A program made the position numbers and the translations under genes. From assembly GCF_900142095.1 (NCBI RefSeq), contig NZ_FQZP01000027.1, positions 1 to 33,322 on the forward strand: 33,322 bases of DNA, read 5' to 3'. Under the pieces are notes generated by a model. That model was not told where the DNA came from. It saw nothing but the letters and a program-made list of their open reading frames with translations, and searched no databases. The stretch comes from Thermoclostridium caenicola (GTDB lineage Bacteria > Bacillota > Clostridia > DSM-8532). Below are positions 1-33,322 of this stretch, in pieces. Position 1 is the stretch's first letter; every line of letters starts with the position of its first letter.

Positions 1-42
1 GGAGGCTTTTCTTTTTCTACTTAAAGCTAAAGCTCTTAATCA

Positions 43-59
43 CACCGGCATAGCCGGTG
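43..59. other. Perfect 7-bp hairpin near left edge, IS-end-like
   Basis: CACCGGC, a 3-base loop and GCCGGTG form a perfect stem. Flanking sequence to about position 111 is non-coding. A short GC-rich hairpin beside AT-rich, non-coding sequence resembles the subterminal hairpins of IS200/IS605-type elements. No transposase is visible in the window, so the assignment is a guess from general appearance. Confidence 0.3.
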
Positions 60-111
60 GTTGTTGTTCCTCACTCCTTCGTCGTTCGGAACCAATGCTA
101 AAGCAACAATC

Positions 112-146
112 AAAAAAGCACTTGACCTATTGCCAAGCGCTTTTTT
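112..146 (-). terminator. Intrinsic terminator of the lipoprotein gene
   Basis: A 13-bp stem (112-124 with 134-146, one G-U type mismatch) closes a 9-base loop. Six T on each strand flank it, so it could stop transcription both ways. It lies 14 bases past the lipoprotein stop codon. Confidence 0.8.
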
Positions 147-159
147 GGAACAACACAGA

Positions 160-933
160 TTATTCAATGCTGAAATATATTTTATCGCCGCTTCCATCAT
201 CCCGAAGGACTAAGTAATTGGTTTTTCCCTTGTAGACCGGAATGATTACTTTTCCATCAGCCGAATATGAAGCCGTTTCATCAATATCTATTTTGTCAAA
301 CCCCACTTGATCCGAGATATTATCTTTCAGAGCGTCTTCAAAGCCGAAGAAAGCATAGCCAATAACACTTTCACCAGCACTTGATTCCGCTCCTACTATA
401 TGGGGATAGAACGATGATATGTATGCGCTGCCTGATTCACTTCCCAGAAGTTTTATTTCAGCATTGCATGATACATCAAGAATCCTGTATTCAAATCTGT
501 CATCCTCATTCACTCTTACATTCATTTCTTTGAGTTCATCAATGGTGACGGGTTTTGCATCATTAACCGTCAAGGAATAGGTATATTCAATTTTGTAATA
601 TGAATCCGTCGTCCCAGACCATGTATATGTGCTTCCTTTAGGAACAGGAGAGTCCTTCTTTCCGATTCCCGAATCCTTATTCTTTTTATCCGATTTGTCT
701 CCGGATTCAGAGTCTTTTTTATCCTCAGAAACAGACTTCTTGTCGTTATCCTGTTCGTCCTGTTCCGAATCAGCCTTACCTTCAATGTCAATATCAGGTG
801 TCGATTCTTCACGCTGTTCCTGTTTCTGATCCTTTACGGTATCCGCATCACCGGAATTCCTGGAAACACTGCATCCAAACAGCAGGGATGCACAAAGAAG
901 CATTGCCAATACCAGCATCAGCTTTCTGTTCAT
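160..933 (-). CDS. Putative lipoprotein, function unknown
   Basis: The 257-residue product starts with a short basic stretch, a hydrophobic helix and the lipobox LFGC (Cys21), so it should be a membrane-anchored lipoprotein on the outer face. Residues 25-92 form a linker rich in Asp, Glu, Lys and Ser. The rest (about 95-257) is a folded-looking, aromatic-rich domain that I do not recognise. I chose the ATG at 933 because GGAAAGGTGG lies 9 bases upstream and the signal peptide starts there; an in-frame TTG at 957 has no such support. A sigma-A-like promoter lies at 1025-1053 and a terminator follows, so it is a single-gene unit. It is more AT-rich than the neighbouring housekeeping genes, which suggests an accessory gene. 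Confidence 0.8.
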   Translation of the reverse strand: MNRKLMLVLAMLLCASLLFGCSVSRNSGDADTVKDQKQEQREESTPDIDIEGKADSEQDEQDNDKKSVSEDKKDSESGDKSDKKNKDSGIGKKDSPVPKGSTYTWSGTTDSYYKIEYTYSLTVNDAKPVTIDELKEMNVRVNEDDRFEYRILDVSCNAEIKLLGSESGSAYISSFYPHIVGAESSAGESVIGYAFFGFEDALKDNISDQVGFDKIDIDETASYSADGKVIIPVYKGKTNYLVLRDDGSGDKIYFSIE

Positions 934-1024
934 TGATTTGAACCACCTTTCCTTCAAGCATGAGTTTCCAAAACCATAAAGAAATATTTAATAATTTTGT
1001 AAAACACCATGCAGACGAACATAA

Positions 1025-1053
1025 ATTATATCGGTGTATCCGTTAAATAGCAA
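1025..1053 (-). promoter_or_regulatory. Sigma-A-type promoter of the lipoprotein gene
   Basis: TTGCTA and TATAAT are separated by 17 bases on the minus strand, leaving a leader of about 85 bases before the ATG at 933. Confidence 0.65.
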
Positions 1054-1125
1054 TGTTATACTTGAGCTAAAATAATTGAATTTTTATACCAAGATTTATG
1101 CAAACATATAAAGGAACGCTCAGAC

Positions 1126-1216
1126 ATGCATAAATTATCTGACGATGAATTAATAAGATCGTATTACCAAGTTCCAAAAAGGTAACAGAATGAATTTAAG
1201 AAATGCAGCTTACTGA
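1126..1216 (+). pseudogene. Degenerate sda-like reading frame (relic)
   Basis: An ATG at 1126, with AAGGA 10 bases upstream, opens a frame reading MHKLSDDELIRSYYQVPKR and then stops (TAA 1183-1185). The first residues match the start of the sporulation checkpoint protein Sda as I recall it from Bacillus subtilis (MRKLSDELLIESYFKA). A shift of one base in the A5 run near 1176-1180 would carry the frame on to TGA at 1214-1216, giving a tail containing MNL. TTGAGC and TATACC, 17 bases apart, lie upstream and could be a promoter. Sda is about 46 residues, so this would be truncated. The match covers only about 13 residues, so chance is possible. Confidence 0.35.
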
Positions 1217-1237
1217 GTACCCTGATTAATTTGAGGT

Positions 1238-2785
1238 TCATTTGATCGTCTCACTGAACAGCTTTTTCTTCCGCTCAATCATCTCCTCAATCCGTTCGAT
1301 ATACTGCGTCACTTCCTTCACATTATCTGTTCTTTCGATGCGGTTTTCAGACGGGATCACGATCTTGGTTATGGCGCCCGCGCCAAAGGCGAGAATGCTC
1401 TGACGCTCCACCATGGTCTCCACGTTGTAACGGCAACCCTTGCCGGGAACGGCATAGCCCGTATTCTCCAGGTTGGCCAGCATGTTCTTCTGCCTGTAGA
1501 GGTAATAGGGTTTCATGCCCATTCGTCTTGCGGATTTACGGGCTTCCTCAATCATTTGGTCTACCACTTCATCCGGAGCGGATGCATATTCATCCACGGT
1601 CTGGTGCAGCCTGGATGCCCGCTTGATGGCCATGGTATGCACCGTCAGGCTGTCGGGACGCAATTCCTCAATCCGGCTCAGGGTCTGCCTGAACATATCC
1701 AGGTTTTCGCCCGGAAGCCCGGCGATGATATCCATGTTGATATTATCAAAGCCCATATCCCGTGCCATGCGGAACTTCTCTGTGATGTCTTCGGGCGTAT
1801 GGTTCCTGCCAATCAGCCTTAAGGTTTCATCGTTCATGGACTGGGGGTTGATGCTGATGCGGGTTGCGCCGCTGTCTTTGATGATGCGCAGTTTTTCCAT
1901 GTTAATGGTATCCGGCCGGCCGGCTTCAACGGTGAATTCCCTGGCATGTCCGAAAAAACCCTGCACTATGGCTAATAACCGTGCAAAGTCTTTCTCCGGC
2001 AACGCAGTCGGGGTTCCGCCTCCGATGTACAGGGAATTGATTTTAAGATGATTCTCCCTGATCCACCGGGCGCCAAAGGCCATTTCTTTATCCAAAGCGT
2101 CAAGATAAGGTTCCACAAGGTAAGCCAGGCGATCGATGGGATATGAGGTAAACGAGCAATACAGGCAGCGGCTGGCACAGAACGGTATGCCGATATACAG
2201 GTTTACCGCTGATGCATCCCCATCCATGTAGCTGCGTTCCTGGCAGGCTACCTCAAACAGCAGCTGCGCCTTCTCCCTGCTGATGCCCGTAACTTCCCGG
2301 AGCAATTCAACGGTCTGCTCTTCGTCCATGCCATCCTCAAGGCATATGGCGGCCAGTTTGACCGGGCGCACACCCGTCAGTGAGCCATAAGGCAGGTCTT
2401 TCTGGAACGCCCTTTGTAAGACACGGTAAAGCACCGTTCCGCAGATGATCTTGCCGTTGCGCAAAAGGCGCCCGCCGGGACGCTCCATTTCTTCCCACGA
2501 TATTTTCATGGTGGCCTGGAGATCCGGTTTCCGGCATCCGTCCAGGACGGCAGAAAGATCATCCGGTCCATTGATGGCATCATAAAAAGCGGCTTCAGCC
2601 GAAAACCCGCCGCCTAAATCTTTTCTTTCGAGGGTGATCAGCATGCTGCCCGCATCAAACGAAGAAACGCTGTCCTCGTCCATGACGATGATCTTATCCC
2701 GATCGTGGAACAGCCCCAGCAGCACCCTGGCATCGTAGGCCATATCGATGCCCCGGATCAGGACATACAGCCTTCCGTCAGGCAT
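1238..2785 (-). CDS. hemZ: HemZ-type radical SAM protein (coproporphyrinogen III oxidase-like)
   Basis: The 515-residue protein matches the HemZ family, oxygen-independent coproporphyrinogen oxidase-like radical SAM enzymes of Bacillota. The 4Fe-4S motif CxxxCxxC is Cys203, Cys207, Cys210 (FCASRCLYC), and GGGTPTAL follows as expected for the SAM-binding region. The roughly 190-residue N-terminal extension ahead of the radical SAM core is typical of HemZ and not of HemN/HemW. True coproporphyrinogen oxidase activity is not certain for this subfamily. Its start overlaps the end of the upstream hydrolase gene by 8 bases, with AAGGAG ten bases ahead, so the two are probably translationally coupled. 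It is the last gene of the dtd-hydrolase-hemZ run. I see no clear terminator after it. Confidence 0.9.
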   Translation of the reverse strand: MPDGRLYVLIRGIDMAYDARVLLGLFHDRDKIIVMDEDSVSSFDAGSMLITLERKDLGGGFSAEAAFYDAINGPDDLSAVLDGCRKPDLQATMKISWEEMERPGGRLLRNGKIICGTVLYRVLQRAFQKDLPYGSLTGVRPVKLAAICLEDGMDEEQTVELLREVTGISREKAQLLFEVACQERSYMDGDASAVNLYIGIPFCASRCLYCSFTSYPIDRLAYLVEPYLDALDKEMAFGARWIRENHLKINSLYIGGGTPTALPEKDFARLLAIVQGFFGHAREFTVEAGRPDTINMEKLRIIKDSGATRISINPQSMNDETLRLIGRNHTPEDITEKFRMARDMGFDNINMDIIAGLPGENLDMFRQTLSRIEELRPDSLTVHTMAIKRASRLHQTVDEYASAPDEVVDQMIEEARKSARRMGMKPYYLYRQKNMLANLENTGYAVPGKGCRYNVETMVERQSILAFGAGAITKIVIPSENRIERTDNVKEVTQYIERIEEMIERKKKLFSETIK

Positions 2786-3401
2786 AGGGGTTGTTCTCCT
2801 TTTCGTAACCTATAGTGGTCTTCGGCCCATGACCAGGGTACACCACAATGCTTTCATCCAGGGTAAGAAGCTTATTGTGGAGGGAAGTTTCCATGGCTTC
2901 CGGATCTCCGCCGGGAAAATCGGTTCTGCCTATGGACAGGTGAAAGAGGGTATCCCCTGAAAAGAGCGTGCCATCAGTAAGGATACAGATGGAGCCAGGT
3001 GAATGACCAGGCGTATGGATGATCTCTAGGGTTAAGTTCCCTGCCTGGAGCTTCTGGCCATCCTTTAACAGGATATCGGGCTCTACGGTCTCCAGGTCCC
3101 TTCCGGCTCCAAACATCCTGGAGCCGTTCAGCATGGGATTCCGGTACAGGTTCAGTTCGTCCTCATGCACACAAACCTGCGCGCCCGTTTTTTCCTTCAG
3201 GGTTTTCACATGGTAGATATGGTCGAAATGACCATGGGTGAGAATGATGTATTTCACAGAAAGCCCGTTACGTTCAACGATATCCATTATTCTTCGCGAA
3301 TCAACGCCGCAATCGATCACGACACACGCTTTACTGCTGTCATCGGATAAAATGTAGGTATTGGACTCAAAAATGCCGTAAGGCAGAACATAAAACGCCA
3401 T
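2778..3401 (-). CDS. Metallo-beta-lactamase-fold hydrolase (glyoxalase II-like)
   Basis: A cytosolic protein of about 207 residues with the zinc-binding motif THGHFDH, later ligands in HTPGHSPGS and SGDTLF, and a final histidine in YPGHG. This set is typical of the small glyoxalase II-like (YqgX/GloB-like) hydrolases. The substrate cannot be read from sequence; thioesters such as S-lactoylglutathione analogues are the family's usual substrates. Two ATGs compete, at 3407 and 3401; AAAGGGA sits at normal distance (7 bases) only from 3401, so I use that. It lies 21 bases after dtd and overlaps hemZ by 8 bases, so all three should be co-transcribed. Confidence 0.87.
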   Translation of the reverse strand: MAFYVLPYGIFESNTYILSDDSSKACVVIDCGVDSRRIMDIVERNGLSVKYIILTHGHFDHIYHVKTLKEKTGAQVCVHEDELNLYRNPMLNGSRMFGAGRDLETVEPDILLKDGQKLQAGNLTLEIIHTPGHSPGSICILTDGTLFSGDTLFHLSIGRTDFPGGDPEAMETSLHNKLLTLDESIVVYPGHGPKTTIGYEKENNPYA

Positions 3402-3422
3402 ATCCATTCCCTTTCCATTCGG

Positions 3423-3875
3423 TTAGAATGTTTTTTTACTGTCCAAAAGCAGAGTCACAGGCCCGTCATTCACCAGTTCAACTTCCATCATGGCCTGGAA
3501 AACGCCCGTTTCAACCTTTATGCCGTATTTTTCCTCAATAAAACTCACAAAGTCTTCATAAAGCTTCTCCGCATCCTGTGGCGCGGCGGCCGAAGAATAG
3601 CTGGGGCGCTTTCCTTTCCTGCAGTCGCCGTATAAGGTGAACTGGGACACCACCAGAACCTGTCCGCCCACGTCCAGCACCGACAGATTCATTTTATCGT
3701 TTTCATCCTCAAATATTCTCAGGTTCATTACCTTATCGGCCAGCCACTGCAAATCCTGCTCCCCGTCATCCTGACCGACACCCAGAAGAACCAGGATGCC
3801 TTTTCCTATTTTGCCCACCGTCTTTTGGTCCACTCTGACTTCTGCGCGGCTGACCCGCTGTACTACTGCTCTCAT
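3423..3875 (-). CDS. dtd: D-aminoacyl-tRNA deacylase
   Basis: The 150-residue protein hydrolyses D-aminoacyl-tRNA and so keeps D-amino acids out of protein synthesis. It carries both family signatures: SQFTLYGD and the Gly-Pro motif NDGPVT that forms the chirality-checking pocket. I use the ATG at 3875 (MRAVVQRV, the usual family start), which has AAAGGA 7 bases upstream; the frame stays open upstream to a TTG at 3929, but that has no support. Synteny with rel and the hydrolase/hemZ genes is common in Clostridia. In the 230 bases upstream there is a perfect 6-bp hairpin (3972-3988) but no convincing promoter. Confidence 0.95.
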
Positions 3876-4041
3876 ACCAATATCCTTTCTTCCATAAAAT
3901 ACGGCCTTCCAAACCTTATCGTCCGTCAAGCCGCAACATGATGATATTCAGTATTATCTTTATATAAACCTCCTGCGTGTTCCGCAGGCATCTCATGCGC
4001 GTTTTGCTTTCAATACCTATGGCAGAACCCAAAAATCATAC

Positions 4042-4081
4042 AAAAAACCCTGCCATATGGCATGTGGCCTAAAAGCCAGGG
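4042..4081 (-). terminator. Probable intrinsic terminator of rel
   Basis: On the minus strand CCCTG and CAGGG frame an inner GGC/GCC stem and are followed by six T. It starts 25 bases after the rel stop codon. The stem is interrupted, so strength is uncertain. Confidence 0.55.
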
Positions 4082-4105
4082 CACATACCGGCGCTGACAG
4101 GTTGA

Positions 4106-6292
4106 TTACTTGTTCCTGGAGATTTCAAACACATCTCGGATCTTGCTGATTTTTGCAATGATCCGATCCAGTTGCTCGGCGTTATTGATTTCCAGGGTCA
4201 TATGCATAACAACGGAGAAATCCTTGCTGGTTCGGGCGTTCAGGGCACGCAGCGGAATTCTTGATTCACCGATGTTATTGGTGATATCCACGAGGAGCCC
4301 CGGCCTGTCATGGGCCTTCAGGGTGATTTCTGCAAGATAGGAAACATTGGGGGACACGGTATTGTACCAATAGACCTCTATCAGGCGTGCGTCACCGTCG
4401 ACCAGGTTATTGCGAACATTGGGACAATCGGTCCTGTGGACCGAAACACCGCGTCCGCGGGTGATATAGCCGATGATATCGTCACCGGGAACCGGGTTGC
4501 AACATCGGGACAACCTGACCAGGCAGTTGTCGATACCCTTGACGACCACACCGCTTTCAGGCGCCCTTTTGGCTTTCTTCTTGTTTTCCTTTTCGATCTG
4601 TTTGAGCAGCATCTGGGTCTGCTCTTCAGGCGGCAGGCTCTGCCTGTAGACTTCCCTCAGCCTGGTTACAACCTTGGAAGCGGTAATCGCACCCAGGGCG
4701 ATGGCCGCATAGAGATCCTCCACCGTATGAAAGCCATAACGCTTCAGGATGGGATCGAGATATTCGGGCTTCAAGGCCTGGGTCATGGTCAGGCCGTTCC
4801 TCTTGACCTCTTTTTCGAATATCTCCCTGCCCTGCTCAATATTCTCTTCCCGTTTTTCCTTCTTGAACCACTGGTTGATCTTGTTACGGGCCTGGGAGGT
4901 CTTGACGATCTTCAGCCAGTCCCTGCTGGGACCATTGCTGGCAGACGAAGTGATGATCTCGACAATATCGCCGTTCTTAAGCTCATAGTCCAGGTTGACG
5001 ATGCGCCCGTTGACCTTGGCGCCAACCATCTTGTTACCGATGGCGCTGTGGATGGAGTAGGCAAAGTCTATGGGATTTGAACCGGCCTTCAGGCTCTTCA
5101 CATCACCCTTGGGCGTAAAGACAAACACCTCGTCGGTGAACAGATCGATCTTGAGGTTTTCCATGAACTCATCGGGATCCCGGGCGTCCTTCTGCCAGTC
5201 GAGGATCTGGCGAAGCCAGGAAAGCTTCTCCACATAGTTCTTGTCCTCGTTCCTGGCGCCCTCCTTGTACTGCCAGTGGGCTGCGATACCTACTTCAGCC
5301 ACGCGATGCATTTCGTGGGTCCTTATTTGAACCTCGAAGGGGATGCCCTCGGGTCCGATGACCGTCGAATGGAGGGATTGGTACATGTTGGGCTTGGGCA
5401 TGGAGATATAGTCCTTGAAGCGGCCGGGCATGGGCTTGAACAGCTCATGAATAAGGCCCAGGGCAGAATAGCAGTCCTTGACCGTCTCCACGATCAGCCG
5501 GATGGCGAAAAGGTCGTAAATCTGCTCCAGGGTTTTGTTCTGGGTAGTCATCTTGCGGTAAATGCTGTACAGGTGCTTGGCTCGGCCTTCAATTTCGGCA
5601 GAAATGCCCATTTCCTCTGTTTTCCTGCGGACGATCTCGATGATGTTATTGATGTATTCCTCGCGTTCACGGCGTTTCTTGGCGATTTTTTCTGCCAAAT
5701 CGTAATAGTTTTTCTCATCCATGTAGCGGAAGCTTAAATCTTCAAGCTCCCACTTGATCTTGTGGATACCAAGGCGATGCGCAAGCGGCGCATAGATTTC
5801 GAGGGTTTCACGGGCTTTCTGCTGCTGCTTTTCCTTGGTCATGAACTTCAGCGTTCTCATGTTGTGCAGCCTGTCGGCCAGCTTGATGATGATCACGCGG
5901 ATGTCCTTGGCCATGGCCAGGAACATCTTTCTGAAGTTCTCGGCCTGAACTTCCTGCTTGGTGGTATAGGGAAGCTTCGTCAGTTTGGTCACACCATCCA
6001 CCAGGTTGGCCACTTCCTGACCGAACTCCTCCCGGATGCGATCGATGCTCATGATGGTATCTTCAACCGTATCATGGAGGATGCCCGCGGCAATGGTGGT
6101 CGGATCCATCTCCAGTTCTGCAAGGATGATGCCAACCTCCAGCGGATGAATAATGTAGGGATCACCGGAAACTCTTTCCTGTCCCTTATGCGCCTCTTTT
6201 GAGATTTCATAGGCCTTGCTGATCAATTCAAGATTGGCTTCCGGATTATATTTAATTATGAGTTCCTTGAGCTTTTCAAATTGATCAATCAT
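4106..6292 (-). CDS. relA: Bifunctional (p)ppGpp synthetase/hydrolase (Rel)
   Basis: The 728-residue long RSH protein makes and degrades the stringent-response alarmone (p)ppGpp. In order: HD hydrolase domain (His49, His73-Asp74 in LHDTVEDT), synthetase domain with RFKDYISMPKPN and EVQIRT, TGS domain (about 390-450), a Cys-Cys zinc-finger-like segment (CCNPVPGDDI, near 600) and a C-terminal ACT domain. An intact HD site together with RFKD points to the bifunctional Rel class rather than synthetase-only RelA. The ATG at 6292 (MIDQFEKL) has GAAGGG 7 bases upstream; a TTG 30 bases further out is not supported. It follows recJ by 94 bases in the same direction. The apt gene that often lies between recJ and rel is absent. 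Confidence 0.96.
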   Translation of the reverse strand: MIDQFEKLKELIIKYNPEANLELISKAYEISKEAHKGQERVSGDPYIIHPLEVGIILAELEMDPTTIAAGILHDTVEDTIMSIDRIREEFGQEVANLVDGVTKLTKLPYTTKQEVQAENFRKMFLAMAKDIRVIIIKLADRLHNMRTLKFMTKEKQQQKARETLEIYAPLAHRLGIHKIKWELEDLSFRYMDEKNYYDLAEKIAKKRREREEYINNIIEIVRRKTEEMGISAEIEGRAKHLYSIYRKMTTQNKTLEQIYDLFAIRLIVETVKDCYSALGLIHELFKPMPGRFKDYISMPKPNMYQSLHSTVIGPEGIPFEVQIRTHEMHRVAEVGIAAHWQYKEGARNEDKNYVEKLSWLRQILDWQKDARDPDEFMENLKIDLFTDEVFVFTPKGDVKSLKAGSNPIDFAYSIHSAIGNKMVGAKVNGRIVNLDYELKNGDIVEIITSSASNGPSRDWLKIVKTSQARNKINQWFKKEKREENIEQGREIFEKEVKRNGLTMTQALKPEYLDPILKRYGFHTVEDLYAAIALGAITASKVVTRLREVYRQSLPPEEQTQMLLKQIEKENKKKAKRAPESGVVVKGIDNCLVRLSRCCNPVPGDDIIGYITRGRGVSVHRTDCPNVRNNLVDGDARLIEVYWYNTVSPNVSYLAEITLKAHDRPGLLVDITNNIGESRIPLRALNARTSKDFSVVMHMTLEINNAEQLDRIIAKISKIRDVFEISRNK

Positions 6293-6386
6293 AACAATGC
6301 CCTTCAACCCAAAACTTAACAACCCTCTGAATCATTTTATACAATACCCGGGCAGATTGCCCATGCAATATATCGGCTGTCTTTTC

Positions 6387-8537
6387 CTACCCGCACATCC
6401 TGGTATTCTCCTGCAGGTATGAGAACAGCTCGGAATCCTCCAGGTTTACCTTGCCGGTGTACTCGTATCGCCTGAGTCTGTAGCTGCCGTCCTCCTGGAT
6501 GGAAAAATCCATCAGCTGCAGTTCATCAAAAATCAGGAGCGACAGTAACAGCTTGTAGAAATTGATCCTTCTGCCCGATTCATCGGCAATCAGCCTGGCA
6601 TGCCAAAAAAGGTCCGCCACATCCAGGCGTTCAATGCCATTTTTCATCACATAGCGATAAACAACGGCAAGATCGTCCCTCTGAACAGTTATGTCGTCAG
6701 CTTTCACCAAATGACTATTGATCCCATTATAAAGCCAATCATAATCGCAATCAAGTGATTCAAAGCGGCGGGCTGCTTCCACCAGGAACCGGTTCCTTGC
6801 CACGGTTTCCTCATCCATGCACATATCCAGTATGCGAACCTGCAGATATTCCGCGCCCTGCCAGACATTGACGCCCAGGTTAAATACCATATCCAGCCTG
6901 TCGCCGATGCGTATGTATCTTTCCAGATCCCCCTGACCGAAGAATACGGCATCCGCTGTTCCGCGCCCGGTGGAAAACCTCAGCTTCAGATGCTTGCCGT
7001 CCCCAATGCGCCACTTGTTCGTGATCTCCACATTCTTCACCATGAGGACCGGCACAGGGTTTCCCTGTCCGAAGGGTTCCAGAAGGTTCATCCGCCTGGC
7101 GTTTTCCATGGTGATCTCCCCGGGCTCCATGACGGTATGGATTCTCAGCGAGGGTTCGGTCATTTCATCGGTCATGTTTTCAGCCGCATGCCTGTTCACG
7201 CCTTCCCTAAAGGCCTGGATATTGTCTGCCGTAAGCGTCAGGCCGCCAGCCTGTTCATGACCGCCGAACTTGATCAGCAAATCGCCCTGGGATGCCATGC
7301 ACTCGAAGAGGTTGTACCCGGGAATGCTTCTTCCCGATCCCACGGCCATCCCTTCCTCCACTGAAAAAACAAAGGCGGGTTTGTGGTAGCGTTCCACCAG
7401 CTTGGAAGCCACAATTCCCACAACGCCATGGTGCCAGCCTTCTCCCCAGACCACGGTGACCCTGTTGTCCCTGTAACCATCCTCAGCCTCAATCATGGAT
7501 ACGGCCTGGCTGAAGATGGCATCCTGAACTTCCTGGCGGAGGCTGTTGGTACGGCTCAGCTCCTCCGCAATGGCCCGGGCTTCATCCGGCTCATCGGTGA
7601 TGAAGAGATTAACCGCCCGTTTGGCATCGCCCATCCTGCCCGCGGCATTCACACGGGGAGACAGCATGAACGCAACGCGCCTGGAATCGATGGTACCCAG
7701 GGAAATCCCGGCAGACTCGGCCAGGGCCCGGATACCCAGGCAGCAGTCACAATTCATCTTTTCAAGGCCCAATTTGGCTATCACACGGTTTTCATCCGTT
7801 AAATCCACAATATCCGCAATGGTGGCCAGAGCCGCCAGATCCAGGTAATCCTTGTAGGCATCGGGCTTTCCCATAAGGGTCCCGACGGCCTGGACCAGCT
7901 TCAGCGCGATCCCTGCACCGCACAGATATTTGAAAGGATACCCACAGTCCGGCAAATGAGGATTCAGAATGGCCAGTACCTGGGGAACCAGGTCCTCCTG
8001 GCACTGGTGATGGTCGGTAACAATGATATCCAGCGGCTTTCCGCCATCAAGGCAGCGTTTCTGTATGGTGTCGGTCTGCTCCCGCGCCGTAATGCCGCAG
8101 TCCACCGTGATCATCAGATCATACCCGGATGCGCAAACCACATCCATTGAGGCATCCGAAATGCCATAGCCTTCTTCCACCCTGTCCGGGATGTAGAACT
8201 CCGGATTAAGACCAGCGCTCCTTAAGAAACGGATCAATATGGCCGTGGCCGACACACCGTCCACGTCATAATCGCCATAAACCAGTACGGACTCCTGCCG
8301 CTCGATGGCCCGGACAATCCGCGCTGCAGCCTTGTCCATTCCCTTCATCAGGAATGGATCATGCAAATGGCATATATCCGGGGCCAGGTAGCGCTCCGCA
8401 TCTTCCGCAGAAACTACGCCCCGCTGCCAGAGCAAACGCCTGAAAAAAGCCGGATATTGAGCGCATCCGGAGAGGCTTTCTCCGTCGGCGTCATCAATGA
8501 TCCATCGCTTGAAGCTCCCTGTGTACAAGCTTTCCAT
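6387..8537 (-). CDS. recJ: Single-stranded-DNA 5'-3' exonuclease RecJ
   Basis: The 716-residue DHH-family nuclease is used in recombinational and mismatch repair and at stalled forks. Catalytic motifs are visible: DYDVDG (89-94), TVDCG (144-148), DHH (175-177), SPRVNAAGRMGD, and GGHEQAGG in the DHHA1 domain, followed by an OB-like nucleic-acid-binding region and a C-terminal extension. It is shorter than the Bacillus protein but longer than the E. coli one, as expected for clostridial RecJ. The ATG has GGGAG 7 bases upstream. It is first in a run leading to rel; a terminator from yqeY ends just upstream, so recJ needs its own promoter in 8538-8613, where I see no good -35 element. Confidence 0.95.
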   Translation of the reverse strand: MESLYTGSFKRWIIDDADGESLSGCAQYPAFFRRLLWQRGVVSAEDAERYLAPDICHLHDPFLMKGMDKAAARIVRAIERQESVLVYGDYDVDGVSATAILIRFLRSAGLNPEFYIPDRVEEGYGISDASMDVVCASGYDLMITVDCGITAREQTDTIQKRCLDGGKPLDIIVTDHHQCQEDLVPQVLAILNPHLPDCGYPFKYLCGAGIALKLVQAVGTLMGKPDAYKDYLDLAALATIADIVDLTDENRVIAKLGLEKMNCDCCLGIRALAESAGISLGTIDSRRVAFMLSPRVNAAGRMGDAKRAVNLFITDEPDEARAIAEELSRTNSLRQEVQDAIFSQAVSMIEAEDGYRDNRVTVVWGEGWHHGVVGIVASKLVERYHKPAFVFSVEEGMAVGSGRSIPGYNLFECMASQGDLLIKFGGHEQAGGLTLTADNIQAFREGVNRHAAENMTDEMTEPSLRIHTVMEPGEITMENARRMNLLEPFGQGNPVPVLMVKNVEITNKWRIGDGKHLKLRFSTGRGTADAVFFGQGDLERYIRIGDRLDMVFNLGVNVWQGAEYLQVRILDMCMDEETVARNRFLVEAARRFESLDCDYDWLYNGINSHLVKADDITVQRDDLAVVYRYVMKNGIERLDVADLFWHARLIADESGRRINFYKLLLSLLIFDELQLMDFSIQEDGSYRLRRYEYTGKVNLEDSELFSYLQENTRMCG

Positions 8538-8616
8538 CTTTTGTCTCCCAAAAATTGATGCTTTTGTGCTGACCTGTCACAGAAACATGCATAGCAGATG
8601 CCTTTATGATACTGAA

Positions 8617-8645
8617 AAGCCCGAAGTCGCTAGAACTCCGGGCTT
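8617..8645 (-). terminator. Intrinsic terminator of rpsU-yqeY
   Basis: An 11-bp stem with one mismatch (AAGCCCGAAGT with ACTCCGGGCTT) closes a 7-base loop. Four T follow on the minus strand. It lies about 20 bases after the yqeY stop. Confidence 0.7.
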
Positions 8646-8663
8646 CGTTTAGGCCAGCCTGAT

Positions 8664-9107
8664 TTATGCCAATAAGCTTTTGACTATTTCGTTGACAACG
8701 GTACCGTCTGCTTTGCCTTTCACCTTCGGCATGACTGCTTTCATGACCTTGCCCATATCCTTCAGTGAAAGCGCACCTGTTTCCGCTATGGTCTCCCTGA
8801 TAATGGCCTCCAGTTCATCCCTGGTCAATTGCTTGGGCATGTACTCAAGGATGATTTCGATTTCCCTTTCGGCCTTCTCTTTCATATCGGCTCGCCCGCT
8901 ATTTTCTATTTCGGATAATGCGTCGCGTCTGTTCTTGAGCTCTCGGGCAAGGATTTCGGATATCTCGTCGTCGCCAAGGACGACTTTCTTATCCTTTTCG
9001 ACCTGAAGAATGGCGGAACGAATCAGTTGGATGGTATCCTTCCTGACATTGTCCTTGGCCTTCATCGCTTCCTTCAGATCATTCAAAAGCCTTTCTTTCA
9101 GGGACAT
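8664..9107 (-). CDS. yqeY: GatB/YqeY domain protein
   Basis: The 147-residue, helical, soluble protein matches the YqeY family, which shares a domain with the tail of the GatB subunit of the tRNA-dependent amidotransferase and is thought to bind tRNA-like ligands. Recognisable stretches are LKEAMKAKD, the central YMPKQL and the C-terminal KGKADGTVVNEIVK. No catalytic site is known. It starts 15 bases after rpsU, and its ribosome site AAGGAGG overlaps the rpsU stop codon, so the pair is one operon, as in most Bacillota. The stem-loop at 8617-8645 ends the unit. Confidence 0.93.
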   Translation of the reverse strand: MSLKERLLNDLKEAMKAKDNVRKDTIQLIRSAILQVEKDKKVVLGDDEISEILARELKNRRDALSEIENSGRADMKEKAEREIEIILEYMPKQLTRDELEAIIRETIAETGALSLKDMGKVMKAVMPKVKGKADGTVVNEIVKSLLA

Positions 9108-9122
9108 GTAATTTGTCCCTCC

Positions 9123-9299
9123 TTACTTCGACTTTCTCTTCCTCGCAGCTTCAGACTTCTTCTTACGCCTTACACTGGGCTTCACATAGTGTTCTCTCTT
9201 TCTGACTTCGGCGAGAACACCTGCCTTAGCACACTGCCTCTTAAACCTTCTCAGCGCACTGTCGAGGGTTTCGTTCTCTTTAACCTTGACTTCAGACAC
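9123..9299 (-). CDS. rpsU: 30S ribosomal protein S21
   Basis: This 58-residue, strongly basic gene is short and easy to miss. The product reads (M)[18 protein letters not shown] followed by a Lys/Arg-rich tail ending KRKSK, the classic bS21 pattern of an N-terminal strand and two basic helices. S21 binds near the anti-Shine-Dalgarno end of 16S rRNA and helps initiation. The start is GTG (9299), with GGAGG 7 bases upstream, and family alignment requires this frame. An out-of-frame ATG overlaps it by one base (ATGTG). A strong promoter lies at 9390-9419 and yqeY follows at once. Confidence 0.97.
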
Positions 9300-9389
9300 A
9301 TCTATCCCTCCCCTCTGTTACGACATAGCCGTGCCGGGGGATTTATCCGTTCAGACGAATGGTAAATACCAAGTAACAGCACGTATTAT

Positions 9390-9419
9390 ATTATATAATA
9401 GCGCCATAAACAGCGTCAA
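9390..9419 (-). promoter_or_regulatory. Sigma-A-type promoter of rpsU-yqeY
   Basis: TTGACG and a perfect TATAAT are separated by 18 bases on the minus strand. The leader to the rpsU GTG is about 80 bases. It lies downstream of the HIT gene, so rpsU-yqeY can be transcribed independently of alaS-HIT. Confidence 0.8.
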
Positions 9420-9496
9420 CATATTTTTCCGAGCATGCGCATCGAATCAGCATGCTTCACCATCTTCCGGCATGTTTCTGTGGGTGTTTTCGCCGA

Positions 9497-9844
9497 TCAG
9501 ATGATCTTTTCACCCATCTTGATGCCGCCAAGGACATGGTAGTGCAGGTGCATGACGGTCTGCCCCGCATCGGAACCGCAGTTGACGATCACGCGATAGC
9601 CCTTGTCCTTGATACCGGTAAGCTCTGCAACCTTCTGAATGGCCTTGTGGACGGGGACCACAGCCTGGATGTTCCCTTCATCCAGCGCTTCAAGGCTTTC
9701 AATATGCTGCTTGGGCACCACCAGGACATGAACCGGCGCCGCAGGATTGATATCCTTGAAGGCCAGAACGTATTCATCCTCATAGACCTTGGCTGACGGA
9801 ATTTCTCCCCTGATGATTTTGCAGAAAATGCAGTTCTCTGCCAT
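9497..9844 (-). CDS. HIT family nucleotide-binding protein (HINT-like)
   Basis: The 115-residue protein has the histidine-triad motif HLHYHVLGG near the C-terminus, with the catalytic middle histidine, and an N-terminal CIFC pair that binds zinc with later residues. This is the HINT branch, which hydrolyses nucleoside phosphoramidates such as aminoacyl-AMP adducts. The start ATG at 9844 (MAENCIFC) has AAGGAG 8 bases upstream; an in-frame GTG three codons earlier would sit almost on that ribosome site. It follows alaS by 45 bases in the same direction, and removal of aminoacyl-adenylates would fit beside a tRNA synthetase, although that link is inference. Confidence 0.93.
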   Translation of the reverse strand: MAENCIFCKIIRGEIPSAKVYEDEYVLAFKDINPAAPVHVLVVPKQHIESLEALDEGNIQAVVPVHKAIQKVAELTGIKDKGYRVIVNCGSDAGQTVMHLHYHVLGGIKMGEKII

Positions 9845-9889
9845 CTGGCTCACTCCTTATTCGGTATGCTTGGTTATTGTTCCATTCTC

Positions 9890-12529
9890 CTATTTTATCA
9901 TTTCCGCTGCCTTATCTCGGGCGATTCTGAGCGCCTCATCCATGCCTGCGGGGTTCTTGCCGCCGGCCTGGGCCATGTCGGGACGCCCGCCGCCACCGCC
10001 GCCGCATGCCGCTGCCGCTTCCTTGATGATCTGGCCGCAATGGATGCCGCGGGATACCGCGTCCTGGGTGGCAGATACGATGAGGTTCACCTTTTCATCC
10101 TTGCTGGAGACGAGGATGACCACTCCGGAGCCCAGCTTGTCCCTGATGGAGTCCGAAGCGTTCCGGAGGGCGTTCATGTCCATATCCCCCATCCTGGCCG
10201 CCACAATCTTAAGCCCCTTCACATCCTGCGCACCGGCGATGATGCTGTCCAGGGAGCCCTTCAGCATCTTGCTGTTCAGTTGCTCGATCTCTTTCTTCAG
10301 ATGCTTGATCTCATCGGACAGGTTTTCAATCTTGTGCTGCAGTTCCTCGGGCGAGGATTTGGCCGCTTCCGCCGCCTTCTTCAGCATATCCTCGCGGCTC
10401 TTGAAATACGCGAGGGCATTGAAACCTGTCAGCGCCTCAATTCTCCTCACGCCTGCCGAAATACCGCTTTCACCGAGAATCTTGAAGAGGCCGGCCTGAC
10501 CGGTGAACTTCAGGTGCGTGCCGCCGCAGAGCTCCTTGCTATAGGATCCAACCGAGACCACCCGTACCATGTCCTTGTACTTTTCACCGAACAGAGCCAT
10601 GGCTCCGGACTTCCTGGCCTCTTCCACCGGCATTTCCTCCACGGTTACCGGGATGTTCTCAAGGATCTTCTCATTGATCTCCTTCTCGATCCTGTCCAGC
10701 TGCTCCGGCTCAATGGCGGAGAAATGGGTGAAGTCGAAGCGGAGCCTTTCAGGCGTGACAAGGGATCCAGCCTGGTTGACATGATCGCCCAGCACGTTCT
10801 TCAGGGCCTTGTGGAGCAGGTGGGTAGCGGTATGGTTCCTGGCTGTTGCCAGGCGATTTTCCACATCTATGGATGCCTTAACCCTGTCTCCCACCATGGC
10901 GCTTCCCGAGATCACCTTGCCGATGTGGAGATACTTGTCATCGGTTGTCTTGGTACAGGATGTAACCTCCATCCTGAAGCTGTCGTTGCTGATGATGCCC
11001 GTATCGCCCACCTGGCCGCCGCTTTCCGCATAGAATGGGGTTTTGTCCAGGATCAGGGTCACCTGGTCATCCTGCTGGGCCGATTCAACCAGGGCATCGT
11101 TCATAAGGATATACAGGATCTCGGCATCGCATTCATACTCCGTATACCCCACAAACTGGGTAGGTATGTTCTTATCCGTTCCTTCAAACAGATCCTTTTC
11201 CCAGGCCGATCCCACGCGGCTCTTGTGAGCCTCGCGAGCTTTTTCCTTCTGCTTGGCCATCTCCTTATGGAATCCCTCTTCATCGATGGCAATACCTTTT
11301 TCCGATGCGATCTCGCGGGTCAGATCCAGCGGGAATCCATAAGTATCATGGAGCTTAAACACCATTTCGCCCGTCAGCATGTTGGAGCCATTGCTTTTCA
11401 CCTGTTCCAGGTATTCTTCCAGGATGCTGGTTCCCTGGTCGATGGTGGCATAGAAACGCTCCTCTTCCAGGCTGATAACCTTGCGGATGTAATCCCGCTT
11501 CTCTTTCAGGTTGGGATAGGCATCGCCGAAGCATTCAATGACCTTGTCGGCGATATCGGCCATGAACAGTTCGTTGATGCCCAAAAGGCGCCCGTGGCGA
11601 GCCGCACGGCGCAGAAGCCTGCGAAGCACATATCCGCGTCCCTCATTGGAAGGGAGAATGCCGTCGGATACCATCATGGTCACGCTGCGGGCATGGTCGG
11701 TAATCACGCGGATGGAGACATCCTTCTTGTATTCTTTCCCGTATTCCACCCCTGCCTTGGCACAGACCGCATCCAGGATGGCACGGATGGCATCCACCTC
11801 AAAAATGCTGTCCACGCCCTGCATCACGCAGGCCAGGCGCTCAAGGCCCATGCCCGTGTCGATGTTCTTGTTTTTCAGGGGCACATATGAACCGTCTTCC
11901 TGCCGGTCAAACTGGGTGAACACATTGTTCCAGACCTCAATGAAGCGGTCACAGTCACAGCCAACCGTGCAGTCCGGCTTGCCGCAGCCCTTGTCCGGAC
12001 CGCGGTCGAAATAGATCTCTGAACAGGGACCGCAGGGGCCGGTTCCGTGTTCCCAGAAGTTATCCTTCTTGCCGAACCTGAAGATTTTCTCGTGGGGCAG
12101 CCCAACGTCCTTGTGCCATATATCGTAAGCCTCGTCGTCTTCTTCATAGACCGATACAAACAAACGCTCTTCGGGAATCTCGAGGACCTTGGTCATGAAT
12201 TCCCATGCCCAGGGTATGGCTTCCTTCTTGAAATAATCGCCGAAGGAGAAGTTCCCCAGCATCTCAAAGAAAGTCCCATGGCGCGATGTCTTTCCCACAT
12301 TCTCAATATCGGGTGTGCGGATGCACTTCTGGCATGTGGTCACACGCTTGCTGGGGGGCTTTTCAAGCCCGGAAAAATAAGGCTTCAGCGGCGTCATTCC
12401 CGCGTTGATCAGCAGAATGCTGGGGTCGTTGACGGGAACCAGCGAAAAGCTGGGAAGCCGCAGATGCCCTTTGCTTTCAAAGAATGACAGATACATTTCT
12501 CTGAGTTCATTCATTCCATATTTGCGCAT
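9890..12529 (-). CDS. alaS: Alanyl-tRNA synthetase
   Basis: The full-length 879-residue class II synthetase charges tRNA-Ala. The catalytic core begins with MNELREMYLSFFESKGH and includes the motif 2 region (RHGTFFEMLGNFSFGDYF). The editing domain has HTATHLLHKAL and the zinc-site partner CGGTHL, so mischarged Ser and Gly can be removed. The C-Ala/DHHA1 tail ends in the glycine run before RPDMAQAGG. The ATG has GAGGT about 10 bases upstream. A promoter at 12667-12696 leaves a leader of about 130 bases. That leader has no T-box (no TGGNACCGCG-type bulge sequence), which is notable because many Bacillota synthetase genes have one. HIT follows in the same unit. Confidence 0.98.
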   Translation of the reverse strand: MRKYGMNELREMYLSFFESKGHLRLPSFSLVPVNDPSILLINAGMTPLKPYFSGLEKPPSKRVTTCQKCIRTPDIENVGKTSRHGTFFEMLGNFSFGDYFKKEAIPWAWEFMTKVLEIPEERLFVSVYEEDDEAYDIWHKDVGLPHEKIFRFGKKDNFWEHGTGPCGPCSEIYFDRGPDKGCGKPDCTVGCDCDRFIEVWNNVFTQFDRQEDGSYVPLKNKNIDTGMGLERLACVMQGVDSIFEVDAIRAILDAVCAKAGVEYGKEYKKDVSIRVITDHARSVTMMVSDGILPSNEGRGYVLRRLLRRAARHGRLLGINELFMADIADKVIECFGDAYPNLKEKRDYIRKVISLEEERFYATIDQGTSILEEYLEQVKSNGSNMLTGEMVFKLHDTYGFPLDLTREIASEKGIAIDEEGFHKEMAKQKEKAREAHKSRVGSAWEKDLFEGTDKNIPTQFVGYTEYECDAEILYILMNDALVESAQQDDQVTLILDKTPFYAESGGQVGDTGIISNDSFRMEVTSCTKTTDDKYLHIGKVISGSAMVGDRVKASIDVENRLATARNHTATHLLHKALKNVLGDHVNQAGSLVTPERLRFDFTHFSAIEPEQLDRIEKEINEKILENIPVTVEEMPVEEARKSGAMALFGEKYKDMVRVVSVGSYSKELCGGTHLKFTGQAGLFKILGESGISAGVRRIEALTGFNALAYFKSREDMLKKAAEAAKSSPEELQHKIENLSDEIKHLKKEIEQLNSKMLKGSLDSIIAGAQDVKGLKIVAARMGDMDMNALRNASDSIRDKLGSGVVILVSSKDEKVNLIVSATQDAVSRGIHCGQIIKEAAAACGGGGGGRPDMAQAGGKNPAGMDEALRIARDKAAEMIK

Positions 12530-12666
12530 GTGTCTCTACCTCTTTCAGCATAAACATGGCAGGTTCACCCCTGTACCGAAAAAAACGGGCTTGAAGCAAA
12601 CCATGCCATTCTTCGCAGGATGTATGATGATACTGTACCATAATGTACCGTAATAGACTCCAGTTT

Positions 12667-12696
12667 AGTATATCCAATGCACCTCGGCAGCGTCAA
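12667..12696 (-). promoter_or_regulatory. Sigma-A-type promoter of alaS
   Basis: TTGACG and TATACT are 18 bases apart on the minus strand. This gives a leader of about 130 bases with a T7 run near 12590 but no T-box motif. Confidence 0.7.
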
Positions 12697-12751
12697 GCCA
12701 TACGGCGCAAGACTGTTCCCGTCCTGCAGCTGTTTTCCCAGAAGCTTTCCC

Positions 12752-13774
12752 TTACCTTACCGGAAAATCAAAATAGGTGTCCGGATAAGGTTCATCTTTG
12801 AGCCCGTAATGCCACCATTCCTTTGGGTGTGGCTTAAACCCGGCCTCGACCATGGCCTCCTTAAGGATGTTCCTGTTTTTCTCCTGCTCGGGCGTAACCA
12901 ATGGGGAGCCATGATGCGAGATCTCCCCGAGGTAATCAAAACCGCTGCCCATATCAACTTCTTCACCCGTTGAGATGTCCACCAGCGTCAGGTCGACCGT
13001 ACTGCCCCTTGAATGGCCAGATCGTTTTGCCAGGTAACTCAGCCTGAACAAATCAGCCTTGTCCACATCTGGATAGTATTTTTCCTTCATCCTGGTATCA
13101 TTGGGTTCCTGGGCCCAGCGTATGAAATGGTTGACAGCCCGTTGCGGACGATATGCATCAAAGATTTTTATGTAATATCCTTTTTCGTGCAAAATGTCTG
13201 CCGCTTTCTTCAAGGCCCAGGCTGCCTCCTCGGCAAGTATGGCCTTTGGCGCTTCGTATCCGTCAATAACCGCACCGACAAAATTATCCTCGCTGCAATA
13301 CCGGATTTCGAGCTGCGCTGTCGGGATGATATCCGTAACATACACGAACCCATCCGGAAGGGTATACTGGTCCGGTTCCGGATCAGGATTGGATGCAGTA
13401 TCCCCACTTGTCTCCGGGGTCGTCCCCGATAAAGATGCAGAGTCAGGGGCGAACACCATGCCATTCTCAGGCGGCAAGCCGGACGATGATGGCATGTCGG
13501 GTTCGTATGCTTCATCAGGCCTGGATACTATACCGGGGGTCGACATTTCATGAACGGATGTTGCTGCGCCGGGTGTGGATGCCGTATCAGGAGCAGATGG
13601 TGCAACAGGTATAGAAGTTGTGCCAGGTTCATCGGCCTGATAAGGTTCAGCAAGAGATGCGGGCACAGTTGTGCCCGAGCCGGATGTATTTGCCGGTTCC
13701 ACATCTGAAACACATGATGTGAGAAGAATCAATATGGCAAGAATAACCAAATGCAAATTCCTGCGCTTTATCAT
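12752..13774 (-). CDS. VanX-type D-Ala-D-Ala dipeptidase on a lipoprotein anchor
   Basis: The 340-residue protein has a signal peptide with lipobox LLTSC (Cys21), then about 115 residues of Pro/Ser/Thr/Ala/Asp-rich linker (22-138), then an M15D peptidase domain. The zinc and catalytic residues seen in VanX are present with the same spacing: Arg209 (AYRP), His254 and Asp261 (SGHSRGSTVD), Glu319 and His322 (EWWHY). The domain should cleave D-alanyl-D-alanine. Being lipid-anchored outside the cell, it more likely recycles or trims free dipeptide from wall turnover than confers vancomycin resistance, and no vanH/vanA homologues are nearby. The ATG at 13774 has GAGGAG 7 bases upstream; the frame stays open to 14026 but those upstream codons do not look coding. 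Downstream, no clear terminator. Confidence 0.88.
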   Translation of the reverse strand: MIKRRNLHLVILAILILLTSCVSDVEPANTSGSGTTVPASLAEPYQADEPGTTSIPVAPSAPDTASTPGAATSVHEMSTPGIVSRPDEAYEPDMPSSSGLPPENGMVFAPDSASLSGTTPETSGDTASNPDPEPDQYTLPDGFVYVTDIIPTAQLEIRYCSEDNFVGAVIDGYEAPKAILAEEAAWALKKAADILHEKGYYIKIFDAYRPQRAVNHFIRWAQEPNDTRMKEKYYPDVDKADLFRLSYLAKRSGHSRGSTVDLTLVDISTGEEVDMGSGFDYLGEISHHGSPLVTPEQEKNRNILKEAMVEAGFKPHPKEWWHYGLKDEPYPDTYFDFPVR

Positions 13775-14040
13775 AAACAGGCTCCTCATACCAGGGGGAC
13801 GATTATGGTATAAAAAGAGGACATACCGTTCTGAATCAATATCTTTATTATACCGGAATAATACTTTTCCTGGATACCACATCAAGCCTTCATGAAAACA
13901 CCCGATGATGGCATTAAGCCTTAAACTGATTCTGGACGCCAAAGATTGCATCCCGATTGATGAGCACACAGGCCATGGGGAGCTTGCCGAATCATCAGAC
14001 CTGTTACAGCAAAGAACAGTTCTCATGAGCTTATAAAGAC
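13775..14040. other. Non-coding region upstream of the dipeptidase gene
   Basis: About 270 bases with no convincing gene on either strand. It holds the candidate dipeptidase promoter, a near-palindrome TATTATACCGGAATAATA (13846-13863) lying over that promoter, and a GGTAT/ATACC inverted repeat near 13807-13827. No RNA gene was recognised. Confidence 0.5.
13858..13885 (-). promoter_or_regulatory. Candidate promoter of the dipeptidase gene
   Basis: TTGATG and TATTAT are 16 bases apart on the minus strand. A perfect TATAAT lies a little further down (13847-13852) but has no -35 at normal spacing. The two halves TATTAT/ATAATA also form an inverted repeat, so this could be an operator. Confidence 0.4.
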
Positions 14041-14070
14041 AAAAATAAAAGGAGCGAATCCCTTCGCCCC
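14041..14070 (-). terminator. Intrinsic terminator of the small membrane protein gene
   Basis: An 8-bp stem (14051-14058 with 14063-14070, one G-U pair) closes a 4-base loop and is followed on the minus strand by TTTTATTTTT. It lies 16 bases past the stop codon of the 58-residue gene. Confidence 0.85.
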
Positions 14071-14085
14071 CGTGGTTTTATGTTG

Positions 14086-14262
14086 CTATATCATTCTTGA
14101 AATGGACGATACAATGCGTCCTGCACTCCTTGATATATTTCTTCCGGCGCGGTTCATGGCCCGCAGGGAACGATTTATGTTGAAATTCTCTTCAGCCATC
14201 AGGGAAATGGCTGCTCCAACCAGGGCGCCCACAATAACGCCGCCTCCGAATCCAACCTTCAT
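14086..14262 (-). CDS. Small membrane protein, 58 residues, unknown function
   Basis: The short gene begins MKVGFGGGVIVGALVGAAIS, a glycine-rich GxxxG-type membrane helix, and continues with a basic, Arg/Ser/Asn-rich segment that would form an amphipathic helix (RSLRAMNRAGRNISRSAGRI). The pattern recalls YtxH-like small membrane proteins, but I do not recognise a family. Support comes from GGAGG 9 bases before the ATG, a strong terminator right after the stop, and its position as a self-contained unit divergent from the DUF1015 gene. Its promoter in the 142-base shared region is not clear. Confidence 0.72.
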   Translation of the reverse strand: MKVGFGGGVIVGALVGAAISLMAEENFNINRSLRAMNRAGRNISRSAGRIVSSISRMI

Positions 14263-14345
14263 GTCAGAATACCTCCATTCCTCAATGTATTATTAATCCT
14301 GTTCTGTAGTATTCCAAAAAACACATGGAGAATACTTTTATTTAT

Positions 14346-14374
14346 TTGACATATTTTTCAATATCAATTACAAT
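14346..14374 (+). promoter_or_regulatory. Strong sigma-A promoter of the DUF1015 gene
   Basis: A perfect TTGACA, a 17-base AT-rich spacer and TACAAT lie 30 bases ahead of the DUF1015 start codon, followed by AGGAGG. It is the best promoter match in the window. Confidence 0.85.
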
Positions 14375-14404
14375 CAGACTATCTTAGATAGGAGGCTTCA
14401 AAAG

Positions 14405-15757
14405 ATGATCAACAGACGCTTGGCAGAGAAGCTTAAGAACGACGTGGGCGTATCGGTGGCATCGGTCCTGCTACCTAAAAGCCAAATGGTTGACATGACA
14501 AAATGGTCCGTGGTGGCCTGCGATCAATATACTTCAGAGCAAAGCTACTGGGAAGAGGTCAAGGCTTTGGTCGGCGACAACCCTTCCACCCTTTGGCTCA
14601 TTTTCCCCGAAGCCTATCTGGAAACCGATGATGAAAACAGCAAGGCTGAACGCATCAAGGCCATACATGCCAAAATGGAAGAATATCTTAAGGATGGCCT
14701 GTTTGATGAACTTGAAGACACCGTCATCCTGGTGGAGCGCCAATTCCCCGGCGGCAACTCGCGGCACGGTTTAATCCTTGCGGTGGACCTGGAAAGATAT
14801 GATTACTCCGCCGGTTCCAGGAGCCTGATCCGGGCTACCGAAGGCACCATCCTGGAAAGGATACCGCCCCGCATCCGGATCCGCGAAAATGCTCCGCTGG
14901 AACTGCCCCATGTGCTGCTCCTGATCGACGACAGGAACGAAACGGTTATTGAACCGCTGTTCGCCCGGAAGGATCACTTTCCCAAGGTATATGACTTCCA
15001 GCTCATGAAGAAAGGCGGAAGCATCAGGGGCTGGGCCGTTCAGGATGAAGCCTGCATAGAAAACATCTACCAGGCGCTTCTCAGGCTTTCGGATCCCGGG
15101 TATTTTTCAGAAAAGTACGGTTTGACCGGGCAGCAGGCTCCCCTGCTTTTCGCCGTGGGCGACGGCAACCATTCCCTGGCCACGGCAAAGGCTTGCTGGG
15201 AAAAGCTGAAGGCGACACTTTCACCGGAAGAGCGGGAAAACCATCCGGCGCGCTTTGCGCTTGTGGAAGTGGTGAACCTGCATGATAAAGGCTTGATCTT
15301 CGAGCCCATCCACAGGATCCTCTTCCGGGTTGACAAGGACAGGTTCATCCAGGATTTCTGCCGTCATTACAACGCCCTGGGATGCAAGGCCTATGCAACG
15401 ACCGAAAAGCCTTCTGTTCCGCCCGGCAGCCATGTGATCGGCTATGTCTCGGAAGGCTCGGACGGCTATCTTGTGGTGGAAAAGCCTTCCGGCAACCTGG
15501 ACGTTGCCACGCTCCAGGGCTTTATCGATGTCTATCTTAAGGAGAACCCGGGAACGGCCGTAGATTATGTCCATGGCAGCGACGTGGTGGAAAGGCTTGG
15601 CCGCCAGAAAGGCAACATGGGCTTCTTCCTCTCCCCCATGGACAAGAACGAGCTGTTCAGAACCGTCATCCTGGACGGCGCTTTGCCGAGGAAGACCTTC
15701 TCCATGGGAGAAGCCAATGAAAAACGCTTCTATCTTGAAGCCAGGAGAATCCGATAA
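14405..15757 (+). CDS. DUF1015 family protein
   Basis: A 450-residue soluble protein of the DUF1015 family, found widely in bacteria and often near serine or phosphoserine metabolism genes; no reaction is firmly established for it. The conserved core motif GDGNHSLATAK (about residue 253) and the stretches WSVVACDQYTSE and HVLLLIDDRNETVIEP are visible. Length is normal for the family. AGGAGG lies 9 bases ahead of the ATG, and a perfect -35 promoter drives it as a single gene. It is the only plus-strand gene in the left 24 kb and faces the sigF operon across a shared terminator. Confidence 0.88.
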   Translation: MINRRLAEKLKNDVGVSVASVLLPKSQMVDMTKWSVVACDQYTSEQSYWEEVKALVGDNPSTLWLIFPEAYLETDDENSKAERIKAIHAKMEEYLKDGLFDELEDTVILVERQFPGGNSRHGLILAVDLERYDYSAGSRSLIRATEGTILERIPPRIRIRENAPLELPHVLLLIDDRNETVIEPLFARKDHFPKVYDFQLMKKGGSIRGWAVQDEACIENIYQALLRLSDPGYFSEKYGLTGQQAPLLFAVGDGNHSLATAKACWEKLKATLSPEERENHPARFALVEVVNLHDKGLIFEPIHRILFRVDKDRFIQDFCRHYNALGCKAYATTEKPSVPPGSHVIGYVSEGSDGYLVVEKPSGNLDVATLQGFIDVYLKENPGTAVDYVHGSDVVERLGRQKGNMGFFLSPMDKNELFRTVILDGALPRKTFSMGEANEKRFYLEARRIR

Positions 15758-15796
15758 ATTTCAATGTGAGCAGCCTTTTACATAGCAACAGGATAT

Positions 15797-15834
15797 GAAA
15801 AAGGGCGTTGTGCGAGGCACCGCCCTTTCTTGCT
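15797..15834. terminator. Bidirectional terminator between DUF1015 gene and sigF
   Basis: AAAGGGCG pairs with CGCCCTTT, with an inner GTGC/GCAC stem and a GAG loop. T-runs follow on both strands (TTTCTT on plus, TTTTT on minus), so it can end both convergent units. It overlaps the sigF stop codon. Confidence 0.85.
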
Positions 15835-16567
15835 ATCCTTCCAGCTTGCTTTTCAGCATATCCAGGATCTTCTTTTCCAGCCTGGATACCTGCACCTGGG
15901 ATATGCCCAGCTTCTTGGCCACATTCTGCTGGGTCTGCCCCCAGTAGTAGCGCAGCCAAATCAGCCGCTTATCCCTTGTGCTCAGTTGCCTGAGGGCGTT
16001 ATAGAGGGAGATTCTCTCTACCCTGTCGGCCTCATCATTGGCATGCGCTGCGATAATCCGGTCAATCAGCCGGTTCTCCGATCCCTCGTCATCCTCAAAC
16101 TCCCGGAACAGTGACTCGGGCGCCCGTGAAGCTTCCAGGGCATGAACGACGGTTTCCGCCTCCTCTCCCAGGGCATTGGCAAGTTCATTGATGGTGGGCG
16201 GCCTGCCCAATTCCTGTTCAAGCTTTTCGCCCACATCCCTTGCCTTCAGGGACAGCTCCTTCAGGCTCCGGCTGACCTTGATGGCACCGTCGTCCCTGAA
16301 ATAGCGCCGTATTTCGCCCAGGATCATGGGGACCGCATAGGTGGAAAAACGGACATTGAAAGAGGGATCGAATTTGTCAACCGCCTTTATCAGGCCGATG
16401 CAGCCAATCTGAAACAGATCCTCGGTCTCCACATTCCTGTTTTTGAATCGGCGGACAACGCTCCAAACCAACCCGGTATTCTTGTCAATAATGGCACTGC
16501 GGGCTTCCTTGTCGCCCTGCTGGGCTTTTTTTATGAGCTCGATGATTTTTTCATCGCTATAGTCCAT
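15833..16567 (-). CDS. sigF: Forespore sigma factor F (SpoIIAC)
   Basis: The 244-residue sigma-70 family factor directs early forespore transcription. Region 2 (about 35-105) has the core-binding and -10 recognition stretches LFQIGCIGLIKAVDKFDP and FSTYAVPMILGEIRRYFRDD. Region 3 lies near 118-165, and region 4 (about 195-240) ends in the helix-turn-helix TQQNVAKKLGISQVQVSRLE. Identity as F rather than G rests on its place directly after spoIIAA-spoIIAB (7-base gap). It would be held inactive by SpoIIAB until forespore formation. The ribosome site (AGGTAGG, 6 bases) is moderate. A bidirectional terminator ends the operon. The spoVA genes that can follow sigF elsewhere are not here. Confidence 0.95.
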   Translation of the reverse strand: MDYSDEKIIELIKKAQQGDKEARSAIIDKNTGLVWSVVRRFKNRNVETEDLFQIGCIGLIKAVDKFDPSFNVRFSTYAVPMILGEIRRYFRDDGAIKVSRSLKELSLKARDVGEKLEQELGRPPTINELANALGEEAETVVHALEASRAPESLFREFEDDEGSENRLIDRIIAAHANDEADRVERISLYNALRQLSTRDKRLIWLRYYWGQTQQNVAKKLGISQVQVSRLEKKILDMLKSKLEG

Positions 16568-16574
16568 AACAAGC

Positions 16575-17003
16575 CTACCTGTTTTTCAGTTTCTTCGTCA
16601 TGCGTACCTTCGTGCCCTGACCCGGTTTGGACTCTACCTCCAGGCTGTCCATAAAGGTTTCCATCACCGTGAACCCCATGCCGGTCCGCTCCAAATCAGG
16701 CCTGGTTGTAAACAGGGGTGTTTTGGCCTTTTCCACGTCTTCGATCCCTTTGCCGAAATCCTCGACGGTGATCTCGATGAAGTCGGGATACAGGACGCAG
16801 CTTAAGACAACCATGCCTTCTTCTTCCCCGTAGCCATGGATGATGGCGTTGGTAACGGCTTCAGAAACCGCGGTCCTGATATCGGCAAGCACCTCGATGG
16901 ATGGATCAACCTGGGCCGCAAAGGACGCGGCAACCACCCTGGCAAAGGATTCATTAACCGATTTGCTGAGGAATTCCGTTCTCATCTTGTTTATGGGTTC
17001 CAT
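16575..17003 (-). CDS. spoIIAB: Anti-sigma F factor / serine kinase SpoIIAB
   Basis: The 142-residue GHKL-fold kinase binds and inhibits sigma F and phosphorylates SpoIIAA. The ATP site is complete: N-box EAVTNAIIHGY with Glu48 and Asn52, G1 box DFGKGIED (82-89), G2 box TGMGFTVME (108-116) and a final GTKV. Length is normal. It starts 29 bases after spoIIAA and ends 7 bases before sigF, the standard order. Confidence 0.96.
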   Translation of the reverse strand: MEPINKMRTEFLSKSVNESFARVVAASFAAQVDPSIEVLADIRTAVSEAVTNAIIHGYGEEEGMVVLSCVLYPDFIEITVEDFGKGIEDVEKAKTPLFTTRPDLERTGMGFTVMETFMDSLEVESKPGQGTKVRMTKKLKNR

Positions 17004-17032
17004 GACTCAAAACCTCACAATACATTTGAAAA

Positions 17033-17341
17033 TCAGGCATCAAGATCGACAAGCGCCTCAAGCTTGGACATCCTGAGAAGCCTTTGAATTTCAGGCTGTG
17101 GCTTTCTCAGCGTCACCTTGCCGCCGATGCTGGTTACCCTGTTCATCCGGCCCAATATCAGGCCTATTCCCGCGCTGTCCATGAACGTGACGCGCGACAG
17201 GTCCAGGATCATATTCTTCACCGGCTCCATCAGGAACTTGTTGTCGATCCTTTCCCGCACCCTGGATGCCGTGTGATGGTCAATCTCACCCTCTATCATC
17301 ACGACCAGGGAATCGCCTTCCCGCGAAAAGCTTACATCCAT
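17033..17341 (-). CDS. spoIIAA: Anti-anti-sigma factor SpoIIAA
   Basis: The 102-residue STAS-domain protein frees sigma F by binding SpoIIAB when unphosphorylated. The phosphorylation site is Ser56 in FMDSAGIG, and SpoIIE would be the phosphatase (not in this window). GAGGTG lies 5 bases ahead of the ATG. A candidate sigma-H promoter (17406-17432) begins about 65 bases upstream, which agrees with sigma-H control of this operon in known spore formers. A hairpin (TTCAGG, 5-base loop, CCTGAA) lies between promoter and ribosome site. Confidence 0.95.
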   Translation of the reverse strand: MDVSFSREGDSLVVMIEGEIDHHTASRVRERIDNKFLMEPVKNMILDLSRVTFMDSAGIGLILGRMNRVTSIGGKVTLRKPQPEIQRLLRMSKLEALVDLDA

Positions 17342-17345
17342 TCTA

Positions 17346-17504
17346 TCACCTCAGATTTTTCAGGTACTGCCTGAAGCAGCCCTTCGTCATTGCAATGAGT
17401 TTTTCATTCCGATACATCAGCCAAATTCCGTTATCGTGAACTGCTCCCGCAATGACCTTTGGAACGTGCCTAAAACGCATCCGGCCATAAAAAAACCGGT
17501 CCAT
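17346..17504 (-). CDS. Possible 52-residue ORF upstream of spoIIAA
   Basis: An ATG at 17504 opens a frame that reads MDRFFYGRMRFRHVPKVIAG and continues with VHDNGIWLMYRNEKLIAMTK to a C-terminal KNLR. It has a protein-like mix of aromatic, aliphatic and basic residues and ends inside the spoIIAA ribosome site, an arrangement that often means coupling. Against it: no good Shine-Dalgarno sequence (only GAAAAG), the candidate sigma-H promoter lies inside it, and a terminator-like stem lies just upstream. A second ATG at 17480 would give 44 residues. I do not recognise a family. Confidence 0.3.
   Translation of the reverse strand: MDRFFYGRMRFRHVPKVIAGAVHDNGIWLMYRNEKLIAMTKGCFRQYLKNLR
17406..17432 (-). 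promoter_or_regulatory. Candidate sigma-H promoter of the spoIIA operon
   Basis: On the minus strand AACGGAATT, 13 bases and GGAAT approximate the sigma-H pattern RWAGGAxxT, N12-14, HGAAT with two mismatches. It lies where the spoIIA promoter is expected, with a leader of about 55-60 bases. Confidence 0.5.
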
Positions 17505-17547
17505 CTTTTCAATTCGTTATTTCCCTTCTCCATCCTTCTTTTTGGGC

Positions 17548-17578
17548 AAAAGAAAACCCCGTTTTCCTCTCCGGGTTT
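17548..17578 (-). terminator. Probable terminator of whiA
   Basis: On the minus strand AAACCCG and CGGGGTTTT pair with one bulged G around a 10-base loop, followed by TTTTCTTTT. It lies about 45 bases past the whiA stop. Confidence 0.55.
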
Positions 17579-17623
17579 AACCCGTTTGCGGAAGCCGGGG
17601 AAGTTTGCTGCTCTATAAATACT

Positions 17624-18574
17624 TCATGACTTGTAATCGAAGCCCAGGGACTCGGCAATCTTTTCGATCTTTCTCAGGCGGTGATTGACACCCGATTTTG
17701 AAAGCGGCGGATTCAGCATCTTGCCCAGCTCCGTCAGGCTGACATCCGGATTCTCCAGCCTCAAAAGGGCTATTTGATAAAGTGGTTTTGGAAGGTTCTC
17801 AAGGCCTGAATGCTCCTTGATGTACCGGATGCTCTCGGTCTGCCTGAAAGAGGCGTCCACGGTCTTGCTCAGGTTTGCGGTCTCGCAATTGACAATGCGG
17901 TTGACCTGGTTGCGCATCTCCTTCATGATGCGGATGTTCTCCAGGTTCATCAGGGCGTTGTGAGCCCCGATCACATTCAAAAAATCCACGATCTCCTGGC
18001 CTTCCTTGAGGTATACCAGGAAATGGTTCTTGCGCATGATAAAACGGGGTTCCAGCCCGAACTCCTTCAGATAGTTCATGAATTCATCGGCCTGGACTTT
18101 GCTCCTGAAGGCAACCTCCAGGTGATAGGACTTGTCCGGATCGGAAATGGAACCATTGGCCAAAAAGCAGCCGCGCAGATAAGCCCGCTTGCAGCAGCGG
18201 TTTCGCGTCTTGAAATGATGATATACCATCTCACCCGAAGCCTGGTCGGCCAGAAGTCCGATGCCATCCAGCACCTTTCTTCCGCCCTCCTCCATAAGCC
18301 CCGAGAAATCCAGCCGGTAGACGGCATGGGCCTTGAAACGGCGTGTTTTGAGCATGGAAATCTTCGGCTCAAACCGGTATATCTCCTTGATAAGCGTGAA
18401 CAGGCGCCTGGACAGCGGAGCATTTTCCGTGGCAAGCAAAAGGCGCGGACCGTCCGGGGTATGGCGCAGGCTCAATCCTGCCCGGAGTATCCCGGCCAGT
18501 TCCGCCCTTCTGCAGCATTCCGCGCTTTCCTCTATATGGCTCAGCTCCATTTTGACTTCCAGCGAAAAAGACAA
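17624..18574 (-). CDS. whiA: WhiA, sporulation/cell-division-linked DNA-binding protein
   Basis: The 316-residue protein has an N-terminal LAGLIDADG-like fold (about 1-220, without nuclease activity in the family) and a C-terminal helix-turn-helix with SLTELGKMLNPPLSKSGVNHRLRK. In actinomycetes WhiA controls sporulation septation; in Bacillus it affects division and chromosome segregation. I use the TTG at 18574 because it gives the conserved start MSFSLEVKMEL; its only ribosome site, AAAGG, is 12 bases away. An ATG eight codons later with GGAAG 5 bases upstream is a rival. It follows yvcK by 33 bases, so murB-rapZ-yvcK-whiA is one operon. Confidence 0.95.
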   Translation of the reverse strand: MSFSLEVKMELSHIEESAECCRRAELAGILRAGLSLRHTPDGPRLLLATENAPLSRRLFTLIKEIYRFEPKISMLKTRRFKAHAVYRLDFSGLMEEGGRKVLDGIGLLADQASGEMVYHHFKTRNRCCKRAYLRGCFLANGSISDPDKSYHLEVAFRSKVQADEFMNYLKEFGLEPRFIMRKNHFLVYLKEGQEIVDFLNVIGAHNALMNLENIRIMKEMRNQVNRIVNCETANLSKTVDASFRQTESIRYIKEHSGLENLPKPLYQIALLRLENPDVSLTELGKMLNPPLSKSGVNHRLRKIEKIAESLGFDYKS

Positions 18575-18607
18575 GGATCACTCACGCCTTTCATCCCACC
18601 AACGGGT

Positions 18608-19870
18608 TCACTTGTCCTTAAAGGTTTCCAGGATCGCGCACGCCAGCTTGTCGGGATCGTGTCTCACATAGTTCTTATGAGCTCCAACAAGGTCCCTTTC
18701 GATCACCTTCACGCCCATGCGGCGGACTCTGGCAGCGTCCAGTTCAACAGGCCCCGCTCCGTCTTCCCTGTATTTTTTCAGCATGTCAGGCGGAATCGGC
18801 CCGTTATTGACCAGGCAGTAATCGATGATGGGACAGCCCGCGTGCTTATTCAGGGCTTCGATGTGATCGCCCACTGTATAGTTCTCAGTCTCACCCGGCT
18901 GGGTCATCACATTGCAGACATAAACCTTCACGGCCCTGGCCCGGCTGATGGCCTGGGGAACCTGGTTCACCAGAAGGTTCGGAATAATGCTTGTATACAG
19001 GCTTCCGGGGCCTAACACGATGATATCGGCCTTCGCGATGGCATCAAGCACCTGTTCCAGCGGCTGCACCAGTTCCTTGTCGAAACAGACCTTATCAATG
19101 GGCCCGGGATGGAAGAGATGGTGGGAACCGATGCGGGATTCTCCCCTGATCACTGTGCCGTCCTTCAGGATGGCCACCAGGTTCACATTCTCCTGCGTAA
19201 CCGGGTAGATCCTTCCGGTTACGGCCAGGACCTCGCTCATGTGGGTAACTGCCTGCACGAAATTGTTGCCCGATATACCGCACATGGCGGCAAGAAACAG
19301 GTTGCCAAAGGACTGTCCCTTCAGGCGCCCCTCCGGGAAGCGATAGTTCAAAAGTTTTTCCAGCACGGGCTCGGTTTCTGCCAGAGCCAGCATGCAGTTT
19401 CTGATATCCCCTGGCGGGAGCATACCCAGATCATCGCGCAACATGCCCGAGCCGCCGCCGTCATCGGCCACGGTGATGACGGCGGTGATATTGCTGGTAT
19501 AGTTCTTAAGCCCTCTGAGCATGGTGGAAATGCCCGTGCCGCCGCCGATGACCACGACCTTTGGACCCGAGGACAGGATCTTCCGCTTGTAGAGGGTATC
19601 CCCGATATCCTTTACATGGTTGAGCTTTCGGTGCATACCCTGGGAATAGACATTCACAACTTTGACAAATATCCTGTCCAGGCAGATGAAGATGCAGTAC
19701 AGTCCCACAAGCCCCATGAGAATGGCAATGCTCAGCTGTATGTAGCCAATGACAACATCCTTGAGCAGCACAAGCAGGGCACAGGCCATGAGAAGGACAC
19801 CTGCGATGCCGCTGACGAGATAGCGCTTGAAGCGCAATCCCAGATAAATCCACCTGAATATTCTTTTCAT
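18608..19870 (-). CDS. yvcK: YvcK/GlmR-type UDP-GlcNAc-binding regulator with two membrane helices
   Basis: The 420-residue protein has a C-terminal CofD/YvcK domain with the P-loop-like VVVIGGGTGISTML, then VADDGGGSGMLR and PPGDIRNCMLAL. YvcK proteins bind UDP-GlcNAc and tune wall-precursor synthesis and gluconeogenic growth. Unlike the short Bacillus protein, it carries about 95 extra N-terminal residues with two predicted membrane helices (near 18-35 and 42-62), so it should sit at the membrane, as in many clostridial and actinobacterial relatives. I use the ATG at 19870, one base after the rapZ stop; the longer open frame to 19963 only overlaps rapZ. Between rapZ and whiA, the usual order. 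Confidence 0.94.
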   Translation of the reverse strand: MKRIFRWIYLGLRFKRYLVSGIAGVLLMACALLVLLKDVVIGYIQLSIAILMGLVGLYCIFICLDRIFVKVVNVYSQGMHRKLNHVKDIGDTLYKRKILSSGPKVVVIGGGTGISTMLRGLKNYTSNITAVITVADDGGGSGMLRDDLGMLPPGDIRNCMLALAETEPVLEKLLNYRFPEGRLKGQSFGNLFLAAMCGISGNNFVQAVTHMSEVLAVTGRIYPVTQENVNLVAILKDGTVIRGESRIGSHHLFHPGPIDKVCFDKELVQPLEQVLDAIAKADIIVLGPGSLYTSIIPNLLVNQVPQAISRARAVKVYVCNVMTQPGETENYTVGDHIEALNKHAGCPIIDYCLVNNGPIPPDMLKKYREDGAGPVELDAARVRRMGVKVIERDLVGAHKNYVRHDPDKLACAILETFKDK

Positions 19871-19871
19871 A

Positions 19872-20741
19872 TCATCCACCCTGATCCCCTTTATCGATAT
19901 CCCTGTGCTGGGTGACCACACTGCTTCCCTTGTCCTTCTGCAATTCCGCCAAACGGTTGGCAACAGCCACCGATCTGTGCCTTCCGCCTGTGCATCCGAT
20001 ACCGATCACAAGCTGCGTTTTCCCTTCCTTCACATAGTAGGGGATCAGAAAAGTGATCATCTCGTTGAGTTTGGTCAGGAACTTCCTGCTTTCGGGGAAG
20101 GACAGCACATAATCGCTCACATCCGGATCCAGGCCGGATTTGGGTTTAAGTTCGGGCACATAGTACGGGTTCGGGATGAACCGTACATCAAAAACCAGGT
20201 CACAGTCCATGGGAATGCCGTGCTTGAAGCCAAAGGAAACGATATGGACAATAAGCCCCTTGAACGTCCTGCCCTCCACAAAGAGCCGGGTTATCTCCTC
20301 CTTGAGCTGGCGGGGCGTGAGGCTTGATGTGTCAATGATATAGTCGGCCCTGTCCTTGACGGCCTGCAGAATGCGCCGCTCCTCTTCTATCCCTTCGGCA
20401 ATGCGTCCGTCGGGCGAAAGGGGATGCTGACGCCGTGTCTCCTTGAAGCGCTTGACCAAAACCGCATCGGTGGCATCCAGGAAAAGGATCTTATAGGCGA
20501 TCCCGATTTCCTGGAGCTGCTGCAGGGCGGGAAACAGGTCCAAAAACATGGTGCCGCCGCGTATATCCACGATCAGAGCAATTTTATCTACGGGATTCTT
20601 GCTTTGCAGAATCACCTCGGTAAATTTCGGAATCAGTGAGGGCGGGAGGTTGTCTACGCAAAAATAGCCGATATCCTCAAAATACTTGACGCACAAACTC
20701 TTTCCCGCACCCGACATGCCTGTTATGATCAAAAGATTCAT
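19872..20741 (-). CDS. rapZ: RapZ (YvcJ) nucleotide-binding adaptor
   Basis: The 289-residue protein has a P-loop near its start (GMSGAGKS, 8-15) and the C-terminal signature GCTGGRHRSVAVA. In E. coli RapZ steers decay of a small RNA that controls glmS; in Bacillota the homologue YvcJ hydrolyses nucleotides and affects competence, with the RNA role unproven. Its ATG overlaps the murB stop by four bases (ATGA), with GGAGG just ahead, and it ends one base before yvcK. The tight spacing argues for coordinated control of amino-sugar and wall-precursor supply. Confidence 0.95.
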   Translation of the reverse strand: MNLLIITGMSGAGKSLCVKYFEDIGYFCVDNLPPSLIPKFTEVILQSKNPVDKIALIVDIRGGTMFLDLFPALQQLQEIGIAYKILFLDATDAVLVKRFKETRRQHPLSPDGRIAEGIEEERRILQAVKDRADYIIDTSSLTPRQLKEEITRLFVEGRTFKGLIVHIVSFGFKHGIPMDCDLVFDVRFIPNPYYVPELKPKSGLDPDVSDYVLSFPESRKFLTKLNEMITFLIPYYVKEGKTQLVIGIGCTGGRHRSVAVANRLAELQKDKGSSVVTQHRDIDKGDQGG

Positions 20742-21655
20742 AGGTCTCCTCCGATGATCCTGACCTCCGGTTCGAGCAGGACCCCTGTTTTTTCGTAAAC
20801 GGTTTTTCTGACCAGTTTTATCAGATCAAGTACATCCTGGCTGGTGGCGTTGCCCAGGTTCACGATGAAACCGCAATGCTTGTCGGATACCTGGGCGCCC
20901 CCAATGGTATGTCCCTTGAGTCCGCATTCCTGTATGAGCTGCCCGGCATAAAAGCCCTCAGGCCTTTTGAAAACACTTCCTGCACTGGGAAGGTTCAGCG
21001 GTTGCTTTTCCCGTCTCCTGCTGTTGAAATCGGCCATTCGGTTCCGGATCTCCATCTGTTCGCCCGGTCGCAGAACCATGGTCGTTTCCAGGACAACCAG
21101 GGCGTCGGTCTGTATCCTGCTTTTCCTGTAACCAAACCCATGTTCTTGGTCCTTAAGCCGGAGCAGTTTGCCCTGTTCATCCACGCACAGCGTTTCTTTC
21201 ACCACCTGGCTCATCTCGCCGCCATAGGCTCCCGCGTTCATGGTAACCGCTCCGCCTATGGTGCCCGGAATTCCTGAGGCAAACTCCAGGCCTTCGAGGC
21301 TCGCTTCCATGGCCCTGGCCGAAACCGCGGCCAGGGAGGCTCCGGCCTGCGCCGTGATTTGATTGCCCTCAAGGGTAATCCGGGATATCTTGTTGCCAAT
21401 CCGGATGACAACGCCATCGTATCCGCTGTCCGGGAAAAGCAGGTTGGTGCCGTTCCCCATGATGTAGTGGGTTATGCTTTTGTCCCTCAGATATTGAAGG
21501 AGTTCAAGGACTTTTTCGATGGTATCGGGTTCCGCAAAAAAACGGGCCGGCCCGCCTGTTCGGATGGATGTGTATGCTTTCATGGGCACATTCCGAGCAA
21601 CATGGGCCTCGCCCAGTATGGAAACCAAATCCCTGAAGACTGCATTTTCGTGCAA
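20738..21655 (-). CDS. murB: UDP-N-acetylenolpyruvoylglucosamine reductase
   Basis: The 305-residue flavoenzyme reduces UDP-GlcNAc-enolpyruvate to UDP-MurNAc in peptidoglycan synthesis. The FAD domain shows GNGTNLLF and SGIPGTIGGAVTMNAGAYGGE. Catalytic candidates are Ser in GSVFKRP, Arg in GYRKSR and Glu in LEPEVRIIG. The length fits the shorter type II enzymes. The start is TTG at 21655 (an in-frame stop lies three codons upstream), with AGGAG 10 bases ahead. It leads murB-rapZ-yvcK-whiA. The 220 bases before it contain TATAAT near 21810 but no matching -35 and no other gene. Confidence 0.96.
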   Translation of the reverse strand: MHENAVFRDLVSILGEAHVARNVPMKAYTSIRTGGPARFFAEPDTIEKVLELLQYLRDKSITHYIMGNGTNLLFPDSGYDGVVIRIGNKISRITLEGNQITAQAGASLAAVSARAMEASLEGLEFASGIPGTIGGAVTMNAGAYGGEMSQVVKETLCVDEQGKLLRLKDQEHGFGYRKSRIQTDALVVLETTMVLRPGEQMEIRNRMADFNSRRREKQPLNLPSAGSVFKRPEGFYAGQLIQECGLKGHTIGGAQVSDKHCGFIVNLGNATSQDVLDLIKLVRKTVYEKTGVLLEPEVRIIGGDL

Positions 21656-21876
21656 AATTGTTCAACTCCTGAGACTACGAGTTAATTCCAAACCTTACAG
21701 CCTGCCCCGGATAGCATACATGCAGTGTGAAGATGATCCTGGAAGCCCAGCCGTGCATGTTCCCGTCAGCAGGCCTGACAACCGGGTTAAACCCCGCTTT
21801 TGGTCCAATGTATTATATATTCATGCCCATTGGTTTATATTTCATGATTTTTACAGGCGGCAGGCCCCCGCCCGCA

Positions 21877-22818
21877 TTATTCACGGTTTTTGTTGATGTC
21901 CTCCGTGATCCTCCGGGTAAAGGTTTCTGCGGCGTTGTATCCCATCTTTCTCTGCCTGTGATTCATGGCAGCAACTTCTATGATGATGGCCAGGTTTCTC
22001 CCGGGTCTTACCGGTATGGTCAGGGACGGAACCTTGATGCCCAGGATTTCAGTATACTGTTCGTCCACGCCCAGACGCTCATAATGCTTCTGGGGATTCC
22101 AGAGCTCCATTTTGACCACCAGGTTGATGCTTTCGGTCATCTTGACCGAGCCGACGCCATACAGGTACTTCACGTCCAGGATACCGATACCGCGTATCTC
22201 CACAAAGTGCCTGATCACTTCAGGCGCTGTTCCAACCAGCGTCTTGCTGGAAACGCGGCGTATCTCCACCAGGTCGTCGGCAACCAGGCGGTGTCCTCTT
22301 TTCACAAGCTCCAGGGCGGTTTCGCTCTTGCCCACACCGCTCTCGCCCAGTATCAGGATACCTTCGCCATACACCTCCACCAGTTCTCCGTGCATGGTTT
22401 CCATGGGAGCAAGCTCCACGTTCAGGAAGGCAATGAGATTGCCCACAAAACGGGAGGTCACCTCGGGCGTGCGCAAAAGGGGTATCCTGCATTTCCGGGC
22501 CACCTCAACCATTTCCGGGAAAGGCTCCATGCCCCTGGCGATGATGACGCAGGGAATCCCTCTTGAGAATAGCTCGTACAGGCTTTTGTAGCGCTGCTGG
22601 GACGACATCTTCTCCAGGAAGGTCATTTCAACCTTTCCTATTACCTGGACCCGCTCGTTGCCAAAGTACTCAAAGAAGCCGTCAAGCTGCAATCCGGGCC
22701 TGTTGATATCGGTTGAAGTGACCAGGATGTTGTCAAACTCCGGGGCATACACCAGCTTTTCCAGCATGAACTCCTTGACAATCTTACCGAGCCTGACGCT
22801 CTGCGTTCCGTTGCTCAT
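21877..22818 (-). CDS. hprK: HPr kinase/phosphorylase
   Basis: The 313-residue sensor enzyme phosphorylates HPr on Ser46 and removes the phosphate, driving carbon catabolite repression in Bacillota. The Walker A loop is GESGVGKS (158-165), followed by LVADD, and the family signature [15 protein letters not shown] is intact. The N-terminal domain (1-130) is of normal size. I use the ATG at 22818 ([14 protein letters not shown]), which overlaps the thrC stop by four bases (ATGA) and has GGAGG 10 bases upstream; the open frame to 22866 merely runs into thrC. A GC-rich hairpin follows the stop codon but lacks a T-run. Confidence 0.96.
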
Positions 22819-24308
22819 AAACCCAGTGCCTCCATCACGACATCCTTCATCTGATCCTTCCTGCATACCCGATTGTGGCGAACAGGCTTGCTCTCAAGGT
22901 CCTTAAGCCCGTCGGGAACCGGTAGTCCGGTTTTCTCCGAAAGCTTTTTCAGCAGCACAAACTCATCGTCGTTGCAGTCCATGGACAGGGCTTTGCAGAC
23001 GCTGGCGTTGAACTTGAACGGGCTTGCGGTGGATACCATGACTGTCGGTGTCAGATCCCCGGTTGTGATCACATATTTGTCGTATACATCAATGCCCACG
23101 GCGGTGTGGGTATCGCAGACATAGCCATAATCACGGTATACGCATTCTATGGTTTTCAGGGTTTCCTCCTGGTTCGACCATCCTCCCCAGAAATGCTCGT
23201 TGAGCAGGCGGTGAACCGCGGGGCCCACATCGTAGCAGCCTTCATTCCTCAATTGCGCCATCCAGCGGGAGACCCTTTCCGCATCCCTTCCAGAGAGTTC
23301 ATAGATTAGTCTTTCCAGATTGCTGGATATTAATATGTCCATGGACGGGGAAACCGTGCGTACGAAATCCCTTCTCCGGTCATAGACGCCGGTATGTATG
23401 AAATCGGTGAGCACCTTGTTGTCGTTGGATGCACAGATCATCCTGTTCACGGGAAGACCCATCTTCATGGCATAGTAGCCTGCCAGGATGTTGCCGAAAT
23501 TGCCCGTGGGAACAACAAAGTTAATTTTTTCGCCGAAGGTGATGCGGCCCTGCTTCACCATATCGGCATAGGCGGAGAAATAGTAGACGATTTGGGGAAC
23601 CAACCTTCCCCAGTTGATGGAGTTGGCCGAAGAAAACTTCAGTCCCTTCTCCTTCATTTTGGCAAGAACGGTCTCGTCGGTAAAGATTTGCTTTACGCCG
23701 GTCTGGGTATCGTCGAAATTCCCTTCCACCCCGAATACCAGGACGTTATTGCCTTCCTGGGTCACCATCTGGCGCTTCTGAACCTCGCTGACACCGTTTT
23801 CCGGATAGAAAACGATGATCCGGGTGCCTTCCACATCGGCGAATCCCTCAAGGGCCGCCTTGCCCGTATCCCCCGACGTGGCAACCAGGATGACAATCTC
23901 GTCCTTCTCTCCCGTCTTCCGCATGGCTTTTACGAGGAAATGGGGCAGGATCTGGAGAGCCATATCCTTGAAAGCGCATGTAGGACCGCGCCAGAGTTCC
24001 AGAATGTTGAGGCTGTCGTTGAGCAGAGCAACCGGAGCAATATCTTCACTGGAAAACTTCCTGGTGTTATATGCCTTGTCCACGCAATCAGAGAGCTCGT
24101 CCGGGGTAAAATCGTCCAGGTAGCCCTTCAGGATGAATTTAGCCCGCTCCTGATAGCTCATAGGGATCAGGGCCTGGATTTCCTCGGGAGAAATCTTCAC
24201 ATATTCCCTGGGAACATAAAGGCCGCCGTCGGCAGCAATTCCTCTTTTTATGGCCTCGGCAGAGGTTATGGCTTCCCCTCCGCCTCTCGTGCTTTCATAC
24301 AGCATCAT
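22815..24308 (-). CDS. thrC: Threonine synthase
   Basis: The 497-residue PLP enzyme converts O-phosphohomoserine to threonine. The Schiff-base lysine is Lys114 in [12 protein letters not shown], and the phosphate-binding [14 protein letters not shown] and the later [14 protein letters not shown] are typical. Its length and N-terminal YESTRGGG place it in the long thrC class shared with enteric bacteria and yeast. I use the ATG at 24308 with GGGAG 9 bases upstream; a GTG two codons earlier and an ATG one codon later are alternatives. It is first in a unit with hprK, an unusual partner; hprK is translated by overlap with its stop. A promoter lies at 24356-24384. Confidence 0.95.
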
Positions 24309-24355
24309 TTGCACTCACTCCCGGAAGCATAATTCAGCAAGAAACTGACAGCATA

Positions 24356-24384
24356 ATCATAATATAAAGGCACGTAAAAAGCAA
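24356..24384 (-). promoter_or_regulatory. Sigma-A-type promoter of thrC-hprK
   Basis: TTGCTT and TATGAT are 17 bases apart on the minus strand, about 45 bases ahead of the thrC start codon. An overlapping alternative, TTTACG and TATGCT, also has 17-base spacing. Confidence 0.55.
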
Positions 24385-24472
24385 TGAATCCGTGCACGCA
24401 GCCTGTCCGTGCGCGTTCATTAATTATTAATAAATTGTTAACCTGAATGTAATATTAAGCAATAATCTTCCA

Positions 24473-24481
24473 TGGTATAAT
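24473..24481 (+). promoter_or_regulatory. Extended -10 promoter, likely start of the glycosylation cluster
   Basis: TGGTATAAT matches an extended -10 element (TGnTATAAT); the -35 region is poor but AT-rich. It would give a leader of about 270 bases before the DUF4380 gene. Confidence 0.5.
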
Positions 24482-24758
24482 AAGGTTGAAGTTATTTATT
24501 CCTCCTTTTATATATTCGAATGAGTTGATATCATCTGACATCAGATTGGGCACCGGAATGAATGGTATTATATTTATAGGTAAATCCGTTACAGGTGCTT
24601 TTTTTTTCGCCTTTTTTGGTTTAGAATGGTGTTGGCTTTTTAGAAGCCGTATTTTTATGGCATCTTCCCCGCCTGGCCAATCGGCGTTGGTGCGCGGCAG
24701 GACAAGCAGTTCAGCTGTTCCATTTGGCATCTGAACAGGATAAAAGGAGGATGTATGC
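24482..24758 (+). other. Long leader region ahead of the glycosylation cluster
   Basis: No convincing gene on either strand. It contains a perfect 6-bp inverted repeat ATCTGA-CA-TCAGAT (24533-24546), a stem GCACC (24550-24554) with GGTGC (24594-24598) that runs directly into nine T (24599-24607), and a second stem GGCTT (24634-24638) with AAGCC (24644-24648) followed by a T5 run. The first is terminator-like and could be an attenuator. Confidence 0.35.
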
Positions 24759-25685
24759 ATGATGGGAAAAGTCATCGTCAAAAAGGTCCCGTATATGGGA
24801 TGGCAAAACTGTATCAGCCTTTCCAACGGCTCAATCGAACTGATTGCAGTGACCGATGTCGGTCCCAGAATCATACGCTTTGGTTTTGTCGGTCAGCCCA
24901 ATATCTTTTATGAGATCGAAGATGAGGTGGGGACATCAGGCAGCGATGACTACAGGCTTTACGGCGGCCATCGGCTTTGGCACAGCCCTGAAAGCATGCC
25001 CAGAACCTATGTACCCGACAACTCTCCCGTCCAGTGGGAAGAGATCGAGAACGGCATTATCCTGCGCCAGGAGATCGAGCACTGGACTCATATCCGCAAG
25101 GAACTCATCATCCGCCTTTCCTCCGATACCAACGAAGTCTGCGTCAGGCATCGCCTGACCAATACCGGCGCCTGGCCTGTGGAACTGGCTCCCTGGGCGA
25201 TCAGCATGATGGCTCCGGGCGGCACGGCCTATCTGCGCAGAAACCTGAAGGATACCGGTCTTGCGCCCAGCCAGTCCCTGGCTTTATGGCCCTATACCAG
25301 GCTGGATGATCCGAGGGTTGTCTGGGGCCGGAAATATTTCAGGATCAGGCAGGACCCGGCTGTTGCCCATCCTTTCAAAATTGGCATGCCCAATTCTTCC
25401 GGGTGGGTGGCATATCTGAACTTCGACACCCTCTTCATCAAGCGCTACATCCATCACGAAGAAGCCCGCTATCCGGACTTTGGCTCTTCCTGCGAGATCT
25501 ACGCTAATCAGAACACCCTGGAACTGGGAACCCTTGGCCCGCTCACCATGCTCAATCCGGGTTCCTCCTGCGATCATACGGAGGACTGGAGCCTGCATGC
25601 CAACGTCCTGGAATCGGTCAGCGAAAAGGAAATCGAAAGCAAAATCCTGCCTCTCATCGGCGGAGAGGTAGCCAAAAACCCATAA
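24759..25685 (+). CDS. DUF4380 protein, aldose-epimerase-like fold
   Basis: The 308-residue soluble protein has the features of DUF4380 / galactose-mutarotase-like proteins: an N-terminal SIELIAVTDVGPRIIRFGF, then YGGHRLWHSPE, with mostly beta-sandwich-like sequence and conserved aromatic and histidine residues that usually line a sugar site. No signal peptide is seen. It may bind or epimerise a sugar used by the following glycosyltransferases, which is inference from context. AAAGGAGG lies 8 bases ahead of the ATG (a second ATG follows directly). It opens a six-gene plus-strand unit and ends 14 bases before the next coding frame. Confidence 0.8.
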   Translation: MMGKVIVKKVPYMGWQNCISLSNGSIELIAVTDVGPRIIRFGFVGQPNIFYEIEDEVGTSGSDDYRLYGGHRLWHSPESMPRTYVPDNSPVQWEEIENGIILRQEIEHWTHIRKELIIRLSSDTNEVCVRHRLTNTGAWPVELAPWAISMMAPGGTAYLRRNLKDTGLAPSQSLALWPYTRLDDPRVVWGRKYFRIRQDPAVAHPFKIGMPNSSGWVAYLNFDTLFIKRYIHHEEARYPDFGSSCEIYANQNTLELGTLGPLTMLNPGSSCDHTEDWSLHANVLESVSEKEIESKILPLIGGEVAKNP

Positions 25686-25699
25686 AGGAGGAAATTCTT

Positions 25700-26974
25700 A
25701 CGGACACGCAGTTAGCCAGGGATAGCAGGAAGGCGGAATCCTTCCTGTCCTTCATCATCCTGATTGCCATTTTCAGGCTCATCGTTACCTTCATGGAGCC
25801 TTATGCCATCGATATGGGCGGATACCTGGCCTGGAGCCGTTACCTGGCCAACAATGGCCCTGCCGGCATATATTCCAGCTATCATATCGTATATGCCCCC
25901 TTCTACCTTTATTTTTTATGGCTTTCGGGGCTCATTGCCAAAGCCTTTGGGCTCCCGTTCCATTTACATATTTACCTGATTAAGCTATGGGCCGTGATCT
26001 TTGAGGCCTTTGGCGCATGGCTCATCTTCCGCATGGCTGTTCGGGCCGGCCGCCGGAATGCAGGTATGGTGGCCGCTTTATGCTACCTCATGAATCCCGG
26101 GGTCTTTATGAATTCTTCGGTCTGGGGACAGTTTGATTCCATACCGGCCACCATGCTGTTGGGCGTCATCTTTTTGCTGGAATCGGGAAAGCGCAACGCC
26201 GGGGCTTTGCTCTTTCTGACGGCGGTGCTGACCAAGCCCCAGAGCGGACTTCTCGTCCCCATCGTGCTGTACCTGTATTTCAGGGACTTCAGATTGGATC
26301 GAAAAGGCGCTATGAGGCTTGCTTCCGGCATCATCGCCGGAATCGGGCTCTACCTTCTCATCGTGCTGCCCTTTTATGAGCCCACAAGCCTGTGCGGTAC
26401 AAAAGTCCCTGCCTTTCTGGATCCTTTCTGGTGGCTTTTTGACCTGTATCTCAAAAGCGTCCAGGACTACCCCTATGCCACGGCCAACGGCTTCAATTTC
26501 TGGACCCTCGCGGGAGGGCAGATTCAGAAGGACACCCTACCTTTTCTGGGCCTTACCTACCAGGCCTGGGGCAACATCCTGTTCCTTTTCTCGGCCGTTT
26601 ACGTGTTCTGGCTCCTATACAGGGCAAGGGGCTCTGGTTTTGCCGTCATATATGGCTCCTACCTGATGCTGTTCAGCGCCTTTATGTGGATCACCAAGAT
26701 GCACGAGCGTTACCTTTTGCCGGCCATTATCTTCATCGTGCTTGCGTCGGTTTTTGACAGGATGCATATCCCTGCGGCCATCCTCACCAGCCTGTGCGTC
26801 TTTTCAAACCAGCTGGTAATATATATAATTTCCTTCCGGAAGGTCTATTGGCTTCAAAGATGGGATCCGACGGCTCTTTGCATAGCCGCGGCAACCCTGA
26901 TCACCTATATTCTTGCCATGATCAACGGTTACCGCTGCCTCGGGAAAAAAAGCCCCGAGTCCGGGAAAATATAA
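25700..26974 (+). CDS. GT-C type membrane glycosyltransferase with non-ATG start
   Basis: A polytopic protein of about 424 residues, with hydrophobic segments throughout. The early outer loop IDMGGYLAW, the later SSVWGQFDSIPATML and KMHERYLLP are typical of GT-C enzymes that use polyprenyl-phosphate sugars. The first ATG (25793) has no ribosome site and would lose the first membrane helix (SFLSFIILIAIFRLIVTF) that must precede the catalytic loop. A perfect AAAGGAGG at 25684-25691 sits 8 bases before an in-frame ACG (25700); there is no in-frame ATG, GTG or TTG between. So I place the start there, as a rare ACG start or a mutated ATG. If the start is really 25793, the protein is 393 residues. 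Confidence 0.72.
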   Translation, partial: TDTQLARDSRKAESFLSFIILIAIFRLIVTFMEPYAIDMGGYLAWSRYLANNGPAGIYSSYHIVYAPFYLYFLWLSGLIAKAFGLPFHLHIYLIKLWAVIFEAFGAWLIFRMAVRAGRRNAGMVAALCYLMNPGVFMNSSVWGQFDSIPATMLLGVIFLLESGKRNAGALLFLTAVLTKPQSGLLVPIVLYLYFRDFRLDRKGAMRLASGIIAGIGLYLLIVLPFYEPTSLCGTKVPAFLDPFWWLFDLYLKSVQDYPYATANGFNFWTLAGGQIQKDTLPFLGLTYQAWGNILFLFSAVYVFWLLYRARGSGFAVIYGSYLMLFSAFMWITKMHERYLLPAIIFIVLASVFDRMHIPAAILTSLCVFSNQLVIYIISFRKVYWLQRWDPTALCIAAATLITYILAMINGYRCLGKKSPESGKI

Positions 26975-27005
26975 ATACGTTACATGAAGAAAGGCTAATG
27001 TATCT

Positions 27006-28871
27006 ATGATGGAGCAACTCATGCCAAACCATGCCGGCTGTGAGACCGGCAAGAGAATGAACAAAAGGGATTGGGCGCTTGTAGCAGCCATGACGCTGAT
27101 CTACCTGATCATGGCCCTGATCAACCTGGGATCCTTTGAAGCGCCGCAAACCGGCTGGGAGCCGGAACACCTGTACGAAAGCTTCGTTGTGGACTTCGGC
27201 CGTGAGGTCGAGATCGACAAAATCATGCTTTTCGGTGGGCTGGGGCATGCCTGGGGCTGCTTTGGCTCCCTCCAGATAAAAGCCTGGGATGGCACGGACT
27301 TTGTGCCCTATACCTTTGTGGACATGAAGTCCATCTTCCGCTGGCACTATTCCACCGATAAGGTTAAGACCAGCAAGCTCCTTATCATAAACGAATACCT
27401 GCGCTCCGATGATGAGGACGACAGGAACAGGTACTTCCGGGCCGAATACCGCGAACTGGCCTTCTTTTCCGGTTCGGAGCTTATTAAGGATTTCACGATC
27501 ACCGATGTGAATTCCGAAAAGGATGTAAGCCTTCTTTTTGATGAGCAGGAACTGGTTCCGGACAGGCCCAGTTACCTCAACGGCACCTATTTTGACGAGA
27601 TCTATTTCCCCAGGACTGCCCTGGAGCAGATCGAGCAGCGTTCCATCCTCTATGAGAACACCCATCCGCCCCTGGGCAAAACCCTTCTGTCCGTCGGCAT
27701 CCGCATATTCGGCATGAATCCATTCGGATGGCGGATCATGGGCACGCTGTTCGGCGTTTTTATGCTTCCATTGATGTACATCTGGTCCAAGCGCCTGTTC
27801 AAAGACAGCTTCTGGGCCTTTTTCTGCACCTGGCTTCTCATGTTCGACTTCATGCACTTTGCCCAGACCCGGCTGGCCACCATCGACAGCTATACCTGTT
27901 TCTTTGTCATGGCCACCTACTGGTGCATGCTGGAATATTATGATTCCAGGGCCTATGAGAAAGGCTTCTTCAGGTCGCTGGTGCCTCTTCTGTTCTCGGG
28001 TATCTTCCTGGGTCTCGGCGGGGCCACCAAATGGGTGGGGCTGTACGGCGCCTTCGGCCTGGCCGTCCTCTTCTTCATGTCCCGAATCTTTGAATACATG
28101 GACTACAATCGATGGCTGGATAAGGCTGTAGAACAGAATCAGATAAGCTCCAATGACCAGCCGAAGCTTCGCCGGTCGTATATCCTGAAATACTGGATGG
28201 GCACCTGCCTTTTCTGCGTGCTGTTCTTCATCATCATTCCGGCAGCCATTTATACCCTGTCCTTCATTCCTATTCAGAACCATAACGATGACAGGAACCT
28301 GGTGGTAGAGGTCATTGATTCGGTCAAAAGCATGTACAATTACCACAAGGGGGTTGTGGAACCCCATCCCTACTCTTCCCACTGGTATGAATGGCCTCTC
28401 ATGCTAAGACCCATCTATTACTATGCGGGACAGCTTCTCCCCGAAGGCCTGGGCTCTTCCATTGCCGCCTTTGGCAATCCCATGGTCTGGTGGACGGGCT
28501 TTATCGCGTTCTGGGTACTGCTGTGGCTCGTTGTGAGCAGAAGATTCGGGAAGACCTTGGGTACGACCGAAACCAGGAACGCATGGTTCCCTGTTATTGG
28601 GTACCTGTCCCTCTATCTGCCCTGGGCGGTGGCCCCGAGAAAACTGACCTTCATCTACCATTATTTTTCCTGCGTACCCTTCCTGATCCTTATGCTGGCC
28701 ATGGTACTTCGGTATCTTGAAAGGACAAACCTTATCAAAAGACGGTTTGTCAGCATCCTGATGATTTCGGTCCTGGTTCTGTTTGTTTTATACTATCCCG
28801 TATTATCGGGACTTATCGTGCCCAGATGGTACCTCAACGCATTGCGGATCCTGCCCCGCTGGGCCTGGTGA
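27006..28871 (+). CDS. PMT-family glycosyltransferase with discoidin-like insert
   Basis: A 621-residue membrane protein related to phospholipid-carrier-dependent (PMT/ArnT-type, GT-C) glycosyltransferases. Order: cytosolic tail, helix 1 (about 24-42), a beta-rich domain of about 115 residues (50-165), then the catalytic loop with Asp197-Glu198 (YFDEIYFP) and ENTHPPLGKT (217-226), and many further helices including FDFMHFAQTRLATIDSY. The insert (FVVDFGREVEIDKIMLFGG, then LQIKAWDGTDFVPYTF) resembles a discoidin/F5-8C sandwich, a fold that often binds sugars, and would lie outside the cell. It should transfer a sugar from a polyprenyl phosphate onto an exported acceptor. AAGG lies 11 bases ahead of the ATG. 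Confidence 0.87.
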   Translation: MMEQLMPNHAGCETGKRMNKRDWALVAAMTLIYLIMALINLGSFEAPQTGWEPEHLYESFVVDFGREVEIDKIMLFGGLGHAWGCFGSLQIKAWDGTDFVPYTFVDMKSIFRWHYSTDKVKTSKLLIINEYLRSDDEDDRNRYFRAEYRELAFFSGSELIKDFTITDVNSEKDVSLLFDEQELVPDRPSYLNGTYFDEIYFPRTALEQIEQRSILYENTHPPLGKTLLSVGIRIFGMNPFGWRIMGTLFGVFMLPLMYIWSKRLFKDSFWAFFCTWLLMFDFMHFAQTRLATIDSYTCFFVMATYWCMLEYYDSRAYEKGFFRSLVPLLFSGIFLGLGGATKWVGLYGAFGLAVLFFMSRIFEYMDYNRWLDKAVEQNQISSNDQPKLRRSYILKYWMGTCLFCVLFFIIIPAAIYTLSFIPIQNHNDDRNLVVEVIDSVKSMYNYHKGVVEPHPYSSHWYEWPLMLRPIYYYAGQLLPEGLGSSIAAFGNPMVWWTGFIAFWVLLWLVVSRRFGKTLGTTETRNAWFPVIGYLSLYLPWAVAPRKLTFIYHYFSCVPFLILMLAMVLRYLERTNLIKRRFVSILMISVLVLFVLYYPVLSGLIVPRWYLNALRILPRWAW

Positions 28872-28883
28872 TTGGAGGAACAT

Positions 28884-29339
28884 ATGACAATCAAGGAACG
28901 ACTGTTACAAAGCAAGCTTCTGAAGGATTTCATGAACCCAGAAACCCTGGGGCAGTTCATACGCTATTTCATTGTGGGCATCGTGGGCTTTGCCCTGGAG
29001 TATGCGCTGTTCATCGTACTCCGGGATATCCTGCATCTTTACGAGCTTTTATCCAATATCATGGTTTATACCGTCATCTTCTGGTTCAACTTCCTGCTGA
29101 ACAAATTCTTCTCCTTCAGGTCCAGGAACAATTTCAAAAGGCAGCTTTTCTACTACGGCATCCTGTTCGTTTTCAACCTGGTGGTGGGCAACGTGCTCCT
29201 GTTCTCAGGCATACGGTATCTGCTGGTATTGGGATTCGGCGAGGGTTCATGGCCGGTTTTGTACCTTCCCAAGATCCTGATCATGTTTTTCATCGTATCC
29301 TGGAACTTTGTCCTGTATAAGAAAGTGATTTATAAATAA
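28884..29339 (+). CDS. GtrA family membrane protein
   Basis: The 151-residue protein has four predicted membrane helices and the GtrA pattern QFIRYFIVGIVGFALEYALF, FNFLLNKFFSF in the middle, and a basic tail. GtrA proteins are thought to flip undecaprenyl-phosphate-linked sugars across the membrane or assist that step. The ATG at 28884 has GGAGG 5 bases upstream; the open frame begins at a TTG (28872) but the ribosome site lies over it. It sits between the PMT-type enzyme and the FAD protein, with its usual partner GT2 two genes on. Confidence 0.92.
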   Translation: MTIKERLLQSKLLKDFMNPETLGQFIRYFIVGIVGFALEYALFIVLRDILHLYELLSNIMVYTVIFWFNFLLNKFFSFRSRNNFKRQLFYYGILFVFNLVVGNVLLFSGIRYLLVLGFGEGSWPVLYLPKILIMFFIVSWNFVLYKKVIYK

Positions 29340-29361
29340 GAGAAAGTATTGGTGGTCAATC

Positions 29362-30666
29362 GTGTCATCCTGTGTAGGCATCATCGGCGGCGGCCTGACC
29401 GGGCTCACCGCCGCATACCGGCTTGTGAAAAAGGGGGTTTCCGTCACTGTTTTTGAGCAAGCCGCCGAACCTGGCGGCCTCGCCGCTTCCATGGATCTGG
29501 GAACTGTTTCCCTTGAAAGGTTTTATCACCATATCTTTACCAGCGACAAATATCTTCTGGATCTCTGCCGGGAGCTGGGGCTTGACAGCCTGGTGGGATG
29601 GTTTGAACCCAGAAACGCCATCTTTATCGATAACCGGTTGTATCCCTTCACCTCCCCCATGGATTTGCTCCGGTTCACCCCTATGAGCCTGGCATCCCGC
29701 ATCCGCACAGGTCTTTTGACATTGGCGTCCCGTTTTGTCAGGGACTATAAGCCTTTTGAAAGCCAAACCGCAAAGGACTGGCTGATCAAAAGAGCCGGTG
29801 AGCAGTCTTACCGCAAGGTGTGGGAACCGCTGCTGGCATCCAAATTTGACAGGGATGCGGACCTGGTATCGGCCGTCTGGATCTGGAACAAGTTCAAGCT
29901 GCGCGGCGCATCAAGGGGCAGGAACATCAACAGGGAAAAGCTGGGCTATATGAAGGGCGGTTTTGCGCAGCTCATTTCAAAGCTTTCAGAGGAAATCACC
30001 GAAGCCGGCGGAATCATCCGGCTGAATTGCCCGATCAGCGGTATCCGGTGTCTTCCGGATGGCGGTTTTTCCCTGGACGGTTGTCCGGACGGGGAAAAAT
30101 TCGACAGGGCGTTATTCACCGGTTCCCCGCAGCAGCTGGCGGCGCTGGATACACCGCTTGATGCCGGGCAAAGAAGGATGATGTCCGAGCTGAAGGCCAA
30201 GGCCAATCTCTGCCTGAACCTGGAGTTGGACCGGCCTTTGTCCGATTATTACTGGATCACCGTGGCGCAAAGGGATATTCCCTTCGTGCTCATTATAGAG
30301 CATACCAATCTTGTGGGGATGGATAACTATCCGTCCCATGTGGTTTATCTTTCCCGTTACGTGGACCAGCAGGATGCCATCTGGCAGAAAAGCGACCATG
30401 AGATCGAGGCCATCTTTCTGGATGGTCTTTCAAGGGTATTTCCCGGGTTCGACAGGGCATGGATAAAGCGGAGCACCTTATCCAGGGCACCCTATGCCCA
30501 GCCTGTCATCACCAGGCATTATTCCAGGCTGGTACCGTCGATCAAAACGGCAGTTGACGGGCTATACCTTGCCTCCATGGCGCAGATCTACCCGGAAGAC
30601 CGGGGCATGAACTATGCGGTTAGGCTGGGCACGACCGTCGCGGATGAAATCCTTCGCGAATTGTAG
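29362..30666 (+). CDS. FAD-dependent oxidoreductase (amine-oxidase / UDP-galactopyranose-mutase-like)
   Basis: The 434-residue protein begins with a dinucleotide-binding fold (GIIGGGLTGLTAAYRL), then the FAD-ribose acid and a GGLAAS motif, followed by a substrate domain and the C-terminal FAD segment GLYLASMAQIYPEDRGMNYAV. The overall type matches NAD(P)/FAD-dependent proteins of the amine-oxidase superfamily often found in glycan clusters; some relatives are UDP-galactopyranose mutases and others polyprenol or carotenoid oxidases, so the reaction is unclear. The start is GTG (29362) with GGTGG 6 bases ahead, 22 bases after the GtrA gene. Confidence 0.82.
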   Translation: MSSCVGIIGGGLTGLTAAYRLVKKGVSVTVFEQAAEPGGLAASMDLGTVSLERFYHHIFTSDKYLLDLCRELGLDSLVGWFEPRNAIFIDNRLYPFTSPMDLLRFTPMSLASRIRTGLLTLASRFVRDYKPFESQTAKDWLIKRAGEQSYRKVWEPLLASKFDRDADLVSAVWIWNKFKLRGASRGRNINREKLGYMKGGFAQLISKLSEEITEAGGIIRLNCPISGIRCLPDGGFSLDGCPDGEKFDRALFTGSPQQLAALDTPLDAGQRRMMSELKAKANLCLNLELDRPLSDYYWITVAQRDIPFVLIIEHTNLVGMDNYPSHVVYLSRYVDQQDAIWQKSDHEIEAIFLDGLSRVFPGFDRAWIKRSTLSRAPYAQPVITRHYSRLVPSIKTAVDGLYLASMAQIYPEDRGMNYAVRLGTTVADEILREL

Positions 30667-30713
30667 TATACTGGCAATGTCGTCAGGCAAACACTAATAT
30701 TGAGGAGGAAGCC

Positions 30714-31679
30714 ATGGAAAAGGTCGTCTGTTCGGTCATCGTTCCCATGTATAACGAGGAAGCGGTGATTCATGAAACATACCGCCGGCTGAGCAAGGTC
30801 ATGAACGATCTCGGTGAAAGTTATGAGATCATCATGATCAACGACGGCAGCCGGGATAAAACCGGAGAGATCATCAGCCAGCTCTGCAAGCAGGACAAGC
30901 ATATTAAAATGATAGATTTTGCACGCAATTTCGGTCATCAGATCGCCATCACAGCCGGCATGGACTATGCCGCGGGGGACTGCATGGTCATCATTGACGG
31001 CGATCTGCAGGATCCGCCCGAACTGATCCCGGAGATGATCCGCATCTGGCGAGAGGGCTACGATGTGGTTTACGGAAAACGCATCTCCCGCCAGGGAGAA
31101 ACCTTTTTCAAAAAGTTTACCGCCAAGTGCTTCTACCGGATTCTGCGGGCGCTCACCGACGTGGATATTCCGGTGGATACGGGGGATTTCCGGCTCATCG
31201 ACAGGAAGGTCTGCGAGGCGCTGAAACAGCTTCCGGAAAGGAACCGCTACGTCCGCGGCCTCATGAGCTGGGTCGGGTTCAAGCAAAAGGCGCTGGAATT
31301 TGAGCGTGCAGAGCGTTTCGCCGGAGAGACCAAGTATCCGTTGAAAAAAATGATCAAGCTGGCCCTGGACGGTATCATGTCTTTCTCCTACAAGCCCCTT
31401 AAACTTGCAACCTATATCGGTTCCATCCTGTCCATCATCAGCTTCCTGTACCTGATTGCCGTGCTCATCCAGAGAGCCTTCTGGCCCCATTCCACCACAT
31501 CCGGATGGGCCTCCCTCATCGCCGTCAGCCTTTTCTTCAACGGTATCATCCTGCTGATGCTGGGCATCATTGGCGAGTACATCGGAAGGATTTACGATGA
31601 AGCCAAGGGCAGGCCCCTCTATATCGTGAGCAGGCTGGAGAACATGGAGGAACGGGAAGGCCCGCGGTATAAGCTATAG
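30714..31679 (+). CDS. GT2 family polyprenyl-phosphate glycosyltransferase (GtrB-like)
   Basis: The 321-residue protein has an N-terminal GT-A domain (SVIVPMYNEE, NDGSRDKT, acidic DGDLQDPPE with Asp95 and Asp97 for the metal) and two C-terminal membrane helices (about 230-250 and 262-290) ending in GEYIGRIYDEAKGRPLYIV. This is the GtrB/DPMS/YkoT type, which loads a sugar from a nucleotide sugar onto a polyprenyl phosphate on the inner face of the membrane. Glucose or mannose are common donors, but the sugar cannot be read here. AGGAGG lies ahead of the ATG. It is last in the cluster and a strong terminator follows. Confidence 0.93.
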   Translation: MEKVVCSVIVPMYNEEAVIHETYRRLSKVMNDLGESYEIIMINDGSRDKTGEIISQLCKQDKHIKMIDFARNFGHQIAITAGMDYAAGDCMVIIDGDLQDPPELIPEMIRIWREGYDVVYGKRISRQGETFFKKFTAKCFYRILRALTDVDIPVDTGDFRLIDRKVCEALKQLPERNRYVRGLMSWVGFKQKALEFERAERFAGETKYPLKKMIKLALDGIMSFSYKPLKLATYIGSILSIISFLYLIAVLIQRAFWPHSTTSGWASLIAVSLFFNGIILLMLGIIGEYIGRIYDEAKGRPLYIVSRLENMEEREGPRYKL

Positions 31680-31713
31680 GATGGAACGAACGGTATAAAG
31701 CGACCATATTAAG

Positions 31714-31744
31714 AAAACCTGCGCTTTACAAGTGCAGGTTTTTT
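31714..31744 (+). terminator. Intrinsic terminator of the glycosylation cluster
   Basis: AAAACCTGC (31714-31722) pairs perfectly with GCAGGTTTT (31734-31742), giving a 9-bp stem and a T6 tail. Confidence 0.9.
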
Positions 31745-31839
31745 CATGAATCCATATGGATTAGATTCTGCTTGCATCGTGTTGTACGTGCAGTGCAGCA
31801 AATGCGGCGTTGTCATAGCAGGCGGACACGACAAGGGCT
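31745..31839. other. Non-coding spacer after the GT2 terminator
   Basis: About 95 bases with no gene. A weakly similar motif (TGTCATAGCAGGCGGACA, from about 31811) may be a decayed unit of the neighbouring repeats. Confidence 0.35.
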
Positions 31840-32203
31840 GAGATTGCTTCGTCGGCTCCGCCTTCTCGCAATGACATACGGGATATAATCCCGCGCGGTA
31901 TACCCCTGGTGTCATTGCAAGCGAGTGGAACAGCGCGGCAATCTGAGCTTGCGAAGCATACCCGTAACGTCATTGCGATCACCGCTCAAGCGGTGCGTGG
32001 CAATCTCTTTAAAACTTCACAGGCAGCCACGGAAGCCATGGAGATTGCTTCGTCGCTTAGCTCCTCGCAATGACACAAAGGTCATAATCCAGCAGATCCA
32101 TATCCTGGATGTCATTGCAAGCGTGTGAATCGAGCGCGGCATTCTCATCTCGCGAAGCCATACCCGTAACGTCATTGCGAGCTCATATGAGCGTGGCAAT
32201 CTC
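31840..32203. repeat. Palindromic repeat array, tandemly duplicated block of about 200 bp period
   Basis: Six imperfectly palindromic units of 35-44 bases, bounded by GTCATTGC and GCAATCTC or the reverse, lie at about 31840-31878, 31911-31946, 31969-32007, 32041-32075, 32111-32145 and 32171-32203. The first three and last three form two blocks (31840-32007 and 32041-32203) in the same order and orientation pattern, with offsets of 201, 200 and 202 bases. The stretch CATACCCGTAACGTCATTGC recurs in both. Non-coding, between convergent genes. Confidence 0.85.
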
Positions 32204-32204
32204 A

Positions 32205-33322
32205 CTAGTGCGTTCCTGCACCGAAGTAATCATCGGTAGCCCGCTTGTCTGCGTAATAGACGATCACATCCCCCGGCTCAAGTTCCCAGCCGTTCTGGTT
32301 GGTGTTGTACCCTTCTAAACGCCAGCCGTCTCCCGTTTTACCGGTATACTTCAGCGACGGATTGTCAAAGTCATCGTTATTGATCACTGAAATATCCTTA
32401 AAGTTGACGATGATGTACCCATCCCTCAGGAATACGGGCGAGCTCCTGGTCAGGTTTCTTTCCTTCGAAAGATCGGTCCCCTTCGGTACGGCCAGGCAAT
32501 CCGCCGGAAGGAAATACTCCCCGTACCATTTCTGGACCGAGGCCAGGGCCTTGTCCTTGTCCACGCTTTCAGGAATCTCCCGCTGCGGTCCCACAAAGCT
32601 TCGTACAGGCTCGCCCAGAAGAATCTTATGGTATTTGAAAACATTCACCCCATTTTGTGATATCTGCGGGAATACCTCCTTCCATTCCGCCTCGCTGTAT
32701 TCGTTCATGCCACCTCTTAAGCGGTACATGGCACCTGCCGTATCCGTGAATTCTTTCAGGTCAATCCCCCTGCGCTTAAGGTCCAGCTTCATGGCATGGG
32801 CCAGGGTATCCTCCGGACTACCTACCTTAACCAGCGGATTGGTCGGGGTCGAATAGTAGAGATCGACCTCCTGCCTGTTCTTCCCGTTCCTGTCCACAAA
32901 GTAGAAGGTGGGCATGATCTGAAGAAAATCGTACCTGTCGTAGTAGTTGCCTATGGTTCTTACCTCAAACCGCACCGCATAGCCCAACTTTACTGCCCTG
33001 TCCTTGTAGCCGGGCTCGTCGTTCTTGCCGGGCATGACCGGAAGGATGTATTTCCTCTGGGCCTCCCTTTCCCCGTTGATGTTCCGAGGACCTGTGAAGA
33101 ACACCTTACCCGAAGGCTCCGGCTTTCCCTTCTCCTTGCGGAAGAAGGATTCCCAGCCCGGGTCCTCAATATCGGTCACCTTGAAGTCATACACCCGCCC
33201 CGATACCTCCACATACTGCGATACGGTAGCAGCATAGTTGGACGGATTCAGATTGGCCTTCTCCTCTGTCTTGCTTCCATTGCTGTTGTCATTGGTGGCA
33301 AGGCTTCTGACTTCTATCTCAT
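32205..33322 (-). CDS. C-terminal part of a large, probably exported protein (DUF5704-like), cut by window edge
   Basis: The frame is open to the right edge, so the true start lies outside; at least 372 residues are present. A GTG at 33212 is only an internal Val codon: upstream codons continue in frame (SNYAATVSQY just before VEVSGRVYDF). The sequence has repeated beta-rich, aromatic stretches (VYDFKVTDIEDPGWESFF, VKLGYAVRFEVRTIG, MPTFYFVDRNG) of the kind found in DUF5704-type clostridial surface proteins, as far as I recall, but I cannot confirm. It ends with DYFGAGTH and TAG next to the repeat array. No terminator beyond the repeats was found. Confidence 0.6.
   Translation of the reverse strand, partial: EIEVRSLATNDNSNGSKTEEKANLNPSNYAATVSQYVEVSGRVYDFKVTDIEDPGWESFFRKEKGKPEPSGKVFFTGPRNINGEREAQRKYILPVMPGKNDEPGYKDRAVKLGYAVRFEVRTIGNYYDRYDFLQIMPTFYFVDRNGKNRQEVDLYYSTPTNPLVKVGSPEDTLAHAMKLDLKRRGIDLKEFTDTAGAMYRLRGGMNEYSEAEWKEVFPQISQNGVNVFKYHKILLGEPVRSFVGPQREIPESVDKDKALASVQKWYGEYFLPADCLAVPKGTDLSKERNLTRSSPVFLRDGYIIVNFKDISVINNDDFDNPSLKYTGKTGDGWRLEGYNTNQNGWELEPGDVIVYYADKRATDDYFGAGTH

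Follow-up and report, generated by a model that had tools for sequence, protein, structure and literature searches.

Ordered arrays of REP-like palindromes in the genome of Thermoclostridium caenicola

In Escherichia coli, the BIMEs are built of several unit types, joined by linkers of fixed length and repeated with a tandem period, and they consist of REPs of the GTAG type, which are tied to RAYT/TnpAREP. The arrays described here resemble this layout, i.e. they have two unit types, a fixed relative orientation and fixed spacer lengths. Another class, the CGTC REPs, was described by Di Nocera, De Gregorio and Rocco in 2013 (PMC3733652), who reported them to lack a dedicated transposase and left the mode of spread open. 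CGTC-4 and CGTC-1 of Rickettsia conorii are equated there with the Rickettsia repeats RPE-4 and RPE-6, and an ATGAC motif is given for RPE-4, RPE-6 and RPE-7 in a second paper (PMC3767692).

We analysed a stretch of T. caenicola DNA of 33,322 nt (contig NZ_FQZP01000027.1, positions 1 to 33,322; hereafter the window), which contains an array of palindromic units between two genes. The units are filed here as a variant of the CGTC-tagged REPs, in this case in Bacillota, rather than as a new kind. By comparison with the published description (PMC3733652), both are palindromes of 20-40 bp with an unpaired [C/T]GTC at one end and AT first in the stem, both form dimers and have no linked transposase, and both lie mainly between co-directional or convergent genes with a patchy distribution over phyla. 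The array is probably a mosaic whose REP-like palindromes are non-autonomous and bear marks of the CGTC superfamily; it has a BIME-like layout and would be shaped by tandem gain and loss, harmless persistence and trans-acting dispersal.

The window array and the genome-wide array rule

The array (31840-32203) comprises six palindromic units of 33-39 nt and of two types, with R units ending in GACGAAGCAATCTC, while the usual end of an F unit is GCGTGGCAATCTC or GCGCGGCAATCTC. A preliminary description of this DNA had seen a block of three palindromes present twice, an offset of about 200 bases between matching units and a convergent gap between genes, and all of this holds: the units read R(-) F(+) F(+) R(-) F(+) F(+), the repeat search gave a period of around 201 bp, and the ORF at 30714-31679 (+) faces the ORF at 32205-33320 (-). 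The features of the region are the following:

30714-31679, plus strand: convergent gene, family-2 glycosyltransferase (PF00535)
31714-31742, plus strand: inverted repeat directly 3' of the glycosyltransferase gene, terminator-like by eye
31840-31875, minus strand: R-type unit of block 1, GTCATTGCGAGAAGGCGGAGCCGACGAAGCAATCTC, exact ends
31876-31910: spacer R(-) to F(+), 35 nt (genome-wide class 33-37 nt, 18/23)
31911-31945, plus strand: F-type unit of block 1, degenerate, 2 mismatches to the ends
31946-31968: spacer F(+) to F(+), 23 nt (genome-wide class 23-29 nt, 13/15)
31969-32007, plus strand: F-type unit of block 1, strong inner hairpin, -16.9 kcal/mol as RNA, z -3.71
32008-32040: spacer F(+) to R(-), 33 nt (genome-wide class 29-33 nt, 19/21)
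32041-32074, minus strand: R-type unit of block 2
32075-32110: spacer R(-) to F(+), 36 nt
32111-32146, plus strand: F-type unit of block 2, degenerate, 2 mismatches to the ends
32147-32170: spacer F(+) to F(+), 24 nt, resembling the spacer of a module on contig C62
32171-32203, plus strand: F-type unit of block 2, final unit of the array
32205-33320, minus strand: convergent gene without Pfam match, running past the window edge

The degenerate unit is the middle one in both blocks, and the stop codon of the minus-strand gene (32205-32207) begins one base past the last unit. Within the window, GAGATTGCTTCGTCG is found at 31840 and 32041 and ATACCCGTAACGTCATTGCGA at 31958 and 32160; the repeat search returned three two-copy families with spacings of 199, 201 and 201 (D3, D4 and D5) and two four-copy families with spacings of 58, 142 and 60 (D1) and of 62, 139 and 57 (D2). 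A pattern for one F unit, with up to three mismatches, matched a single site in the window, and 100 shuffles gave no match.

The palindromes are no one-off of this locus, since their units recur throughout the genome. Exact matches to the two unit ends, 5-35 nt apart, number 69 in the 2.89 Mb of T. caenicola, against none for the backward pattern, and a relaxed scan of 39 stretches of this genome plus the window (324,130 bases) gave 124 units against two in the reversed control. They form a dispersed family in which the single, double and triple modules envisaged in the preliminary description all occur, along with larger ones: the 60 clusters in the own-genome stretches scanned comprise 29 single units, 10 doubles, 13 triples and 8 clusters of four to six.

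Across the genome, the arrays follow the order F(+)-31-R(-)-35-F(+)-28-F(+), and the spacers fall into narrow classes of 29-33 nt for F-R (19 of 21), 33-37 nt for R-F (18 of 23) and 23-29 nt for F-F (13 of 15). Orientation is canonical in 60 of the 64 adjacent unit pairs, compared to a mean of 30 and a maximum of 43 in 1000 random-orientation trials; by type, these adjacencies are 22 head-to-head (HH), 23 TT and 19 tandem. When the clusters were grouped more widely (n=44) and their gene context taken from a simple longest-ORF caller, 21 lay between co-directional, 11 between convergent and 4 between divergent genes, one lay at an edge, and seven were called intragenic, probably because of spurious ORFs. 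The convergent excess (11 of 36 classified clusters) is weak, with a p value of 0.03 by junctions and 0.22 by intergenic bases, and so is the divergent deficit (0.25 and 0.05, respectively).

This rule bears on the origin of the two blocks, which the preliminary description had attributed to one duplication followed by divergence. The shared order and period stand, while the single duplication does not follow from them: the window period is that of the genome-wide rule, and the likeness of the blocks alone is therefore no proof of one local event. With 136 of 157 columns alike (86.6%), the two blocks rank 13th of the 155 module pairs compared (22 modules; aligned over 90 columns or more), and both are nearer to the module on contig C62 (92.1% over 139 columns and 91.5% over 130) than to each other. 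The 73 C-terminal amino acids of the minus-strand neighbour gene have a second copy, 96% identical, at the end of C62 (G000:C62:14823-15041; L184, L358), with its own REP array. The C62 module adjoins the copied gene end, so that the two may have been copied as one piece, array along with gene end. A local tandem duplication of the three-palindrome module would account for the identical unit order of the blocks, their period and the 23/24-nt F-F linker (usual length 26-29 nt), similar in sequence in both blocks and C62 and in no other module, and a 155-bp tandem module was indeed gained or lost between two congeners (see below); given the rule and the closer C62 module, we hold such an origin possible, though on balance doubtful.

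Unit hairpins and their relation to CGTC REPs

The unit hairpins have an ATTGC/GCAAT stem and a partly covarying inner stem, and most R units also have G.A mismatches in opposed positions. Of the two strands, the GTCATTGC strand forms the better hairpin. With units folded alone, the GTC strand was on average the more stable in all six sets (own genome, congeners and the cross-phylum loci introduced below; R and F each) under both RNA and DNA parameters. For the cross-phylum R units, the GTC strand was more stable than the complement by 131 to 13 (RNA) and 128 to 13 (DNA), and for the own F units by 45 to 9 (RNA parameters). Real units surpassed units with shuffled insides in six of six sets (RNA) and in five of six (DNA), the congener R units being less stable than their shuffled counterparts under DNA parameters (-2.77 vs -3.22). 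Folded singly, two window units do well (z -3.71 and -2.18), whereas the other four do not exceed their shuffles in stability (z -0.74, 0.26, -0.41 and 0.40).

Some of the inner pairs covary. Of the 45 distinct R36 sequences, 42 can form pair 15-21, as GC, CG, TA, AT or GT, against a shuffle mean of 24.5 and a maximum of 32; pairs 14-20 and 15-19 of R34 lie above all 500 shuffles, and pairs 16-20 and 14-22 of R36 show no excess, these shuffles ignoring the relatedness of the sequences, so that they lend support rather than proof. At 12.22, G is opposed to A in 53 of 57 R34 sequences, and at 13.21, A is opposed to G in equally many, with G.A in 34 and A.G in 35 of 45 at the matching places of R36, in columns partly fixed by the search. 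The commonest loops of the cross-phylum set by a simple rule are C(GAA)G and C(GCA)G; loop type is nevertheless given no weight here, as C(GNA)G loops are a minority in that set (35 of 144 R and 25 of 55 F, from the commonest loops listed) and the own F units show a preference for G(GAG)C (13 of 56).

The tag is [C/T]GTC, in keeping with the CGTC, TGTC or CCTC end of the superfamily, and not the GTAG tetranucleotide of RAYT-mobilised REPINs: TGTC in 83 and CGTC in 9 of 94 own units (up to one mismatch), and TGTC in 149 and CGTC in 106 of 264 in the listed cross-phylum loci, GTC being part of the search in both cases. The first stem pairs of R34, in columns within the search ends, are A-T at 4-31 (53 of 57) and T-A at 5-30 (56 of 57). 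There are also differences from the CGTC REPs as described by Di Nocera et al. (PMC3733652). Their 3-nt tail is mostly CCA, whereas 82 of 94 own units have CTC there (CTC being part of the search, with one mismatch allowed), and their stem has 8-9 bp with a loop of 4-5 nt, whereas that of the present R units is interrupted by the G.A mismatches, R34 and R36 having 5 bp, mismatches around one G-C and then 2-3 bp; the 28-nt F units may fit the 8-9 bp stem and 4-5 nt loop. In the CGTC REPs, HH dimers predominate and TT pairs are rare; the own genome has TT pairs as often as HH pairs, whereas the listed cross-phylum loci agree with that description in being mostly HH (see below). The clusters of the present arrays are ordered, unlike those in that description, and the host genus lies in Bacillota, outside the five phyla given there. 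As for Rickettsia, where RPEs often lie within genes, unlike the present units, R. tamurae has 120 matches to our pattern and F-R pairs.

When the literature was searched by the unit letters, the matches listed included no title on such repeats, and a search by the encoded peptides gave nothing; no paper on the units in Bacillota was found in the literature searched. The present arrays add a host genus in Bacillota to the CGTC REPs, with an ordered and measurable array rule.

Distribution across bacteria

Units occur in all five genomes of the genus that were searched (69 in the own genome, 31-68 in the four congeners G001-G004), G001 being Clostridiaceae bacterium DTU059 (also numbered G388), placed in Bacillota by NCBI. 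They occur in none of 27 other genomes of the family, not in the one other genome of the order and in 2 of 28 others of the class, one of these two having a single match that is probably due to chance. In a phylum census, a loose pattern matched in 23 of 299 genomes; judged by eye, true units are present, besides T. caenicola, only in G335 (two) and perhaps in G138 (one), the rest being single chance matches.

A strict R-pattern scan of genome contigs matched at least 119 stretches, whose labels span many phyla. Labels among the matches listed include Chloroflexota, Bacteroidetes, Planctomycetota, Omnitrophota, Patescibacteria, several proteobacterial groups, Nitrospira, Fibrobacteria and others, all as deposited and some of those on MAGs doubtful. 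The pattern behind the 119 listed loci fixes GAGG and GACGAAGCAATCTC, so that these columns are partly built in, and leaves position 13 and the inner stem free; one locus (L113) belongs to the genus of the window (G001). The listed loci contain 320 units against six in the reversed sequence, and the 135 adjacencies are 101 HH, 17 TT and 17 tandem, with head-to-head pairs the commonest, as in REPINs with RAYTs. In 50 genomes taken from the matches listed (one of them G001), the pattern matched 1-280 times each and the control in none, which makes a stray contig an unlikely source for most.

The 280 matches are those of Mucilaginibacter sp. OK268 (G370, L051). A 1.7-Mb Deltaproteobacteria MAG (G396, L126) shows uneven strands, with 108 forward and 47 reverse matches, and a MAG labelled Klebsiella pneumoniae (L073, CAMBFS010000006.1), probably wrongly, has 80. 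The exact R pattern was also found in 76 stretches of IMG/VR viral contigs (L213-L288), and there were matches in 12 plasmid records (at best 100% over 32/34 bases) and five phage records.

Five of the 36 distinct own R sequences recur letter for letter in other listed loci labelled as distant groups, and none of the 82 own F sequences recurs exactly in the listed cross-phylum loci, a comparison that favours R owing to the R search pattern. With identical units in different phyla, one can test for horizontal movement or for very tight constraint.

Turnover, dispersal and possible function

Between the close species G001 and G002, 183 kb aligned in 17 pieces, from stretches picked for their unit content and hence biased towards unit presence, contain 29 indels of at least 12 nt. 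Seven of these touch units, one of the seven bordering an N run, as do some other G001 differences, and they include a 155-bp tandem module and a 105-bp piece with an F unit. Tandem modules are therefore gained or lost between close species, of which the present analysis adds a pair. None of the seven is an exact one-unit insertion with an empty site, and transposition is thus not demonstrated in this comparison. Between the own genome and the G001 and G002 stretches, there are indels and rearranged gaps and again no exact unit insertion, at around 70-85% identity and with fuzzy indel boundaries. Some congener contigs start or end at or near units (starts of G002:C29, C66 and C51, end of G003:C21), and these draft genomes probably contain more units than were counted.

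Arrays would accordingly be expected under the mosaic reading to grow and shrink through tandem duplication and deletion between repeated units, by slippage or recombination, and units would persist downstream of genes where they do little harm. Dispersal to new places and species would require a trans-acting enzyme that handles ssDNA, other than a linked RAYT. A RAYT-like transposase, for which the preliminary description had suggested looking, did not turn up: PF01797 (Y1 HUH), which we take to be the RAYT domain, has no match in a profile search of the T. caenicola genome, listed as 99.98% complete. The four congeners have one match each, with no units in the 4.2-7.5 kb around it in any of the four regions, and it is in these two respects that the units differ from REPINs with RAYTs. 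That a RAYT moved REPIN-like units and has since been lost from the own genome would agree with the REP-like anatomy, the strand-biased hairpins, the congener matches, the presence of PF01797 in 41 of the 50 repeat-bearing genomes from the contig scan (not detected in nine) and two units within 1.5 kb of one (L347) of the 12 best-scoring Y1 loci in the repeat-bearing genomes. However, PF01797 was found in 5 of 7 relatives with units and in 33 of 54 without them (Fisher p 0.70), and the former figure becomes 4 of 6 if G057, with its one match probably due to chance, is set aside; repeat-rich genomes such as G379 (78 copies), G362 (94) and G367 (45), for which completeness was not given, have no match. 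The other 11 of the 12 Y1 loci that make up the linkage count (10 further loci from unit-free relatives carry no weight) have no units. In Di Nocera et al. (PMC3733652), too, CGTC REPs do not flank tyrosine transposase genes, and we consider a lost RAYT improbable.

A linked mobiliser of another kind was sought among 773 ORFs of the 119 listed loci, clustered by blastp. The listed clusters present in at least three loci, judged by eye from their sequence starts, include no transposase-like family, the largest being GAF-domain-like (seven loci) and ABC-ATPase-like (five loci). This speaks against the units as remnants of a MITE of the classical kind, i.e. one that has terminal repeats and depends on a DDE transposase, as do the palindromic nature of the units, which are not element ends, and the lack of a target-site duplication by eye in the listed G001/G002 indels; short, dispersed and non-coding as the units are, such an origin is highly improbable. 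It is tempting to speculate that the unit was carried across many phyla by one ssDNA-acting enzyme, other than a Y1 RAYT and unlinked to the units, through recognition of the strand-specific hairpin with its opposed G.A pairs and short inner stem. The exact recurrence of R sequences in distant groups and the copy numbers of up to 280 per genome point in this direction, and we nonetheless regard so specific a scenario as rather unlikely. Either way, the strand-biased, partly covarying hairpin offers a concrete substrate in the hunt for a binding enzyme.

The window array most likely does nothing essential beyond providing a structured 3' end for the transcript of the minus-strand gene. A stronger role, as a terminator or mRNA-stabilising 3' element selected for convergent genes, would fit the modest enrichment in convergent gaps and the folding of the whole array as RNA (-157.1 kcal/mol, z -6.03 on the minus strand; -138.6, z -3.89 on the plus strand). 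It would also fit the units directly downstream of the orthologous glycosyltransferase gene in all three congeners that have it (G002, G003 and G004, 91-93% identity; not found in G001). Nevertheless, a consensus terminator scan listed none, including at the inverted repeat at 31714-31742, an Rfam search of 31600-32300 gave no family at cut-off, and nearly half of the clusters (21 of 44) lie between co-directional genes. Furthermore, the congeners differ in what lies 3' of the same gene, i.e. F R F in G002, two F in G003 and one F in G004 by the relaxed scan, the far side of the gap being aligned in G002 only, as the G003 and G004 contigs end nearby; these two genomes were examined only downstream of this gene and around their Y1 match. 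Selection as a terminator or stabilising element therefore appears unlikely to us. Downstream of the G004 glycosyltransferase gene, there is also a second dispersed repeat, GGGGACGGTTCCGCTGGTT, present four times in tandem (L364, G004:C135, around 135-240), and the similar GGGGACGGTTCTCCTGGTT occurs in the own genome (L154, near 3870).
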